Under the pieces are notes generated by a model. The model was not told the DNA's origin and did not search any database. It saw only the letters and a list, made by a program, of their open reading frames with translations. Source: Pseudomonas sp. B6002 (lineage in GTDB: Bacteria; Pseudomonadota; Gammaproteobacteria; Pseudomonadales; Pseudomonadaceae). From it: a stretch of 64,000 nt of DNA. Made by a program: the position numbers and the translations under genes. Of the stretch, positions 1 through 64,000 are shown piece by piece (within the stretch, counting starts at the first letter, position 1; each line of letters begins with the position of its first letter). Location of the stretch: NCBI RefSeq assembly GCF_013385985.1, contig NZ_JACAOY010000035.1:1-64000 (forward strand), read 5' to 3'.

Positions 1-31
1 GTTAAGATCTTTCGTCTCAACCGAGGCGCGC

Positions 32-59
32 ATTCTACAGCAGCCTCATTTGCTGTCAA
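32..59 (-). promoter_or_regulatory. Sigma70 promoter, most downstream of three tandem copies
   Basis: On the minus strand this is TTGACA, a 16-bp spacer, then TAGAAT, followed by a G+C-rich discriminator (GCGCGCC). It drives transcription out of the left edge. A short AGATCTTAAC stretch just downstream resembles part of a ribosomal boxA. Tandem near-consensus promoters with GC-rich discriminators are typical of stringently controlled rRNA operons. The 16S gene itself would lie outside the window. Confidence 0.8.
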
Positions 60-141
60 GTGATTATTTTCAGAAGTTTTCGAAGATTTCTTCAACAACT
101 TCAACCACTTGCGCTTCCGATCTCTCGTCAGCGGGAGGCGA

Positions 142-169
142 ATTCTACAGCGTTACACGCTGCTGTCAA
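142..169 (-). promoter_or_regulatory. Sigma70 promoter, middle of three tandem copies
   Basis: The minus strand reads TTGACA, a 16-bp spacer, then TAGAAT, followed by TCGCC. Both boxes are identical to those of the copy at 32-59, and the spacer has the same length. Confidence 0.8.
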
Positions 170-287
170 CACCTCTTTTTCAACTTCCTTTTGGCTCCGA
201 TGAACTGAAGCAACTTACCGTCAAAACCTACATAACCCATTGTTTATCAAGGAGTTTTCCGTTTAGACTGCGCCGGAAGTGGGGCGA

Positions 288-315
288 ATTATAGACAGAT
301 ATAATCTGCCGTCAA
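288..315 (-). promoter_or_regulatory. Sigma70 promoter, most upstream of three tandem copies
   Basis: The minus strand reads TTGACG, a 16-bp spacer, then TATAAT, followed by TCGCCCC. It has a consensus -10 and a one-mismatch -35. Together with the copies at 142-169 and 32-59 it forms a three-promoter array that fires leftwards. Confidence 0.75.
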
Positions 316-441
316 CGCCTTTCTTCACATTTCTGTCATATAGGTCAGAAAAGCTCCAAAAACGCGAAAGCCCTCTTAAAGAACAGCAGAGCAAAAGCAC
401 GTAAATAAAGGGCGAAGGGAAACAGAAACCGCAGAATGCAA

Positions 442-466
442 AAAGGCCCCATAAAATGGGGCCTTT
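442..466 (-). terminator. Rho-independent terminator after tRNA-Ser
   Basis: Perfect inverted repeat AAAGGCCCCAT / ATGGGGCCTTT with a three-base loop. On the minus strand it is followed by a run of T. It lies 11 bases past the encoded CCA of the tRNA-Ser gene. Confidence 0.8.
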
Positions 467-477
467 CTGTACTTATA

Positions 478-567
478 TGGCGGAGAGATAGGGATTCGAA
501 CCCTAGGTACCGGTGAAGGTACAACGGATTTCGAATCCGTCCCATTCGGCCACTCTGGCATCTCTCC
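478..567 (-). tRNA. tRNA-Ser (anticodon CGA)
   Basis: This 90-nt minus-strand gene folds as a class II tRNA. The acceptor arms GGAGAGA and TCTCTCC pair. The anticodon loop is TTCGAAA, giving anticodon CGA (reads UCG). There is a long variable arm, as expected for tRNA-Ser, a GGTTCGAATCC T-arm, and an encoded 3' CCA at 478-480. A terminator hairpin follows. Confidence 0.95.
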
Positions 568-650
568 AACGGCGCGCATCATAACAGCGTGTTTCGCAGA
601 AGCAAACCCCAAAAGCGATTTTTTTCCGTGCTATCAGATGCTTGCGTCGA

Positions 651-1364
651 TTAAAGCGGTACACCCAGACGATTGGCGACTTCTTCGTAGGCTTCGATCA
701 CATCACCGAGGCCCTGGCGGAAGCGGTCTTTGTCCATCTTCTTCTTAGTGTCCTTGTCCCACAGGCGGCAGCCGTCCGGACTGAATTCATCGCCCAAGAC
801 GATGGAGCCGTCGTGGAACACGCCGAACTCAAGCTTAAAGTCGACCAGCAGCAGACCCGCATCGTCGAACAACTTGCTCAGCACGTCGTTGACCTTGAGG
901 GACAACTCCTTCATGCGCGCCAGTTGCTCAGCAGTACCCCAGCCGAAAGCCACAACGTGGGATTCGTTGATGAACGGATCGCCCTTGGCGTCGTCCTTCA
1001 GGAACAGTTCAAACGTGTAAGGATTAAGCTTGAGCCCCTCTTCCACGCCCAGGCGCTTAACCAGACTGCCAGCCGCGTAATTACGCACGACGCATTCAAC
1101 TGGAATCATGTCCAGCTTCTTGACCAGGCACTCGTTGTCGCCCAGCAGTTTGTCGAACTGGGTCGGAATACCGGCCGCTTCGAGTTTTTGCATGATGAAG
1201 GCGTTGAACTTGTTGTTCACCATGCCTTTGCGATCAAGTTGTTCGATCCGCTTGCCGTCGAACGCCGAGGTGTCGTTGCGAAACAGCAGGATCAGGCGGT
1301 TGGCATCGTCGGTCTTGTACACCGACTTGGCTTTACCGCGGTAGAGTTCTTCACGCTTTTCCAT
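651..1364 (-). CDS. purC: Phosphoribosylaminoimidazole-succinocarboxamide synthase (SAICAR synthetase)
   Basis: PurC joins CAIR and aspartate using ATP to make SAICAR in cytoplasmic de novo purine synthesis. The 237-residue protein has the usual length of the short bacterial form. It opens with the nucleotide-binding motif RGKAKSVY (residues 8-15) and contains [12 protein letters not shown] and [11 protein letters not shown], which are signature blocks of the family. It is the last gene of a leftward cluster (dapA, bamC, MBL hydrolase, purC). The gap to the upstream gene is 27 bp, so it is probably co-transcribed. Confidence 0.96.
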
Positions 1365-1391
1365 GATGGGCTCCGCTTACTAAAGGGTGGG

Positions 1392-2150
1392 CTAGGCGAT
1401 GTGTCGCCAATCGAGCCCTGAATCTTGATCGGCCAGTTGCAGCCAGTCCGGGTCGCACCCAAGGGTGTCGACAAAACATTGCCGGGCAAGCTGCGGCAGG
1501 TTGTTCTTGCTGCTCAGGTGGGCCAGGACCAGGTGTTGCAGGTCTTGCCAGCCCAACTCATACACCAGGTACGCCGCCTGGTGGTTGTTCAAATGCCCCA
1601 GCTCGCCGCCCACCCGCTGCTTGAGAAAGTAGGGGTAATGACCGCGAGCCAGCATGTCTCGGCAGTGATTGGACTCGATCATCAACGCATCGAGGTCGCG
1701 ATACCCTTCCAGCACCTTGGCGCAGTACGACCCCAGGTCGGTGAGCACGCCAAAGCGCCGCTCTCCCCCACTGAATACGTATTGCGTCGGCTCATGGGCA
1801 TCGTGCGCTACCGCAATTACATCGATGCTTAGCGCACCGATTTGCAGATTCTCGCCACCGGCCAGGAAACCAGTAGGCTCAATGGGCTTGCGCATCCCGC
1901 GCAACGTGCCACGACTAAGGTACACCGGCAGATTGTAGCGCCGAGACAGCAAACCCACGCCATGCACGTGATCAGCATGTTCGTGCGTCACCAGAATCGC
2001 GCTCAGCTGCGCGGGGCGAACCCCCAGGCGCAGCAGGCGCCGCTCGGTTTCTTTTAACGAGAAACCACAATCCACCAGCACATACGTGTCGTCATGTGCG
2101 ACCAGCGTGCCGTTCCCTTGGCTACCGCTGCCGAGAACGGCAAAACGCAT
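1392..2150 (-). CDS. Metallo-beta-lactamase-fold hydrolase (YycJ/WalJ-like)
   Basis: A 252-residue single-domain MBL-fold protein. The metal-binding motif THEHADHVHG lies near residues 55-64, after the N-terminal GSGSQGNGT loop that characterises the YycJ/WalJ group. Later conserved metal-ligand regions include SNHC and AHLSSKN. Relatives are putative exonuclease-like or phosphodiesterase enzymes; the substrate here is not known. The start codon is 4 bp after the bamC stop, so translation is probably coupled to bamC. Confidence 0.8.
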   Translation of the reverse strand: MRFAVLGSGSQGNGTLVAHDDTYVLVDCGFSLKETERRLLRLGVRPAQLSAILVTHEHADHVHGVGLLSRRYNLPVYLSRGTLRGMRKPIEPTGFLAGGENLQIGALSIDVIAVAHDAHEPTQYVFSGGERRFGVLTDLGSYCAKVLEGYRDLDALMIESNHCRDMLARGHYPYFLKQRVGGELGHLNNHQAAYLVYELGWQDLQHLVLAHLSSKNNLPQLARQCFVDTLGCDPDWLQLADQDSGLDWRHIA

Positions 2151-2154
2151 TGGA

Positions 2155-3270
2155 TCAGCCCAGGTTGTCCTGAATCACGCCCAACACTTTGCGCGCTGTT
2201 TCAGCTGGCGCAACGGTATTGATGTTCTTCTCGACGGTCACTTGTACGCTGTCGCCCACCTTGCTCAAACGAACCTGGTAACGCTCGGCACGGGTCTCGA
2301 TCTCTTCCTTGGTCGGCTTGCTGCCGAACAACTTGCCGAAGAAACCTGGCTCTTCATCTTTCTTCTCGGCCTTTTCAGCCACGTTGATGTAGTACAGGCC
2401 CAGGCTACGGTTGATGTCTTCAACACGCCAAGGACCTTGCTCCAACGCACGACCGACACTGGCCCAGGCACGATCCAGGTCTTCACCGAGGTTCAGCACC
2501 ACGTTGCCGCTGCCGTCTTCGGTGAGGCTGACACGGTTAGGCGTGTCGTAGTCACGTGCGGCGAGCAGGGAAACGGAACCGCCCTTCTCGGAAATACGGC
2601 TCATGCTGGCCAGCATCTCGTCGACCAGCGCGGAGTCCACACCAGTGTTGATCGAGCGGTTGGTGAAGTCGACGTTAGCAGTGCTGCCAGCAGGACGCTC
2701 GGCGCTGACCACGTAGACTTCACTGGTATTGCGCTGCACGCCAGGCTCGATGCGCACACGCACACGGGCTTCACTGTCGGCGGCTACACCACCTGCCTGC
2801 AGGCGCTTGGCCATGCTGGCGGACAGCTCGCTGCCCTGCTGCCAGGCGGTGGTGAACTCACCAGTCTGCGGGCGCTGCTCGTCAATGCGAAAACCGTTGT
2901 CCTGGAAGAACTGCAGGGCCACCGGCCAGACTTCGGCAGGTGGACGCTGGGCCATGATCCAGCGGTTGTCGCCACTCTTTTGCAGGCTGTAGTCGCTGGC
3001 ATCTGCCACGGCCGAGATCGGCTGCGGACGCGGCACCACGTACTCACCCTTGGTGGTGTCGTCGGCAACGTTACGGGGAATCGGCAGCAACGGGTCAAGG
3101 CGCTTGGCGACGTTGACATCCGGTGGCAATTGCATCGGTTTGGTTGCTTGGGCTTCCAGGTAATCGCTACCGCGGTCACGGAAGTAGCCTTCCGGGCCCC
3201 AGATCCAACCGCAACCACTGGTGCTGGAGATAATCAAGGCAAGTGCGGAAAGTCCGGCCAATCGCTTCAT
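2155..3270 (-). CDS. bamC: Outer-membrane protein assembly factor BamC (NlpB lipoprotein)
   Basis: BamC is a lipoprotein of the beta-barrel assembly machine that inserts outer-membrane proteins. The 371-aa product has a lipoprotein signal peptide ending in the lipobox STSGC, with the modified cysteine at residue 20. An unstructured stretch follows (DYLEAQATKPMQLPPDV), of the kind that binds BamD, then two helix-grip domains. The dapA-bamC-purC order is the usual gammaproteobacterial arrangement and supports the call. The gap to dapA is 17 bp. Confidence 0.9.
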   Translation of the reverse strand: MKRLAGLSALALIISSTSGCGWIWGPEGYFRDRGSDYLEAQATKPMQLPPDVNVAKRLDPLLPIPRNVADDTTKGEYVVPRPQPISAVADASDYSLQKSGDNRWIMAQRPPAEVWPVALQFFQDNGFRIDEQRPQTGEFTTAWQQGSELSASMAKRLQAGGVAADSEARVRVRIEPGVQRNTSEVYVVSAERPAGSTANVDFTNRSINTGVDSALVDEMLASMSRISEKGGSVSLLAARDYDTPNRVSLTEDGSGNVVLNLGEDLDRAWASVGRALEQGPWRVEDINRSLGLYYINVAEKAEKKDEEPGFFGKLFGSKPTKEEIETRAERYQVRLSKVGDSVQVTVEKNINTVAPAETARKVLGVIQDNLG

Positions 3271-3287
3271 GCGTAGTGCTTCCTCAA

Positions 3288-4166
3288 TTAAACCAGGACG
3301 CCGGACTGGCGCAGGGCCTGTCGCAGCGGTTCGTGACAGGCTTCGCTGAGGCGGGTGAGCGGCAGACGGATACCGTCCGGCATCAGGCCCATTTCAGTCA
3401 GCGCCCATTTCACGGGAATAGGATTGGATTCGATAAACAGTGTCTTGTTGAGCGGCATCAACTTCTCGTGGATAGCACGCGCGGTCACTGCGTCACCGGC
3501 GATGGCGGCAGCGCACATTTCGCTCATGGCACGCGGAGCCACGTTGGCAGTCACGGAAATGTTGCCCTTGCCGCCCAGCAGGATCAGCTCGACCGCGGTG
3601 GCGTCGTCACCGGAGTAGACCAGGAAGTCGCTGCTCACACCGGCCAGGATGTCCTTGGCGCGCTGCAGGTCGCCCGTGGCTTCCTTGATACCGATGATGT
3701 TCGGCACGGTAGACAGACGGATCACAGTAGCAGCCTGCATGTCGCATGCGGTGCGGCCAGGTACGTTGTAGAGGATCTGCGGGATATCGACCGCTTCGGC
3801 AATAGCGCGGAAGTGCTGGTACAACCCTTCCTGGGTCGGCTTATTGTAGTACGGGGTCACCAGCAGGCAGGCATCGGCGCCGGCCTTCTTGGCGTTTTTG
3901 GTCAGCTCGATCGCTTCGCGCGTCGAGTTGGCGCCCGTACCAGCGATCACGGCGATGCGGCCCGCAACACGCTTGACGACAAATTCGATGACCTGGATGT
4001 GTTCTTCCACATCGAGGGTGGCCGACTCACCTGTGGTGCCGACCGCCACGATGGCGTTGGTGCCTTCTTGCAGGTGGAAGTCCACCAGTTTGCCCAGGCT
4101 GTCCCAGTCGAGATGACCTTGTGCATCCATGGGTGTGACCAGTGCCACCATACTGCCCGCAATCAT
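3288..4166 (-). CDS. dapA: 4-hydroxy-tetrahydrodipicolinate synthase
   Basis: DapA condenses pyruvate with aspartate semialdehyde, the first committed step to diaminopimelate and lysine. The 292-aa form starting MIAGSMVAL has the standard length. The pyruvate Schiff-base lysine is K161 (GIKEATGD), with Y133 in the NVPGRTA region and T44/T45 in VGTTGES. The frame is open for 60 codons further upstream, but this ATG has a GCAGGAG ribosome site and matches the family N-terminus, so it is chosen. It is the first gene of the leftward operon. Confidence 0.95.
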   Translation of the reverse strand: MIAGSMVALVTPMDAQGHLDWDSLGKLVDFHLQEGTNAIVAVGTTGESATLDVEEHIQVIEFVVKRVAGRIAVIAGTGANSTREAIELTKNAKKAGADACLLVTPYYNKPTQEGLYQHFRAIAEAVDIPQILYNVPGRTACDMQAATVIRLSTVPNIIGIKEATGDLQRAKDILAGVSSDFLVYSGDDATAVELILLGGKGNISVTANVAPRAMSEMCAAAIAGDAVTARAIHEKLMPLNKTLFIESNPIPVKWALTEMGLMPDGIRLPLTRLSEACHEPLRQALRQSGVLV

Positions 4167-4439
4167 GCAACCGCTCCTGCCGGAAAAAGAGAGCCGTAAT
4201 GGTACTGGCGCCAAGATGCTTGTACAAGCGAAGTACCACGTGAGGATGCGTTCTGACGTAACTAAACGACAGGCAATGCCATCATTGGGCCAATGCATCA
4301 CTTCACACAGGATGAAATCCAATCGGTCACGTAATGAAAACGCCACCTCCTAGCCCTTGGCGACGCTTTTCGCTACCCTTCATCCTTTGATCGATACGGC
4401 CCACACGGTATCGACCGCTCATCGCTTTAGGAAGGCTGC

Positions 4440-5000
4440 ATGTCCACCCCCACAGTTCGCGAACAATTCCTTGTTATCAGTGCCCTCGGCGCCAACCCCA
4501 TGGAGCTGACCAACGTCCTGTGCCGCGCCAGCCATGAGAACCGCTGCGCCGTCGTGACCTCCCGCCTGACCCGCCATGGCGAGTGCAGTGCACTGGTCCT
4601 GCAGATCTCCGGCACCTGGGACGCCCTGGCGCGCCTGGAAACCGGCTTGCCGGGCCTTGCCAAGAAGCACGACTTCACCGTGAATGTCGTGCGCAGCGCC
4701 GCACTGGAGAACCGCCCGCAGGCGCTGCCTTATGTTGCCTACGTCAGTTCGGCCTACCGCTCGGACATCGTCAACGAGCTGTGCCAGTTCTTCATCGACC
4801 ACAACGTCGAACTGGAAAACCTGACCTGCGACACTTACCAGGCACCGCAGACCGGCGGCACCATGCTCAACGCCACTTTCACCGTGACCTTGCCGCCCGG
4901 TGTGCAGATCAGTTGGCTGCGCGACCAGTTCCTGGACTTCGCCGACGCCTTGAACCTCGACGCCCTGATCGAACCATGGCGCCCACAGAACCCAATGTAA
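4440..5000 (+). CDS. gcvR: Glycine cleavage system transcriptional repressor-like protein (two ACT domains)
   Basis: A 186-aa cytoplasmic protein with two ACT-type regulatory domains (about residues 8-85 and 95-175). It resembles GcvR, which binds glycine and modulates GcvA control of the glycine cleavage operon in enterics. In Pseudomonas the partner is less certain. It is divergent from dapA across a 273-bp gap. The bcp gene follows 10 bp downstream, in the same order as in other pseudomonads, so the two probably form one transcript. Confidence 0.85.
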   Translation: MSTPTVREQFLVISALGANPMELTNVLCRASHENRCAVVTSRLTRHGECSALVLQISGTWDALARLETGLPGLAKKHDFTVNVVRSAALENRPQALPYVAYVSSAYRSDIVNELCQFFIDHNVELENLTCDTYQAPQTGGTMLNATFTVTLPPGVQISWLRDQFLDFADALNLDALIEPWRPQNPM

Positions 5001-5010
5001 GGAAGATCCC

Positions 5011-5484
5011 ATGCCGGTAGCTCTCGATACACCTGTGGCCGATTTCGAAGCCCAGGCCACCAGCGGCCAGACCTTCAGCCTCGCAGCCCTCAAGGGCAAG
5101 CAAGTGGTGATCTACTTCTACCCCAAGGACAACACCCCGGGTTGCACCACCGAGGGCCAGGGTTTTCGTGACCAGTACGCAGCCTTCAAGGCGGCCAACA
5201 CCGAAGTGTTCGGCGTTTCGCGCGACAGCGTGAAATCTCACGAAAATTTCAAGGGCAAGCAGGCGTTCCCCTTCGAGCTGATCAGTGACAAGGACGAAGC
5301 GGTTTGCCAGCTGTTTGACGTGATCAAGCTGAAGAAGCTGTACGGCAAGGAATACCTGGGCGTGGACCGCAGCACTTTCCTCATCGACAAGGATGGCGTG
5401 CTGCGTCAGGAATGGCGCGGCGTGAAAGTGCCGGGGCATGTGGATGCCGTTTTGGCAGCGGCACAAGCCTTGAACAAGGCATGA
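5011..5484 (+). CDS. bcp: Thiol peroxidase, BCP/PrxQ-type peroxiredoxin
   Basis: This 157-aa thioredoxin-fold peroxidase reduces hydrogen peroxide and organic hydroperoxides in the cytoplasm. The peroxidatic cysteine is C45 in the motif NTPGCTTE. Position 50, where E. coli BCP has its resolving cysteine, is glutamine here. The enzyme therefore either uses a one-Cys mechanism or resolves through C95 or an external thiol. It starts with an AAGGAAG ribosome site 10 bp after gcvR. Confidence 0.92.
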   Translation: MPVALDTPVADFEAQATSGQTFSLAALKGKQVVIYFYPKDNTPGCTTEGQGFRDQYAAFKAANTEVFGVSRDSVKSHENFKGKQAFPFELISDKDEAVCQLFDVIKLKKLYGKEYLGVDRSTFLIDKDGVLRQEWRGVKVPGHVDAVLAAAQALNKA

Positions 5485-5502
5485 TTGCTGCGGCAACCGT
5501 TT

Positions 5503-5577
5503 GATCGCATCGCCGGCAAGCCGGCTCCTACAGGTGGAACGCATTCTCCTGTAGGAGCTGGCTTGCCGGCGATAGCA
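5503..5577. repeat. REP doublet (inverted pair)
   Basis: Two head-to-head copies of the Pseudomonas REP palindrome. The left arm contains GCCGGCAAGCCGGCTCCTAC and the right arm contains GTAGGAGCTGGCTTGCCGGC, separated by about 13 bp. The doublet fills the gap between the convergent genes bcp and perM and may also help end transcription. Confidence 0.9.
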
Positions 5578-5598
5578 TCTTAAATTCCCCCACAACGT

Positions 5599-6669
5599 TT
5601 AAAGCAGCGGCGCAACCACCGGTTCTTGCCGCGGCCACGCATCCAGTACGGCCTTGAACAGCGTCGCCAGGGGGATCGCAAAGAACACCCCCCAGAATCC
5701 CCACAGCCCACCAAACAACAACACCGCACAGATAATTGCCACTGGATGCAGATTGACGGCCTCCGAAAACAGCAGCGGCACCAGCACGTTGCCGTCCAGG
5801 GTCTGAATAATGCCGTATACCGCCATCAGGTAGATGAACTGGTCGCTCCAACCCCACTGGAACAACGCGATCAACATCACCGGCACGGTCACCACCACCG
5901 CCCCCACATACGGCACCACCACCGATACCCCCACCAGCAATGCCAGCAGTGCTGCATAGTTCAGTCCAAGCGCGACAAAGGCGATGTAGGTGACGCCCCC
6001 GCAAATCACGATCTCGATGACCTTGCCACGGATGTAGTTGGCAATCTGCCGGTTCATTTCCTCGGCCACCCGCGTGATCAGCGCCCGCTCACGCGGCAAG
6101 TAGCCACGCACCCAGCGGCCGATCATGGCGCGATCCTTGAGGAAGAAAAACACCAGGATCGGCACCAGCACCAGGTAGATCATAATGTTGACCAGCAACG
6201 GCAAGCTGGACAGGGAAAAGGTCAACGCCCATTGCCCGAACTTTCCGATCTCGCCGCGCGCCACTTCGATGGCCTGTAATACCTGTTCATCCGACACCAA
6301 GTGCGGGTAGCGCTCAGGTAGCAACAACAACAGCGATTGCCATTTGGCGAGCATGCCCGGCAGTTCGTTGAACAAGGTGATCAACTGATGCCACAACAAC
6401 GGCACGACCACCACGATGAAGACCAGTAACACGCCCATGAACAACGCAAACACCAGCCCCACTGCGGCACCACCTGGCAGGCGCAAACGCTCCAGCGTAG
6501 TGACCAGGCCTTGCATCAGGTACGCCAGCACCATTCCCGCCAGAACCGGCGCCAACATGCCGCCGAGGGTGAGGACTGCGGTAAAGGCCAGGAACAGCAG
6601 GACGGCCAGCACCACGGCCTCCTCATCGGAGAAGTAGCGCTGTATCCAGTCTCGTAACACTTTGAACAT
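5599..6669 (-). CDS. AI-2E/PerM-family membrane transporter
   Basis: A 356-aa inner-membrane protein with about eight hydrophobic helices, including paired N-terminal helices (VLAVLLFLAFTAVLTLGGML) and a C-terminal block with LDGNVLVPLLFSEAV, typical of the PerM/YdiK/TqsA family. Members are putative permeases; the substrate cannot be told from sequence. The ATG at 6669 is preferred over the adjacent TTG because GAGG lies 7 bases upstream. A TusA-like gene lies 31 bp upstream on the same strand. Confidence 0.85.
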   Translation of the reverse strand: MFKVLRDWIQRYFSDEEAVVLAVLLFLAFTAVLTLGGMLAPVLAGMVLAYLMQGLVTTLERLRLPGGAAVGLVFALFMGVLLVFIVVVVPLLWHQLITLFNELPGMLAKWQSLLLLLPERYPHLVSDEQVLQAIEVARGEIGKFGQWALTFSLSSLPLLVNIMIYLVLVPILVFFFLKDRAMIGRWVRGYLPRERALITRVAEEMNRQIANYIRGKVIEIVICGGVTYIAFVALGLNYAALLALLVGVSVVVPYVGAVVVTVPVMLIALFQWGWSDQFIYLMAVYGIIQTLDGNVLVPLLFSEAVNLHPVAIICAVLLFGGLWGFWGVFFAIPLATLFKAVLDAWPRQEPVVAPLL

Positions 6670-6700
6670 CAATCAACCTCGGAGGGTGTGGGCAAACGGT

Positions 6701-6940
6701 TCAGGCCTTGCGCAACCAGTAGCGGTACACGCCGGCGACATCTTCTTCGTGCAACAGCGTATGCCCAGCCAGCCTGGCAAACGTCCGGAAATCCCGCTGG
6801 GAGCCAGCGTCCGTGGCGGTTACCTTGAGCACCGCACCACTGGCCAGTCGATTGAGTTCCAGCTTGGCCTTCAGCAAAGGCAACGGGCAATTGAGTCCAC
6901 TGGCATCAAGCTCGGCGTCAAAGGCTACAGCGTCGGTCAT
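6701..6940 (-). CDS. TusA-like sulfurtransferase (SirA/YeeD fold)
   Basis: A 79-aa protein with the family's CPxP-type motif GLNCPLPLLKAK. C18 is the likely persulfide-carrying residue. TusA relatives pass sulfur between proteins for thiolated tRNA or molybdenum-cofactor work; the acceptor here is unknown. The ribosome site is GGAG, 8 bases before the start. It lies upstream of, and close to, the PerM-type permease, an arrangement common in Pseudomonas. Confidence 0.85.
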   Translation of the reverse strand: MTDAVAFDAELDASGLNCPLPLLKAKLELNRLASGAVLKVTATDAGSQRDFRTFARLAGHTLLHEEDVAGVYRYWLRKA

Positions 6941-7035
6941 GAATTTACTCCGGGCATGGGTTCGGGCTGCTTAGAATATCTGGTCCGAAGCTCAGTGTCC
7001 GGCTACAGTAAGCTCTTTGTCGAAAGGCTTTGTGC

Positions 7036-8469
7036 ATGACTTTTTTGCGCCCTACCCTGCTGACGCTGGCTTGCCTGCTGGCCTCTCCAGGCTTTGCTGA
7101 CGACCTGCCGTCACTTGGCGACGCCAGTTCTGCCATTGTCTCGCCACAACAGGAATACCAACTGGGTCGCGCATGGCTCGCTTACCTGCGCGGCCAGGTC
7201 TCGCAACTCAATGACCCTCAGCTCAAGGACTACGTCGAAACCAGCGTGTATAAACTGGTAGAGACCAGCCAGGTCAATGACCGGCGCCTGGAGTTCATCC
7301 TGATCAACAGCCCGCAGCTCAACGCCTTTGCCGCACCTGGCGGGATCGTGGGCGTCAACGGCGGCCTGTTTCTCAATGCCCAGACCGAGGGTGAATATGC
7401 TTCGGTACTCGCCCACGAATTGGCCCACTTGTCCCAGCGTCACTTCGCCCGGGGCGTAGAAGCACAATCGCGCATGCAGATCCCGATGATGGCGGCCTTG
7501 CTCGGCGGCATCATTGCGGCGGCAGCCGGTGCAGGTGATGCCGGGATTGCCGCCATTGCCGGCAGCCAGGCTGCAGCGATCCAGGAGCAGCGCCGCTTTT
7601 CCCGTCAAAACGAACAGGAGGCAGACCGTATCGGTATCCTCAACCTGGAAAAGGCCGGCTACGACCCCCGCTCCATGCCCACCATGTTCGAACGCCTGAT
7701 GCGTCAGTACCGTTTCGACGCCAAGCCACCGGAATTCCTGTTGACACACCCGGTGACCGAGTCCCGTATCGCCGACACCCGCAACCGCGCGGAACAGGCC
7801 AAGCCCGGTGGCAAGGAAGACAGCCTGCGCTACCAGTTGATTCGCGCTCGGGTGCAGTTGCAATACGAAGACACGCCTGGCTTGGCAGCCAAACGCTTCC
7901 AGGCGCAGTTGGATGAAAACCCGAAAAACGATGTGGCGCGTTATGGCCTGGCCATCGCCCAGATCAAAGGCACCCAGTACAAAGAAGCGCGGGAAAGCCT
8001 GGCCCCCCTGCTGGCGAAAGCCCCCAACGACATCACGTATAACTTGGCGCAGATCGAACTGGACATTGCCAACAGCCGCTTTCCGGATGCCCAGCAACGC
8101 ACTGATCGCATGCTCACCCAATACCCCGGTAACTATCCGCTGAACCAGGTGCGGGTGGACCTGCTGCTTAAACAGAATCGCACGGCCGATGCGGAGAAGG
8201 CGCTGGATGGTTTGCTCAAGTCCCGCCCTGATGACCCGGACGTCTGGTACCAGGTCGCCGAGACGCGTGGCTTGTCCGGCAATATCATCGGCCTGCACCA
8301 GGCGCGCGCCGAATACTTCGCCTTGGTGGGCGACTTCCAACAGGCCATTCAGCAACTGGATTTCGCCAAGCGCCGGGCCGGCAACAACTTTCCTCTGTCT
8401 TCGCGTATCGACGCACGTCAGCGTGAGTTGATCGAACAGGAACGCCTGGTCAAAGGGATGATGAGCTAA
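7036..8469 (+). CDS. bepA: Periplasmic M48 metalloprotease with TPR domain (BepA/YfgC)
   Basis: A 477-aa exported protein with a Sec signal peptide (MTFLRPTLLT to about A21). The M48 zinc protease domain has HELAH at residues 127-131 and the third ligand in NEQEADRIG (E195). Tetratricopeptide repeats follow from about residue 270 to the end. BepA degrades stalled outer-membrane proteins such as LptD at the BAM complex. The ATG at 7036 is preferred over the in-frame TTG two codons earlier. It is divergent from the TusA-like gene. Confidence 0.9.
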   Translation: MTFLRPTLLTLACLLASPGFADDLPSLGDASSAIVSPQQEYQLGRAWLAYLRGQVSQLNDPQLKDYVETSVYKLVETSQVNDRRLEFILINSPQLNAFAAPGGIVGVNGGLFLNAQTEGEYASVLAHELAHLSQRHFARGVEAQSRMQIPMMAALLGGIIAAAAGAGDAGIAAIAGSQAAAIQEQRRFSRQNEQEADRIGILNLEKAGYDPRSMPTMFERLMRQYRFDAKPPEFLLTHPVTESRIADTRNRAEQAKPGGKEDSLRYQLIRARVQLQYEDTPGLAAKRFQAQLDENPKNDVARYGLAIAQIKGTQYKEARESLAPLLAKAPNDITYNLAQIELDIANSRFPDAQQRTDRMLTQYPGNYPLNQVRVDLLLKQNRTADAEKALDGLLKSRPDDPDVWYQVAETRGLSGNIIGLHQARAEYFALVGDFQQAIQQLDFAKRRAGNNFPLSSRIDARQRELIEQERLVKGMMS

Positions 8470-8484
8470 ACCCATCGCCCACAA

Positions 8485-8520
8485 AAAAGCCCCGTCTTCG
8501 CTTAACGAAGGCGGGGCTTT
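8485..8520. terminator. Bidirectional terminator between bepA and mucD
   Basis: Hairpin AAAGCCCCGTCTTCG / CGAAGGCGGGGCTTT with A-rich and T-rich flanks on both sides. It serves the convergent genes bepA and mucD. Confidence 0.9.
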
Positions 8521-8535
8521 TCTTTTACTGCCGGA

Positions 8536-9975
8536 TTATTCGGCTAATTTGAAGGTAATGAAGCTGGCGCGGCCCTGACGCAGGACACGCATCGACACCG
8601 AACGATTCTTCGGCAACGCCTTGGCGATATCGGTGAATTCCTTGGTGGAGTTGATCGCCTGGTTGTTCAGGTGAGTGATCACATCACCAGGCTGCAGGCC
8701 GATCAGGGCGGCCGGGCCGTCCTGGACTTCCTTGATCACGACGCCGCTCTTGAGGTCGAAGCTCTTCTTCTGCTCGTCGGTCAGTTCGACCACGGCAATA
8801 CCCAAGCGATTGCTGCTGCGCTCCGCGCCGGGCTTGGCGTTGCCCAGAGCATCCAGGGTTGCACCCTCTTCAGGAATCGCACCGACGGTCAGTTCAACAG
8901 TCTGACGCTTGCCGTCGCGGATCACTTCAAGCTTGGCCTTGCTACCCGCCTTGAGTGCGCCGACCAAGTGCGGCAAGTCAGCCGACATGACGATGGGCTG
9001 GCCGTTCATGCTCAGGATCACGTCACCCACTTGCAGGCCACCCTTGGCAGCCGGACCATCGTCCTGGATCTGCGCAACCAAGGCACCGGCTGGCTTGTCG
9101 AGGCCGAAGGACTCAGCCAGGTCTTTGTTCACTTCCTGGATCACAACGCCCAACCAGCCGCGGCTGACCTTGCCACCGCTTTTCAGCTGGTTGGAAACGT
9201 CCATGGCCACGTCAATCGGGATCGCAAAGGATACGCCCATGAAACCACCGGAACGGGTGTAGATCTGCGAGTTGATCCCCACGACTTCACCGGCCAGGTT
9301 GAACAGCGGGCCACCGGAGTTGCCCGGGTTGATCGGCACGTCGGTCTGGATGAATGGCACGTAGTTTTCGTTTGGCAAGCTACGGCCGATGGCGCTGACG
9401 ATACCTTGGGTGACGGTATGGTCAAAGCCAAATGGCGAACCGATCGCGACAACCCACTGACCGGCCTTCAGGTCCTGGGATTTACCCAGCTTCAGCACGG
9501 GCAGGTCCTTGCCGTCAATTTTTAGCAAGGCCACGTCAGAACGTGGGTCTGTGCCCACCAACTTGGCTTTCAGCTCGCTGCGATCGGCCAGGCGGACGAG
9601 GATCTCGTCCGCATCGGCAATCACATGGTTATTGGTGAGGATGTAGCCATCCGGCGAAATGATGAAGCCCGAACCCAGGGACTGCGCTTCACGCTGGCCA
9701 CCGCCACTGCGAGGAGAGCGCTGTTGCGGCGGCATGCCACGCTCGAAGAACTCGCGCAGCATCGGAGGCAGTCCTTCCAGGTCTGGCATCTGCTGGTTCG
9801 ACACTTTGCGATCCGGCAATTTCTGTGTGGTGCTGATGTTCACCACGGCGGGCGAGGCCTGCTCAACCAGTTGGGTGAAGTCAGGCAGTTCGGCTGCTTG
9901 CGCAGACACGGCCTGACCCAGCACCAATACCGTGGCAATTATGGATAGGTAAGACTTCAAACGTGGTATCGACAT
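8536..9975 (-). CDS. mucD: Periplasmic serine protease, DegP/HtrA family
   Basis: MucD degrades misfolded envelope proteins and restrains AlgU activation. The 479-aa precursor has a Sec signal peptide (cleavage after AQA, near residue 28). It has a trypsin-like domain with catalytic H117 (TNNHVI), D147 (DVALLK) and S220 (PGNSGGP), and two PDZ domains (about 270-360 and 390-475). It follows mucB after a 235-bp gap that holds its own promoter-like sequence. No mucC lies between. Confidence 0.95.
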   Translation of the reverse strand: MSIPRLKSYLSIIATVLVLGQAVSAQAAELPDFTQLVEQASPAVVNISTTQKLPDRKVSNQQMPDLEGLPPMLREFFERGMPPQQRSPRSGGGQREAQSLGSGFIISPDGYILTNNHVIADADEILVRLADRSELKAKLVGTDPRSDVALLKIDGKDLPVLKLGKSQDLKAGQWVVAIGSPFGFDHTVTQGIVSAIGRSLPNENYVPFIQTDVPINPGNSGGPLFNLAGEVVGINSQIYTRSGGFMGVSFAIPIDVAMDVSNQLKSGGKVSRGWLGVVIQEVNKDLAESFGLDKPAGALVAQIQDDGPAAKGGLQVGDVILSMNGQPIVMSADLPHLVGALKAGSKAKLEVIRDGKRQTVELTVGAIPEEGATLDALGNAKPGAERSSNRLGIAVVELTDEQKKSFDLKSGVVIKEVQDGPAALIGLQPGDVITHLNNQAINSTKEFTDIAKALPKNRSVSMRVLRQGRASFITFKLAE

Positions 9976-10045
9976 ACAGCTCCCGTTACGACGAGCAGGG
10001 TTGAGCGACAGGGTTCAAGAAACGCCGGAAACTGCCACCGACATC

Positions 10046-10062
10046 TTTGTTCCGCGAACAAA
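10046..10062. promoter_or_regulatory. Perfect palindrome in the mucD leader
   Basis: TTTGTTC-CGC-GAACAAA, with 7-bp arms. It lies about 70 bp upstream of the mucD start and downstream of the predicted promoter. It could be an operator or an mRNA hairpin; the sequence does not show which. Confidence 0.4.
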
Positions 10063-10089
10063 ACAAGGCCAGAGCCAATTAGGCCCTGA

Positions 10090-10118
10090 CCTATAAAAAA
10101 CATAGGGGGTTTTTGCAA
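10090..10118 (-). promoter_or_regulatory. Sigma70-like promoter for mucD
   Basis: The minus strand reads TTGCAA, a 17-bp spacer, then TATAGG, between mucB and mucD. In P. aeruginosa mucD is known to have its own promoter inside mucC. Here mucC is absent and the gap carries this candidate. Confidence 0.45.
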
Positions 10119-10210
10119 GTGAAAATACTGATCCGGACATTTCATGCTCTCGGCAACAGACCTGGCATGCAACGACATTGAAAGATCAGGATGAACATAG
10201 GATTAACGGC

Positions 10211-11170
10211 TCATGGTTTTGCAGCGGACTTTTCACCGCGTACCGACAGCGCAATGCGCTCGGCCGTGCCAATGGGCACTTCGCCGACAACCGTCACCAT
10301 CACCTCACCCTCAACCGTATTCAGACGGCGAGACACCGCGACCGTCGGACCCAGCTGAGTGCGGGTCTCGATGACGCTAGCACCATCGGTCGACTCAAGA
10401 AACACCGAAAAACGCGCAAGCCCATCGTCATACATAAGGCTGTCGACGGTGGATTTTGTCTCGAAGTCTTTGCGTGCACTACTGTTGGTGAGCTGGAAAC
10501 CAGGGGGCAACCAATCAAGATGCCAGGCCTGAGTGGCAGGCACTTGCGGGGCCTTACTGTCGGAAACCGCCACAGGCGTGCATTCACTGCTGGGCTGCAG
10601 GTTGCGATCGTCCGGGGTCACCGAAGTGTTCAAGCGCGTGAACTGGAAGCGCTCCAGCAACTGTCCTTGATCATTGAGTAGCAACGACTTGAGCGGCAGC
10701 GCTGTTTCGCGATCCAGATGCAACTCAAACCCATAGCGGTATTGGTCGCGGGGCGTGATTGAAACAATCACGGCATTGCGACCGGCCACTCGGGATTTAC
10801 CGATGACAGCCAGATCATAGAATTGAGTGAGTTTTTGCGGATCAAGCGCAGGGGAAGAACCCTCCCGCGAGTTGCCAAGGCCGGCCACGAGCGTGCCGCT
10901 GACACATTGGGTTCGGCCATCTACCCGCACAATTTCCTGGGCGGAACCATCGAGCTGCAAAAGCCGCTCTCGGACCTGACCGTCCTGGACACGATGCCAG
11001 ATGTCATGGGTAGAAAAATTGCCATTACGTTCATAGACGAACGAACCTTCGAAGCTTTGCTGCTGCTCTGCACGCCCAAGTCGAGTCAGCCAGTCTTGGG
11101 CTTCATCGGCGTGGGCGGGGAGTGCAAACCAACCACTGAGCAAAAGCGTAAGGAGCGGTATGGCGCGCAT
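10211..11170 (-). CDS. mucB: Periplasmic sigma-factor regulator MucB (RseB family)
   Basis: MucB binds the periplasmic part of MucA and shields it from the site-1 protease, so AlgU stays off until lipid or lipopolysaccharide signals arrive. The 319-aa precursor has a signal peptide (MRAIPLLTLLLSGWFALPAHA) and the two-domain lipoprotein-localisation-like fold of RseB. It begins 15 bp after mucA. Confidence 0.93.
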   Translation of the reverse strand: MRAIPLLTLLLSGWFALPAHADEAQDWLTRLGRAEQQQSFEGSFVYERNGNFSTHDIWHRVQDGQVRERLLQLDGSAQEIVRVDGRTQCVSGTLVAGLGNSREGSSPALDPQKLTQFYDLAVIGKSRVAGRNAVIVSITPRDQYRYGFELHLDRETALPLKSLLLNDQGQLLERFQFTRLNTSVTPDDRNLQPSSECTPVAVSDSKAPQVPATQAWHLDWLPPGFQLTNSSARKDFETKSTVDSLMYDDGLARFSVFLESTDGASVIETRTQLGPTVAVSRRLNTVEGEVMVTVVGEVPIGTAERIALSVRGEKSAAKP

Positions 11171-11185
11171 AGAGCTCCTTACGAA

Positions 11186-11773
11186 TCAGCGGTTTTCCAG
11201 GCTTGCGGCACGCGCATAAGGCAGAGCGCTTTCAGTGCCTTTCAGAGCCGATTCCTGTGCATGTTGGCGCAGGTAGCCTGGAAGACGCTGGTCCTGCCAG
11301 CCGGATTGCCCTTGCAGTACACCATTGGCCATCGGGCCGGTGCTGTCAGAGCTTTCCTTGTAGCCGGCCAATACCGCAGGGCCTTTGACCTGAGGTCCAG
11401 CCATCACCGGCTGCTGGGTCTGTTGGGCCAGTTCGGCACCAGCAATTTCGTCCTGGTTATACAGGCGAACACCCGCCAATACTGCAACAGTTACCGAGGC
11501 AGCAACTGCCAGGCGACCCAGGCTACGCCAAGGTCCACGAGCAGCTTTTGCCGGAACGGCTTCATCGGCCAACGCGGCAGAAACGGCCGCAGCAATATCC
11601 AGACGAGGGATTAGAAGATCCTTGTGCATCACCGCCCGAGCGACTTGGTAACGAGACCAGGTATCACGGGTTTCGGCGTCATCAAATGCATTGAGCACTC
11701 GACGAAGTTCCAGTTCATCCGCTTCGTTATCCATCACTGCGGACAGCGATTCCTGCAGGGCATCACGACTCAT
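11186..11773 (-). CDS. mucA: Anti-sigma factor MucA
   Basis: MucA holds AlgU at the inner membrane. The 195-aa protein has a cytoplasmic sigma-binding N-terminus, one transmembrane helix (about residues 86-104) and a periplasmic MucB-binding tail. It is full length compared with the 194-aa P. aeruginosa protein, so there is no truncation of the kind that causes constitutive mucoidy. It lies 32 bp after algU and is presumably co-transcribed. Confidence 0.95.
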   Translation of the reverse strand: MSRDALQESLSAVMDNEADELELRRVLNAFDDAETRDTWSRYQVARAVMHKDLLIPRLDIAAAVSAALADEAVPAKAARGPWRSLGRLAVAASVTVAVLAGVRLYNQDEIAGAELAQQTQQPVMAGPQVKGPAVLAGYKESSDSTGPMANGVLQGQSGWQDQRLPGYLRQHAQESALKGTESALPYARAASLENR

Positions 11774-11805
11774 GGCGGTTCCTCTCTTGGCTGTCGCCGC
11801 TGTCT

Positions 11806-12387
11806 TTAGTTTTCCTGCAACAACGGTTGCAAGGCTTTATCGATGGCTTCCCGGGCCCGGAAGATCCGTGACCTTACAGTCCCCACCGGACACTGCATGA
11901 CGCTCGCAATGTCTTCGTAACTCAGACCATCGAATTCACGCAAAGTTAACGCCGTACGTAAATCTTCTGGCAGTTGCTGAATTGTGCGATGAACGGTTCC
12001 TTCGATCTCGTCGCGCAGCAATGCACGCTCCGGCGACTCGAGATCTTTGAGGCCGTGATCACCATCGTAAAATTCTGCATCTTCTGAACTCACATCACTA
12101 TCTGGCGGGCGGCGTCCGCGAGACACCAGATAGTTCTTCGCCGTGTTGATGGCGATGCGATACAGCCACGTATAAAACGCACTGTCACCGCGGAAATTAC
12201 CAAGTGCACGATAGGCCTTGATAAAGGCTTCCTGTGCAACGTCCTGCGCTTCATGGGTGTCGTGCACAAACCGCACGATCAACCCGAGAATTTTGTGCTG
12301 GTATTTCAGCACTAGCAGATCAAATGCCCGCTTATCGCCGCGCTGAACGCGCTCGACAAGCTGCTGATCCTCTTCCTGGGTTAGCAT
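11806..12387 (-). CDS. algU: RNA polymerase sigma factor AlgU (RpoE/sigma22)
   Basis: This ECF sigma factor turns on alginate and envelope-stress genes. The 193-aa product is nearly identical to P. aeruginosa AlgU where remembered: region 2 carries DVAQEAFIKAYRALG and region 4 carries EFDGLSYEDIASVMQCPVGTVRSRI. The ATG at 12387 is chosen over the GTG two codons earlier because it matches the family start and has AGGAG 5 bases upstream. The operon order is algU-mucA-mucB. Confidence 0.97.
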   Translation of the reverse strand: MLTQEEDQQLVERVQRGDKRAFDLLVLKYQHKILGLIVRFVHDTHEAQDVAQEAFIKAYRALGNFRGDSAFYTWLYRIAINTAKNYLVSRGRRPPDSDVSSEDAEFYDGDHGLKDLESPERALLRDEIEGTVHRTIQQLPEDLRTALTLREFDGLSYEDIASVMQCPVGTVRSRIFRAREAIDKALQPLLQEN

Positions 12388-12445
12388 GAACACTCCTCGT
12401 TGTACTTGAAGGAGGCTTGCATAACTAAACGATCAGGCTTGCAAA

Positions 12446-12473
12446 CATAGACTCGGACTTTTCGCAAAAGTTC
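12446..12473 (-). promoter_or_regulatory. AlgU (sigmaE)-type autoregulatory promoter of algU
   Basis: The minus strand reads GAACTT, a 16-bp spacer, then TCTATG. This fits the AlgU consensus GAACTT-N16/17-TCTGA except for one base in the -10. It is 58 bp upstream of the algU ATG and matches the known autoregulation of algU. Confidence 0.8.
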
Positions 12474-12849
12474 TCCCCCTTCAAGCAAGTTTCCGGCACG
12501 CACTGATTTGGCACACACGAAAAACGCAGCGCGGGCATCGCCGGCTGCGCGAATAATCTTGTCGCCGGTTTTCTGACGCGTCCAATGCTCCCGACGGGCC
12601 AATAAACTCAACGTTTTCCCAGCTTTCGGGCAACCTGCTATTGAGTTCGGGGCTATGCAAAAAGTTCCCGTTTCAATAACTGGCCGATCTGACCCAAGCC
12701 GTGCACCGTAATCTCACATTGCCACGAATGCCCGGCTATTGTGCCGCTCCCCCCCTCTATATACTAGTGGCCCGTGTGACCCTTTGATTCGCCGATCCAG
12801 GCGTCCTGTTTGCGCCCCCCTTCGGATCGCTTTTTGCGGAATCCTTCAA
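12474..12849. other. Intergenic region upstream of algU and nadB
   Basis: Divergent promoter region with no supported gene. A weak sigma70 candidate for nadB, TTGTGC (12739-12744), a 15-bp gap and TATACT (12760-12765), lies 85 bp before the nadB start. The remainder shows no clear hairpin or repeat. Confidence 0.5.
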
Positions 12850-14466
12850 ATGAGCCAACAGTTTCAACACGATGTCCTGGTGATTGGTAGCGGCGCGGCC
12901 GGTTTGAGCCTCGCACTGACCCTCCCGAGCCACCTGCGGATTGCAGTACTGAGCAAAGGCGATCTGGCCAATGGCTCGACATTCTGGGCCCAGGGCGGTG
13001 TCGCTGCCGTGCTGGACGACACCGACACCGTGCAATCCCACGTCGAAGACACCCTCAACGCCGGCGGCGGCCTGTGCAATGAAGAGGCCGTGCGCTTCAC
13101 CGTCGAGCATAGTCGCGAAGCCATCCAATGGCTGATCGACCAAGGCGTGCCCTTTACCCGCGACGAACACGCCAGCAGTGACGACGGCGGCTTTGAATTC
13201 CACCTGACCCGCGAAGGCGGCCACAGCCACCGCCGCATCATCCACGCGGCCGACGCCACCGGCGCTGCCATCTTCAAGACCCTGCTCGACCAGGCCCGCC
13301 AGCGCCCCAACATCGAGCTGCTGGAACAGCGTGTCGCCGTCGACCTGATCACCGAAAAACGCCTGGGCCTGGAAGGCGAGCGCTGCCTCGGCGCCTACGT
13401 GCTCAACCGCGCCAGTGGTGAAGTCGACACCTATGGCGCACGCTTCACTATTCTTGCCTCAGGCGGCGCCGCCAAGGTCTACCTCTATACCAGCAACCCC
13501 GACGGGGCCTGCGGCGATGGCATTGCCATGGCCTGGCGTTCGGGCTGCCGGGTGGCCAACCTGGAATTCAACCAGTTCCACCCCACCTGCCTGTATCACC
13601 CGCAAGCCAAGAGTTTCCTGATTACCGAAGCCCTGCGCGGCGAAGGCGCCCACCTGAAACTCCCCAACGGCGAGCGCTTCATGCAGCGCTTCGACCCGCG
13701 CGCCGAACTGGCCCCGCGCGATATCGTCGCCCGCGCCATTGACCACGAAATGAAGCGCCTAGGCATCGACTGCGTCTACCTCGACATCAGCCACAAGCCC
13801 GAAGCCTTCATCAAGACCCACTTTCCCACCGTTTATGAACGCTGCCTGGCCTTCAATATCGACATCACCAAAGGCCCGATCCCCGTGGTGCCGGCCGCGC
13901 ACTACACCTGCGGTGGCGTGATGGTCGACCAGCACGGCCGCACCGACGTGCCGGGCCTGTATGCCATTGGCGAAACCAGCTTCACCGGCCTGCACGGCGC
14001 CAACCGCATGGCCAGCAATTCCTTGCTCGAATGCTTCGTCTACGCCCGCTCAGCGGCGGCCGACATCCTCGAACAACTGCCACGCATTACGGTGCACGCC
14101 GCCCTGCCCCGCTGGGACGCCAGCCAAGTGACCGATTCGGATGAAGACGTAATCATCGCCCACAACTGGGACGAGCTGCGACGCTTCATGTGGGACTACG
14201 TAGGGATCGTGCGCACCAACAAACGCCTGCAACGCGCACAGCATCGCGTGCGCTTGCTACTTGATGAAATTGACGAGTTCTACAGCAACTATAAAGTCAG
14301 CCGCGACCTGATCGAGCTGCGCAACCTGGCCCAGGTGGCGGAGTTGATGATCCGCTCGGCCATGGAGCGCAAGGAAAGCCGGGGCCTGCATTACACCCTC
14401 GACTACCCGCAGATGCTGCCCGAAGCCCGGGACACTATCCTGGTGCCAACCACCTACGGCGGCTGA
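12850..14466 (+). CDS. nadB: L-aspartate oxidase
   Basis: NadB oxidises aspartate to iminoaspartate, the first step of de novo NAD synthesis, with FAD. The 538-aa protein has the N-terminal dinucleotide motif [12 protein letters not shown]. It also has the succinate-dehydrogenase-like flavoprotein core with [22 protein letters not shown] and the C-terminal FAD region [15 protein letters not shown]. The frame is open 37 codons further upstream, but MSQQFQHD at 12850 matches the family. Its last 32 bp overlap the convergent ygfX. Confidence 0.95.
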
Positions 14467-14881
14467 ACTTCAGGCGTACCCGCAGGCGCCGGTGCACATC
14501 GGCGACCTGTGAATCCCTCGGCACACAGATCGAGCGCACCCACCCCTTTCCCGGCACCCGATAGCGCAGCACCACGATCAACGGCAACGCAAGGCTGTCG
14601 GGGCGCAATTGCACGCCGTGCCAACCACGCTCGGCACTGAACAACTGCCAGCCGTCCTCGTCGCGACGCAGGCCAGAAACCGACGAACGGTGAGTCAGCA
14701 GGATGTGTCGCGGTAAAACCCAGGCGGCATGCGCCAAGCACACCAGCAGGCCGAGGCTCGAATAAGGTAAATCAACAAGTAAACAGGCGCCCAGCGCGAA
14801 CAGCTGGGCAAAAAGATACGCCGCCAGCAATAACCGTGAGGCCTGCCAGCGGCATTCGAATCGGTTACTTGGGCTGGACAC
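14435..14881 (-). CDS. ygfX: YgfX-like small membrane protein
   Basis: A 148-aa protein with two adjacent membrane helices near the N-terminus (residues about 17-50) and a soluble C-terminal part. Position directly after sdhE, overlapping it by 17 bp, and general form match the YgfX/CptA family. E. coli YgfX is reported to interact with cytoskeletal proteins and to pair genetically with SdhE; the role in Pseudomonas is not settled. The 3' end overlaps nadB tail to tail. Confidence 0.7.
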
Positions 14882-15119
14882 GGTCCAGGATCATCCGGAC
14901 CATGCGCTGCAGCTCTGGGTCTTCGGATTCGGAACGTTCCATGAACCAGCCGAACATGTCCTGATCTTCGCAGGTCAGCAACCGGACGTAGAGGTCGCGA
15001 TCGACCTGGTTGAGGGTCGCGTAGACCTCTTTGGTGAAAGGCACCAGCAACACGTCCAACTCCAGCATGCCACGACGGCTGTGCCAGAAGAGACGATTGA
15101 TTTCTACATCTTCGACCAT
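14865..15119 (-). CDS. sdhE: Succinate dehydrogenase flavinylation factor SdhE
   Basis: SdhE helps attach FAD covalently to SdhA and FrdA. The 84-aa protein has the conserved RGMLELD motif (RGxxE, residues 16-22) and the helical bundle pattern of the family. The start at 15119 has GAGGAGCGCTCC in front. The longer frame upstream encodes nothing resembling the family. It forms a pair with ygfX. Confidence 0.92.
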
Positions 15120-15259
15120 GGAGCGCTCCTCAAATAGGCGGCAAGTATACAGCCCCGACGGCACTGGAACAGTCGGCTTTGGTCGCCCCATACGGAAACT
15201 ATCCATTTGCCGGGCGCCCCTCTATGATGCACCCATGACTTTTTGACCTGCGATGACCC

Positions 15260-16201
15260 ATGGCTGACTCTGCTTTCTTCTGCCCCCTGTCCCACGAAGG
15301 CGTTCTCGCCGTCCGCGGCGCCGACGCTGCCAAGTTCCTGCAAGGGCAACTGACCTGCAACCTCAATTACCTGAGCGATACCCAGGCCAGCCTCGGCGCG
15401 CGCTGCACGCAAAAAGGCCGCATGCAGTCGAGCTTTCGCATCCTGTTGCAAGGTGATGGCGTACTCCTGGCCATGGCCATCGAGCTGCTCGAACCGCAAC
15501 TGGCCGACCTGAAAAAATACGCCGTGTTCTCCAAATCCAAGCTCACCGACGAAAGCGCCGCCTGGGCACGCTTCGGTCTGGTCGATGCGGATCAAGCCCT
15601 GGCCAGCCTCGGCCTTGAGCTGCCGGCTGAAACCGACAGCGTCGCACGCACCGATGCCCTGATCGCTATCCGCGTTTCCCCTGGACGCGCCGAGCTCTGG
15701 GTGCCAGCCGAACAGGCCGATACCGTGCGCGGCCAATTGGCTGCCCAATTGAAAGAAGCCGACTTGAATGACTGGCTGCTCGGCCAAGTGCGTGCCGGCA
15801 TCGGCCAGGTCATGCCGCAAACCCGCGAACTGTTCATCCCGCAGATGCTCAACCTGCAAGCCGTAGGCGGCGTCAGCTTCAAGAAAGGCTGCTACACCGG
15901 CCAGGAAATCGTCGCGCGCATGCAGTACCTTGGCAAACTCAAACGTCGCCTGTACCGCTTGAGCCTCGATGCGCCGCAAATGCCCGAGCCAGGCACCCCG
16001 CTGTTTTCCCCTAGCCATAACAGCTCGATCGGCGAAGTGGTGCTGGCAGCAAAAGCTGACCAGACGATTGAACTTCTTGCCGTGCTGCAAGCCGAAGCTG
16101 CCGATAGTGGCGATGTGCACTTAGGCACACCGGAAGGCCCCAGCCTGCAACTGCACGACCTGCCTTACACGCTCGACCGTGACCGAGAGATCCAGCGTTA
16201 A
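15260..16201 (+). CDS. ygfZ: tRNA-modifying/Fe-S repair protein YgfZ (folate-binding, GcvT-like)
   Basis: YgfZ is a folate-dependent factor needed for some iron-sulfur enzymes, including MiaB. The 313-aa protein carries the signature KGCYTGQE at residues 209-216, with C211 the conserved cysteine, in a GcvT-like fold. It is divergent from sdhE and is followed 37 bp later by an HDOD gene on the same strand, as is usual in Pseudomonas. Confidence 0.93.
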   Translation: MADSAFFCPLSHEGVLAVRGADAAKFLQGQLTCNLNYLSDTQASLGARCTQKGRMQSSFRILLQGDGVLLAMAIELLEPQLADLKKYAVFSKSKLTDESAAWARFGLVDADQALASLGLELPAETDSVARTDALIAIRVSPGRAELWVPAEQADTVRGQLAAQLKEADLNDWLLGQVRAGIGQVMPQTRELFIPQMLNLQAVGGVSFKKGCYTGQEIVARMQYLGKLKRRLYRLSLDAPQMPEPGTPLFSPSHNSSIGEVVLAAKADQTIELLAVLQAEAADSGDVHLGTPEGPSLQLHDLPYTLDRDREIQR

Positions 16202-16237
16202 TCGCCGTACCTTTTTGCAACACCCTAGAGATCATGA

Positions 16238-17059
16238 ATGAACAAGCTGGCGGAAAAAGTCCAACAGGCTTTGGTGACGGCCATCGATAACGATGACCTG
16301 GTTCTGCCGACATTACCGGAAGTGGCCCTGAACATCCGTCAGGCCGCAGAAGACCCGGATATCAGCATCAGCCACTTGAGCAAAGTGATCGGTCGCGATA
16401 CCGCGCTGTCGGCGCGCCTGATCAAAGTGGTCAACAGCCCGCTGCTGCGCGCGTCCCAGGAAGTCACCGACCTGCACACTGCGATCACCCGGCTGGGCAC
16501 CAACTACAGCAGCAACCTGGCGATCGGGCTGGTGATGGAACAGATCTTTCACGCCCGCTCCGAAGCGGTCGAGCAGAAGATGCGCGACGTCTGGCGCCGC
16601 AGCCTGGAAGTGGCGGGCGTGAGCTATGCCCTGTGCCGCAGCCACAGCCAGCTCAAGCCGGATCAGGCTGCGCTCGGCGGGTTGGTGCACCAGATCGGTG
16701 TGCTACCGATCCTCACCTACGCCGAAGACCACTACGAGCTGCTGTCCGACCCGGTCAGCCTCAACCATGTGATCGACAGCATCCATCCCGTACTGGGCGA
16801 CAAACTGCTGCGTGGCTGGGACTTCCCGGAAATGCTGGCGAACCTGCCGGGCCAGTACCTGGACCTGGAACGCGACTCGGCGACCCTGGATTACATCGAC
16901 CTGGTGCAGGTCGCCGTGCTGTATTGCCATCGTGGCACCCAACACCCGCTGGCGAGTGTGGCTGTCTCCAGTCTTCCGGCGATCAAGAAGCTGCGCGTAG
17001 ACCCTTACAGCGACGCGCTGCGCGCCGAGCTGGATGAGGCGCGTTCGATGTTTTATTGA
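16238..17059 (+). CDS. HDOD-domain signalling protein
   Basis: A 273-aa soluble protein made of a single HDOD domain (about residues 15-215), an HD-like fold that lacks the full metal-phosphohydrolase residues. PTLPEVALNIRQ near the start and GGLVHQIGVL in the middle are typical. HDOD proteins act as scaffolds in signalling; no partner is visible here. The last 7 bp overlap the convergent tctE. Confidence 0.85.
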   Translation: MNKLAEKVQQALVTAIDNDDLVLPTLPEVALNIRQAAEDPDISISHLSKVIGRDTALSARLIKVVNSPLLRASQEVTDLHTAITRLGTNYSSNLAIGLVMEQIFHARSEAVEQKMRDVWRRSLEVAGVSYALCRSHSQLKPDQAALGGLVHQIGVLPILTYAEDHYELLSDPVSLNHVIDSIHPVLGDKLLRGWDFPEMLANLPGQYLDLERDSATLDYIDLVQVAVLYCHRGTQHPLASVAVSSLPAIKKLRVDPYSDALRAELDEARSMFY

Positions 17060-18444
17060 TCACCCGCGATAAAACTCACCCGCACCTTCAACCCCGCCAA
17101 CTCGCCATCATGCAAGCTGATCTGAGCCAGGTGGGCCCGACAGATCTCCCCGACAATCGCCAGCCCCAGGCCAGACCCCATGCCTTGCTGGTTGCGTCGG
17201 TAGAAACGTTCGAATACCCGGTCCCGCTCGTCCAGCGGGATGCCCGGGCCATCGTCTTCCACTTCCAGCACCGCCGGCGTCGTCACGCGCAAAATCACAT
17301 TACCACCCGGTGGCGTGTGGGCCAGGGCGTTATCCACCAGGTTACTCAGCAGTTCATTGAGCAGCGTCGGCTCCCCGCGCAACCACACCGGTTCATCCGC
17401 CTCCAGGGCCAGCGCAACACCTCGTGCGTGGGCCAAAGGCGCCATGGCCATGCCCAGCTCACGGGCCAATTGGCTGAGGTCGAGCAATTGCGCGCCACCT
17501 TCGGCAATCGCCCGGGCGCCATTTTCGATGCGCGCCAGGGACAGCAACTGATTGGCCAGGTGCGTCAGGCGATCAGTGCCCTGGGCCGCTGTTTCCAGGG
17601 TACTGCGCCAGGTCGCCGGTTCTTCGGCACGCAGGCCCAATTCGAGCCGAGCCTTGAGCGCCGCCAGCGGCGTGCGCAACTCGTGGGCCGCATCGGCAAT
17701 GAATTGCGCCTGGCGCTCAAACTGCCCGCGCAGGCGCTCGGTGAAGTGGTTGAGGGAACGCACCAACGGGCCGAACTCATGCTGCACTTCCACCAGCGGC
17801 AGTGGGCGCAGGTCATCGGGCTGGCGCTCTTCTACCGCCGTTCGCAGGCGCTCCAACGGGCGCAGCGCCGCACTTACGGCGAACCACACCAACATCAACG
17901 CACCAATGGCCAGCATGCCCAAGCGCAGCAAGGTGTCGGCCATCAGGCTGCGAGCCATGGCCACCCGTGCTTCGTCGGTTTCCGCCACGCGGATTTCCGC
18001 CATGCCGTTCATGTTCGGCTCGGAGACGGCCTTGAGCAGGCTCACCACGCGCACTGGCTGGCCCTGATACACGGCGTCGTAAAAGCGTGCCAGCGCCGGA
18101 TAATCATCGGTGCGCGGCGTGCCGGGCGGTGGGCCGGGCAGGTGCTCGTAACCCGAGATCAGCTTCTGATCGATGTCATTGACCTGGTAATAAATACGCC
18201 CGGCGCTGTCGTAGGCAAACGTATCCAAGGCCACATACGGCACATTGGCGCTTAGGGTGCCGTCCACCTGGGTCAGGCCCGCTGCGATGGTGCGCGCCGA
18301 GGCCAGCAACGTGCGGTCGTAGGCCGTATCGGCCGCCTCGCGACCATTCCAGTAAGCACTCATGCCACTGGCCAGCATCAACAGCACCAGCAACAGCGCC
18401 AGGTTCCACAGCAGCCGCCAGCGCAGGCTGCTGGGCTTATGCAT
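17053..18444 (-). CDS. tctE: Sensor histidine kinase TctE
   Basis: A 463-aa inner-membrane kinase with a transmembrane helix at about 10-30, a periplasmic sensor domain (about 31-165) and a second helix near 170-190. A HAMP-like linker, the phospho-acceptor motif AAHELRTPLAALKARLE and a C-terminal ATPase domain (NALAHTPPG, GPGIP, GSGLGLAIV) follow. In P. aeruginosa, TctDE controls tricarboxylate uptake through opdH-tct. Here it overlaps tctD by 8 bp and faces opdH-tctCBA, supporting the same job. Confidence 0.92.
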   Translation of the reverse strand: MHKPSSLRWRLLWNLALLLVLLMLASGMSAYWNGREAADTAYDRTLLASARTIAAGLTQVDGTLSANVPYVALDTFAYDSAGRIYYQVNDIDQKLISGYEHLPGPPPGTPRTDDYPALARFYDAVYQGQPVRVVSLLKAVSEPNMNGMAEIRVAETDEARVAMARSLMADTLLRLGMLAIGALMLVWFAVSAALRPLERLRTAVEERQPDDLRPLPLVEVQHEFGPLVRSLNHFTERLRGQFERQAQFIADAAHELRTPLAALKARLELGLRAEEPATWRSTLETAAQGTDRLTHLANQLLSLARIENGARAIAEGGAQLLDLSQLARELGMAMAPLAHARGVALALEADEPVWLRGEPTLLNELLSNLVDNALAHTPPGGNVILRVTTPAVLEVEDDGPGIPLDERDRVFERFYRRNQQGMGSGLGLAIVGEICRAHLAQISLHDGELAGLKVRVSFIAGDQ

Positions 18445-19108
18445 CGCGGGCTTCCAGCAGATAGCCGAGACCGCGGAATGTCACGATGGCGATGGGCTGG
18501 CCATCGAGTTTCTTGCGCAGGCGGTGCACGTAGATCTCAATCGCGTCAGGGCTGGCTTCTTCGTCCAGGCCAAACACCTGGGAGGCCAGTTGTTCCTTGC
18601 TCATCACGCGGCCCGGGCGAGCGATCAACGCCTCCAGTACCGCCTGCTCGCGAGAGGTCAACGTCATCAGCTCGCCGCCGACGGTGAAGCGCCTCGTATC
18701 CAGGTCATAGACCAGCACCCCACAGGCCTGCTGACGCTCGCCTCCCAACACGCTGCGTCGCAACAGCGCCTTGACCCGCGCCTCCAGTTCCGTCAGTTCA
18801 AACGGCTTGGCCAAGTAGTCGTCGGCGCCCAGGTTCAAGCCGTGCACGCGGTCTTTCACATCGCTGCGAGCCGTCAGCATCAGCACCGGCAAGTTTTTTC
18901 CACGGGCGCGCAAGCGTGCCAATACCTCGAAACCGTCCATGCGCGGCAGCCCCACGTCGAGGATCGCCGCCGCGTATTCCTCGCTGCTCAAGGCCAGGTC
19001 CGCGGCCACCCCATCGTGCAACACGTCGACGGTCAACCCCGTGCTCTTGAGCGCTTGGGCGACACTTTCGGCGAGCTGCAAATGGTCTTCAACCAGGAGG
19101 ACACGCAT
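18437..19108 (-). CDS. tctD: Response regulator TctD (OmpR family)
   Basis: A 223-aa two-domain regulator. The receiver domain has phospho-acceptor D51 (ILDVGLPRMDG) and conserved K101 region (DYLAKPF). The C-terminal winged helix has LTSREQAVLEAL and a YVHRLRKKL recognition helix. It presumably binds the three TGAAAG repeats in the 236-bp gap to opdH. Confidence 0.93.
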   Translation of the reverse strand: MRVLLVEDHLQLAESVAQALKSTGLTVDVLHDGVAADLALSSEEYAAAILDVGLPRMDGFEVLARLRARGKNLPVLMLTARSDVKDRVHGLNLGADDYLAKPFELTELEARVKALLRRSVLGGERQQACGVLVYDLDTRRFTVGGELMTLTSREQAVLEALIARPGRVMSKEQLASQVFGLDEEASPDAIEIYVHRLRKKLDGQPIAIVTFRGLGYLLEARDA

Positions 19109-19196
19109 GGTTTTTTTACCTCATTCGGGCATGGTCGACGCCACGCTTTGCCGGGCAGTTTACAGGCGCTACCTGCCCTGTGAAGCCCGAAAACAT

Positions 19197-19224
19197 TGAA
19201 AGGCAACTGAAAGGTTAGTGAAAG
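19197..19224 (+). promoter_or_regulatory. Probable TctD operator: three TGAAAG direct repeats
   Basis: TGAAAG occurs at 19197, 19208 and 19219, an exact 11-bp period. In-phase direct repeats about one helical turn apart are the usual binding pattern of OmpR-type regulators. The array lies between the divergent tctD and opdH. Confidence 0.65.
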
Positions 19225-19322
19225 CTTCGCCCTTTAGCATCGGGCAACGGTGGGTTCTGCCCGCCCAGCTACCTGATCCGTAGCGCCCGAAAAACGCCTC
19301 GAAGCGTTTTCGCCAAAATAAG

Positions 19323-19330
19323 AACAATAA
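19323..19330 (+). promoter_or_regulatory. Crc/Hfq catabolite-repression (CA) motif before opdH
   Basis: AACAATAA fits the AANAANAA motif bound by Hfq-Crc. It sits directly upstream of the CGGAG ribosome site of opdH, where binding would block translation when preferred carbon sources are present. Confidence 0.5.
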
Positions 19331-19344
19331 CGGAGTACACAACG

Positions 19345-20637
19345 ATGCTGTCGACACAGCCCCAGGCGTCCTCGCCTGTTCGTTTTTCCCGCCTGACCCA
19401 AACCGCCCTCGCCAGTGCCGCTGCCTTTGCCGGCTTCTCGCCGCTCAGCCAGGCTGCCTTTTTCGAAGACAGCAGCGCCACCCTCGAAACCCGCAACATG
19501 TACTTCAACCGCGACTTTCGCGACGGCACCAGCGCACAGCAATCCAAGCGCGACGAATGGGCCCAGGGCTTCATGCTCAACCTGCAATCGGGCTACACCG
19601 ACGGCACCGTCGGTTTTGGCGTGGACGCGCTGGGCATGCTCGGGGTCAAGCTCGACTCCAGCCCCGACCGCACCGGCACCGGCCTGTTGCCGACCCACGA
19701 CGACGGCCGTGCCGCCAATGAATACTCCAAGCTGGGCCTGACCGGCAAAGTGAAGATCTCCGCCACCGAGTTGAAGATCGGTGCCCTGATCCCGGAGCTG
19801 CCGATTCTCAAGCCCAACGATGGCCGCATCCTGCCGCAGACCTTCAACGGCGGCCTGCTGACCTCCAAAGAGTTCAAGAACCTGGTGTTCACCGCTGGCC
19901 GCCTGGACAAAGCCAAGGACCGCGACGACACCAACTACGAAGACATCGCCCTCAACAACAAGAACAGCCGCTTCCTGACCGCAGCCACCGGCAAGCACTT
20001 CAACTTCGGTGGCGCCGACTACAAATTCGCCGACAAGATCACCGGCAGCTACCACTTCGCCCAGCTCGACAACGTGTACCGCCAGCACTTCCTCGGCCTG
20101 GTCGCCGCACGCCCGATGGGCCCCGGCACCTTTGGCACCGACCTGCGCCTGGCCATCAGTGATGACACCGGCAACGCCCGTGGCGGCAAGATCGACAACA
20201 AATCCTTCAGCAGCCTGTTCAGCTATGGCCTCAATGGCCATAAGCTCAGCGCCGGCTACCAGCGCATGTTCGGTGACAGCGCGTTTCCGTATGTGGATGG
20301 CAGCGACCCGTACCTGGTCAACTTCGTGCAGATCAACGACTTTGCCGGCGCCGAAGAGCGCTCCTGGCAAGCCCGCTACGACTATGACTTCGCCAAGCTG
20401 GGCATTCCCGGCCTGAGTTTCATGAGCCGTTACCTGTCGGGTGACAACATCAAGCTCAAGAACGGCGAGACCGGCAAGGAATGGGAACGCAACAGCGAGA
20501 TCCGCTACGTGGTGCAGAGCGGCACATTCAAGGATGTGGCCGTGCGCCTGCGCAATGCCACCTACCGCACCAACTACTCGGCCCGTGATGCGGATGAAGT
20601 GCGCTTGCTGGTCAGCTACAGCGTCGTTCTCTGGTAA
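19345..20637 (+). CDS. opdH: OprD-family outer-membrane porin, tricarboxylate type (OpdH-like)
   Basis: A 430-aa outer-membrane channel of the OprD family with an N-terminal signal sequence (cleavage near SQA, residues 36-38). Beta-barrel strands follow, and the terminal VSYSVVLW ends in an aromatic residue. OpdH of P. aeruginosa takes up cis-aconitate and citrate. The position directly in front of tctCBA and opposite tctDE points to that subfamily rather than to an amino-acid-specific OprD. Confidence 0.88.
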   Translation: MLSTQPQASSPVRFSRLTQTALASAAAFAGFSPLSQAAFFEDSSATLETRNMYFNRDFRDGTSAQQSKRDEWAQGFMLNLQSGYTDGTVGFGVDALGMLGVKLDSSPDRTGTGLLPTHDDGRAANEYSKLGLTGKVKISATELKIGALIPELPILKPNDGRILPQTFNGGLLTSKEFKNLVFTAGRLDKAKDRDDTNYEDIALNNKNSRFLTAATGKHFNFGGADYKFADKITGSYHFAQLDNVYRQHFLGLVAARPMGPGTFGTDLRLAISDDTGNARGGKIDNKSFSSLFSYGLNGHKLSAGYQRMFGDSAFPYVDGSDPYLVNFVQINDFAGAEERSWQARYDYDFAKLGIPGLSFMSRYLSGDNIKLKNGETGKEWERNSEIRYVVQSGTFKDVAVRLRNATYRTNYSARDADEVRLLVSYSVVLW

Positions 20638-20649
20638 GTAGCCCCTCAT

Positions 20650-20657
20650 AACAACAA
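20650..20657 (+). promoter_or_regulatory. Crc/Hfq CA motif before tctC
   Basis: AACAACAA is a perfect AANAANAA motif, 6 bases upstream of the CGGAG ribosome site of tctC. tct genes are plausible Crc targets because they import secondary carbon sources. Confidence 0.6.
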
Positions 20658-20673
20658 AGACGGAGATAAACAG

Positions 20674-21657
20674 ATGACCTTTTCACTGCGTAAACTGGCC
20701 CTCGCCGCCGGCTGCATGATGTTCGCCGGCCAACTGTTGGCCGCCGACGAGCCCAAGCGCCCGGAGTGCATCGCCCCGGCCTCGCCAGGCGGTGGTTTTG
20801 ACCTGACCTGCAAGCTGGCGCAAAGCGCGCTGGTCAACGAAAAGCTGCTGAGCAAGCCAATGCGCGTGACCTACATGCCGGGTGGCGTGGGCGCGGTGGC
20901 CTACAACGCGGTGGTCGCACAGCGCCCTGCGGACGCCGGCACCCTGGTGGCATGGTCCAGCGGTTCGTTGTTGAACCTGGCCCAGGGCAAGTTCGGCCGC
21001 TTCGATGAAAGCGCCGTGCGATGGCTGGCAGCCGTCGGCACCAGCTACGGTGCCATCGCGGTGAAAAACGATTCGCCCTACAAGACCCTCGACGACCTGG
21101 TCAAAGCCCTGAAGAAAGATCCGGGCAGCGTGGTGATCGGTTCCGGTGGCACCGTCGGCAGCCAGGACTGGATGCAAACCGCCCTGATCGCCAAGGCCGC
21201 CGGGATCAATCCGCGCGAGCTGCGCTACGTGGCCCTCGAAGGCGGCGGTGAAATCGCCACTGCCCTGCTCGGAGGTCACATCCAGGTCGGCAGTACCGAC
21301 ATCTCCGACTCCATGCCGCACATCCTCAGCGGTGACATGCGCCTGCTGGCGGTGTTCTCCGAGCAGCGCCTGGACGAGCCAGAAATGAAGAACATTCCGA
21401 CGGCCAAAGAGCAAGGCTACGACATCGTCTGGCCAGTAGTGCGCGGCTTCTACCTCGGGCCAAAAGTCAGCGATGCCGACTACGCCTGGTGGAAAGACGC
21501 GTTCGACAAACTGCTGGCGTCCGACGAGTTCGCCAAGCTGCGTGACCAGCGCGAGCTGTTCCCGTTCGCCATGACCGGCCCCGAGCTGGACACCTACGTG
21601 AAGAAACAGGTGGCTGACTACAAAGTGCTGGCCAAAGAGTTCGGCCTGATCCAGTAA
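20674..21657 (+). CDS. tctC: Tripartite tricarboxylate transporter substrate-binding protein
   Basis: A 327-aa periplasmic binding protein (TctC/Bug family) with a signal peptide (MTFSLRKLALAAGCMMFAGQLLAA). The family motif CIAPASPGGGFDLTC contacts the carboxylate. It delivers citrate or a related tricarboxylate to the TctAB permease. It lies 36 bp after opdH and is separated from tctB by a REP doublet. Confidence 0.93.
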   Translation: MTFSLRKLALAAGCMMFAGQLLAADEPKRPECIAPASPGGGFDLTCKLAQSALVNEKLLSKPMRVTYMPGGVGAVAYNAVVAQRPADAGTLVAWSSGSLLNLAQGKFGRFDESAVRWLAAVGTSYGAIAVKNDSPYKTLDDLVKALKKDPGSVVIGSGGTVGSQDWMQTALIAKAAGINPRELRYVALEGGGEIATALLGGHIQVGSTDISDSMPHILSGDMRLLAVFSEQRLDEPEMKNIPTAKEQGYDIVWPVVRGFYLGPKVSDADYAWWKDAFDKLLASDEFAKLRDQRELFPFAMTGPELDTYVKKQVADYKVLAKEFGLIQ

Positions 21658-21666
21658 ACGCCCTTC

Positions 21667-21766
21667 TGTGGGAGCGGGCTTGCCCGCGAAAGACATCAAC
21701 GATGACGCGTGCTGCCTGGACACGCGCAGCGTCCTTGGATTTTTCGCGGGCAAGCCCGCTCCCACA
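21667..21766. repeat. REP doublet between tctC and tctB
   Basis: Arms GTGGGAGCGGGCTTGCCCGC and its inverted copy GCGGGCAAGCCCGCTCCCAC lie about 50 bp apart. The doublet sits inside the operon, where such hairpins often stabilise the upstream mRNA. It would raise tctC (binding protein) levels above those of tctBA. Confidence 0.9.
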
Positions 21767-21787
21767 AAAGCGGCCTAGGAGCTTCCT

Positions 21788-22246
21788 ATGCTTTTACAAC
21801 GCATTTTCGCCAGCGTGATGCTGCTGGTCTGTGCCGGTCTCGCGCTGATGGCTTGGCCTTATCAGGCCGCGTTTTCCTACGAGCCGGTGGGGCCGCGCGC
21901 CTACCCGCTGCTGATGCTTGGGCTGATGAGCCTGGGCCTGATCTACATGCTGTTTCGCCCACAGCCCACCAAGCACACCGAAGACGAACCGGCGCTGGAC
22001 CGCGAGACCCTGATCAAGATCGGCATCTGCGTGGCGCTGCTGATCGTGTTTGCCGGCACCTTCGAACCCCTGGGTTTCATCCTCAGCAGCATGCTGATCG
22101 GCATCCCCATGGCCCGCCTGTACGGTGGCCGCTGGTTGCCGAGCGTGGTGATCGTCACGTTGATGGCCATCGGCTTGTACCTGCTGTTCGACAAAGCCAT
22201 GGATGTACCGCTGCCCCTCGGCCTGCTCGACGTTCTGGAGAACTGA
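21788..22246 (+). CDS. tctB: Tripartite tricarboxylate transporter small membrane subunit
   Basis: A 152-aa membrane protein with four predicted helices (about 5-25, 40-55, 80-100 and 115-140). It is the small partner of TctA. The start is ATG after TAGGAG. It ends 1 bp before the tctA start. Confidence 0.88.
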   Translation: MLLQRIFASVMLLVCAGLALMAWPYQAAFSYEPVGPRAYPLLMLGLMSLGLIYMLFRPQPTKHTEDEPALDRETLIKIGICVALLIVFAGTFEPLGFILSSMLIGIPMARLYGGRWLPSVVIVTLMAIGLYLLFDKAMDVPLPLGLLDVLEN

Positions 22247-22247
22247 C

Positions 22248-23762
22248 ATGGATACTTTCAGCTATTTGGGTCAGGGCTTCGGCGTTGCACTGTCCCCCTA
22301 CAACCTGGTGACCGCGCTGTGCGGCACCTTGATCGGCACCGTGGTCGGCCTGTTGCCGGGTTTGGGCCCGATCAACGGCGTTGCGCTGTTGATCCCCATC
22401 GCGTTTGCCTTGGGCCTGCCGCCAGAGTCGGCGTTGATCCTGCTGGCAGCCGTGTACCTGGGCTGCGAATACGGCGGCCGTATCAGCTCGATCCTGTTGA
22501 ACATCCCGGGCGAAGCCTCCACCGTGATGACCACCCTCGACGGCTACCCGATGGCCCGCAAAGGCCTGGCCGGTGTGGCGCTGTCGTTGTCGGCGTGGAG
22601 TTCGTTCATCGGAGCCTTTATCGCCACCTGCGGCATGGTGCTGTTTGCGCCGCTGCTGGCCAAATGGGCGATTGCCTTCGGCCCGGCGGAATATTTCGTC
22701 CTGATGGTGTTCGCGATTGTCTGCCTCGGTGGCATGGCCGGTGACAAACCGCTGAAGACCTTCGTGGCGGCGCTGATCGGCCTGTTCCTGTCGGCGGTCG
22801 GTATCGACGCGAATAGCGGCGTGTACCGTTTTACCGGCGATAACATCCACCTCACCGACGGCATTCAATTTGTCGTGCTGGTCTTGGGCCTGTTTTCCAT
22901 CAGCGAAATTCTGCTGCTACTGGAAAAAACCCACCGCGGCCAGGAAGCGGTCAAAGCCACCGGGCGCATGCTGTTCAACTTCAAGGAAGCCTCGGCGGTC
23001 TTCGTGGTGAACATCCGCTGCGGCCTGCTGGGTTTCATCATGGGCGTGTTGCCCGGCGCCGGCGCCACCCTGGCCTCGGCCGTTGCCTACATGACCGAAA
23101 AACGCCTGGCCGGTGCCAGCGGCAAATTCGGCCAGGGCGACATGCGCGGCCTCGCCGCCCCAGAAACCGCCATTGGTGCTTCTGCCTGCGGCGCCCTGGT
23201 GCCGATGCTGACCCTCGGCGTACCCGGTTCGGGCACCACGGCGGTGATGATCGGCGCCCTGTCGCTGTACAACATCACCCCGGGCCCGCTGCTGTTCCAA
23301 CAGCAACCCGACATCGTCTGGGGCCTGATCGCCTCGTTGTTCATCGCCAACATCATGCTGGTGATCCTCAACATCCCGATGATCCGCATCTTCACCCGCA
23401 TCCTCGCCGTACCGAACTGGGCGCTGGTACCCGTGATCGCCATCATCACCGCGATCGGTGTGTACGCGGTTCACGCCACCACCTTCGACCTGTTCCTGAT
23501 GGTCGGTATCGGCATCTTCGGTTATATCCTGCGCAAGCTCGACTTCCCGCTGTCGCCGGTGCTGCTGGGCTTTATCCTCGGCGGCCTGATGGAGCAGAAC
23601 CTGCGCCGTGCGCTGTCGATCTCCAACGGAGCGCTGGACATCCTCTGGTCGAGCCCGATCACCTTTGGTGTGTGGGTACTGACCGCGCTGATGCTGGCCT
23701 TCCCGCTGGTGCGCATCTACCGCAAACGTGCCCTGCAGCGTCGTGCCCTGGCCGATGTCTGA
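22248..23762 (+). CDS. tctA: Tripartite tricarboxylate transporter large membrane subunit
   Basis: A 504-aa inner-membrane protein with about 12 helices and the family repeats GLLPGLGPINGVALLIP (near residue 35) and GVLPGAGATLASAVAYMTEK (near 265). It uses the ion gradient to import the ligand bound by TctC. The start at 22248 is 1 bp after tctB. The frame extends 15 codons upstream into tctB and that part is not used. Its stop overlaps the start of the AbrB-family gene. Confidence 0.95.
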   Translation: MDTFSYLGQGFGVALSPYNLVTALCGTLIGTVVGLLPGLGPINGVALLIPIAFALGLPPESALILLAAVYLGCEYGGRISSILLNIPGEASTVMTTLDGYPMARKGLAGVALSLSAWSSFIGAFIATCGMVLFAPLLAKWAIAFGPAEYFVLMVFAIVCLGGMAGDKPLKTFVAALIGLFLSAVGIDANSGVYRFTGDNIHLTDGIQFVVLVLGLFSISEILLLLEKTHRGQEAVKATGRMLFNFKEASAVFVVNIRCGLLGFIMGVLPGAGATLASAVAYMTEKRLAGASGKFGQGDMRGLAAPETAIGASACGALVPMLTLGVPGSGTTAVMIGALSLYNITPGPLLFQQQPDIVWGLIASLFIANIMLVILNIPMIRIFTRILAVPNWALVPVIAIITAIGVYAVHATTFDLFLMVGIGIFGYILRKLDFPLSPVLLGFILGGLMEQNLRRALSISNGALDILWSSPITFGVWVLTALMLAFPLVRIYRKRALQRRALADV

Positions 23763-24783
23763 GGTCACCTTTAAACATTGGTGGGGAACACCGCTGGTCG
23801 GCCTGGCCGGCGGTTACCTGGCCAGCCTGGTCGGCTGGCCTTTGCCGTACATGGTCGGCTCGTTGCTGGCGATCATTCTGGTGCGTTGCCTCACGCCGTG
23901 GCAGTTGGCGGAGATTCCCGGCGGGCGCAAATGCGGCCAATGGGTGGTGGGCATCGGCATTGGCCTGCACTTCACCCCGGTGGTGATCGAGCAGGTGATG
24001 AGCCACTTCGGGCTGATCTTCTTCGGCGCACTGGTCACCAGCCTGTCGAGCATTGTCGGCGTGTGGTTGATGCGCCGCAGCGGTGAAGACCGCGCCACGG
24101 CGTTTTTCTCCAGCATGCCGGGCGGTTCCGGTGAGATGGTCAACCTCGGCGCACGCAACGGCGCGGTGCTCAGCCGTGTCGCGGCGGGGCAGAGTCTGCG
24201 GGTGTTGGTGGTGGTGCTGTGTGTGCCGGCGATCTTCAAGTACCTGCTTGAAGGCGGCACGCCACAGTTTCATCCGGCGCCGGTCAGTTGGCCTTGGCTG
24301 TTCGCATTGTTTCCGATGGGCGCACTGGTGGCCTGGGGTTGGCAACGTTTACGCCAGCCGAACCCGTGGCTGTTCGGGCCCTTACTGGTGAGTGCGACTG
24401 CCAGCGTTGTGTGGGATCTGCACATCGGCTTGCCCGATGGCGGCAGCCAGATCGGCCAATGGTTGATCGGCAGCGGCCTGGGTTGCCACTTCAACCGGCA
24501 GTTCTTTCGCCGCGCGCCTTCGTTCATGGGCCGCACCTTGATCGGCACCGCGCTGACCATGGCACTGGCGACGTTGGCGGCGGTGGGGTTGAGTGCGCTG
24601 ACTCATTTGGACTTGCGCTCGCTGACCCTGGGCATGATGCCCGGCGGCATTGCCGAGATGAGCCTCACCGCCGAAACCCTGCAACTGTCGGTGCCGTTGG
24701 TGACGGCGATGCAGGTGATGCGCTTGTTGTTTGTGTTGTTTCTGGCGGAGCCGTTGTTCCGGCACTGGAACCGCCAACCTTGA
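23755..24783 (+). CDS. AbrB-family (AbrB/ammonia-monooxygenase-related) membrane protein
   Basis: A 342-aa membrane protein with two copies of the AbrB duplicated domain (about 10-165 and 185-340). Each copy has a PGG-containing loop: SSMPGGSGEMVNLGAR and GMMPGGIAEMSLTAE. Members are often annotated as transcriptional regulators but look like transporters. The ATG overlaps the tctA stop by 8 bp (ATGTCTGA), so it is translationally tied to the tricarboxylate operon. Confidence 0.8.
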   Translation: MSEVTFKHWWGTPLVGLAGGYLASLVGWPLPYMVGSLLAIILVRCLTPWQLAEIPGGRKCGQWVVGIGIGLHFTPVVIEQVMSHFGLIFFGALVTSLSSIVGVWLMRRSGEDRATAFFSSMPGGSGEMVNLGARNGAVLSRVAAGQSLRVLVVVLCVPAIFKYLLEGGTPQFHPAPVSWPWLFALFPMGALVAWGWQRLRQPNPWLFGPLLVSATASVVWDLHIGLPDGGSQIGQWLIGSGLGCHFNRQFFRRAPSFMGRTLIGTALTMALATLAAVGLSALTHLDLRSLTLGMMPGGIAEMSLTAETLQLSVPLVTAMQVMRLLFVLFLAEPLFRHWNRQP

Positions 24784-24828
24784 CCTGGACGGGCGTGGCT
24801 CGCAACGAGCTACGGCCGCTGGTCTGAA

Positions 24829-24844
24829 CTGTCAATTCTCACAG
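24829..24844. promoter_or_regulatory. 16-bp dyad upstream of the first Ig-like repeat gene
   Basis: CTGTCAATTCTCACAG, which fits CTGTSA-N4-TSACAG, ends 102 bp before the start at 24947. Matching dyads occur at 32949 and 35255, in front of the two other Ig-like repeat genes. A likely binding site of an unknown regulator. Confidence 0.55.
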
Positions 24845-24946
24845 CTGGTCAGGCCGTGAGGCGGAGCGCTGAATCAAGGCCTCGACTCAATTCAACGATG
24901 AATCACGGGTCGTGCTCTTGATTAATACTCAGACAGGTATCCCGTC

Positions 24947-27900
24947 ATGACACATGATCAAAACTCCCTACCAGCTACCACCTGTAGCTGCACATCGACG
25001 GATTTGACATCTGATCAAACCCAGCCGCCAGCCGTGCCCTGCGGCTGCGTACCCATAGTGCAACGCAGAAAACCTGGTAGAAAACCTGGGGGGCGCCTAC
25101 CTGACAGGCCTGATCCTGGAGGCTGCCCCCCAGGCTTTCACAGGCCACCGTCATCCCGACAGCCCTTCGCTGCGCTGTACCCCTATATTCCGAATCTCAC
25201 TCCCATCGTCGGCACCGACGGAGCCCTCAATAACGCCGCCCTGACAGTCAGCGCCCTCGGCGTCATCTACATCCTCTACGCCTGGCTCGAGCAGGCTGAG
25301 AATGACTTCGTCTGGGTTGAACTCAATGGTTTAGAGGTCAAAAGCTACACCGTCTCCGAGACTGACGCCGCCCTTGGCAAGGATATTACGCTGAACATTG
25401 AGTCCGTTCGGTTTATCGACCAGGCAAACAACACACTGCAAGGCTTCGTCAGGCGCTTGAGCGGTGTCGTCGAGGAGACCACCCTTTTGAACGTCTGGGT
25501 GGACACCAAAGCGCCCGGGGGCCTAGACCCACAGGCCAGTACCCCCACCATCAATGAAAACCTGGCGCGTCCCCGCTTCGAAGATCCCACCATCGAAGCC
25601 TTCGGCATCATCACCCAGGCGGCCGCTCAACTCGGCATCAAGGTGATCATTGATGATTACCCGGTGAACCCGCTGGTGGATCAGGTCTACCACCGCAAAG
25701 AAGGTGATGTGATCTTCATCAGTATTGGCGGGGTGATCGTCACCCACACAGTCACCAGTTTTGAGGCCTCCGGCAACGCGCCCATCGTTATTACCATCAA
25801 CTACGGCATTTGGTTGCAGGTGACGCCCGGGGTAAACATTCTTGAATGGTACGTGCGGGATAAGGCTGGCAATCAATCCCACGGCTTTTCGATTCCAAGG
25901 CTTATACAAAGCAACGTGGGCGGGGGTACCGGCCCGTTGTTGCCTGAACCGTATGTGCTTGAATCCGATTACGACGGGGGTTCAGACGAAGACTTCATTG
26001 ACACTGATGCACAATTGAGCGACCTGAACACTGAAATATCAATCAGAAATTATGGCTGGGCCCTCAACGACCAAGTACTTGTCACCTATCTAGGGCTTAC
26101 CTCGACAGGTGAGCCTCTCAAGCATATCGAAACCGCTGACATACCACAGCCCAACGCGTTGCGAATTTACGTTCCCCTACCATTGGAGTTTGCCAAAAAA
26201 CTTGCGGGGGGCCGCTTGTTGATTACTTACGAACGCGTGCGAGTGGGTGAGGCGAATACGCCCTCCAATGCCGTCGTTTACAGCATGCGCGGCACGCCTG
26301 TTGACAACAGCCGGCCAGCCCCCGTGGTCAAAGGGCTCGTAGGCGGTGTCCTGCCGGTAGATACTGATCCAGTGGAAATTACCGTGCCCTTCTTCGGACA
26401 AGACCCCAGTGACAAGGTCGACCTGATCATCGAAGGCAAGGCCCTGGACGGCACCCCTGTGTATGCGAAATACACTGAGATCGCAGGCACGGGAGACCTC
26501 GACTACTTTCTGGACTACTCCAGCGTATTCGCCCCTCTGGAGGGTTCATCTTTCAAGGCGTACTATGTGGTCAATGACGACACCACTCGTCCGTCGAAAT
26601 CGGTAGTCGTTCAGGTGGGCGACATTGCGGTGACACTGCCGCCTCCTACTTCGCCAGAAGCACCACCGCCTGACCATGTATTTGATGAACTCGTCAGCAA
26701 AGGCAACCTGAAGGCACTCGTCCATCCACATTCGAGCATCGCCCTGAACGATGAGGTCCGGGTTGTTGCCATTGGCAGCAAACCAGGTGGCAGTATCACC
26801 ACCGCGTGGTTGAAAGTGACGTCCACCTGGTTTAACTCACCGCTGCCTTTCACGATTGCGCGCGCGATTGTGCTGGCGAACAAAGAAGGCACCATGACAC
26901 TGCACTGGGAAGTCAGGACACTGCCTACAGACACACCGCTCAAATCTCTACCGTTGATCGTCAACGTAGGCGCGATGCTGCAAATCACCGACTGCCCAAG
27001 CCTGCTCGAAAGCACCTTTGTGTCACCTTGCGTCACGCAACTTAATCCGCTGAACGTCTGGACGCCCTCGCCTCGTATCGTCACATTCAGGGTCAAATAT
27101 CTGATGCAGCCTACAGATCTTGTGACACTGGTGGTGCAGGGCAAGCCAGGTCTGGGAATGCCCTCTATCCCGTCTAAACCCGGCGTTCCGGATGCAGGCC
27201 ATGACTACATCACGTTTGCCTACGGCAGTGACTTTGTCGCAGCTTATTTGGGTGAGCCCTTCACCGCGCATGCTGAAGTGCAGCGCAACGGAAACGTTAT
27301 TGAGTCTCCTAAGCTGACCGTTAACGTGGATGCGCTGTCGGAACAAACACTTGAATTAGTGAGCGTACCTGAAGCGGTGGGGGGGGTTATTACTGCCAGT
27401 GGCACCAACAATGTGCGCGTTACGCAGTGGCCATTTTTCAAAGCTGGACAAGCAGTGTTTATTTTCCTTGAAAATACCTCAGGCAACTTAACACTGCGCG
27501 ATGGCACAGTCGTCAGCCCCTCTGAGTACACGGTGGGGTACACCTCAAATCCAATTCCGCAGAGTTTTCTCAACAGTCTTGAAGATGGAAGCACATTGAC
27601 GATTAAGGGATACTTATCTTTAGATGGCACCCAAGATATTTCAGCGGCAATTGCGTTGAAAGAAGTCACTTACATCGTCAGTGCGCCCGTATTTATCACG
27701 CCAAGCGTCACGAAAATAAACACACCCAAAAAAGCAATTTCGCTCTCTGGATACACCTCTTGGACAAGTGTGACCGTGGTTATAGAGTCCGAACCTAACA
27801 AAGAAGTTGAGGTGCTCGATGGAGGCATTTTAAAAAGTAAAAAAATGGCTGATGCCAATGGTATATCAACCCACCCTCTAAGCTCACTCAGCAGAACAAG

Positions 27901-28282
27901 TCATAGCATTACCGCACGAGGTGTATATGGAGATAATCCGGTGTCTGCGCCCCATCAATTCACTATTACGCAACCCCTGGCTGCCGGAACAATTACAAGA
28001 GCCGTAAATGAAAACCTGGGTGGTGTTTATGTTCCTCCGGGAGGCAGCGCAGTGAGGTACTCCGTCATCGCATTTGAAGGAACTTGCAGTGCATTCCCCG
28101 TAAGCAGAGCGGTTAGTTTAGGTTCTCCATCAGGAGGATTCCTTAACTTTACAATCTACGCAAATCAAACTACATGGTCGGCCAAGTCGTCACAAGCCGT
28201 AATTATGTTTAAAGATTATTACCTAAACGAAGAGGAGGAGCCTTTCACCGCTTCGAATAACTACCCTATCAACTGGACTTAA
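24947..28282 (+). CDS. Large Ig-like repeat protein, unknown function (1111 aa)
   Basis: Not recognised as a named family. After a Cys/Pro/Arg-rich N-terminus (residues 1-80, with CSC and CGC pairs) the chain is made of beta-rich modules of roughly 90-110 residues. Each resembles an Ig-like or adhesin domain: a hydrophobic entry strand, a V-x-L-x-W/V core, then VYY or YYV and a closing V-x-V. There is no signal peptide or membrane anchor. From about base 27350 to the end the DNA becomes clearly richer in A+T. Two related genes lie at 30868 and 33140. The autotransporter gene is convergent. The ribosome site is weak. Confidence 0.75.
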   Translation: MTHDQNSLPATTCSCTSTDLTSDQTQPPAVPCGCVPIVQRRKPGRKPGGRLPDRPDPGGCPPGFHRPPSSRQPFAALYPYIPNLTPIVGTDGALNNAALTVSALGVIYILYAWLEQAENDFVWVELNGLEVKSYTVSETDAALGKDITLNIESVRFIDQANNTLQGFVRRLSGVVEETTLLNVWVDTKAPGGLDPQASTPTINENLARPRFEDPTIEAFGIITQAAAQLGIKVIIDDYPVNPLVDQVYHRKEGDVIFISIGGVIVTHTVTSFEASGNAPIVITINYGIWLQVTPGVNILEWYVRDKAGNQSHGFSIPRLIQSNVGGGTGPLLPEPYVLESDYDGGSDEDFIDTDAQLSDLNTEISIRNYGWALNDQVLVTYLGLTSTGEPLKHIETADIPQPNALRIYVPLPLEFAKKLAGGRLLITYERVRVGEANTPSNAVVYSMRGTPVDNSRPAPVVKGLVGGVLPVDTDPVEITVPFFGQDPSDKVDLIIEGKALDGTPVYAKYTEIAGTGDLDYFLDYSSVFAPLEGSSFKAYYVVNDDTTRPSKSVVVQVGDIAVTLPPPTSPEAPPPDHVFDELVSKGNLKALVHPHSSIALNDEVRVVAIGSKPGGSITTAWLKVTSTWFNSPLPFTIARAIVLANKEGTMTLHWEVRTLPTDTPLKSLPLIVNVGAMLQITDCPSLLESTFVSPCVTQLNPLNVWTPSPRIVTFRVKYLMQPTDLVTLVVQGKPGLGMPSIPSKPGVPDAGHDYITFAYGSDFVAAYLGEPFTAHAEVQRNGNVIESPKLTVNVDALSEQTLELVSVPEAVGGVITASGTNNVRVTQWPFFKAGQAVFIFLENTSGNLTLRDGTVVSPSEYTVGYTSNPIPQSFLNSLEDGSTLTIKGYLSLDGTQDISAAIALKEVTYIVSAPVFITPSVTKINTPKKAISLSGYTSWTSVTVVIESEPNKEVEVLDGGILKSKKMADANGISTHPLSSLSRTSHSITARGVYGDNPVSAPHQFTITQPLAAGTITRAVNENLGGVYVPPGGSAVRYSVIAFEGTCSAFPVSRAVSLGSPSGGFLNFTIYANQTTWSAKSSQAVIMFKDYYLNEEEEPFTASNNYPINWT

Positions 28283-28316
28283 TGGTGACCTTAGCAAAAG
28301 CCTTTTTCACAGGCAA

Positions 28317-28343
28317 AAAAACCGCATCTTAGGATGCGGTTTT
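28317..28343. terminator. Bidirectional terminator
   Basis: Hairpin AAAACCGCATC / GATGCGGTTTT with A and T flanks, located between the convergent Ig-like repeat gene and the autotransporter gene. Confidence 0.85.
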
Positions 28344-28357
28344 GTTAACCAGCAACC

Positions 28358-30616
28358 TCAAAACTCCCAACGCACCCCCACATTAACCCCCAGCGGCTGC
28401 TTGATATTCTGCCCTACACTGCGCTCCAGATCCGCATGCAGCTTCAGGTTCTGCGACACCGACATCGCCACGCCCGCGCCCAGCTTCAAGCGTGAACCCG
28501 ACAGGTCGTTATTGAACGCGTTGTCATTGACGAACACCTTGTTGCTCTGGTCGAACTCATGGGCCACTGCGGCCTTGAGGTACGGCTGCAACACACTGCC
28601 ACTTTCCAGTTGGAAGTTGCGGCCAGCGGTCACGCCGACTTCACCGATCACCGTGCTCGAACGATCGCCCTTAGCCTGCAGGCCGTTGTCCAGGGTGTAG
28701 CTCTGAGCCTGGGTGATCACTGCCGCGATTTGTCCATACGGCTCAACGAAATAGCCATCGTCCAACTTGATGTGACGGCCCACTTCTGCCGAAGCACCCA
28801 CAGCGTTTTGCGTGTAGTTGCCCTTGGCTTTCTTGCCGTCGCTCATCGCCACGTCAGAATCGCTGTGCAAGCGGTTGAGCTTGAGCACGCCGTCGAAGTA
28901 GAAGCCGCTTTCGGCATCCAGCCAAGTGGCATAACCACCCACGTAGTAGCTTTTGATCTCAGCCTTGCTGCCACGGTTGAGGTCCAGGTCCGAAGTACTG
29001 TGGCCGGCCATCGCACCGATCAACCACTGGCCATCACCGGCTTGCAGCGGTGCATCGGCACCGATGGTGAAACCGCGTTGGGATTGGTTGTAACCCAGAC
29101 CGGTCTTGTCGTTGGACACTTCATACTTGTTGCCGTAGGCACGGCTCCACAACCCGGCGGATTTGCCATCGTTGAAGCGCAACTCACCCATGCGGGTACG
29201 CAGGGTGGTCATTTCGCCCAACAACACACTTGGTGCCGCGTTGAACAGCGCCAGTACCGAATTGGTGCTCGGGCTGATCACTTTGTTGTTCGGGTCCAGG
29301 TACCAGTCCTGGTCACGGTTATCGCTGACCAGGCCGTACGAATAGGTACCCACATCAACACGATCACCGACCAGACTGAATGTGGCACCGCCGTCGGCGG
29401 TGTGGACCACATGCAAACGGTCATCGGACATCGGGTCGGCACCGGTGCTGGAGATCAGCAACTGGTGGGCGCCGGACGAAGTCCCTGTCACGTTGAGGAA
29501 GTCACCCGTCAAGGTGGAGAAATCCGCCTTCATGATAAAGGTGCCGCCCGTGCCATTGAGATTGGTCACGTCCAGTTGGTAGAACGCGCCCGAGTCGCCG
29601 AACTTGACGTTACCGCCATTCATCGACAGTTCCTTGAGTTCATCCTGGCCATCGACCAGCACCCAGGTGGCGTCGCTGTTGACCGACAACTTGTCGACGT
29701 TCTCCAGGCGGCCGGTGAGGATCGCGCCGTTGTTCAGGCCCACATTGGCAGTGCCGCCGTTGTTGATGATGTCGCCGGTCATCGAGGCGAAATCCAGGTT
29801 CAGGTCCAGCGCACTGCCGCTGCCGACCTGGATGTTGCCGACCAGGTTGCTGTTGTTGACCAGTACGTCAGCGGAGCCGCCGTTGATCAGTTCCAGCATG
29901 TTGCCGTTGCCACCTTCCAGTGTGGTGCCATTGCTGAGGGTAATCGGTGTAACTCCCGTCCCCGGCCCATCCACCACAATGGCGGCACCGGTTTGACCGA
30001 CGACGCGGGTGCCATCAAGGTGAAAGCGGGTGGGTGCGGTTTCTCCACCGCTGCGATAGACGTAAAGACCATTGGTGCCGCCGGTCAGACTGCCGCCTTG
30101 GGCGGCCAGGTTACCGTCGATCGCCAACACACCGAACTCTCCACCGACGACATCGGTGTTCATCATCTGCAGCGTGCTTTCCCGCCCCAGGTTGACGCCA
30201 TAGGTGGCCCCTTCAATCAGGCTGTTGGACACCACCGCGTGACTGCCCACACCATCCTGCTCGCCCACGACCAGCCCCATGCCGCTTGCACTGGAAATGT
30301 GAGCGTCGCGAATGGCTGCCTGGCTGCCGAACAACCGAACGCCGTCTTCGGAGCCCGCAACCACTTGGCCGCCATTCATTTCAAAGATCGAATTCTGCGA
30401 CAGCACGCTGAGAATCGAACCACCGTTGGAAGTCAGCTTGGCACCGTCTTTCAGGGTGTAGCGATCAAACGGGCTCTCGGCATCAATGACGAGTTGCTGA
30501 CCTGCGCCCAGGTCTACGGCAGACACGTGAGTTGCCGCCAGTGAAAAAGGTGCAATCGCCAGGATTTTGATCGCGGTAGACAAGCGCGAGCGCTTGAAGA
30601 GTACTTGGGTATTCAT
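28358..30616 (-). CDS. Autotransporter outer-membrane beta-barrel protein (type Va, pertactin-like)
   Basis: A 752-aa precursor. Residues 1-33 form a long signal sequence ending VSA. Residues about 35-450 are Gly/Asn-rich beta-helix repeats of the pertactin-like passenger type. Residues about 480-752 form the autotransporter barrel (SAGLWSRAYGNKYE, then alternating strands) ending in VRWEF with terminal Phe. It presumably displays the passenger at the cell surface. The function of the passenger is unknown; no protease triad was recognised. Confidence 0.9.
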   Translation of the reverse strand: MNTQVLFKRSRLSTAIKILAIAPFSLAATHVSAVDLGAGQQLVIDAESPFDRYTLKDGAKLTSNGGSILSVLSQNSIFEMNGGQVVAGSEDGVRLFGSQAAIRDAHISSASGMGLVVGEQDGVGSHAVVSNSLIEGATYGVNLGRESTLQMMNTDVVGGEFGVLAIDGNLAAQGGSLTGGTNGLYVYRSGGETAPTRFHLDGTRVVGQTGAAIVVDGPGTGVTPITLSNGTTLEGGNGNMLELINGGSADVLVNNSNLVGNIQVGSGSALDLNLDFASMTGDIINNGGTANVGLNNGAILTGRLENVDKLSVNSDATWVLVDGQDELKELSMNGGNVKFGDSGAFYQLDVTNLNGTGGTFIMKADFSTLTGDFLNVTGTSSGAHQLLISSTGADPMSDDRLHVVHTADGGATFSLVGDRVDVGTYSYGLVSDNRDQDWYLDPNNKVISPSTNSVLALFNAAPSVLLGEMTTLRTRMGELRFNDGKSAGLWSRAYGNKYEVSNDKTGLGYNQSQRGFTIGADAPLQAGDGQWLIGAMAGHSTSDLDLNRGSKAEIKSYYVGGYATWLDAESGFYFDGVLKLNRLHSDSDVAMSDGKKAKGNYTQNAVGASAEVGRHIKLDDGYFVEPYGQIAAVITQAQSYTLDNGLQAKGDRSSTVIGEVGVTAGRNFQLESGSVLQPYLKAAVAHEFDQSNKVFVNDNAFNNDLSGSRLKLGAGVAMSVSQNLKLHADLERSVGQNIKQPLGVNVGVRWEF

Positions 30617-30806
30617 AGGGTAGAACCTCTAGTCGGATGACTGAACAAGCCAATCGATTACAGGACTCATCGACTCAGGCTTTCAGAGGCGCCGAGGTTA
30701 CGTACCCGAAGGGGAACTTCATGTAGGCCGAATCAACGACCCTGTAGGACTTTCCTTAATGGTGAGTGGGCGAAATTTTGAGGTGAACCCTCAAGCCAGC
30801 ATCGAT

Positions 30807-30833
30807 AACCCTTGGGGCTTGCCCCCAAGGGTT
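30807..30833. terminator. Strong hairpin after the second Ig-like repeat gene
   Basis: AACCCTTGGGG / CCCCAAGGGTT with a five-base loop, 34 bp past the stop at 30868. The arms are perfect, but there is no clear T run on either side, so it is only a candidate terminator. The remaining 250-bp gap to the autotransporter start shows no other structure. Confidence 0.55.
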
Positions 30834-30867
30834 AATGGGCGTCACTCAATGCATTTGAAACAGCGCT

Positions 30868-32856
30868 TTAACCGCAAACGCCTCCGCCCAGCTGATACCG
30901 ACTGACGTACAAGGCACTAGGGTCGGACTCTCCCGGAGTCCCCCCCAGCGTGAGTACTTTGTAATAAGCCTCGACACGCCCCTGTGTGACGGGGGAGATG
31001 TAAGTGGCGTAGGGCACCGTGAATATTTCGCCAGGGTGTCCGGCAAAGTGATCCAACGTGACGGTCACCGGAGGGAACTCATGTTCGAGCACCACGACTG
31101 ACGAGAAGAAGTCATCAGGCCCATAGATCACCCATACCAGGGTCACTTGATCGCCAGCTTTCAATTTGCCCGGGCTGATGATTTTGGTTTTGATGCCTGA
31201 CGTAATGCCATCATCACAGTTAATGAAGAACGGATCGTCGTCAGCCCCAGTCCCCTGCGCATCTGGATATTGCAGCAGTTCCAAATCTCCAATCACGAAC
31301 GCTTTTACATCGACTGGGGTTGGCAGGGAATCAATGAAATTGTTGTTGGTTCCATTGTTGAGGCTGTAATAAACATCGTGGACTCCGTTACCCACCAGGG
31401 CAATGACTGACGCAGGAACCGGGATACTGAATTGTGAAGCCGTCTCATCCGCCAGCGTAACGGTGTAGGGTGGTAAAAGCGCCGGAGAGCCGTTCCAGTA
31501 AATCTGGATTCGGTCACCTGCCACAGCGCCGGTATAGACCGCAAAAGTGGCCGTGGCATTACCTGTATCGCCCGGGCCGATCTCGTTGGTCAAACCGCCA
31601 GCCGAGGTGATTGTGAGCAGCCCAAGATTAGGATTGACCGGACCGGGGCCACCCGGATCTGGTGTCAGGCCCGGAGCAGTCAGATCCACGGGAACGCTGA
31701 TCGAGGTGGAAGTCGGGGAGGCAGTACCGTTTGCAATAATCGAGTAAAAGACGGTGGCAGAATAAGGGGCACCCTCACCTCCAGACGCCAAATCGGCCCA
31801 CGGTATTGGAATGTCTTTAGGGAACGTTAAGTTGTTAACCGGTGCATAGATCATTCGCCCGTTAAAATTGACAACGATTTGTTGGCCAATTTCAACGTTG
31901 TCGTAGCCCGTGATTCGAACATAGGCGCGATTCAACTGAGCATCTTCCCGATCCAGCGGCGCTTCGGGCACGACAGGCGGTTGCAGGTTTGAAGGACTGG
32001 GTTCAAGTGTAAGCGTTATCTCCGTCAAATACGGGGGGAAGGTCGTTTCATTACCGGCGCGGTCGTAGTAGATATACGCCAGTTGGTAGACGTCTGATCC
32101 CATGGCCAATATGTCCGCCTTGTCCAAGGTAACGCTCACCGGTAAATTATTGACGGGCAAACCGGTGACTGTGGCAATCGGCGTCGGATCCGTGTAATGC
32201 CAGAAAATACTGAGTCGGTCCCCTACCTGAGGATCAAACCGAGGGCTGCAGGTGACGGTGAAAATGTTGGTCGGAACGTTGAGCAACTCCACCGTCACTT
32301 TGCCATTGACCACCCAAGCCGGAAGCGTTGCTCTGGCCGGCCGGATCCTGGCGTGCGTGTCGTATCGGTCAACCGTAACGACCGCGGGCCCACTCGAACT
32401 ATCAGACGTCGTACCATGAAACACTTCGTAGGTCAGGTTTTTGAGACCATGATCACCCAATTGCGCTTGATTGAACGTGTAAGGACGAGGCCATACCAGC
32501 TCGGGGGCATTCAGGTTGGGGCCAAGGTCCTCACGGGGCCCCACGAGCGAATTATTGATCCTGATTTCCAGACCGTAGCTCGCAAACGGGCCGCCTCCCC
32601 CTGGGGACCATCTGGGGATCTCAATCATCAAACCCTCCAGATAAAGCGTCTCGATACTCATCAAACCAGGCTGGCCACCGGGCACATCTGGCAGTGCATT
32701 CACCACGTCTATGGGAACAAGTAAACCTGCACGGGGGGCTCTTCGCGTGGATCGAGGCTCTGTCAAAACCGAGCGACCGGAAGCTTTGGCTTTTTTCTTG
32801 GCTTTCTTGGGCGCTTTGGGTTCCTTGATATTTTTGGGTTTCTTTAAACTTGCCAT
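30868..32856 (-). CDS. Ig-like repeat protein, unknown function (663 aa)
   Basis: Unrecognised protein related in layout to the ones at 24947 and 33140. A Lys/Pro-rich tail (MASLKKPKNIKEPKAPKK, about 40 residues) is followed by four or more modules of about 100 residues. These contain blocks such as VGDRLSIFWHYTD, AGDRIQIYWNGSP and AGDQVTLVWVIYG, each ending with a YY strand. The last module opens with a Cys (FFINCDDG) and the protein ends GGGVCG, suggesting a disulfide-closed C-terminal domain. There is no signal peptide. The ATG at 32856 has CGGAG upstream; 34 further in-frame codons upstream look non-coding. Confidence 0.75.
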   Translation of the reverse strand: MASLKKPKNIKEPKAPKKAKKKAKASGRSVLTEPRSTRRAPRAGLLVPIDVVNALPDVPGGQPGLMSIETLYLEGLMIEIPRWSPGGGGPFASYGLEIRINNSLVGPREDLGPNLNAPELVWPRPYTFNQAQLGDHGLKNLTYEVFHGTTSDSSSGPAVVTVDRYDTHARIRPARATLPAWVVNGKVTVELLNVPTNIFTVTCSPRFDPQVGDRLSIFWHYTDPTPIATVTGLPVNNLPVSVTLDKADILAMGSDVYQLAYIYYDRAGNETTFPPYLTEITLTLEPSPSNLQPPVVPEAPLDREDAQLNRAYVRITGYDNVEIGQQIVVNFNGRMIYAPVNNLTFPKDIPIPWADLASGGEGAPYSATVFYSIIANGTASPTSTSISVPVDLTAPGLTPDPGGPGPVNPNLGLLTITSAGGLTNEIGPGDTGNATATFAVYTGAVAGDRIQIYWNGSPALLPPYTVTLADETASQFSIPVPASVIALVGNGVHDVYYSLNNGTNNNFIDSLPTPVDVKAFVIGDLELLQYPDAQGTGADDDPFFINCDDGITSGIKTKIISPGKLKAGDQVTLVWVIYGPDDFFSSVVVLEHEFPPVTVTLDHFAGHPGEIFTVPYATYISPVTQGRVEAYYKVLTLGGTPGESDPSALYVSRYQLGGGVCG

Positions 32857-32948
32857 CTTGGTTGACTCCGGAAGTTTAGATAACGTGCCCGCTTCAAAAA
32901 CAGACAGGTAGCCACTTGTATTAAGCGCCCCAAAAAACATTCGCACAC

Positions 32949-32964
32949 CTGTCAACATTGACAG
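32949..32964. promoter_or_regulatory. 16-bp perfect dyad upstream of the second Ig-like repeat gene
   Basis: CTGTCAACATTGACAG, a perfect palindrome with 7-bp arms, ends 92 bp before the start at 32856. It contains a TTGACA, but no well-spaced -10 was found. It shares the CTGTSA-N4-TSACAG pattern with 24829 and 35255. Confidence 0.6.
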
Positions 32965-33102
32965 TTTTGCGTGTTATCCACTTCTGCGTCGTCGTTGTTT
33001 TATCGTCGCGCCCCTACGCACATCGCTGACGACAATAAGGACATGCACGATTGATTTAATGTGATCAAACCCTGCCAGTGCCCGCTTGAATCAAAACAAC
33101 AA

Positions 33103-33120
33103 GGGGGCCTAAGGCCCCCC
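33103..33120 (-). terminator. Terminator after the third Ig-like repeat gene
   Basis: GC-only hairpin GGGGGCC / GGCCCCC with a two- to three-base loop. On the minus strand it is followed by TTGTTGTTTTG. It lies 20 bp past the stop at 33140. Confidence 0.75.
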
Positions 33121-33139
33121 CTGACATTCAACCTGTTTT

Positions 33140-35143
33140 CTACTGGGTTTTTGCTTTGCCGGGTTTCGACGGCTTACCTGCAGGAGGCGCGAGGCATGTC
33201 GTTCCACCGGGCCGAATCAGATCAATCCGTGCGAAATTGGCAGCTGACTTGCCGGTTGGGCCCGACATTTTGTAGAGACGGTAGTAAAACAACCCGGAAC
33301 CATTGGTTGGAATCAGCCCAGGCACTGTGATCAACGGGTCGAAGGGTTCTATGTAGACCTCTGCCACTCCAGCAGTCCTGTGGGCGTCCGTCAGTTCCAG
33401 TTCAAACCAGACCTGAGACCCCGCAATAGGCGCCCCCCCTCCATTGGTCGTGCGGTGACTGCTCCAGAACAACCTGACCCTATCGCCGACTTCAAAGTGA
33501 GTCGTGCTCCAGGGAATCCCCAGGATGACCGCCTCATAGGGCTGAGGGACGGTATCGCACGCGATCATTTTAGACGGGTGATTGTTCAGCAAGCTTGCCG
33601 CTGCCAGCCCCGTCAAGGTATCCAACTCAACACGAACCTGGGTGGCACGGCTTCGTTGATAATTGACGCCGTTATAGGTCCAGTAATAAACCTCTACCAG
33701 CCCACCCCCCGCGACGATCAAGGCCCACGGCACATACAGCTGCACGGTCTGCCCGGCGACATCTCCGGGGTCGACCACTTTTATATCGGCAAATGTGGCG
33801 TCATTGCCCCAGAACAGACGCAGGTTTTCCCCCACCTGCGGATTGAAGAACAAAGGCACCTCAACCAAAACAGGGCCGGGTGAGTCTGCAGGAGTGACCA
33901 CGTTATCCGCGGTGACCCCTTTGACCGTTACAATCGGCAACGCGGGGTTGATCGGATCGGGGCTGACCGGGGGATCACCTGCCACCGTAGCATCGACTTC
34001 AATGAAGGTGTCCGGTGAGTTCTTGGTGAGCGAACCCCGCGCAAACGCGTACCACACCCTTACCGGGTATCGAGCGTCAAACCCGCCAACCAGGAATATC
34101 GGCCACGTGACGTCCACGGAAATGGGCCAGATCTGCGTCGCACCTACGGTAATCGTCGCCAGAATATGGGTGTTCCAGCGCAGAGTCAGGGTATCGCCCT
34201 CCTCCGCCCCTATCACCTCCTGCAGGGAGACACTCACGCCTTGGCGGATATCATCCAGGTCAATCAGGCCATCGGTTTCTGCCCGAGGCACCAAAGGCCG
34301 GAGCAAATCGGGCAAGGAAACCAGGTTGATATCGAGTTTGACCGGATCGGAAAAAGGTCCGATGTTGCCGACACGGTCCATCAACCGATAGGACGCCCAC
34401 CTTTCACCACCACCACTGGTGCGAACAACTGCCTCGGGAATCAGGTACAGCAGTGGGTCACCGTCTTCAATGTGACGCCGTTCAACCGTAAAACTGCCGA
34501 CATAGTCGATATTGGGGATGGTCCCAAAGAACACCATGACCACGTCTTCGGTGCGCATGACCAGGTAACGTGGAACTTCACAGGGGATACCTGCGTCGGC
34601 GGTGAGCTCGGCATCACTCACGCCGTCAAGTGTGTCGGGGCCGAATATAAGTTCGGCACCCGGGTTATCCTGGTTGGGGGCAAGATCGTCGACATCAATC
34701 AGCGTTCGCTCCGACTCGCCCGTCGGCAACAATACCCCACTGATCTTGTAATACATCTGGCTGACACCGGGCGTATCCAGCAACCATGCCGGCAGCGCTT
34801 TGGTGTACGGGAACAAGACGGCGGGATCATAGGGGCCGAGGATCTCCTCGGTCCACACGTGGTCGCCCTTCCAGAAGTATTCAATGTTGGTGCGCACGTT
34901 TGTGGCTGCGTTATTGGGCGTCCACACGCTTGGAATGGTGACTTTGAAAGGCTGGCCCCGAACTGACAGGGGGATTTTGTGTGCGGCTTCGTCCCATAAC
35001 AGTGGAAGGCTGTCTTCCGGTAGTGGGCCCACCACCCCGGGCGATGGTGCGGCAGGCTCAACAGGAGAGCTCTTTTTTCTTTTGTTGGGACGGGCCTTTT
35101 GGGCGACGGTTTTTTTCTGTTGGCGCACCTTCGAGTCAGTCAT
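33140..35143 (-). CDS. Ig-like repeat protein, unknown function (667 aa)
   Basis: Unrecognised, with the same build as the product of 30868-32856. A Lys/Arg-rich N-terminus (MTDSKVRQQKKTVAQKARPN) is followed by repeated modules with EEGDTLTLRWNTH, VGENLRLFWGNDA and VGDRVRLFWSSHR. A last module is framed by two cysteines (KMIACDT and GGTTCLA) and followed by a Lys-rich tail. There is no signal peptide. The ATG at 35143 has GGGAG 7 bases upstream; the TTG or ATG further upstream are less likely. A terminator follows and a shared dyad precedes. Confidence 0.75.
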   Translation of the reverse strand: MTDSKVRQQKKTVAQKARPNKRKKSSPVEPAAPSPGVVGPLPEDSLPLLWDEAAHKIPLSVRGQPFKVTIPSVWTPNNAATNVRTNIEYFWKGDHVWTEEILGPYDPAVLFPYTKALPAWLLDTPGVSQMYYKISGVLLPTGESERTLIDVDDLAPNQDNPGAELIFGPDTLDGVSDAELTADAGIPCEVPRYLVMRTEDVVMVFFGTIPNIDYVGSFTVERRHIEDGDPLLYLIPEAVVRTSGGGERWASYRLMDRVGNIGPFSDPVKLDINLVSLPDLLRPLVPRAETDGLIDLDDIRQGVSVSLQEVIGAEEGDTLTLRWNTHILATITVGATQIWPISVDVTWPIFLVGGFDARYPVRVWYAFARGSLTKNSPDTFIEVDATVAGDPPVSPDPINPALPIVTVKGVTADNVVTPADSPGPVLVEVPLFFNPQVGENLRLFWGNDATFADIKVVDPGDVAGQTVQLYVPWALIVAGGGLVEVYYWTYNGVNYQRSRATQVRVELDTLTGLAAASLLNNHPSKMIACDTVPQPYEAVILGIPWSTTHFEVGDRVRLFWSSHRTTNGGGAPIAGSQVWFELELTDAHRTAGVAEVYIEPFDPLITVPGLIPTNGSGLFYYRLYKMSGPTGKSAANFARIDLIRPGGTTCLAPPAGKPSKPGKAKTQ

Positions 35144-35254
35144 CTCATTCTCCCAACGCAACCCATGATGTGGCGACCATGGGCTACTGCGCTGGTGCGA
35201 ACCCTCCGCCTACGGTCAGGAGAACAGTTAAAACGTAAATCGACAGGTTGAATA

Positions 35255-35270
35255 CTGTCAGAACTCACAG
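35255..35270. promoter_or_regulatory. 16-bp dyad upstream of the third Ig-like repeat gene
   Basis: CTGTCAGAACTCACAG on the plus strand, which is CTGTGAGTTCTGACAG on the gene strand. It begins 111 bp before the start at 35143. It fits CTGTSA-N4-TSACAG like the sites at 24829 and 32949. Confidence 0.55.
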
Positions 35271-35313
35271 GTGCCTACGGTGCAACGCTTGCTTGCGTTG
35301 TACCCACGCGTGC

Positions 35314-36006
35314 TTAAAGCGGCGGCAAACACCACTCAATCGGCGTCTCGCCATTTTGCTCAAGAAACTTGTTGGTGCGGCTGAAATGCCCGCATCCCAG
35401 AAACCCGCGATACGCCGACAACGGCGACGGGTGCACCGAAGTCAGCACCAGGTGCTTGGTGGCATCGACCAGTTTCTGCTTGCCCTGGGCATGGGCGCCC
35501 CACAGCAGGAACACCAGGTGGGGTTGGTGCTCGCTGACCACCTCGATAATGCGATCGGTAAAGAACTGCCAGCCCTTGCCTGCGTGGGCATTGGCGTTGG
35601 CGCGCTCGACGGTCATGGTGGTGTTGAGCAACAGCACGCCCTGGTCAGCCCAGCTCTGCAGGCAACCGTGATTGGGGATGTCGATGTTCAGGTCGCGCTT
35701 GAGTTCTTTGTAGATGTTGACCAGTGACGGCGGCGTCGGCACGCCCGGTTGCACCGAGAAGCACAGGCCGTGGGCCTGGCCGGGGCCGTGGTACGGGTCC
35801 TGGCCGAGGATCACCACCTTGACCTTGTCCAGCGGCGTGGAATTGAGCGCATTGAAAATCAGCGGGCCCGGCGGGTAGATCTCTTTGCCGGCCGCGTGCT
35901 CCAGGCGCAGGAACTCGCGCAGCTCGGCCATGTAGGGCTTTTCGAACTCATCACGCAGGGCGTGCTTCCAGCTGGGTTCGAGTTTGATACGGTCGCCGTC
36001 GGTCAT
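35314..36006 (-). CDS. ung: Uracil-DNA glycosylase
   Basis: Ung removes uracil from DNA to start base-excision repair. The 230-aa protein has the water-activating motif [13 protein letters not shown] (catalytic D70) and the minor-groove loop [11 protein letters not shown] of family 1 UDGs. Length and motifs are complete. Confidence 0.97.
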
Positions 36007-36139
36007 GTTTGAATGGTCTTGTAAAAAAGAATGAGGCGAACCCTAGGAAAGCCGCCCCCGCTTGTCAATTGATCTGACACACCTGCGGCACTTTCCTGGG
36101 ATGCGAGCATACTGAACCTTCACTCCCCCGAATGAGGTC

Positions 36140-37255
36140 ATGATGAACCTGCACTTCGAAGAGCTGAGCGGCAGCGACGGTGCCCGCCTGGGCATCGCCA
36201 GCCTGGACGCTGAAAAATCCCTGAATGCCTTGTCCCTGCCGATGATCCTGGCGCTGGGCGAACGCCTGGACGCCTGGGCCAAAGACCCCAACATTGTCTG
36301 TGTGCTGTTGCGCGGCAATGGCGCCAAGGCGTTTTGCGCCGGTGGCGAAGTGCGCAGCCTGGCCCTGGCCTGCCGTGAACAGCCTAGTGAAGTGCCGGCG
36401 TTGGCCGCACAGTTCTTTGCTGCGGAGTACCGCCTCGACTACCGCTTGCACACCTACCCCAAGCCCGTGATCTGCTGGGGCCACGGCTACGTGTTGGGCG
36501 GTGGCATGGGCTTGTTGCAGAGTGCGGCGGTGCGCATCGTCACGCCGACCAGCCGCCTGGCGATGCCGGAGATCAGCATCGGCCTGTACCCGGACGTGGG
36601 CGCCAGCTGGTTTCTGTCACGCCTGCCCGGCAAGCTCGGTCTGTTCCTCGGCCTGACCGGCGCCCATATCAATGGCCGTGATGCCTTGGACCTGGGCCTG
36701 GCCGACCGCTTCCTGCGCGATGACCAGCAAGACGAACTGATCGAAGGCTTGCTGCAACTGAACTGGCAGGAACAGACCGCGATGCAGATCAACAGCCTGC
36801 TCAAGGCCCTGGCCCAGGAAGCGGTCGGCCAGCAACCCGAAGCCCAGTGGCTACCGCGCCGGGCACAGATCGACGAATGGCTGGACGTGGGCGATGTGCG
36901 CTGCGCTTGGCGAGCCTTGAGCCTGCTGCGAGATCACGCCGACCCACTGTTCAAGCGTGCCGGCACCACCTTGAGCGAGGGCTGCCCGCTGACCGCGCAC
37001 CTGGTGTGGGAACAGATCCAGCGCGCCCGTCACCTGTCGTTATCCCAGGTGTTCCAGATGGAATACACCTTGAGCCTCAATTGCTGCCGCCATCCGGAAT
37101 TCGCCGAGGGCGTGCGGGCACGCTTGATCGATAAAGACCAGAAACCTCACTGGCATTGGCCGGACATCAACGCGATTCCCGACGCCGTGGTGCACGCGCA
37201 CTTCCACAAAGCCTGGGAAGGCCGGCACCCACTGGCGGACTTGTCCGACGTTTAG
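36140..37255 (+). CDS. Enoyl-CoA hydratase/isomerase family protein, 3-hydroxyisobutyryl-CoA hydrolase-like
   Basis: A 371-aa crotonase-fold enzyme, longer than plain hydratases and of the HIBCH type. FCAGGEVRSL and GHGYVLGGGMGLLQ form the oxyanion hole, and MPEISIGLYPDVGASWFLSRL carries the catalytic Glu/Asp region of acyl-CoA hydrolases. A role in valine breakdown is likely by family, but the acyl chain is not proven. The first two codons are both ATG; either may be the start. Its last 4 bp overlap the convergent lipoprotein gene. Confidence 0.82.
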   Translation: MMNLHFEELSGSDGARLGIASLDAEKSLNALSLPMILALGERLDAWAKDPNIVCVLLRGNGAKAFCAGGEVRSLALACREQPSEVPALAAQFFAAEYRLDYRLHTYPKPVICWGHGYVLGGGMGLLQSAAVRIVTPTSRLAMPEISIGLYPDVGASWFLSRLPGKLGLFLGLTGAHINGRDALDLGLADRFLRDDQQDELIEGLLQLNWQEQTAMQINSLLKALAQEAVGQQPEAQWLPRRAQIDEWLDVGDVRCAWRALSLLRDHADPLFKRAGTTLSEGCPLTAHLVWEQIQRARHLSLSQVFQMEYTLSLNCCRHPEFAEGVRARLIDKDQKPHWHWPDINAIPDAVVHAHFHKAWEGRHPLADLSDV

Positions 37256-37614
37256 CGGCCTCCATGCCCGCCATGGCCGCCATGCCCACCGCCGCCGTTG
37301 TGACCACCGCCATTGCCCCAACGGTTGCCCCAGCCCTGGTTCGGGTAGGGTCGGTAATCGGGCCGAGGGTAATAGCGCGGTGCCGGTTGGTAGTAGCGCG
37401 GTGCCGAGTAATAGCGCGGTTGCGGCGCGTAGTAACGCGGCGCCGGGTAGTAACTGCGCCCGTATTGATACGCCGTGCCGCCGCCGTAGTAATACGCCGG
37501 CGCCGGTGCGGTGTAGACCTCGGAACGGTAATAGCTCTGCCCGCCCTCGTAATAGGGCACACAGGCAGAAAGGGTTAGACCGAGTAAAGCGCTGAGAAGC
37601 AATCGTCGATACAT
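37252..37614 (-). CDS. Small Tyr/Pro/Gly-rich lipoprotein
   Basis: A 120-aa predicted lipoprotein with signal MYRRLLLSALLGLTLSAC (lipobox LSAC, Cys18). The mature part is low complexity: repeated YYP or RYY units (residues 40-95) followed by a Gly/His-rich tail. It resembles small outer-membrane lipoproteins of unknown role. Composition bias makes homology claims unsafe, but the lipobox and ribosome site (CAGGAGG) support a real gene. Confidence 0.75.
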   Translation of the reverse strand: MYRRLLLSALLGLTLSACVPYYEGGQSYYRSEVYTAPAPAYYYGGGTAYQYGRSYYPAPRYYAPQPRYYSAPRYYQPAPRYYPRPDYRPYPNQGWGNRWGNGGGHNGGGGHGGHGGHGGR

Positions 37615-37734
37615 GGCGGCCTCCTGGACCGCGGAAGAGCACCTCCAGCGACGCTGGAGGGCGGCATTCGTCTTTCACTGAATGACGAAATATCTGACAT
37701 CAAAAACCGAATCTGGTGCGCTTCAGACACAGGT

Positions 37735-37768
37735 TGAAACATCTGTTTCAGACGAAACGGATGCTTCA
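37735..37768 (+). promoter_or_regulatory. Enhancer-like palindromes upstream of the guanidine operon
   Basis: A perfect palindrome TGAAACATCTGTTTCA (37735-37750) is followed by an imperfect copy CGAAACGGATGCTTCA (37753-37768). They lie about 110-130 bp upstream of a strong sigma54 promoter, the usual distance for sites of a sigma54 activator. The pattern differs from the NtrC consensus, so the activator is unknown. The rest of 37615-37860 shows a GTGCG-N4-CGCAC dyad at 37774-37787 and no gene. Confidence 0.55.
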
Positions 37769-37863
37769 ACTCAGTGCGTCAGCGCACCAGCACAACGCAC
37801 CAGCCTGCCCTGCCTGTTCTCGTGTATCGCGCAAACCCGCGATCTACAGGCGCGCCTGCCACT

Positions 37864-37879
37864 TGGCACGACTCTCGCT
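37864..37879 (+). promoter_or_regulatory. Sigma54 (RpoN) promoter of the guanidine operon
   Basis: TGGCACGACTCTCGCT matches the consensus TGGCACG-N4-TTGCW with one mismatch. GG and GC are exactly 10 bases apart (37865-66 and 37877-78). Transcription should begin near 37890, about 45 bases before the riboswitch. Confidence 0.75.
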
Positions 37880-37934
37880 TTGCCTCTGGCGTGCAGGATT
37901 GAAAACAGGTTCGCGGCACCACAATTTGCAATGG

Positions 37935-38031
37935 CCGACTAGGGTTCCGGCTCGCCAAAAGCGAGTGGCTGGTCCGAGAGTTGGCGACCTCCAGTTGAGG
38001 TTACACGGCGGGATAAAAGCCCGGGAGACAA
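37935..38031 (+). ncRNA. Guanidine-I riboswitch (ykkC class)
   Basis: The leader contains the conserved ykkC blocks in order: CTAGGGTTCCGG (37939-37950), CTGGTCCGAGAG (37969-37980) and ACACGGCGGGATAAAAGCCC (38003-38022) followed by GGGAGA. Guanidinium binding to this aptamer turns on guanidine transport and breakdown genes. A small hairpin CACCG-TTCA-CGGTG at 38034-38047 may be part of the expression platform. The downstream genes match the usual ykkC regulon. Confidence 0.92.
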
Positions 38032-38089
38032 GTCACCGTTCACGGTGCCGCGTTGCTCCTGCTCGCCCTTGATCAACTGGAGAAGCCCC

Positions 38090-39157
38090 ATGCCCTCACT
38101 GCGTTTACCCGCCTTGCTCGCCGCCGCGTTTGCCGCCGTGCTGAGTGTCCAAACCCAAGCCGCCGCCAAAGACCACTTCAGCGTGTGCTGGACCATCTAC
38201 GCCGGTTGGATGCCGTGGGAGTATGCCGGCAGCCAGGGCATCCTCGACAAGTGGGCCAAGAAGTACGGCATCAAGATCGACATGGTGCAGCTCAATGACT
38301 ATGTCGAGTCCATCAACCAGTACACCGCCGGCCAGTTCGACGGCTGCACCATGACCAACATGGATGCGCTGACCATTCCCGCCGCAGGCGGTGTGGACAG
38401 CACCGCGCTGGTAGTCAGTGACTTTTCCAACGGCAACGATGGCGTGGTGATCAAGGGCACCGGCAAGACCGTGGCCGACCTCAAGGGCATGAACGTCAAC
38501 CTGGTGGAGCTCTCCGTGTCCCACTACCTGCTGGCCCGCGCCCTGGAGTCGGCTGACCTCACGGAAAAAGACCTGAAGGTGGTCAACACCTCCGACGCCG
38601 ACATTGCCGCCGCCTTCAATACCGATCAGGTGCAAGCCGTGACCACCTGGAACCCGATGCTCTCCGAGATCAAGGCCAAGCCCGGTGTCACCCAGGTGTT
38701 CGACTCCAGCAAAGTGCCTGGCGAAATCATGGACATGATGGTGGTCAACACCCAGGTCCTGAAGGACAACCCGGCCCTGGGCAAGGCCCTCACCGGCGCC
38801 TGGTTTGAAACCGTCGCGCTGATGAACGCCAAGGGCGCCGCCAGCACCGAAGCCCTCGAACATATGGCCAAGGCCTCCGGCACCGACCTCAAAGGGTTCC
38901 AGGCACAACTGGACACCACCAAGCTGTTCGCCACGCCCAAGGAAGCCCTGGCGTTTGCCACCAGCGCGCAACTGCCGGCCACCATGCGCAAGGTCGCCGA
39001 GTTCTCGTTTGAGCACGGCCTGCTCGGCGAAGGCGCCAAGGACACCAGCGCCGTGGGCATGAGCTTTGCCAACGGCGTGACCAGCGGCGACACCGCCAAC
39101 CTCAAGCTGCATTTCGACCCCCGCTACGTGCAGATGGCCGCCGACGGCACGCTGTAA
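38090..39157 (+). CDS. ABC transporter substrate-binding protein, guanidine-associated (NrtA/TauA-like)
   Basis: A 355-aa periplasmic binding protein with signal peptide MPSLRLPALLAAAFAAVLSV. The nitrate/taurine-type fold shows VCWTIYAGWMPWEYA, DGCTMTNMDALTIPA and VTTWNPMLSEIKAKPGVTQ. It is the first gene after a guanidine-I riboswitch, so guanidine or a guanidine compound is the expected ligand (inference from context). The ATG at 38090 has CTGGAG upstream; the 15 in-frame codons before it lie in the leader. Confidence 0.88.
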   Translation: MPSLRLPALLAAAFAAVLSVQTQAAAKDHFSVCWTIYAGWMPWEYAGSQGILDKWAKKYGIKIDMVQLNDYVESINQYTAGQFDGCTMTNMDALTIPAAGGVDSTALVVSDFSNGNDGVVIKGTGKTVADLKGMNVNLVELSVSHYLLARALESADLTEKDLKVVNTSDADIAAAFNTDQVQAVTTWNPMLSEIKAKPGVTQVFDSSKVPGEIMDMMVVNTQVLKDNPALGKALTGAWFETVALMNAKGAASTEALEHMAKASGTDLKGFQAQLDTTKLFATPKEALAFATSAQLPATMRKVAEFSFEHGLLGEGAKDTSAVGMSFANGVTSGDTANLKLHFDPRYVQMAADGTL

Positions 39158-39169
39158 GAGGACCCGGCC

Positions 39170-39985
39170 ATGCGCCTGATCAACCGTCACCCGGAACGCT
39201 CCAGCCGCCTGTTGTTGGTGCTGCTGCCGTTCGCCCTGCTGCTGTTCGCCTACTTCGTGGGCTCGGCCGAGCGACTGGCGGACAACCCCAACGACAAGCT
39301 GCTGCCCAGCGCCGTGCAAATGGGCGACGCCATAAAACGCCTGGCATTCAGTGCCGACGCGCGCACCGGTGAATACGTGCTGTGGCAAGACAGCGCGTCA
39401 AGCCTGCGCCGCCTGGGCATTGGCCTGGGCATCAGCGCCCTCGCTGGCCTGTGCCTGGGCATCGCGGCCGGCACCTTGCCGCTGTTCGGCGCGCCGCTGT
39501 CACCGTTGCTGACGGTGCTGTCGATGGTGCCGCCGCTGGCGATCCTGCCGATTCTATTCATCGTGTTCGGGCTGGGGGAGTTGTCCAAAGTGATGCTGAT
39601 CGTGATCGGCATCACCCCGGCGCTGGCCCGCGACCTGGAACAACGTGCACGGGAAATTCCCGTCGAGCTGCTGGTGAAAGCGCAGACACTCGGTGCCTCC
39701 ACCTGGACCCTGATGCTGCGCGTGGTCTTGCCACAACTGCTGCCACGCCTGCTGATCTCGCTGCGGCTGATGCTGGGCTCGGCGTGGTTGTTCCTGATTG
39801 CGGCCGAGGCCATCGCTTCCACCGACGGTTTGGGCTACCGGATCTTCCTGGTGCGCCGCTACCTGGCGATGGACGTGATCTTGCCCTACGTGGTGTGGAT
39901 CACCCTGCTCGCCTGGGTGATGGACTGGGGCCTCAAGGCCCTGACCCGACGTGCGTTCCCCTGGTACGAAGGAGCGCGCTCATGA
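39170..39985 (+). CDS. ABC transporter permease (guanidine operon)
   Basis: A 271-aa inner-membrane protein of the NrtB/TauC/SsuC type with about six helices. The ATPase-contact loop is VELLVKAQTLGASTWTLMLRVVLPQLLP (EAA motif). The last codons overlap the ATPase start as ATGA, so the pair is translationally coupled. Confidence 0.9.
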   Translation: MRLINRHPERSSRLLLVLLPFALLLFAYFVGSAERLADNPNDKLLPSAVQMGDAIKRLAFSADARTGEYVLWQDSASSLRRLGIGLGISALAGLCLGIAAGTLPLFGAPLSPLLTVLSMVPPLAILPILFIVFGLGELSKVMLIVIGITPALARDLEQRAREIPVELLVKAQTLGASTWTLMLRVVLPQLLPRLLISLRLMLGSAWLFLIAAEAIASTDGLGYRIFLVRRYLAMDVILPYVVWITLLAWVMDWGLKALTRRAFPWYEGARS

Positions 39986-40746
39986 GCTTTATCAGCGTCA
40001 ACAATGTGTGGCAGCGCTATGGCGACCAGGTGGTGCTCGAAGGGCTCAACCTGCACGTCAACGAAGGCGAGTTCTGCACCTTGGTCGGCACCTCCGGGTG
40101 TGGCAAGTCCACCTTCCTGCGCCTGCTGCTGGGCCAGGAAACCGCGAGCAAGGGCCAGATCCTGCTCGACGGCAACACCCTTGCCGCCGAACCGGACGCC
40201 AGCCGTGGCGTGGTGTTCCAGCGCTACTCGGTGTTCCCGCACTTGAGCGTACTCGACAACGTTGTCCTGGGCCTTGAACTGCCGCGCTCACGCGTCCTCG
40301 GGCGGCTATTGGGCAAGGCCAAGAAAGACGCCCGCGAACAGGCCGCCATCCTGCTGCAAAAAGTCGGCCTCGGCCATGCGTTCGACAAGTACCCGGCGCA
40401 ACTCTCCGGCGGCATGCAACAGCGCCTGGCAATCGCACAGGCACTGATCATGAAACCCCGCGTCTTGCTGCTGGATGAACCCTTCGGCGCCCTCGACCCG
40501 GGCATTCGCAAAGACATGCACCAACTGCTGTTGGAACTGTGGCGCGAAACCCGACTGACCGTGTTCATGGTCACCCACGACCTCAGCGAAGGTTTCAGCC
40601 TGGGCACCCGCCTGCTGGTATTCGACAAGGTCCGCGTCGACCCGCACGCCCCCGGCGCCTATGGCGCCCGCATCACCTACGACATCCCTTTGAACAGCGA
40701 CCGCCGCAATGCGCTCGCCGCTGAACTTGGAGCGACTTCCAAATGA
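39982..40746 (+). CDS. ABC transporter ATP-binding protein (guanidine operon)
   Basis: A 254-aa ATPase with Walker A GTSGCGKST (36-44), signature LSGGMQQRLA, Walker B VLLLDEPFGALDP and the H-loop THDLSEG. It powers the importer encoded by the two preceding genes. The reading frame is open far upstream inside the permease gene, but ATG 39982 has GGAG and the family N-terminus. It overlaps the next gene as ATGA. Confidence 0.93.
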   Translation: MSFISVNNVWQRYGDQVVLEGLNLHVNEGEFCTLVGTSGCGKSTFLRLLLGQETASKGQILLDGNTLAAEPDASRGVVFQRYSVFPHLSVLDNVVLGLELPRSRVLGRLLGKAKKDAREQAAILLQKVGLGHAFDKYPAQLSGGMQQRLAIAQALIMKPRVLLLDEPFGALDPGIRKDMHQLLLELWRETRLTVFMVTHDLSEGFSLGTRLLVFDKVRVDPHAPGAYGARITYDIPLNSDRRNALAAELGATSK

Positions 40747-41468
40747 CCGAATCCACCCACCTGTTCACCCCCTTCGCCGAGGAAATGCTCCCCGGTGGCG
40801 GCCACCGTTCCTTCGTGCTCAAGCGCGGCCAACTGTTGCGCCTTACCGACCTGCGCGGTGGCGCCAACGTCAGCCTGACGTTGCTCAACGCCAACGAAAA
40901 AACCGAGCGCCTGAACCTGCCCGACAGCCTCAAATGCCAACACACCGCCAAGCTCACCGCGGGCCACTGCCTGTACTCGGACATGGGCCGCGTACTGGCT
41001 GCCATTACCGCCGACACCTGCGGCTGGAGTGACAGCATTGGCGGCGTGCTGTGCGCCGCCGAAGTCGCCGAAAAGTACGGCAAGGGCCGCTATCAGGAAC
41101 TGCGCAACGGCTTCTTTCGCAACGGCACCGACAACCTGCTGGTGGAGCTGGGCAAATGGGGCCTGGGGCTGTCCGACCTGCTGATGACCCTCAACCTGTT
41201 CAGTCGCGTCAACGTGGACAGCGAGGGCGGTTTGCATTTCGTGCCGGGTAATTCCAAGGCCGGCGACTGCATCGAACTCTATGCGCCGATGGACACCCTG
41301 GTGGTGCTCACCGCCCTGCAACACCCGATGGACCCCAACCCCGACTACGCGCCCCAACCGCTGAAACTCAGTTGGATGAACGCTGACCCCAGTGTCGCCG
41401 AACACTGCCGCACCTCGCGCCCGGAAAACGAGCGCGGCTTTATCAACACCGACCGTCTGTTCGCCTGA
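40743..41468 (+). CDS. Urea carboxylase-associated protein 2 / carboxyguanidine deiminase subunit
   Basis: A 241-aa DUF1989-type protein. Its length fits the larger of the two urea-carboxylase-associated families. In guanidine operons the pair (named CgdAB) hydrolyses carboxyguanidine to allophanate and ammonia. Putative metal or active-site residues include C-x7-H patterns (CQHTAKLTAGHCLYSDMG). It is tightly coupled to the ATPase by a 4-bp overlap. Confidence 0.85.
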   Translation: MTESTHLFTPFAEEMLPGGGHRSFVLKRGQLLRLTDLRGGANVSLTLLNANEKTERLNLPDSLKCQHTAKLTAGHCLYSDMGRVLAAITADTCGWSDSIGGVLCAAEVAEKYGKGRYQELRNGFFRNGTDNLLVELGKWGLGLSDLLMTLNLFSRVNVDSEGGLHFVPGNSKAGDCIELYAPMDTLVVLTALQHPMDPNPDYAPQPLKLSWMNADPSVAEHCRTSRPENERGFINTDRLFA

Positions 41469-41477
41469 GGAGCTGCC

Positions 41478-42113
41478 ATGTCTATCGCACTGAAACAACC
41501 GGATGCGGCCGTGTACCGCGCCACCATTCCCGCCGGTGAACCCTGGCTGATGGAGGTCAAGGCCGGGCAGACCCTGCGCATCCTCGACCTGGAAGGCAAC
41601 CAGGCCGTCGACACGCTGTTCTACAGCGTCAAGAACCCGCGCGAACGCTACGACGTGCAACGCACGTTGCGTCGGCAGAACAGCGTGTACCTGGGCACCG
41701 GCAGCGTGCTGTATTCCAACCTCGGCCAGCCGATGCTGACCATCGTCGACGACACCTGCGGGCGCCACGACACCCTCGGCGGCGCCTGCGCCCAGGAGAG
41801 CAACACCGTGCGCTACGCCCTGGAAAAACGCTACATGCACAGCTGCCGCGACAACTACCTGCGCGCCTGTGCCCACGACGGCCGGCTGGGTAAAGGCGAC
41901 ATCGGGCCGAACATCAATTTCTTCATGAATGTGCCGGTGACGGCCGACGGCGGGCTGACCTTCGAAGACGGGATTTCCGCCCCCGGCAAGTACGTCGACC
42001 TGCGTGCGGAAATGGACGTGATCGTGCTGATCTCCAACTGCCCGCAACTGAACAACCCGTGCAATGCGTACAACCCCACCCCTGCGGAGCTGCTGGTATG
42101 GAACAGAGATTAA
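41478..42113 (+). CDS. Urea carboxylase-associated protein 1 / carboxyguanidine deiminase subunit
   Basis: A 211-aa DUF1989 protein paralogous to the preceding gene product. The shared core shows [42 protein letters not shown] and [15 protein letters not shown]. With its neighbour it should form the heteromeric carboxyguanidine deiminase. The ribosome site is GAGG, 9 bases upstream. Confidence 0.88.
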
Positions 42114-42184
42114 AGCAACTGCGCCAATGGCTGTTCACCCTGTGCCAGGCCCGCGCCGGGCAGTGCCTTAAAAAACACCGCTAA
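42098..42184 (+). CDS. Possible small ORF, 28 aa
   Basis: An ATG inside the 3' end of the preceding gene (16-bp overlap, different frame) opens [20 protein letters not shown] and ends CLKKHR. GCGGAG lies 9 bases upstream. It is basic and amphipathic. No relative is known to me. It could be a real coupled small protein or a chance frame before the REP doublet. Confidence 0.3.
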
Positions 42185-42187
42185 CCC

Positions 42188-42274
42188 TTGTAGGAGCCCG
42201 GCTTGCCGGCGATGGCGGCCTCAAAGTCGCCGCCTGGTTCAAGGCCCTCATCGCCGGCAAGCCGGCTCCTACGG
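42188..42274. repeat. REP doublet upstream of the carboxylase
   Basis: Inverted REP pair: left arm GTAGGAGCCCGGCTTGCCGG, right arm GCCGGCAAGCCGGCTCCTAC. It lies inside the operon between the second deiminase-subunit gene and the carboxylase gene, 85 bp before the latter's start. Confidence 0.9.
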
Positions 42275-42358
42275 TGGATCGCGTTCATTCCAGAGATTTG
42301 CGCCACGGACGACCTTGGCGCTTGAACCATTTTGCGGGACGGCCCGCAGGGTTTTGCC

Positions 42359-45300
42359 ATGTTCGAAAAAGTCTTGATCGCCAACCGTGGCGCCATCGCC
42401 TGCCGCATCCTGCGCACCTTGCGCGAGCTGCACGTCACAGGCGTCGCCGTGTATGCCGAAGCCGACGCGGCCAGCCTGCATATCCAGCAGGCCGACGAAG
42501 CCTATAGCCTTGGTGAAGGCGCGGCGGCGAACACTTACCTGGCGGTGGAGAAAATCCTCGCCGCTGCCAAGGCCACGGGTGCCCGGGCAATTCATCCGGG
42601 CTACGGGTTTCTTTCGGAAAACGCGGCGTTCGCCGAAGCCTGCGAAAACGCCGGCATTGCCTTCATCGGTCCAACACCGGAGCAACTGCGAGTGTTCGGC
42701 CTCAAGCACACGGCGCGGGCCTTGGCCAAGAGGCATCAGATCCCGCTGCTGGAAGGCACCGAACTGCTGGACAGCCTTGAAGCCGCCTTGCTGGCCGCCG
42801 ACAACGTGGGCTACCCGGTGATGCTCAAGAGCACCGCCGGCGGTGGCGGGATTGGCATGCGCGTGTGCCGCAGTGCAATGGAATTGAGCGAGTCCTTCGA
42901 GGCGGTCAAGCGTCTGGGGCAGAACAACTTCAGCGATGCCGGTGTGTTTATCGAGAAGTACATCGAGCACGCACGCCACCTGGAAGTGCAGGTATTCGGC
43001 GATGGCGCCGGTGAGGTCATTGCCCTTGGCGTGCGCGACTGTTCGGTGCAGCGGCGCAACCAGAAAGTCCTCGAAGAAACCCCTGCACCGAACTTGCCTG
43101 ACGGCATGGCAGACGCCTTGTGCGCGGCGGCTATCACCCTGGCAAAAGCCGTGAACTACCGCAGTGCCGGCACCGTGGAATTTATCTTCGACAGTGCCGA
43201 CGGACGCTTCTATTTCCTCGAAGTGAACACGCGCCTGCAGGTGGAACACGGCGTCACCGAACAGGTGTGGGGCGTGGACCTGGTGCGCTGGATGGTGCAA
43301 CTGGCGGCGGGAGAAATGCCGCCGCTGAGTGAGTTGGAGTTAACGCCTCAGGGCCATGCCATTCAGGCGCGCCTGTACGCAGAAGACCCCGGCCGGGATT
43401 TCCAGCCCAGCCCTGGCTTGTTGACCCAGGTAGAGTTTCCGGTGGCCGAGTGTTTGCGAATCGACACTTGGGTCGAGGCCGGTTGCGAGATCCCGCCCTA
43501 CTTCGATCCGATGATCGCCAAGCTCATCACCTGGGCGCCCACCCGCGAACAGGCGCGCCTGGCCCTGCATCAGGCACTCAACGACAGCCAGCTGTACGGC
43601 GTGGAAACCAACCGCGACTACCTGCGCCAGATCCTGCTCGCGGCGCCCTTCGCCAGTGGCCGGCCATGGACACGTTGCCTGGAAGGTTTGGTCTACACCG
43701 CCGACACGTTCGAGGTACTCAGCGCCGGTACCCAGACCAGCGTGCAGGACTACCCCGGTCGTCTCGGTTACTGGGCCGTGGGCGTGCCGCCATCGGGGCC
43801 GATGGACAGCCGTGCACTGCGCCTGGGCAACCGCCTGCTGGGCAACAGCGAAGGCGCCGCCGCCTTGGAAATTACCATGAGCGGGCCACTGCTGCGCTTC
43901 AACTGTGCGGCGGTGGTTGCCGTCACCGGGGCTGAAATCCCGCTGTTGCTGGATGATCAAGCGGTGCCGATGAACACCGCATTGCTGATCCCGGCCGGGT
44001 CGGTGTTGAGCCTCGGCACGATCGCCGGTGCCGGTGCGCGCAGCTACCTGTGCCTGCGCGGCGGGTTGCAGGTGCCGGACTACCTGGGCAGCAAGAGCAC
44101 CTTCACCCTCGGGCAGTTTGGTGGGCACGGCGGACGGGCGTTGCGGGCCGGGGATGTGCTGCACCTGCTGCCGTTGCAGGACACCAGTGCCGGGCAACAG
44201 ATTGTCCCAGAGCCCTTGCCAGACGTGCGCCGGATCCGGGTGATCTACGGCCCACACGGCGCGCCGGAATACTTCCTGCCCGCGTACATCGACACCTTCT
44301 TCGCCACTCAATGGGAAGTGCATTTCAACTCCAGCCGCACCGGCGTGCGGTTGATTGGGCCCAAGCCATTGTGGGCACGCACGGATGGCGGTGAAGCCGG
44401 CCTGCACCCGTCGAATATCCATGACAACCCCTACGCCATCGGCGCGGTGGATTTCACCGGGGACATGCCGGTGATCCTCGGGCCGGATGGCCCAAGCCTG
44501 GGCGGCTTCGTGTGCCCGGTCACGGTGATCGAGGCCGACCTCTGGCAATTGGGCCAGCTCAAGGCCGGCGATAAAATCCGCTTCGAGCCGGTCGATCTAC
44601 CCACCGCCCGCCACTTCGCCTTGGAATGGACCACCTGTAGGAGCCGGCTTGCCGGCGATGACATTCTCAAGGGCGCCATCGCCGGCAAGCCGGGCTCCTA
44701 CAGGTCTCCTGTGGTGCTCGATAGGGGTGAAGGCAGCACTCGCCTGGTCGCGCGCCTCGCCGGCGACACGCACCTGCTGCTGGAAATCGGCGCGCCCGAA
44801 CTGGACCTGGTGCTGCGCTTCCGCGCCCACGCCTTGATGCAAGCGCTGGAAGCCCGTGCCCTGCATGGCGTGATCGACCTGACGCCCGGCATCCGCTCGC
44901 TGCAAATCCACTACCAACCCGAGCAACTGCCCCTGGCCGAGTTGCTCACGCTAATCGCCAGCGAATGGACCGCCGTGTGCGCCACGCCAAACCTGCAAGT
45001 GCCATCGCGCATCGTGCACCTGCCACTGTCGTGGGACGACCCGGCGTGCCAGCTGGCCATCGAAAAATACATGACCACCGTGCGCAAGGACGCGCCGTGG
45101 TGCCCGAGCAACCTGGAGTTCATCCGCCGCATCAATGACCTGGCCACTCTCGATGAAGTGCGCCACACGGTGTTCGATGCCAGCTACCTGGTGATGGGCC
45201 TGGGCGACGTCTACCTTGGCGCCCCGGTGGCCACGCCGCTGGACCCGCGTCATCGCCTGGTGACCACCAAGTACAACCCGGCGCGCACCTGGACCGCGGA

Positions 45301-45952
45301 AAACTCGGTGGGCATCGGCGGCGCTTACTTGTGTGTGTATGGCATGGAAGGTCCGGGGGGGTATCAGTTTGTGGGGCGCACCTTGCAGATGTGGAACCGC
45401 TATCGCGAAGTGGCGGCGTTCGACGGCAAGCCGTGGTTGTTGCGCTTCTTTGACCAGATCCGGTTCCACCCGGTGAGTGCTGAGGAGTTGCTGCGTATTC
45501 GTCGCGACTTCCCGCTGGGGCGCTATGACCTGACTATCGAGCAGAGCCAGTTGAACCTGGCGGATTACCAGACCTTTTTGACGCGCGAAGCCTCGGGCAT
45601 TGACGCGTTCCGCACGCAACAGCAGCAGGCGTTCAACGCCGAGCGCGAACGCTGGATCGCCAGCGGCCAGGCGCATTTCGACAGCGAGGAACTGGCGGCA
45701 CCGCAGGCTGCGGACACACCGTTGCAGGCCAACGAGCACAGCATCGACAGCCCTATCGCGGGCAACCTCTGGCAGGTTCAGGTGGTGACAGGTGAACGCG
45801 TGTCGGCGGGGGATGTGCTGGTGATTCTGGAGTCGATGAAAATGGAGATCCCGGTGCTGGCGCCGTTTGCCGGCGTGGTACGGGAAATCCCGGTGCAACC
45901 GGGCAGTGGCATCGGCGCCGGCCAACGGGTCGTGGTGCTGGAACGGGACTGA
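42359..45952 (+). CDS. Biotin-dependent urea/guanidine carboxylase
   Basis: A 1197-aa multidomain enzyme. The biotin carboxylase (residues 1-450) has ATP-grasp loop KSTAGGGGIGM. The carboxyltransferase halves are KipA/AHS2-like (about 462-757) and KipI/AHS1-like (about 785 onward), and the C-terminal biotin carrier has ESMKMEI (biotinyl K1161). Annotation pipelines usually call it urea carboxylase. The riboswitch and the CgdAB-like genes argue that guanidine is the real substrate. A REP doublet encodes residues about 759-782 in the inter-domain linker and keeps the frame. No allophanate hydrolase gene lies nearby. Confidence 0.92.
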   Translation: MFEKVLIANRGAIACRILRTLRELHVTGVAVYAEADAASLHIQQADEAYSLGEGAAANTYLAVEKILAAAKATGARAIHPGYGFLSENAAFAEACENAGIAFIGPTPEQLRVFGLKHTARALAKRHQIPLLEGTELLDSLEAALLAADNVGYPVMLKSTAGGGGIGMRVCRSAMELSESFEAVKRLGQNNFSDAGVFIEKYIEHARHLEVQVFGDGAGEVIALGVRDCSVQRRNQKVLEETPAPNLPDGMADALCAAAITLAKAVNYRSAGTVEFIFDSADGRFYFLEVNTRLQVEHGVTEQVWGVDLVRWMVQLAAGEMPPLSELELTPQGHAIQARLYAEDPGRDFQPSPGLLTQVEFPVAECLRIDTWVEAGCEIPPYFDPMIAKLITWAPTREQARLALHQALNDSQLYGVETNRDYLRQILLAAPFASGRPWTRCLEGLVYTADTFEVLSAGTQTSVQDYPGRLGYWAVGVPPSGPMDSRALRLGNRLLGNSEGAAALEITMSGPLLRFNCAAVVAVTGAEIPLLLDDQAVPMNTALLIPAGSVLSLGTIAGAGARSYLCLRGGLQVPDYLGSKSTFTLGQFGGHGGRALRAGDVLHLLPLQDTSAGQQIVPEPLPDVRRIRVIYGPHGAPEYFLPAYIDTFFATQWEVHFNSSRTGVRLIGPKPLWARTDGGEAGLHPSNIHDNPYAIGAVDFTGDMPVILGPDGPSLGGFVCPVTVIEADLWQLGQLKAGDKIRFEPVDLPTARHFALEWTTCRSRLAGDDILKGAIAGKPGSYRSPVVLDRGEGSTRLVARLAGDTHLLLEIGAPELDLVLRFRAHALMQALEARALHGVIDLTPGIRSLQIHYQPEQLPLAELLTLIASEWTAVCATPNLQVPSRIVHLPLSWDDPACQLAIEKYMTTVRKDAPWCPSNLEFIRRINDLATLDEVRHTVFDASYLVMGLGDVYLGAPVATPLDPRHRLVTTKYNPARTWTAENSVGIGGAYLCVYGMEGPGGYQFVGRTLQMWNRYREVAAFDGKPWLLRFFDQIRFHPVSAEELLRIRRDFPLGRYDLTIEQSQLNLADYQTFLTREASGIDAFRTQQQQAFNAERERWIASGQAHFDSEELAAPQAADTPLQANEHSIDSPIAGNLWQVQVVTGERVSAGDVLVILESMKMEIPVLAPFAGVVREIPVQPGSGIGAGQRVVVLERD
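44634..44704. repeat. REP doublet inside the carboxylase coding sequence
   Basis: Inverted arms CCTGTAGGAGCCGGCTTGCC and GGCAAGCCGGGCTCCTACAG, 16 bp apart, lie entirely within an open coding frame. The encoded linker reads CRSRLAGDDILKGAIAGKPG. The reading frame is intact on both sides. Confidence 0.92.
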
Positions 45953-45999
45953 CCGGCGCTGTATCGTGCAGGCTCTGAACCGTCCTGCACGATACCCCC

Positions 46000-46212
46000 A
46001 TGACCACGCCAACCCTCTGCCCCGCCTGCGGCGCCCGCAACGATTGCACCCTGGCCGACCCACGCACGGCCGACCAGGCGTGCTGGTGCTACAGCGTCAC
46101 CATCGACCCTGCGGTGCTTGAAGCGTTGCCCGACGAACTGCGCAATAAAGCGTGCCTGTGCCCGCGCTGTGCCCAGGTGGACGCACAGTTACGTGGGGCC
46201 GAGCGTTCCTAA
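46000..46212 (+). CDS. Cysteine-rich CWC family protein
   Basis: A 70-aa zinc-ribbon-like protein with cysteine pairs CPACG, the CWC motif (ACWCYS) and CLCPRCA. The CWC family has no known function. Its TAA overlaps the rsuA start (TAATG), so the two are probably translated together. Confidence 0.85.
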   Translation: MTTPTLCPACGARNDCTLADPRTADQACWCYSVTIDPAVLEALPDELRNKACLCPRCAQVDAQLRGAERS

Positions 46213-46904
46213 TGCGCGTTGATCGGTTCCTCAGCAATCTGCCGCGTTTCAATCGCAAGCAAGTCCGCCTGCTGTTGGTGGAACGGCGGGTGACGGTGGA
46301 TGGCGCAGTGGTCAGCGATCCTCACCATGAGGTGCGGGCATTCAGCCGGGTGTGCGTGGGCGATGAAGTGCTGCAGGCGGGTAAGCCAGCGCGGTATTTC
46401 ATGCTGCACAAACCCCAGGGCTGTGTGAGCGCCACGTCGGACCCGCAACACCCGACGGTGCTGGATTGGCTCGATGAGCCGGATAAGGATGAGCTGCACA
46501 TTGCCGGTCGTCTGGATTTCAACACCACCGGTCTGATGGTCATCACCAATGACGGCCAATGGTCGCGCCGCCTGACCCAGCCCCACACCAAGCTGCCCAA
46601 GGTCTACCTCGTCGAGACCGAACAGACCATCGGCGCCGAGTACGCTGAGACATTCGTCAAAGGCCTGTATTTCGCCTTCGAAGACCTCACCACCCAGCCC
46701 GCCGAGCTGGAGGTGCTGGGGCCGACCACAGCGCGGCTCAGCATTATCGAAGGCAGGTATCACCAGGTGAAGCGCATGTTCGGGCACTTTGATAACAAGG
46801 TGATCGGCCTGCACCGTGAGCGCATGGGGCCGCTGGAACTGGACGCCGCCCTGGCGCCAGGCGAGTACCGGGCACTGACCGACGACGAAATCCGACAGGT
46901 CTGA
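46212..46904 (+). CDS. rsuA: 16S rRNA pseudouridine-516 synthase
   Basis: RsuA makes pseudouridine 516 in 16S rRNA. The 230-aa protein has an N-terminal S4 RNA-binding domain (residues 1-50) and the catalytic motif AGRLDFNTTG with D102. The C-terminal KRMFGHFDNKVIGLHRERMG is also typical. The start at 46212 overlaps the CWC gene stop; the frame is open upstream but lies inside that gene. Confidence 0.93.
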   Translation: MRVDRFLSNLPRFNRKQVRLLLVERRVTVDGAVVSDPHHEVRAFSRVCVGDEVLQAGKPARYFMLHKPQGCVSATSDPQHPTVLDWLDEPDKDELHIAGRLDFNTTGLMVITNDGQWSRRLTQPHTKLPKVYLVETEQTIGAEYAETFVKGLYFAFEDLTTQPAELEVLGPTTARLSIIEGRYHQVKRMFGHFDNKVIGLHRERMGPLELDAALAPGEYRALTDDEIRQV

Positions 46905-47208
46905 TGACCGTTCGGCCGGTGATGGCAAAAACCCATTTGTGTGACTTGCGACATCCCGGGTCTGCTGCTTGAATCAAACCGTCAGCCAAATGATGACTGG
47001 CGAGTCACCCATAACCTCCAAGAAACACCTTGCCCCGCCCGCGCTTGATCTACGGGCCTCTCAGGCAAACAGCCCGCCATAACAACACCCGTCGGCCAGC
47101 CGTCATCGGATCGACATGGGCCCACCTTTTCCAGGCGTATGCCTACCTGTCACAAAGCTCGTGCAGAGTGATCTGCGCGCCCTACCCGCTTGCCAGGAGT
47201 CTTACGAC
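46905..47208. other. Intergenic region between rsuA and phaG
   Basis: No gene supported. The only structure seen is a short palindrome TGACTGGCGAGTCA at 46994-47007. No convincing promoter boxes for phaG were found by eye. Confidence 0.5.
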
Positions 47209-48093
47209 ATGAGGCCAGAAATCGCTGTGTTGGATATACAGGGTCAGTATCGGGTTTACACGGAGTTCTATCGCGCGGACGCTGCTGAAAAGACCATCAT
47301 CCTGGTCAACGGCTCGATGGCCACCACGGCATCCTTCGCCCAAACCGTGAAAAGCCTGTACCCGCAGTTCAATGTGGTTTTGTACGATCAGCCCTACGCT
47401 GGCCGCTCCAAGATCCATAACCGTCATGAGCAGATGCTGACGAAGGAAGTCGAAGGCCAGATTTTGCTGGAACTCATCGACCACTTCGCCGCTGAACACG
47501 TACTGTCATTTTCCTGGGGGGGCGCCGCCACCCTGGTCGCCCTCGCCCACCGGCCGCGCCGCGTCGAGAAGGCGGTGATCAGCTCGTTCTCCCCAGTGAT
47601 CAACGCGCCCATGCGCGACTATCTGGAGCGTGGGGTCGACTACCTCGGCAACCTCGACCGCGACCGCGTCGGCCACCTGGTCAACAGCACCATCGGCAAA
47701 CACTTGCCGTCGCTGTTCAAGCGGTTCAACTACAAACACGTGAGCAGCCTGGCCGAACATGAGTATGGGCAGATGCACTTTCACATCAGCCACGTGCTCA
47801 ACAGCGATCGCCTGTGCTACCTCAGGGCGGCCAAGCAGATCGACATCCCGGTGCTGTTCCTGAACGGTGAATGGGACGAGTACACCAGCGCCCAGGACGC
47901 CAAGCTGTTTGGCCAGCATGTGGCCAACAGCAGCTTCAGCACCATCCAGGCCACCGGGCATTTCCTGGACATGGAGCACAAGGCGGCGTGCCGGGACAGC
48001 CGGGACGCAGTCGTCGGTTTCCTGAAACAGCAGCGCCCGGTCAGTCGCCTGCGCTACCACCAGGGCCAGACGCAGCATGCCTTTGCAATCTGA
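47209..48093 (+). CDS. phaG: (R)-3-hydroxyacyl-ACP:CoA transacylase PhaG (RhlA-family alpha/beta hydrolase)
   Basis: PhaG moves 3-hydroxyacyl groups from ACP towards CoA, linking fatty-acid synthesis to medium-chain polyhydroxyalkanoate. The 294-aa protein matches remembered P. putida PhaG almost throughout: MRPEIAVLDIQGQYRVYTEF, SFSWGGAA with S102, D223 in WDEY, H251 in GHFLDME, and the HAFAI C-terminus. RhlA shares the triad but has a different N- and C-terminus, so PhaG is preferred. The start has CAGGAG upstream. It may act as a thioesterase needing a separate acyl-CoA ligase. Confidence 0.93.
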   Translation: MRPEIAVLDIQGQYRVYTEFYRADAAEKTIILVNGSMATTASFAQTVKSLYPQFNVVLYDQPYAGRSKIHNRHEQMLTKEVEGQILLELIDHFAAEHVLSFSWGGAATLVALAHRPRRVEKAVISSFSPVINAPMRDYLERGVDYLGNLDRDRVGHLVNSTIGKHLPSLFKRFNYKHVSSLAEHEYGQMHFHISHVLNSDRLCYLRAAKQIDIPVLFLNGEWDEYTSAQDAKLFGQHVANSSFSTIQATGHFLDMEHKAACRDSRDAVVGFLKQQRPVSRLRYHQGQTQHAFAI

Positions 48094-48138
48094 AATGCAG
48101 TATCGGAGAGTTACCTGGTTATGCAGGAACTGGGCTCA

Positions 48139-48229
48139 TGTGGGAGCTGGCTTGCCTGCGATAGCATCACCGAAGTGTGACTGACACACAGAAGTGCCGG
48201 TATCGCAGACAAGTCAGCCTCTGCACCTG
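48139..48229. repeat. Degenerate REP doublet
   Basis: Left arm GTGGGAGCTGGCTTGCCTGC and a decayed inverted arm ATCGCAGACAAGTCAGCCTC lie between phaG and tRNA-Gly. The mismatches mark it as an old copy. Confidence 0.7.
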
Positions 48230-48298
48230 TAACCCACACATTTTTGAAGAAAAACTTCAAATCCAGGCAAACATCTGGTACAAAGTCAGCCGCTCTGA

Positions 48299-48372
48299 GC
48301 GGGTATAGTTTAATGGTAGAACAGTAGCTTCCCAAGCTTCCGACGAGGGTTCGATTCCCTCTACCCGCTCCA
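48299..48372 (+). tRNA. tRNA-Gly (anticodon CCC)
   Basis: This 74-nt gene has acceptor arms GCGGGTA / TACCCGC, D-loop AATGGTAG, anticodon loop TTCCCAA (anticodon CCC, reads GGG), T-arm GAGGGTTCGATTCCCTC, and an encoded CCA at 48370-48372. The anticodon stem GTAGC / GCTTC has one T-T mismatch. A weak promoter TTCAAA-N17-TACAAA lies about 15 bp upstream. Confidence 0.93.
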
Positions 48373-48421
48373 CTCAGATTCTGCTCTCGCGCCAGGTTGG
48401 TTTTGGCGGGGGATGCATGAA

Positions 48422-48450
48422 AAAACCGGTCCTTGGTGGCCGGTTTTTTT
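48422..48450 (+). terminator. Terminator after tRNA-Gly
   Basis: Hairpin AAAACCGG / CCGGTTTT with an inner TCC-TTGG-TGG extension, followed by a run of seven T. It ends the tRNA-Gly transcript. Confidence 0.85.
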
Positions 48451-48504
48451 ATGCCTGAAATTTGAGACACCAACTTTCCCTACACACTTAACCGCCCTCC
48501 CCGA

Positions 48505-48525
48505 CGTACGCTATCCGTGCGTACG
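48505..48525. promoter_or_regulatory. Perfect inverted repeat upstream of brnT, possible operator
   Basis: CGTACGC-N7-GCGTACG, 76 bp before brnT. BrnA antitoxins repress their own operon by binding palindromes, so this is a candidate autoregulatory site. An A+T-rich stretch suitable for a -10 lies between it and the start. Confidence 0.45.
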
Positions 48526-48601
48526 GACAGACATACCCACTCTTAGCTCTGAAGATCAGCGGTCCCATCAACCGCTTTTTTATACATATAAAATATGCAT
48601 A

Positions 48602-48883
48602 ATGAAAACCTTCAGAATCCAGTATGACGCCACAAAAAACACACTGAACAAAATGAAGCATAGCGGTGTAAGCCTTGCAGACACAGAACCGGTGTTCTAT
48701 GACGAAGCCGCGTTGGTATGGCAAACCCATGATCATGAAGAGCAACGCTGGTGCATCATCGGCAAAGACGCAACAGGAAGAATACTGTTGGTCGCCTATA
48801 CCTACCGTGACCCGAATTTTGTAAGGCCCATCAGCGCAAGGCTCGCATCCAAAAATGAACGAAGGAAGTATCTGGAGGCTTGA
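48602..48883 (+). CDS. brnT: Type II toxin BrnT (ribonuclease)
   Basis: A 93-aa BrnT toxin of the RelE-like fold. It has the family start FRIQYDATKNTLNKMKHSGV, the acidic D-x-H-EEQRW block, IGKDATGRILLVAYT and the C-terminal RPISARLASKNERRKY. It cleaves mRNA when free of BrnA. No strong ribosome site precedes the ATG. brnA follows 3 bp later. Confidence 0.9.
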   Translation: MKTFRIQYDATKNTLNKMKHSGVSLADTEPVFYDEAALVWQTHDHEEQRWCIIGKDATGRILLVAYTYRDPNFVRPISARLASKNERRKYLEA

Positions 48884-48886
48884 ACC

Positions 48887-49255
48887 ATGAAAGACGAATA
48901 CGACCTCGACAACGCCAAACGTGGCGCTGTGGCCAGTAGCAAAGGCAAAACCCGGATCACCATTATGCTCGATGACGCCGTGATCGAAGCCGCTCGGGAA
49001 CGTGCCGAAAACGCGGGTACGGGCTACCAGACTGTTATCAACAATATCCTTCGTCAGGCGCTTATTTCTCAGGAAGTCCATGACCTGGCCCCTGCGCCTA
49101 AAAAGAAAGCAAAAACGCTTCAAGTCATTAATAACGGGATCAGTCATTCAGAAGTAGAGGCACTGGAACAGCAATTGATCGCCGTTGCCGGAGAGCTCAA
49201 TCGTGTACTGGGAACACCCAAGCCGGGCAGACAAAAACCCAAGCCCACGTTGTAA
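48887..49255 (+). CDS. brnA: BrnA-family antitoxin
   Basis: A 122-aa antitoxin with a ribbon-helix-helix-like DNA-binding part (KTRITIMLDDAVIEAARERAENAGTGYQTVINNILRQAL) that should neutralise BrnT and repress the operon. A Lys/Pro-rich tail of about 40 residues makes it longer than many BrnA proteins. Confidence 0.85.
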   Translation: MKDEYDLDNAKRGAVASSKGKTRITIMLDDAVIEAARERAENAGTGYQTVINNILRQALISQEVHDLAPAPKKKAKTLQVINNGISHSEVEALEQQLIAVAGELNRVLGTPKPGRQKPKPTL

Positions 49256-49327
49256 TTTCTAACATTTTGCGCGCTTTATCCGCCACTGACTGAAGGGCAA
49301 AACTGAAAGACAAGGGGTCGCTCCAAC

Positions 49328-50509
49328 TCATGCGTTAGCACGCGACTCCTTCTCCACCCCCCACGCCAACGGCAATGTCACCGACAACACCCCCGCCAAC
49401 ACCATCACCGCCACCGGCACGCCCAGCGCATCCCCCACGCCACCAAACACCACCGGCGCCAGCGCTCCGCCGCCGATGGTGCCGGTGTAGAACAGCGCAA
49501 ACGCCTGCTCCCGCTTACCCGCGCCGGCCAGGTCGGGCACGGCGCCGTACAGCACCGAAGACGTGCCATTGAGCACCAGGCCGAGCAGCGGCAGCATCAG
49601 CATCAAGCCCTCCAGCGGCAGGTACACCGCCATAACGATCAGCGCGGCCGTGCTGGTTTCCGTCAGCCACACGGTCCTCATCATGCCGATGCGCGCGCCC
49701 AGGTAACCACAGAACAACTTGCCGAACGCACCGCCGATAAACAGCAGGGTCAGGGCCAGGCCGATGCCGGCGGTGCCAGCGCCTTTGGTTTGCAACAGGA
49801 ACGGCAAGAACGTGAGGAAGCCCATGCGCACTGCGCTGTCGAGGGTGCCCAGGACAATCAAGGCCCGCAGGCCCGTAACAGAGCCGGTTCCAGCATGAAG
49901 CCTGGCGACCACCGGGGCCGTGGCGGTGCGCAACTGGCGGGGAATCAACCACCACAGTAACCCGGCCGATGCGAGCCCCAGCACGCCCAGCAACGTGGCG
50001 CTGGCGCGCCAACTGATCACCGTCAGCAGCAGGCCAACCAGGCCGGGCACCAAGGTCTTGCCGATATCACCGGAAAAATTGTACTGGGACAAGGCTTGCT
50101 TCACGCCCCCGCCATCTTCATAGGCGTCGGTGACCATCGAGGAAGCCAGTGGATGTTGGGTACTGGCGCCCAGGCCGCCCAACAGCAACGCCAGGAGCAG
50201 CATGACCAGTCCCGTAGCTTGCCCAACGAGCAAGTAGGCAACCCCGGCGAGCCCAGTCCCACCCACCAGCAATGGTACGCGGCCCCAGCGCCTGGCGGCT
50301 CGGCTCGCCATCAATTGGAACACCGCCATCATCCCGGAATAGGCGCCGCGTAATAGCCCGATCTGAGCGTAGGACAAGGCGAACTGCGCTTGCCAGATCG
50401 GCAGCAGCACGTAGATCACATCGGTAAGACCATCGTGCACGGCATGGGCGCCGCAGCCGGCGACCAGGTGGCGACGGCGGGTGATTGTTTCGCGGGCAGT
50501 CAGGGTCAT
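49328..50509 (-). CDS. MFS transporter (fosmidomycin-resistance-like)
   Basis: A 393-aa major-facilitator protein with twelve predicted helices and a family loop between helices 2 and 3 (ASRAARRWGRVPLLVGGT). The beginning GAHAVHDGLTDVIYVLLPIWQ resembles the fosmidomycin-resistance branch. The substrate is unknown. It overlaps the upstream MFS gene by 4 bp (ATGA), so the two are probably expressed together. Confidence 0.82.
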   Translation of the reverse strand: MTLTARETITRRRHLVAGCGAHAVHDGLTDVIYVLLPIWQAQFALSYAQIGLLRGAYSGMMAVFQLMASRAARRWGRVPLLVGGTGLAGVAYLLVGQATGLVMLLLALLLGGLGASTQHPLASSMVTDAYEDGGGVKQALSQYNFSGDIGKTLVPGLVGLLLTVISWRASATLLGVLGLASAGLLWWLIPRQLRTATAPVVARLHAGTGSVTGLRALIVLGTLDSAVRMGFLTFLPFLLQTKGAGTAGIGLALTLLFIGGAFGKLFCGYLGARIGMMRTVWLTETSTAALIVMAVYLPLEGLMLMLPLLGLVLNGTSSVLYGAVPDLAGAGKREQAFALFYTGTIGGGALAPVVFGGVGDALGVPVAVMVLAGVLSVTLPLAWGVEKESRANA

Positions 50510-51669
50510 GGTGTTGGAATCGGTTCAGGTTTGAGGGGCTTCCAGCCGGTCAGGGCGATCAGCAGGATCAACAGTTGAAAAGTGATGATCAGCACCACGC
50601 AGCCAACCCAACCCCAACGCTCCCAGATCAACGCCGGGACGATGGCGCCGCAACTGCCGCCCAGGTAATAGCAGGTCAGGTACACGCCCACCGCGCCGGC
50701 CTTGTTGTCGCGCGCAGTGGCGGTGGTAAAGGCATTCGCCGCCGCCTGCGCCAGGAACACACCGGTCGAACTGAGGGCCAGGCCCAACACGATGCACCAC
50801 AAGGATGGCGCCAGGGTCAGGGCTGAGCCGACGACGCCCAGCACGGCGGCGATGCTCAGCAGTTCAGCATGGGGCCGGGCCTTGCTGAGACGGCCGGCGA
50901 TGGGGATCACGATCAGCGCCAGCAAGAACACCATGTAAAGCGTGCCCAATGCGGCAGGCCCCAGGTTGAACGGCGGTAGGCCAAGGTACAGACCTGCGTA
51001 GGTAAAGGCGGCAACTTGGGAGAACAGCACGCAAAAACCGACGGCATAGGCAGCCAGCAGCGGCCTGCGAAAAACACTCGAAACCGACGCGTTGACCTGC
51101 ACAGGCCGAGAACGACTGGGCGGCAGCAGGAACTGAATGAACCCGCTCACCATCAGGCTCAGCACTGCCAGCCATTCAAAAGCCTCGCGCCAGCCCACGT
51201 ATTCAGTCATCACGCCGGTCACGAAACGCCCGGCAAACCCACCCAATACGGTGCCCGCCACATACAGGCTGGTGACCTCCGTCACAGTGCCGCCGCTCCA
51301 GCGGTCGCCGATGTAAGCCACGCTGGTGGCAAACACCACTGGAATCAGCATGCCTTCGACAAATCGCCACACCAGCACCTCGGTAAAGCTGTCGGCCCTG
51401 GCGGTCATCAAGGCTGGCACCGCCAGTAGCAACGCCGCCACACTGATCACCGTTCGCTGCTCGAAACGTCCGGTCAGGCGGCTGACAAAGGGCGCGGTGA
51501 TTGCCACGGCCAAGGTGGTGACGGTGATGCTCCACCCCGCCGCCCTGGCGCCGATATCAAACTGTGCAGCAAACACTTGGAGGATGCTCTGGGTGGCATA
51601 GAGATTGAGAAACGCCGCGCAGCCACAGAGGAACAGGGCCAGACGGGCACAATGCAGGCGCAGTTTCAT
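50506..51669 (-). CDS. MFS transporter (YnfM-like)
   Basis: A 387-aa major-facilitator protein resembling the YnfM group: NLYATQSILQVFAAQFDI at the first helix and the inter-helix motif SRLTGRFEQRTVI. The substrate is unknown. It is divergent from a LysR gene with a 95-bp gap, so that regulator probably controls the MFS pair. Confidence 0.85.
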   Translation of the reverse strand: MKLRLHCARLALFLCGCAAFLNLYATQSILQVFAAQFDIGARAAGWSITVTTLAVAITAPFVSRLTGRFEQRTVISVAALLLAVPALMTARADSFTEVLVWRFVEGMLIPVVFATSVAYIGDRWSGGTVTEVTSLYVAGTVLGGFAGRFVTGVMTEYVGWREAFEWLAVLSLMVSGFIQFLLPPSRSRPVQVNASVSSVFRRPLLAAYAVGFCVLFSQVAAFTYAGLYLGLPPFNLGPAALGTLYMVFLLALIVIPIAGRLSKARPHAELLSIAAVLGVVGSALTLAPSLWCIVLGLALSSTGVFLAQAAANAFTTATARDNKAGAVGVYLTCYYLGGSCGAIVPALIWERWGWVGCVVLIITFQLLILLIALTGWKPLKPEPIPTP

Positions 51670-51764
51670 GAAACCTCTCGTTTTATTTTGTGAGGTCTTT
51701 ATAGAATGGCGGGCAGGTGCTGAACCAATACCGAATTCGGACCGATCAATACCCTGGGGCCAGG

Positions 51765-52658
51765 ATGCTCGACCTACGCAAGCTGCGGTACTTTCTGACG
51801 GTCGCCGAAGAATTGCACTTCGGCCGCGCCGCCCTTCGCCTGCACCTCGCCCAGCCGCCGCTGACGCGACAGATTTCCGCGCTGGAAACCGAGCTGGGTT
51901 TCAAACTGTTTGATCGCACCAGCCGCACGGTGACCCTCACCGCGCAAGGCCGATCATTTCTGCCCTACGCGCGCGGTGTGCTGGAGCAAGTGGAGCTGGC
52001 GCAAGTGATCGCCGGCAAGCTCGCGGCAGGCACAGCCGGGCAGTTGGCGTTGGGCTATGTCAGCTCGATCGCCTTGTCGGACCTGTTCAGCCACGCCATC
52101 CAGGCGTTTGCCCAGCGCTTCCCGGACGTGCAACTGACCCTGGTGGAGTGCGCCTCCGGCAGCCTGGGTGCTCAGGTCGCAGATGGCCGATTGGACATTG
52201 GCTTGAGCCGCCTGCTGCCCCAGGGCGACGAGGTCCAGGCGTTGTCCCTGGGTGAGGAACGCCTGGTAGCGGCAGTGTCCAAGGACAGCCCGCTGGCCGA
52301 TCTTGATGCAGTCAGCCTGGCGCAACTCAGTGCCTATCCCTTGATCCTGTTTCCTGCCGATTATGGCTCTGGGCTGAACCAGTCCATCGAACAGCTTTAC
52401 CGCCATCACGGCCAGCCCCTGCACCCAGGGCCGACCGGGCGGCAGATCACCTCGATCATTGCGCTGGTGGCGGCTGAGCAAGGCGTGGCACTGGTGCCGG
52501 CCTGTACGCAGAGCTTGATGAACAAGGGCGTGACATACAGGCCGTTGGTGGAGGTGGATGCGTGTGCGCAGTTGTTGGTGCTGACGCCTGCCAAGACTAA
52601 AAGTGTGTTAGTCGATGCGTTTCTCAACGTGATCACCGACGCCTTACACATCCGCTAA
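51765..52658 (+). CDS. LysR-family transcriptional regulator
   Basis: A 297-aa regulator with an N-terminal winged helix-turn-helix (MLDLRKLRYFLTVAEELHFG, LAQPPLTRQISALETELGFKLF) and a substrate-binding domain from about residue 90. The N-terminus resembles the BenM/CatM-like branch. It is divergent from the MFS pair. The ATG at 51765 fits the family; 16 in-frame codons upstream are not typical of LysR. Confidence 0.88.
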   Translation: MLDLRKLRYFLTVAEELHFGRAALRLHLAQPPLTRQISALETELGFKLFDRTSRTVTLTAQGRSFLPYARGVLEQVELAQVIAGKLAAGTAGQLALGYVSSIALSDLFSHAIQAFAQRFPDVQLTLVECASGSLGAQVADGRLDIGLSRLLPQGDEVQALSLGEERLVAAVSKDSPLADLDAVSLAQLSAYPLILFPADYGSGLNQSIEQLYRHHGQPLHPGPTGRQITSIIALVAAEQGVALVPACTQSLMNKGVTYRPLVEVDACAQLLVLTPAKTKSVLVDAFLNVITDALHIR

Positions 52659-52768
52659 TACCTTCGAAAAACCTCGCAATACCTCTTTCCGGCGCCATTC
52701 CTGCGCGCTCATACACTGCATTGACCCCCTACCGAAATACGGGCCATCGACCGCCGGTAGGTAGAGTG

Positions 52769-52796
52769 TTGATAAATTAATTTCAGTGGTTATAGT
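52769..52796 (+). promoter_or_regulatory. Sigma70 promoter of hicAB
   Basis: TTGATA, a 16-bp spacer, then TATAGT, 30 bp before the hicA start. This is a good fit and the best candidate in the gap. Confidence 0.6.
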
Positions 52797-52826
52797 CACC
52801 ACCAACACACACCACAAGGAGGTGTT

Positions 52827-53009
52827 GTGGATAGCCGATATTTGATAGGTCACATCGTTGCAGACGGCTGGTATTTGGTGCGCATACGAGGCAGTCATCA
52901 CCACTTCAAGCACCCGACAAAACCGGGGCTGGTGACGATCCCTCATCCAAAGAAGGACCTGCTGGACAAGACCGCCAAGAGTATTTTGAAACAGGCGCTA
53001 TTGAGTTGA
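52827..53009 (+). CDS. hicA: Type II toxin HicA (mRNA interferase)
   Basis: A 60-aa HicA with a double-stranded-RNA-binding-like fold and catalytic histidine H24 in RGSHHHFKHP. The start codon is GTG, with a perfect AGGAGG 4 bases upstream. It degrades mRNA unless bound by HicB. hicB follows after 22 bp. Confidence 0.93.
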   Translation: MDSRYLIGHIVADGWYLVRIRGSHHHFKHPTKPGLVTIPHPKKDLLDKTAKSILKQALLS

Positions 53010-53031
53010 GCGTCCCTGGAGGACAACAGAC

Positions 53032-53442
53032 ATGCTTTACCCCATCGCAATTTCAACCGGCGACGACGACCACGCCTGGGGCGTGGAAGTACCGGACATC
53101 CCTGGCTGCTACTCGGCGGGTGACGACCTGGACGACGCCATGGCCATGGCTCGCGAAGCAATCGAAGGGCACTTCGAAATCCTTGCCGAAGATGGCGCAC
53201 CGATTCCCACCGCGCAAAAAGTCACCTTGCATGCCGCCAACCCGCAATACGCGGGATGCACTTGGGCTGTCGTAGACATTGATGTCACCAAGTACCTGGG
53301 CAAGGCACAGAAGCTCAACATCACGCTGCCGGGTTATCTGCTCAACCGCATTGATGAATATGTACTGCACCACCCCGAAGAAAAAAGCCGCTCGGGCTTC
53401 CTCGCTTCGGCTGCGCTCAAGGTGCTCCAGCAGGCCAACTGA
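53032..53442 (+). CDS. hicB: HicB antitoxin
   Basis: A 136-aa antitoxin with the degenerate RNase H-like domain (WGVEVPDIPGCYSAGDDLDDAMAMAREAI) and a C-terminal ribbon-helix-helix (KLNITLPGYLLNRIDEYV). It neutralises HicA and represses the operon. Confidence 0.93.
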   Translation: MLYPIAISTGDDDHAWGVEVPDIPGCYSAGDDLDDAMAMAREAIEGHFEILAEDGAPIPTAQKVTLHAANPQYAGCTWAVVDIDVTKYLGKAQKLNITLPGYLLNRIDEYVLHHPEEKSRSGFLASAALKVLQQAN

Positions 53443-53529
53443 CCGGGCCGAATTCAACCGCAAGAAACGTAGTTTGCCGATGTGCCCGTCGCCCTAGACT
53501 GCAACGACACCTCACCCAGGAGCCCGACC

Positions 53530-54030
53530 ATGCTATTCCACTACACGCTCATGCCCTCCCCCGTCGGCCAGCTCACCCTGGTGGCACGCGACGGCAAACT
53601 CAACGCCATCCTGTGGGAAAAAGACCGGCCCAACCGCGTTCGCCTGGGGGATTTGCACGAAGCCAATGACAGCCCGGTGCTGCTGGAAACCCAGCGTCAG
53701 TTGAAGGAGTACTTCGCCGGCACGCGCAACCATTTCGAACTCGAACTGGACTTCACCGGCACCGATTTTCAAAAGCAGGTCTGGCAGGCGTTGTTGACCA
53801 TTCCCTTTGGCGAAACCCGCAGCTACAGCGACATCGCCCGGCAGATCGGCAACCCGAAGGCCGTGCGTGCGGTCGGCGCGGCCAATGGGCGCAACCCCAT
53901 CTCGATCATCGCGCCCTGCCATCGGGTTATCGGTGCTTCAGGCGAACTCACCGGTTTTGCCGGAGGGCTGGAAGCCAAGCAATATCTACTCGCGCTGGAA
54001 GGTACAGGCCAGGCGCGGTGGGCGTTCTGA
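53530..54030 (+). CDS. ogt: Methylated-DNA-protein-cysteine methyltransferase
   Basis: A 166-aa suicide repair protein that takes alkyl groups from O6-methylguanine. It has the reactive-cysteine motif PCHRVIG (C130) preceded by RSYSDIARQIGNPKAVRAVG. The short single-domain form, without an Ada N-terminus, fits Ogt. The start at 53530 is preceded by CAGGAG. Confidence 0.93.
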   Translation: MLFHYTLMPSPVGQLTLVARDGKLNAILWEKDRPNRVRLGDLHEANDSPVLLETQRQLKEYFAGTRNHFELELDFTGTDFQKQVWQALLTIPFGETRSYSDIARQIGNPKAVRAVGAANGRNPISIIAPCHRVIGASGELTGFAGGLEAKQYLLALEGTGQARWAF

Positions 54031-54119
54031 GAAACCCTCCGACCCAAATGTAAAAAGAAATTTCAGAACGACCCTGCGGTCCATACTTTCATCACCCCCT
54101 TGTTCAAGGAATCACGGTC

Positions 54120-54545
54120 ATGAAATTCTCCGCAGTGTCGCAATCCCTGTCCCGCTGGGCAGGCAGCCCCCGCACGTTCTACGCGGCGGTGGTGTTGATT
54201 TTGGCGTGGAGCCTGAGCGGGCCGTATTTCCATTACAACGACACCTGGCAGTTGATCATCAACACCTCGACCACCATCATCACCTTCCTGATGGTGTTCC
54301 TGATCCAGAACACGCAGAACCGCGACAACGACATCCTGCACATCAAGATCGACGAGCTGCTGCGGGTCTCCAAGGATGCACAGAATGCCGTGTTGAGCCT
54401 GGACGGCCTGGACCGCAAGGAGCTGGAAAAACTGCGCCAGGAATACCGCAGCATCGGCAACACCGGCACCGTGAACCTCAACAGCAGTTGCGGGCAGGCT
54501 GCCGATGATGCGGCGCCGAGCAAAACCGATTTGAACCAGGCGTAA
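54120..54545 (+). CDS. Low-affinity iron permease family membrane protein
   Basis: A 141-aa protein with two membrane helices (about 20-38 and 45-65). The motif NTSTTIITFLMVFLIQNTQNRDNDILHIKIDELL defines the low-affinity Fe/Cu permease domain. In bacteria this short form is of uncertain function. The C-terminal third is soluble. Confidence 0.82.
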   Translation: MKFSAVSQSLSRWAGSPRTFYAAVVLILAWSLSGPYFHYNDTWQLIINTSTTIITFLMVFLIQNTQNRDNDILHIKIDELLRVSKDAQNAVLSLDGLDRKELEKLRQEYRSIGNTGTVNLNSSCGQAADDAAPSKTDLNQA

Positions 54546-54548
54546 AAA

Positions 54549-54579
54549 AACGGCGGTTGGAGAAGCTCCAACCGCCGTT
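54549..54579. terminator. Bidirectional terminator
   Basis: Perfect hairpin AACGGCGGTTGGAG / CTCCAACCGCCGTT with loop AAG. An A7 run lies on the left and a T-rich stretch on the right. It serves the convergent genes on both sides. Confidence 0.92.
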
Positions 54580-54599
54580 GTTCATTTCACGTGGCGTGA

Positions 54600-55127
54600 T
54601 CAACCGTCGCCCTGATGACCTTTGCCATAGGTCGACGCGAGGGCACGGGCCTTTTGCAGACGCTCTTCCAGCTTGGGCAGCGTCTCATCCACCAGTGCTT
54701 TTATTTCGGGTACATCCGACGCCGCGCCTTCCTGTTTGAACAGGGCAATGGCGTCTTCGTTTTCCTTGACCTGCTGGGCGGTGTAGGCGGCATCGAAGGA
54801 ATCACCGTCCTTGAGTTCAGGCATCAAAGTCTCGGCCTTGTCGACGATCTTTTCCCGGGGCGCCACAGGCAAGTCGAGCTTCTTGGCGATCGCGGCCAAA
54901 TGCTGGTTGGCCAGGGTGCGTTCGTTGATCACCTCGATGGTGTAGTCCTTGATTTCCTGGGACGAGGTTTTGGCGTGGGCCATGCGACTGGTTTCGATAT
55001 CGGCCATACCTTTGGCCGAAGCCTGCTCGATGAATTCGGCAGGCGACTGGGCGAAAGCATTGCTGGCGCCGAGGCCCAGCAGCATCGCGAAACTGGCGGT
55101 GCGTAACCGGATAGCCATGCGGCTCAT
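54600..55127 (-). CDS. DUF4142 periplasmic protein
   Basis: A 175-aa exported protein with signal peptide ending NAFAQ (about residue 26). A four-helix DUF4142 domain (ferritin-like) covers residues 30-170: DIETSRMAHAKTSSQEIKDY and NQHLAAIAKKLDLPV. The family is common in pseudomonads. A stress or membrane role has been suggested for relatives but is not established. Confidence 0.85.
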   Translation of the reverse strand: MSRMAIRLRTASFAMLLGLGASNAFAQSPAEFIEQASAKGMADIETSRMAHAKTSSQEIKDYTIEVINERTLANQHLAAIAKKLDLPVAPREKIVDKAETLMPELKDGDSFDAAYTAQQVKENEDAIALFKQEGAASDVPEIKALVDETLPKLEERLQKARALASTYGKGHQGDG

Positions 55128-55247
55128 GATGGGTTCCTCCAGGGCAAAAATAGGTGCGGGGAGAATACGCCCCGCCCTGAATTCGAATTTTCAGGGCGGC
55201 AAAGGTTTAGAAAAAACTCGCCAGTGCGACGAACGGTCGTCGGTCTA

Positions 55248-55889
55248 TCAGGCCGGTTTACTGCCAAACAGGCCCGGCAACGCGTGTGCCAGGGCATTGA
55301 TGGCGAAACCGATGAACATCACGCCGCAGAGCTTGGTGATCAGGATTTCATGACGCTGGTACACCGTGCGCACGCGCTGGGCACCGACTACGCCGATGAG
55401 GATGGCGTAGGCCAGCAGACCGCCGACAAAGCTCAGGAAGATCAGCGAAGGCAGCATCGCCCAGGTCAACAATTCGGCGCGGCTGGACAGCAATGCCGTG
55501 AAGGTTGCCACTGCCACCGGGTAAGCCTTGGGGTTGGTCAGGCCAAACAGAATGCCGTGCCAGAACGGATGGCGGGCCGCCCCCTGGGGCGCATCGCTGC
55601 TGCGACGCTGGGTGCGGATCGCGCGCCAGCCGAGCCAGAACAGGTACAGGCCACTGAGTACGCCCAGCACATCAAACGCACTGCTGCCGACTTCCCGCGC
55701 GCCAACAATGGCGATCAGCGCCGTACTGCACCACACCACATCCCCCAGCAAGTGCCCGCACAGAAAACCCGCACCGGCACGACGGCCACGAGCGGCGCCA
55801 ATACCGAATACGGCCAGTACTCCCGGGCCGGGTGTAATACCGTAGATAAAACCCGAAGCAAGGACGGCGAGCAGCAAGGATGGGGTCAT
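55248..55889 (-). CDS. LysE/RhtB-family amino-acid exporter
   Basis: A 213-aa inner-membrane protein with six helices and the family N-terminal motif GITPGPGVLAVFGIG plus GRRAGAGFLCGHLLGDVVW. It probably exports an amino acid or derivative. It stands alone, with no neighbouring regulator on its promoter side. Confidence 0.88.
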   Translation of the reverse strand: MTPSLLLAVLASGFIYGITPGPGVLAVFGIGAARGRRAGAGFLCGHLLGDVVWCSTALIAIVGAREVGSSAFDVLGVLSGLYLFWLGWRAIRTQRRSSDAPQGAARHPFWHGILFGLTNPKAYPVAVATFTALLSSRAELLTWAMLPSLIFLSFVGGLLAYAILIGVVGAQRVRTVYQRHEILITKLCGVMFIGFAINALAHALPGLFGSKPA

Positions 55890-55975
55890 GGGCGCGACTC
55901 AAACAAACAGTTGGAAGGTGATGGGATTCTGCACGTTCTGCCGAGGAGCGCAATCCTGAAAAAAACCCTGCCCTC

Positions 55976-56067
55976 CTGTAGGAGCCGGCTTGCCGGCGAT
56001 TGGGGACTGTCAGGCAATACGTGGGCAAGCTGACCCGGCGCAATCGCTGGCAAGCCAGCTCCTACAG
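55976..56067. repeat. REP doublet
   Basis: Inverted arms GTAGGAGCCGGCTTGCCGGC and GCTGGCAAGCCAGCTCCTAC lie between the lysE-like gene and the downstream end of a LysR gene, touching the LysR stop codon. Confidence 0.9.
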
Positions 56068-56991
56068 TTAGGGGGTGTAAGACAAGACGCCTTGCACCTG
56101 CTCGATCAACCACTGCAACCCCGAATCCCCGCCCCGCCGCGCATGCCACGCCAGTTCAACGGCAAACGAAGGAATATGAAACGGCGGCGGCACGCTCACC
56201 AGCGCCGGGTGATCGATGCTGAGCAAGCCCCGGGACGACACCGTCAAGATCAGGTCCGTGCCCTGGATCAGCTGGGGCGCCACACCCCAATGCGGCAGGC
56301 TGATTGCCACATGTCGCCGCTCACGAATGGCGCTCAGGGCGCGCTCGATTTCCGGCGTGCCGCTGCCGCGCATTTCCAGCAGTACATGGGGCCGCGACAG
56401 GTAAGTGGCCAAGTCCAGCGAGCCATCCTCCGGCAAGCTGCTGCGGTCCACCAGGCAGGTGTAGTGCTCTTCGAACAAGGGCGTGGTGCGTAATTCGGCG
56501 GGCATGTCGGGGAACACCCCGGCGGCCAAATCAAGGTCGCCATTGAGCACGCCATCGACCATGCCTTCACGGCTGGCCTGGACAATCTGCAAGTCGATAC
56601 CCGGTGCTTCGCGGCGCAAGGTACGCACCAGGCCAGGCAGGAAAATCGCCGCGCTGTAGTCCGACATGGCCACCCGAAACCGGCGCTTGGCCGACGCCGG
56701 ATCAAACCGGTTCGGCGCCAGCAGCGCCTGCACCTGCGCCAACGCCTCGGCCAGTGGGTTTGCCAGCTCCAAGGCACGGGCCGTGGGCACCAGGCTGCCG
56801 CCCTGGCGGACCAGCAGCGGGTCGCCCAGCAAGTCCCTCAAGCGCGCCAGCGCATGGCTCACGGCCGGCTGGCTCAGGTGTAAACGCTCGGCCGCGCGGG
56901 TGACATGTTGCTCAGTCAGCAACGCGTCGAGGATCACCAGCAGGTTGAGGTCGATGCGACGCAGATCATTCATCAGCTGCATGCTCACCAT
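56068..56991 (-). CDS. LysR-family transcriptional regulator
   Basis: A regulator of up to 307 aa. DLRRIDLNLLVILDALLTEQHVTRAAERLHLSQPAVSHALARLR forms the helix-turn-helix, in the NodD/SyrM-like style. The effector-binding domain extends from about residue 95. Three ATGs occur within seven codons (56991, 56982, 56973) and the true start is unclear. It is divergent from the YdcZ-like transporter gene, its likely target. Confidence 0.87.
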   Translation of the reverse strand: MVSMQLMNDLRRIDLNLLVILDALLTEQHVTRAAERLHLSQPAVSHALARLRDLLGDPLLVRQGGSLVPTARALELANPLAEALAQVQALLAPNRFDPASAKRRFRVAMSDYSAAIFLPGLVRTLRREAPGIDLQIVQASREGMVDGVLNGDLDLAAGVFPDMPAELRTTPLFEEHYTCLVDRSSLPEDGSLDLATYLSRPHVLLEMRGSGTPEIERALSAIRERRHVAISLPHWGVAPQLIQGTDLILTVSSRGLLSIDHPALVSVPPPFHIPSFAVELAWHARRGGDSGLQWLIEQVQGVLSYTP

Positions 56992-57059
56992 AAGAACTTG
57001 GAATTTAAATGTGCGTGACGAATACCTTAGAGTCCAGCAAAACCTCTGGGAGATTCGAC

Positions 57060-57548
57060 ATGACGACGTTGCATTGGGTGGGTTTGCTGGTGCTGGCGGT
57101 GATCGCCGGCGCGGTGGTGCCGTTTCAGAGCGCGATCAACGCCAACCTCGGGCGCGGGCTTGGCCACCCGTTGTGGGCCACCCTGGCCTCGTTGCTGGTG
57201 AGCATCATCGTGCTGCTACCGGTGATCCTGGCGCTGCGCCTGCCGTTGCCAAGCCTGGCCTTTATCAGCAAAGCGCCGCTGTGGATGTGGGCCGGTGGTG
57301 CGTTTGGCGTGTGCTTCATTTCACTGGCGTTGATGCTGCTGCCCAAGCTGGGCGCATCGGGGTTTATCGCGCTGGCCATGGCCGGGCAGATTCTCGCCTC
57401 GCTGCTGCTCGATCACTTCGGCCTGTTCGGCCTGGTGGAGCGCCAACTGACAACGCCCCGCGTGTTGGGGGCGTTGTTGTTGATCGGCGGTGTGGCGTTG
57501 ATTCAGTTCAGCGCCACACCGGCCCGGACCTTGGCAACGGCGGGCTGA
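57060..57548 (+). CDS. DMT-superfamily transporter, YdcZ (DUF606) family
   Basis: A 162-aa protein with five hydrophobic helices and GAVVPFQSAINANLGRGLGHPLWATL, typical of the YdcZ family of small inner-membrane transporters that may work as dimers. The ATG at 57060 has CTGGGAG in front. It ends at the convergent MFS gene with no gap. Confidence 0.85.
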   Translation: MTTLHWVGLLVLAVIAGAVVPFQSAINANLGRGLGHPLWATLASLLVSIIVLLPVILALRLPLPSLAFISKAPLWMWAGGAFGVCFISLALMLLPKLGASGFIALAMAGQILASLLLDHFGLFGLVERQLTTPRVLGALLLIGGVALIQFSATPARTLATAG

Positions 57549-58880
57549 TCAGCCCTTGTCGAGGGTGCGCAATTTTTGCGGCAAGCCCCACAACAAGAGG
57601 GCCGCCGCCAACAGCGCACACACACCGATCACGTACAGCGCTGGTGTGGTACTGCCGGTCAGGTCCTTGATGCGCCCCACCATCACCGGGCTGACGATGC
57701 CGCCGAATTGCCCCAGCGTATTGATCACCGCGATGCCGCCCGCCGCACCTGCTCCGGCACCGGCCAGCAGCTTGGGTGGCAAGGTCCAGAAGGTTGGGAT
57801 CGAGGCGATGATGCCGGCTCCCAACATGCCCAGGGCGATGATCAGGAAGGTGGTGTGGTCGGCAAAGATGCCGGCGCTGAAAAAGCCCACGGCACCGAGC
57901 AACACCAGGCCGCTGACAAACTTGCGTCGCTCGCCGGTAGCGTCCGACAAGCGCCCGATCACTACCATGCTGATCGCACCACATACATAGGGAATGGCCG
58001 TGAGCAAACCAATCATCACCGGGCTCTGGGTGCCGGCGCTGCGGATCAACTGCGGTGCCCAGAAGTTGAGACCGTAGGACGCGACCTGGATCAGGAAGTA
58101 GATAAAACCAAGCATCAGGAAACCGGGAATACGGATCGCCGACAGCAGCGAACCGCCGTGCGAGTTCGGCTCATGCTTGGCGATACGGCTCGACAGCAAG
58201 GCCTTCTCCGCCGTTGTCAGCCAATGGGCGTCTTCGATGCGGTCCTTGAGCAGGGTCAACACCATCAAGCCCAGGCCGATGCACGGCAAGCCGCCAAGCA
58301 GGAACAACCAGTGCCAGCCACGCATTTGCAGCACGCCGTCGAGGTGCTCCAGCACCAGGCCGGAAAACGGTGCGCCTACCAGCCCGGCAAAGGCCGAGGC
58401 CAGGAACAGCATCGAGGTGATGCGTCCACGGAAGTGTTGGGGAAACCACAGCGTCAGGTAATACAGCACGCCCGGCGCGAAACCCGCCTCCATGGCACCG
58501 ATCAGAAAACGCAGCGCATAGAACTGCCACTCGGCAGTGACAAACACCATGGCCGCCGTGGCCAGCCCCCAGGACATCATGATCCGCGCAATCCAGCGCC
58601 GGGCGCCGACCTTGTACAGCATCATGTTGCTGGGCACTTCGAAGATCACATAGCCCACCACAAACAACCCGGCCCCCAGGCCGTAGGCGGTGTCGCTCAG
58701 GCTCAGGTCGGCCTGCAGCTGGAACTTGGCGAAGCTGATGTTGATCCGGTCAAAAAACGCGAACAGGTAGCACACCATGATCAGTGGCATCAGGCGCCAG
58801 GCGACCTTGCTGACCAGGGTTTTTTCCGCGTCAATCTCATCAGCCGTGCGCGCGCCGGCCTCTAACGTATTAGTGCTCAT
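57549..58880 (-). CDS. MFS transporter, anion:cation symporter (ACS/GudP-like) family
   Basis: A 443-aa twelve-helix permease with the ACS family start WRLMPLIMVCYLFAFFDRINISFAK and the loop RGRITSMLFLASAFAG. ACS members import organic anions such as phthalate or tartrate. It is the last gene of the cluster with the HMG-CoA-lyase-type and CoA-transferase genes and probably imports their substrate. Confidence 0.88.
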   Translation of the reverse strand: MSTNTLEAGARTADEIDAEKTLVSKVAWRLMPLIMVCYLFAFFDRINISFAKFQLQADLSLSDTAYGLGAGLFVVGYVIFEVPSNMMLYKVGARRWIARIMMSWGLATAAMVFVTAEWQFYALRFLIGAMEAGFAPGVLYYLTLWFPQHFRGRITSMLFLASAFAGLVGAPFSGLVLEHLDGVLQMRGWHWLFLLGGLPCIGLGLMVLTLLKDRIEDAHWLTTAEKALLSSRIAKHEPNSHGGSLLSAIRIPGFLMLGFIYFLIQVASYGLNFWAPQLIRSAGTQSPVMIGLLTAIPYVCGAISMVVIGRLSDATGERRKFVSGLVLLGAVGFFSAGIFADHTTFLIIALGMLGAGIIASIPTFWTLPPKLLAGAGAGAAGGIAVINTLGQFGGIVSPVMVGRIKDLTGSTTPALYVIGVCALLAAALLLWGLPQKLRTLDKG

Positions 58881-58939
58881 GGTTTCTCTCCAGCGGGCTG
58901 CTCACAGGCGCCCGATTGTTTTTGTTGTCTGGTGCGGCG

Positions 58940-59881
58940 TTACAACGTGGCGATGTACGCCGGTGGCGGATGCAGGTCGCAGTTGCGCCCGGCCTTGGCC
59001 ACCTGGCCGGGTAATTCATGGCCCAGCAGGGCCGGCAAGCGGCGAGACATGTCCAGCAGGTGCGGCAGGTCGATGCCGGTGGGAATGCCGACTTCGTCGC
59101 AGAGGTTCACCAAGTCTTCGGTGCAGATATTGCCCGACGCACCCGGTGCAAACGGGCAGCCACCCAGGCCGCCAAGGGCCGCGTCAAAACGGCGGGCACC
59201 GGCTTCATAGGCGGCCAGCACATTGCATAGACCCAGGCCCCGGGTGTTATGGAAATGCAGGGTCAGGTCGCTGGCGGGCACACGCTCCAGCACGCGTTTT
59301 ACCAAGCGCGCTACCTGACGCGGGTTGGCCATGCCGGTGGTGTCAGCGAGGCTGATGCCCGGTATTCCCAACGCCAGGTAAGCGTCGACAATGTGCAGCA
59401 CGCGGTCTTCATCAATCTTGCCTTCGAACGGGCAACCGAAGGTGGTGGCGATGCTGCCGTTGAGGCTCACCGGATGCTCGGCGGCAAAGCTGACAATGTC
59501 GCCAAACGCCGCCAACGACGCTTCGCAACGCATGCGCATGTTCGCCAGGTTGTGGGCCTGGCTGGCGGACATCACCAGGTTCAGTTCATCGGCGCGGGAC
59601 TCGATGGCGCGCTGAGCGCCCTTGAGGTTGGGAATCAGCGCCACGTAGATCACACCCGGCGTGCGCGTGATGCCCTGGAACACCTGCTCGCCATCGCGCA
59701 GCGCCGGGATGGCCTTGGGCGAAACGAACGAGCCGGCTTCGATCCGCGAAAATCCGGCCTGGGACAGCCCGTCGATCAGGGCGATCTTGTCAGCGGTTTC
59801 AACCCAGGTCGGTTCGATCTGCAGGCCGTCACGCGGGGACACTTCCTGCACGATCAGCGCGTCGGAATAATCAGTAATCAT
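58940..59881 (-). CDS. Hydroxymethylglutaryl-CoA lyase-type aldolase
   Basis: A 313-aa TIM-barrel aldolase of the DRE-TIM family. VSPRDGLQ near the N-terminus holds the catalytic Arg and Asp. HFHNTRGLG carries the metal-binding histidines, and GLGGCPFAPGASGNICTED is the flexible catalytic loop with its cysteine. It should split 3-hydroxy-3-methylglutaryl-CoA or a similar tertiary hydroxyacyl-CoA. The start overlaps the CoA-transferase stop by 4 bp. Confidence 0.9.
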   Translation of the reverse strand: MITDYSDALIVQEVSPRDGLQIEPTWVETADKIALIDGLSQAGFSRIEAGSFVSPKAIPALRDGEQVFQGITRTPGVIYVALIPNLKGAQRAIESRADELNLVMSASQAHNLANMRMRCEASLAAFGDIVSFAAEHPVSLNGSIATTFGCPFEGKIDEDRVLHIVDAYLALGIPGISLADTTGMANPRQVARLVKRVLERVPASDLTLHFHNTRGLGLCNVLAAYEAGARRFDAALGGLGGCPFAPGASGNICTEDLVNLCDEVGIPTGIDLPHLLDMSRRLPALLGHELPGQVAKAGRNCDLHPPPAYIATL

Positions 59882-61071
59882 TGCACCACTCCCGCGGTTT
59901 TCAGGCGTTGGATATCGGCGCCGGTCAGGCCCAGGCTGCCGAGGATATCGTCGGTGTGCTGGCCCAGGGTCGGCCCTTGCCAGTTCACGCCACCCGGAGT
60001 TTCGGACAGCTTGGGCACGATGCCCGGCATTTTCACCGACACACCACCCGGCAGCTCGGCAGTGAGCAACATGTCGCGCGCCTGGTAGTGCGGGTCGCTG
60101 ACGATATCAGCCACGGAGTAAATGCGCCCGGCCGGCACTTCGGCAGCTTCCAGGGCGCTGAGCACCTGGTCGATGGGCAAGCTGCTGGTCCAGTGGGTGA
60201 TCGCCGCGTCGAGCAGACCGCTCTTGGCGGCGCGGCCATCGTTGTGGGCGAACTCGGGCGCGTCGGCCAGGTCGGCGCGGCCGATGGTGGTCATCAGGCG
60301 CTTGTAGATCGGGTCGCTGTTGCCGGCGATCACCACATAGGCGCCGTCGGCGGTGAGGTAGGTGTTGGACGGCGCAATGCCGGGCAACGCCCCGCCGCTG
60401 CGCTCACGCACATGGCCGAGCATGTCGTATTCGGGCACCAGGCTTTCCATCAGGTTGAACACGCTTTCAGCCAGGGACACATCGACCACCTGCCCGTCGC
60501 CCTGCCCGGTCTTGACCCGCAGCAGCGACATCAGCGCGCCGATCACGCCGTGCAATGAAGCCAGGGAATCACCCAGGCTCACGCCAACCCGCGCAGGCGG
60601 TGAATCCGGGTTGCCGGTGGTGTAGCGAATGCCGCCCATGGCCTCGCCGATGGCGCCGAAGCCAGGACGGTCGCGGTAAGGGCCGGTCTGGCCGTAGCCG
60701 GAGATGCGCACCAGGGTCAGCTTGGGGTTGATGGCCTGCAGCACATCCCAGCCCAGGCCGAGCTTTTCCAGGCCACCGGGACGCAGGTTTTCAATCAGTA
60801 CATCGGCGTCGCCGAGCAGTTGCTTGATCAGGTCCAGGCCTTCCGGGGACTTGAGGTCCAGGGCCAGGGACTTCTTGTTGCGCGATTGCAGGTACCACCA
60901 CAGCGACGTGCCTTCGTGCAGCTTTCGCCATTTGCGAAGCGGGTCGCCCTGGCCCATGGCTTCGATCTTGATCACCTCGGCGCCAAACTCGGCCATCAGC
61001 CGGGCGGCGAACGGCGCGGCAATCAGGGTGCCGATCTCGATCACCTTGATACCGCTCAGGGGAGCCGTCAT
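59878..61071 (-). CDS. Class III CoA-transferase (CaiB/BaiF family)
   Basis: A 397-aa CoA-transferase with IEIGTLIAAPFAARLMAEFGAEVIKIE, NKKSLALDLKSPEGLDL and the SLGDSLASLHGVIGAL block around the conserved aspartate. It would activate the acid cleaved by the downstream lyase. The ATG at 61071 with AGAGG upstream is preferred; the 31 codons before it lack family similarity. It is coupled to the lyase gene by an ATGA overlap. Confidence 0.9.
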   Translation of the reverse strand: MTAPLSGIKVIEIGTLIAAPFAARLMAEFGAEVIKIEAMGQGDPLRKWRKLHEGTSLWWYLQSRNKKSLALDLKSPEGLDLIKQLLGDADVLIENLRPGGLEKLGLGWDVLQAINPKLTLVRISGYGQTGPYRDRPGFGAIGEAMGGIRYTTGNPDSPPARVGVSLGDSLASLHGVIGALMSLLRVKTGQGDGQVVDVSLAESVFNLMESLVPEYDMLGHVRERSGGALPGIAPSNTYLTADGAYVVIAGNSDPIYKRLMTTIGRADLADAPEFAHNDGRAAKSGLLDAAITHWTSSLPIDQVLSALEAAEVPAGRIYSVADIVSDPHYQARDMLLTAELPGGVSVKMPGIVPKLSETPGGVNWQGPTLGQHTDDILGSLGLTGADIQRLKTAGVVQ

Positions 61072-61186
61072 GGGGTGTACCTCTTGTTCTTGGAATGTGG
61101 GGCCAAGACTAGAGGGCAGTGCCAGGAGAAATCCAACCGTCAGTTGGCAACGAGCGTTCGCCAAACACGAACGATCAGGGAATCAT

Positions 61187-61317
61187 CCGTAGGAGACGAC
61201 TTACCGGCGATGGCAGCCTCAAGCTTTGCGCCGATTTCGAGGCCGCCATCGCCGGCAAGCCGGGCTCCTACAGATGACCGCATTCCCCTGTGGGAGCCGG
61301 GCTTGCCCGCGATGAGG
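61187..61317. repeat. Cluster of three REP arms
   Basis: A decayed arm (61187-61218), an inverted copy GCCGGCAAGCCGGGCTCCTA (61241-61273) and a third arm GTGGGAGCCGGGCTTGCCCG (61288-61317) fill the gap between the CoA-transferase start and the LysR stop. Confidence 0.85.
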
Positions 61318-61332
61318 CCGACAGGGTTTCAA

Positions 61333-62244
61333 TTACACCTGCGCGTTGCGCAGGTAGTCGAAGAGCAGGCGGCTCACCGGCGACAATTGCGCCTCATCGC
61401 GCACCACCAGGATCAGGCTGCGGTCCGACCAGGCATCCGTCAACGGCACCGCGTGCAGGCCCAGCGCCCGGCCGAACAGCTCATAGGCTTTTTGCGGCAG
61501 GATACCGATACCCATGTTCGCCTGGACCATCCGGCACATCGCATCAAACCCCGGCACATGAATGCGCAGGCGCAGCATCTTGCCTGCCTCGCGCGCGGCC
61601 GCGTGGGTGCGCATGTTGATCGAACTGGCGGCGTGCAAGCCGACGTAATCGCTGTCCAGAGTCTCGTCGAACGCCAGGCTGTCGCGCGTGGCCAGCGGAT
61701 GATCGGCGGGCATCAGCACCACCAGTTTGTCGAGACGGTAGGTCACGCCGGGTAAGCCTTTGGTGTCGGTGTCACTGGAGCAGATGCCCAAGTCGGCCAC
61801 GCCATCAAGCACCCCTTGCACCACGCCGTTGCTGGGGCGCTCTTCCAGATCGGTTTTCACTTCGGGGTGCAGTTGGGAAAAGTCCCGCAGGTCTTCGGGC
61901 AGAAACTGAATGATCGCCGACAAGTTGGCCAGCATCCGCACATAACCACGTACGCCGTGGCTGTGCTCGCCCAGCTCCAGGCCCATTTTTTCGACGTTGA
62001 ACAACATCTGCCGGGCGTGATGCAACAGGGTTTCCCCGGCGGCGGTCAGGTCCATGCCCTTGGCACGGCGCACGAACAGGCTCACGCCGAGCACTTGCTC
62101 CAACTCCATCAAGCGCTTGCTGGCCGCCGACACGGCAATGGCTTCGCGGTTGGCGGCACGGGTCAGCGTGCCTTCTTCATACACCGCGACGAACAATTGC
62201 AGCGTAATCAAATCAAGACGGCGCACCAGGCTCTTGTGCAACAT
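61333..62244 (-). CDS. LysR-family transcriptional regulator
   Basis: A 303-aa regulator with helix-turn-helix LTRAANREAIAVSAASKRLMELEQVLGVSLFVR and an effector domain from about residue 95. It lies upstream of, and on the same strand as, the CoA-transferase/lyase/MFS cluster, with the REP cluster between. It is the best candidate for that cluster's regulator. It shares 1 bp with the end of the upstream NAD(P)-binding gene. Confidence 0.87.
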   Translation of the reverse strand: MLHKSLVRRLDLITLQLFVAVYEEGTLTRAANREAIAVSAASKRLMELEQVLGVSLFVRRAKGMDLTAAGETLLHHARQMLFNVEKMGLELGEHSHGVRGYVRMLANLSAIIQFLPEDLRDFSQLHPEVKTDLEERPSNGVVQGVLDGVADLGICSSDTDTKGLPGVTYRLDKLVVLMPADHPLATRDSLAFDETLDSDYVGLHAASSINMRTHAAAREAGKMLRLRIHVPGFDAMCRMVQANMGIGILPQKAYELFGRALGLHAVPLTDAWSDRSLILVVRDEAQLSPVSRLLFDYLRNAQV

Positions 62245-62918
62245 CAGTGACGCTCGTCAGCCAAGCGATTAATCCCGGCCTGTTCCACCACCGGCTGCGG
62301 CGCGCCCACGCTCGCCGCCTGCAACATCGCCCGGCCGACGGTCTCGGTGCTCACCACCCAATCCGGTTTGATCCGGCGAAAGAACGACAGCAACGGCCCG
62401 AGCACGGTATAGAACGACTGATACAACGGCGTCTTCGAACGCACGCCATGCAACGGCTGGATCACCCCCGGCCGGAACAGGTATACCGCCTTGAACGGCA
62501 GGCGCAGCAAGGCGTTTTCAGTCTTGCCTTTGACCCGTGCCCACATCGACTTGCCGGCTTCGGAACTGTCGGTGCCAGCGCCTGACACGTAGATAAACGT
62601 CATCTGCGGATTGAGCCGCGCCAGCGTGCTGGCCGCGACCAGCGTGAGGTCGTAGGTGAGGTGGGTGTACTTGATCTCGTTCATCCCGGCCGAAGAAACG
62701 CCGAGGCAGAAGAAGCAGGCGTCGAAGCCTTGCAGCAGGTTTTCCAGTGGCTGGAAATCCAGCATGTCGCTGTGCAACACCTGATGCAGCTTGCCGTGCT
62801 CCTGGGTCAACGGCGTGCGGCCGACGGCGACGACTTCCTGGACATCGGCAGCCAACAGGCACTCACGCAGCACGCCTTGGCCGACCATGCCGGTGGCGCC
62901 GAATAATAGAACTCTCAT
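62244..62918 (-). CDS. NAD(P)H-binding SDR-like protein (atypical)
   Basis: A 224-aa protein with the nucleotide-binding start MRVLLFGATGMVGQGVLREC (GATGMVG) and a YVSGAGTDSSEAGKSMWARVKGKTE block containing the S-x-K region of atypical short-chain dehydrogenases. The ATG at 62918 with GGAAG upstream is chosen over the TTG one codon earlier. No substrate can be assigned. Confidence 0.82.
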   Translation of the reverse strand: MRVLLFGATGMVGQGVLRECLLAADVQEVVAVGRTPLTQEHGKLHQVLHSDMLDFQPLENLLQGFDACFFCLGVSSAGMNEIKYTHLTYDLTLVAASTLARLNPQMTFIYVSGAGTDSSEAGKSMWARVKGKTENALLRLPFKAVYLFRPGVIQPLHGVRSKTPLYQSFYTVLGPLLSFFRRIKPDWVVSTETVGRAMLQAASVGAPQPVVEQAGINRLADERH

Positions 62919-63258
62919 CAAGTACTTCCTTCATCCAGCCAGTTTTGACTACCCAACAGTCAGATCTTTGAAGGCCATCATCACATTCGGCCATTCAGTT
63001 GACACCTTACTCAATCTGGTGCAGTTCGACCTCAGTAAATAGCGTGACGCTTGCACTATTTATCCACAACACAGTCAGGTGCGTCCTTGCGTAAACCCCA
63101 TCAAACAATATCAAAACAATACCCATTAGCCATCAGAAATGTAGGAACCTACTCACGCCGAAACCATCATCCTGAGTAGTTTGCATGGGAAACGCCTGAC
63201 TTATTTTATAAAAAATTCCCGCTACTGTTTTCCATCTCTCCCCAAGGACGAATAAAAA
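62919..63258. other. A+T-rich intergenic region at a composition boundary
   Basis: No gene supported. The base composition turns A+T-rich from about 63040. A weak promoter candidate TTGCAT-N17-TTTTAT lies at 63181-63209, about 50 bp before the start of the last gene. Nothing else was recognised. Confidence 0.5.
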
Positions 63259-64000
63259 ATGGAAAACACCCGACAACTTAATAAATTTTCCAACTATAAA
63301 AAAATAATCGGCATCTCCGACAATGATTGGCATTCGGCTAAAACAGGTCGAATTAGCGAACTAAATGTCGTCGTAAAAAAATGCAACTACCTTACAGATC
63401 AATTTGGACGTGAACTCCATCACTTCTGCACCACTTCATACCTTGGCCTTGATTACCACCAAGACATATTGGAAGGCGCCATAAACGGATTAATAACAGC
63501 AAAGACACTTCGCATTGCCAATTCAAAAAATCGATGCAAGCTTCAAATGCTTGAACAGTATGAAGTCGAACTATCGAGTCTTTTCAAATCGACCTGCCTA
63601 AGCACTTTATCCTGCAGCGCTGCTAGTTCAGGATTACTGCCTCTACTTGCCAGTGGAGCGCTGACCAATGACTGCCCACCTATTATGATATTCGACAAAC
63701 ACTCTCACTACTCAATGAACCATATCAAAGCTTCTTGCGCAGATGAATCTGAGGTAGTAACAGCTCCTCACAACGACATCTCCTTCATTGAAGAAATTTG
63801 TAAAAAGCGCAAAAATGTCGCGTACATTGCGGACGGCCTCTACAGCATGGGCGGTAAGGCAGATATTGATGGGCTGCTCCATCTCAAGTCTCGCTATGGG
63901 TTATTTCTTTACCTCGACGACTCACACGCGCTATCGGCATTCGGCGAGCAAGGAAGCGGGTTTATACGACCACAACTGAAAGAGCTAGATGATCGAACAT
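63259..64000 (+). CDS. Alpha-oxoamine-synthase-like PLP enzyme (partial, runs off the right edge)
   Basis: At least 247 codons are open from ATG 63259 (MENTRQLNKFSNYKKIIGIS) to the window end; an AAGGA site lies 11 bases upstream. The chain shows fold-type I aminotransferase features of the BioF/KBL/CqsA group: TSYLGLDYHQDILEGAINGL, DKHSHYSMNHIKA (ring-stacking His), DGLYSMGGKADIDGL and the cofactor motif LDDSHALSAFGEQGSG (D220, H223). The catalytic lysine would lie beyond the edge. Codon use is A+T-rich, unlike its neighbours, suggesting acquisition by transfer. The product is unknown. Confidence 0.85.
   Translation, partial: MENTRQLNKFSNYKKIIGISDNDWHSAKTGRISELNVVVKKCNYLTDQFGRELHHFCTTSYLGLDYHQDILEGAINGLITAKTLRIANSKNRCKLQMLEQYEVELSSLFKSTCLSTLSCSAASSGLLPLLASGALTNDCPPIMIFDKHSHYSMNHIKASCADESEVVTAPHNDISFIEEICKKRKNVAYIADGLYSMGGKADIDGLLHLKSRYGLFLYLDDSHALSAFGEQGSGFIRPQLKELDDRT

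Follow-up and report, generated by a model that had tools for sequence, protein, structure and literature searches.

What would three large, signal-less, Ig-like repeat proteins be doing beside an autotransporter? The question is raised by a locus in the 64,000-nucleotide stretch of Pseudomonas sp. B6002 DNA analysed here (the window), and the answer that we propose, tentatively and with a probability of about 0.4, is that the cassette encodes an adhesion/recognition system, in which LuxR-type-regulated Ig proteins work outside the cell, as adhesin or scaffold, together with a dedicated autotransporter.

The locus and its surroundings

Ig1 (24947-28282, + strand) encodes a long, multi-module Ig-like protein of 1111 aa. 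On the - strand lie the genes for AT (28358..30616), a 752-aa classical (type Va) autotransporter belonging to what we call the Ig-linked subfamily; for Ig2 (30868..32856; 662 aa), with a Lys-rich tail followed by five Ig-like modules; and for Ig3 (33140-35143; 667 aa), with a Lys/Arg-rich tail and the same number of such modules behind it. All three Ig ORFs reported by the first-pass annotation, at 24947, 30868 and 33140, are present, although its length of 663 aa for Ig2 is likelier to be 662. As Ig1 lies on the strand opposite to the others, the genes may form separate units; a terminator-like hairpin directly 3' of Ig3 (33101..33121, - strand) means that Ig3 and Ig2, too, may be separate transcripts. 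Hairpins of that kind are not in excess across the stretch (14 against 11.2 expected); by a stricter rule they occupy 13 of 65 gaps between successive Ig genes, against 1 % of shuffles.

The locus does have the character of an accessory insertion, as had been suggested: GC content, 0.60-0.66 in the flanks at 19-25 and 35-47 kb, drops to 0.49-0.60 between 25 and 35 kb, and in comparison with the nearest relative the dS of Ig3, Ig2 and AT is lower than that of ‘ung’ and ‘echA’ (names which, like ‘tct’, were assigned by eye). The same 230-aa neighbour (‘ung’) adjoins the Ig locus in 18 of 43 compared sequences, this window counted, and NRPS-like, SET and ABC-transporter genes are found among the neighbours of cassettes. 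A link to Tc toxins, raised by gene sizes near some cassettes, was dropped: Pfam gave RHS repeats in one neighbour type and nothing in the other.

A family built from Ig-like modules

Leaving Ig1 out, we cut 73 homologues of 600-900 aa, Ig2 and Ig3 included, into five modules each, and worked from single-module alignments, having discarded a two-module alignment in which overlapping copies had aligned to themselves. The five module alignments match each other in all 10 of 10 HMM-HMM comparisons (probability 88.6 to 98.8 %); the repeated block originally described is real, and takes the form of beta-rich, Ig-like modules. Searched with the module HMMs, Ig2 and Ig3 each show five modules, partly by construction, as both were in the alignment set; Ig1, which was outside it, gives some six weak matches (best domain i-E 7.5e-5). 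BLASTP shows homology between Ig2 and Ig3 (22 %, E 7e-14); pairwise comparison detects none for Ig1, which is linked to their family through iterated HMMs.

That family was justly called unrecognised, given that none of Ig1-3 matches a Pfam or NCBIfam family over cut-off and PADLOC returns none. The best weak matches of Ig1 are to phrog_8092 (function not known; E 0.02) and Big_3_5 (E 0.072; 14.1 bits against a cut-off of 35.5), with no Big domain profile matched by Ig2 and none of that kind by Ig3, and a PDB sequence search with Ig1 and Ig3 gave no match. The full-length model of Ig3, from a six-row alignment, is poor (pLDDT 51, pTM 0.29) and usable for strand pattern only. Two Ig1-type relatives (L048, L077) do exceed curated Big-domain cut-offs, and among eleven further Ig matches, five (L101-L105) are Ig relatives whose stretches lack an autotransporter; L106 and L107 are giant ORFs that resemble adhesins. 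With giant Big_13/Big_6 adhesin-like proteins of the BapA type the family shares a distant module sequence match and a putative Ig-like fold; these, however, run to thousands of residues, whereas Ig1-3, at 1111, 662 and 667 aa, fall short of the size of type I giant adhesins, match no family over cut-off and are paired with an autotransporter. Comparison with three relatives gives dN/dS of 0.21 to 0.58 (for Ig1 over part of its length), so the Ig ORFs are genes under purifying selection; their proteins evolve faster than those of the neighbours.

An autotransporter that travels with the Ig genes

AT combines a C-terminal barrel with a beta-helical passenger, as in type Va autotransporters, over both Pfam and NCBIfam cut-offs (Pfam Autotransporter 1.1e-53 and Pertactin 3.6e-25; NCBIfam TIGR01414 4.3e-94), and its N-terminus is hydrophobic, positively charged and, by eye only, signal-like. 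In these features it resembles classical type Va proteins of the pertactin/AIDA type, but its subfamily forms a clade separate from 37 other autotransporters and comes with a signal-less Ig partner. In type Vb two-partner secretion, the genes for the secreted and the outer-membrane protein are likewise separate and side by side; here, however, AT has a passenger of its own, no Sec signal is seen in its Ig partner, and Pfam and NCBIfam scans find no TPS domain in the Ig proteins.

The autotransporter is present in 38 of 40 loci chosen by Ig homology (L040 and L058 have Ig genes without it) and, conversely, Ig genes are present in 18 of 20 loci chosen by AT, being absent from just one (L174) of the 19 that are informative, where an Ig-type dyad nevertheless stands 182 nt before the autotransporter gene. 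A same-strand Ig gene lies immediately upstream of 54 of the 69 subfamily autotransporter ORFs, whereas all 11 examined loci of other autotransporters are without Ig genes. Among Pseudomonas genomes, 175 of 299 gave a match to the Ig query and 218 of 298 to the AT profile; the pairing recurs in five or more distinct neighbourhoods, with gene order not always the same, and a related Ig-Ig-autotransporter set, with transposase genes nearby, sits on a Yersinia plasmid. The autotransporter is usually the next downstream same-strand gene. The first-pass annotation had the Ig genes ‘surround’ an autotransporter; the adjacency stands, but AT is not merely surrounded and is, judged by these genome comparisons, a dedicated, co-inherited partner of the Ig genes.

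A dyad common to the three Ig genes

A 16-bp dyad, CTGTSA-N4-TSACAG, precedes all three Ig genes and has no other site in the window: CTGTCAATTCTCACAG (24829..24844) lies 103 nt upstream of Ig1, CTGTCAATGTTGACAG (32949..32964) 93 nt upstream of Ig2, counted from the ATG at 32856, and CTGTGAGTTCTGACAG (35255..35270) 112 nt upstream of Ig3. The earlier reading, sound as to family, modules and accessory character, had missed this common operator-like element. An in-frame ATG at 32958 would extend Ig2 to 696 aa, but the 662-aa product is likelier because a GGAG stands about 9 nt ahead of the ATG at 32856 and the dyad distance then agrees with those of Ig1 and Ig3. Genome-wide the dyad is counted 15 times, against 1 for the control; among Ig genes at large, 88 of 155 are without a good copy. 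Our first pattern, TGACAG-N6-10-CTGTYR, was abandoned, as it preceded only 2 of 151 Ig genes, and LexA was set aside as a candidate binder because the centre of the dyad differs from the LexA consensus.

Lux boxes follow a CT-N12-AG rule, and the dyad, which was also compared with the afe-box, resembles them in this frame and in its fixed spacing ahead of genes. From this likeness, shared with the LuxR-solo regulons of PpoR (subgroup A) and PipR (subgroup C), we infer a LuxR-type protein as the candidate binder. Of 20 genomes with the cassette, 18 have the AHL-type LuxR domain PF03472, and of 6 cassette-free genomes none has it, a contrast confounded by phylogeny; a LuxR gene is flanked by fpr-like and RNA-methyltransferase-like genes, like subgroup A as described in PMC8546723. 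Unlike those regulons, PF03472 is not found in two genomes with dyad-bearing loci (G126, G250), and there is no match among targets: the portions covered of the published PpoR and PplR lists, including part of the 84 genes of Table 2 in PMC11543582, name no Ig or autotransporter gene. In G192 dyads are not in excess (6 versus 7), and G110 has both LuxR and cassette, yet a single dyad.

Subfamily autotransporter genes are enriched for a different upstream motif, AGGAAAGTCCTACA (30743..30756, - strand), with one site in the window against 0.02 expected; with motifs that differ between AT and the Ig genes, joint expression is not required.

Inside or outside the cell?

That the Ig proteins have no Sec signal, as first noted, agrees with what we see, and we found no export signal or route for them. 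Their highest 12-residue hydropathy within the first 80 residues has a median of 1.38 (150 family ORFs) against 2.00 for the 69 subfamily autotransporters, a weak test because the two ranges overlap; eight Ig ORFs reach 2.2, and the six N-termini inspected proved to be over-extended starts or, by eye, to have no signal-like n-region. The proteins are low in Cys, with one conserved pair, which in Ig3 (C529 and C650) lies either side of the last module; among the 73 homologues the pair is complete in 58, reduced to the C-terminal Cys in 8 and to the first in 1, and absent from 6. Taken with the adhesin-like relatives and fast evolution, this low Cys content and conserved pair lean towards an extracellular location.

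Less likely, in our view, is an intracellular role, in which a cytoplasmic family would help to make AT, as holding chaperone or secretion control, or would scaffold other parts of the cell. The signal-less N-termini and the position of an Ig gene directly upstream of most subfamily autotransporters would suit such a role, as would the Lys-rich tails of several members, which could bind nucleic acid or membrane; but loci often carry two or more fast-evolving Ig genes, the other autotransporters examined manage without any, giant ORFs of adhesin-like character are found in two phylum-level relatives of the family, and AT itself evolves slowly (dN/dS 0.05-0.13), unlike the Ig genes.

Variation at the end of Ig1 brings in a further reading. 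By BLASTP, residues about 60-910 of Ig1 are common to relatives and the C-terminal ~200 aa vary between species, such that Ig1-type proteins have ~850 constant residues followed by a beta-propeller, a Big_13/Big_3_5 or an unrecognised tail. Partial Ig ORFs accompany several cassettes (L038, L139-L141), and RHS genes adjoin some. One might envisage polymorphic recognition of self/non-self or of a host, with diversified, tip-swapped Ig proteins freed by lysing kin and read by AT or by neighbours. We think this improbable: no toxin or immunity domain appears in the scanned Ig proteins, the Pfam domains of Ig1-type tails being of beta-propeller and Ig types (the window's own Ig1 tail has no significant Pfam match, and an unknown domain type could escape), the RHS linkage is confined to a minority of loci, and the partial ORFs may be decay. 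Least probable of all is hitch-hiking on a shared mobile stretch with no joint function, which would account for the lower GC, the reduced dS of Ig3, Ig2 and AT and the transposase genes near the Yersinia set, but not for a pairing that outlasts so many changes of neighbourhood and gene order, nor for the single Ig-less locus that still keeps an Ig-type dyad.

A speculative model

In the proposed adhesion/recognition system, AT would be the dedicated surface component, presenting its beta-helix passenger; it would be joined by two Ig-like proteins of five modules each and, in the present genome, by a longer one whose C-terminal part is exchangeable. We suggest that a LuxR-type regulator, acting on the common dyad, turns on the Ig genes together, with AT under a separate control site. 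The Ig proteins would then leave the cell independently of an N-terminal Sec signal, perhaps via lysing cells, and act outside, most likely on the AT passenger or on a surface that the passenger would bind. Saying this, the full conjunction, that Sec-independent secretion or release brings multi-Ig proteins to a dedicated surface autotransporter under the control of a LuxR solo, is doubtful.

By title or abstract, none of the open-licence papers that our searches listed describes the Ig-autotransporter pairing, nor did we meet there a signal-less Ig partner for a type Va protein; the gene system, present in more than half of the sampled Pseudomonas genomes, lacks a family name and, in those papers, a described function. 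It joins three puzzles, namely large signal-less Ig proteins, an autotransporter subfamily whose partner is nearly constant, and lux-box-like sites, and the dyads provide a list of candidate promoters. One study (PMC8546723) reports subgroup A LuxR solos in nearly all the fluorescent pseudomonads that it analysed, with no regulated promoter detected for the member tested. If the full conjunction holds, a surface recognition system driven by quorum or host signals would have spread through Pseudomonas, and the conserved subgroup A (PpoR-like) LuxR solo might find direct targets in it.

The autotransporter as a proposed partner of the Ig genes

The three large Ig-like genes claimed by the first-pass annotation are present: Ig1 at 24947-28282 on the plus strand, and Ig2 (30868-32856) and Ig3 (33140-35143) on the minus strand, with 32856 the most likely start of Ig2, giving a product of 662 aa. 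Between Ig1 and Ig2, on the strand of the latter, lies a gene (28358-30616) for a classical autotransporter (AT) of 752 aa with Pertactin and Autotransporter domains, such that the minus-strand order reads Ig3, Ig2, AT, with Ig1 converging on AT from the opposite side. Along the window, GC content falls to 0.51 (48001-49000) and 0.44 (63001-64000), against about 0.57-0.66 nearby.

The AT and the Ig genes are co-inherited, and the AT appears to be a dedicated partner. A shared partner beside paralogs in other Pseudomonas, which the first-pass annotation had suggested looking for, is indeed found: an AT occurs in 38 of 40 stretches of ~20 kb around Ig3-query matches, picked regardless of ATs (these were mostly strong matches, with some genomes sampled more than once). 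The two stretches lacking one hold a lone 485-aa Ig gene (L040) and a two-module Ig gene of the window's own genome, G000 (L058). Eleven additional Ig matches comprised four with an AT (L098, L099, L100 and L108), five with none in the stretch (L101-L105, of which L104 is truncated where its contig stops), and two giant ORFs; shorter or divergent Ig relatives are thus not tied to the AT.

In the reverse direction, 20 stretches around ATs of the Ig-linked subfamily were taken, 12 of the 20 from genomes without any Ig3-query match, and Ig genes were found in 18; of the others, L175 stops at a contig end, and L174 has an Ig-type dyad (see below) 182 nt upstream of its AT although no Ig gene is present, a picture as though one had been lost. 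For four further subfamily ATs (L139-L142) an Ig neighbour had not been known, and each turned out to have one. No Ig gene was seen at any of the 11 loci of other kinds of AT taken alongside them, nor at L144, which holds a fragment of a subfamily AT. Among 69 AT ORFs, the gene directly upstream was a same-strand Ig in 54 and an opposite-strand Ig in 10, with an Ig only downstream in two and none adjacent in three. At E 1e-60, the subfamily profile has matches in 218 of 298 genomes, and this cut-off may let in some more distant ATs. Partial Ig ORFs (100-324 aa) sit beside full cassettes in L038, L139, L140 and L141, and are possibly decayed or donor copies.

In a barrel tree, one clade with support of 0.96 unites 73 of 74 subfamily ATs, including those of L174 and L175, with none inside of 37 other ATs, 11 of which had their wider neighbourhood examined. 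As the ATs were collected with an HMM seeded from the window AT, there is some circularity in this test of the clade, and less of it in the locus counts.

A control site common to the Ig genes

The Ig genes share a control site, a 16-bp dyad (CTGTSA-N4-TSACAG) derived from words enriched upstream of them. Matched at 11 or 12 of its 12 positions, it lies upstream of 67/155 Ig genes, 1/68 AT genes and 54/1046 other genes, where the last set also counts Ig genes left unlabelled in L098-L108 and genes that have an intergenic region in common with an Ig gene; with spacers of 2, 3, 5, 6, 7 or 8 it precedes at most 1/155. The form CTGTNANNNNTNACAG occurs three times in the window, upstream of Ig1, Ig2 and Ig3 (0.07 expected), and at 15 sites in G000, against one for the reversed pattern. 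AT genes bear a different motif, TCCTACAT, upstream of 32/68 vs 4/1050; AGGAAANTCCTACA occurs once in the window, upstream of AT.

Elsewhere in G000, a dyad marks where an Ig ORF of 935 aa starts (L198, C9:31765; Ig HMM 2.1e-28), this ORF being directly preceded by a long gene that we take, by eye, to be NRPS-like. Three more fall among clustered small ORFs of 77-219 aa (L195, C2:177732-182386) adjoining an alginate lyase (PF08787) gene; these ORFs appear beta-rich and signal-less by eye, and the five scanned with Pfam gave no match. Another (L202, C34:583585) stands 114 nt upstream of a gene for a 169-aa SET-domain (PF00856) protein with a Lys-rich N-terminus, and the seven remaining sites have no evident link.

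The dyad is lux-box-like in its resemblance to the site assigned to AfeR, an AHL regulator of Acidithiobacillus (GCTGTCAA-NN-TTGACAGC; PMC3759942). A LuxR-type protein is a candidate regulator. In a chosen set of 26 genomes, AHL-type LuxR (PF03472) regulators occur in 18: 18/20 with the cassette and 0/6 without, and dyads number 1-39 per genome (median 15.5, control 2) in the former and 0-1 in the latter, a contrast confounded by phylogeny and genome size. Counting against such a regulator, dyads are present in G126 and G250, where PF03472 was not found; G192 has no excess over control (6 vs 7), G018 little (7 vs 5), and G110 a single dyad. In 13 of 30 LuxR loci examined, one of them in G000 (L211), LuxR is bordered by motifs of fpr-like and RNA-methyltransferase-like genes, an arrangement that PMC8546723 gives for subgroup A (PpoR-like) solos. 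Another solo in G000 is pip-linked (L228), and a third there is weak. No Ig or AT gene is named in the portions examined of the published PpoR and PplR target lists, though these include hypothetical proteins and the strains concerned may or may not carry the dyad.

Distribution and evolution of the family

As a single query, Ig3 matches 175 of 299 Pseudomonas genomes (E 1e-3). A 30-row profile matches 7 of 293 genomes of an order-level sample (five Pseudomonas, plus two weak matches in long ORFs) and 12 of 398 at phylum level (six Pseudomonas, six others). Among these six others, four matches are in reading frames as long as 3275-5207 aa and a fifth is in one of 1066 aa; two were scanned, and both hold Big_13 and Big_6 repeats, one of them with a BapA prefix domain as well. 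The sixth, G756, from another class, has full-length homologues, with an AT at one locus (L098). A Yersinia frederiksenii plasmid carries a 750-aa autotransporter and a pair of Ig ORFs of 624 and 1177 aa, annotated as hypothetical in its record, all on one strand and near transposase genes; the subfamily HMM gives this AT 199 bits, yet the barrel tree does not place it within the Pseudomonas clade.

Some species have the cassette close to RHS-type genes (L043, L045, L046, L047, L052, L056, L075; repeats confirmed by scan in L045, L047 and L056) and to a second large-ORF family, cluster c8, of which three ORFs scanned with Pfam gave no match. One 1988-aa ORF in L075 has an RHS-like front followed by an entire five-module Ig protein (1348-1975), perhaps a fusion created by deletion. 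L058 (C4:476069), L101 and L102 contain, without an AT, a conserved Ig ORF of two modules and about 250-280 aa, its neighbours in the first two being ABC-transporter, acyl-CoA-dehydrogenase-like and luciferase-like genes.

Against three relatives (L004, L005 and L059), the Ig genes gave dN/dS values of 0.21-0.58, AT gave 0.05-0.13 (0.015-0.072 in the barrel and 0.094-0.165 in the passenger), and the two flanking genes gave 0.04-0.06. With L004, dS for Ig3, Ig2 and AT (0.07-0.19) lies below that of the flanks (0.33, 0.74) and Ig1 (0.40), which suggests that the Ig3-Ig2-AT stretch was recently exchanged; this contrast is not clear with L005 and L059. Ig1-type proteins have about residues 60-910 in common and differ in their tails, which are propeller-like in L069 and L072, contain Big_13/Big_3_5/Big_6 in L077 and L048, and show no recognised domain in the window, L065 and L103.

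Compartment and proposed role

The absence of a Sec signal noted in the first-pass annotation held across the family N-termini inspected, none being Sec-like by hydropathy and eye, with hydropathy ranges that overlap those of autotransporters. Cys content is 0.4-0.7 % in the Ig proteins, against 1.1 % across window ORFs. Two widely conserved Cys columns flank the last Ig module, both present in 58 of 73 homologues (C-terminal Cys alone in eight, first alone in one, neither in six); weakly, this pair would suit a disulphide, which, if formed, would point to an oxidising compartment.

We infer the location, AT-Ig partnership, regulator and function of the system, and propose as the best reading that a dedicated AT and its Ig-like partner proteins would together form a LuxR-type-regulated system for extracellular recognition or adhesion.
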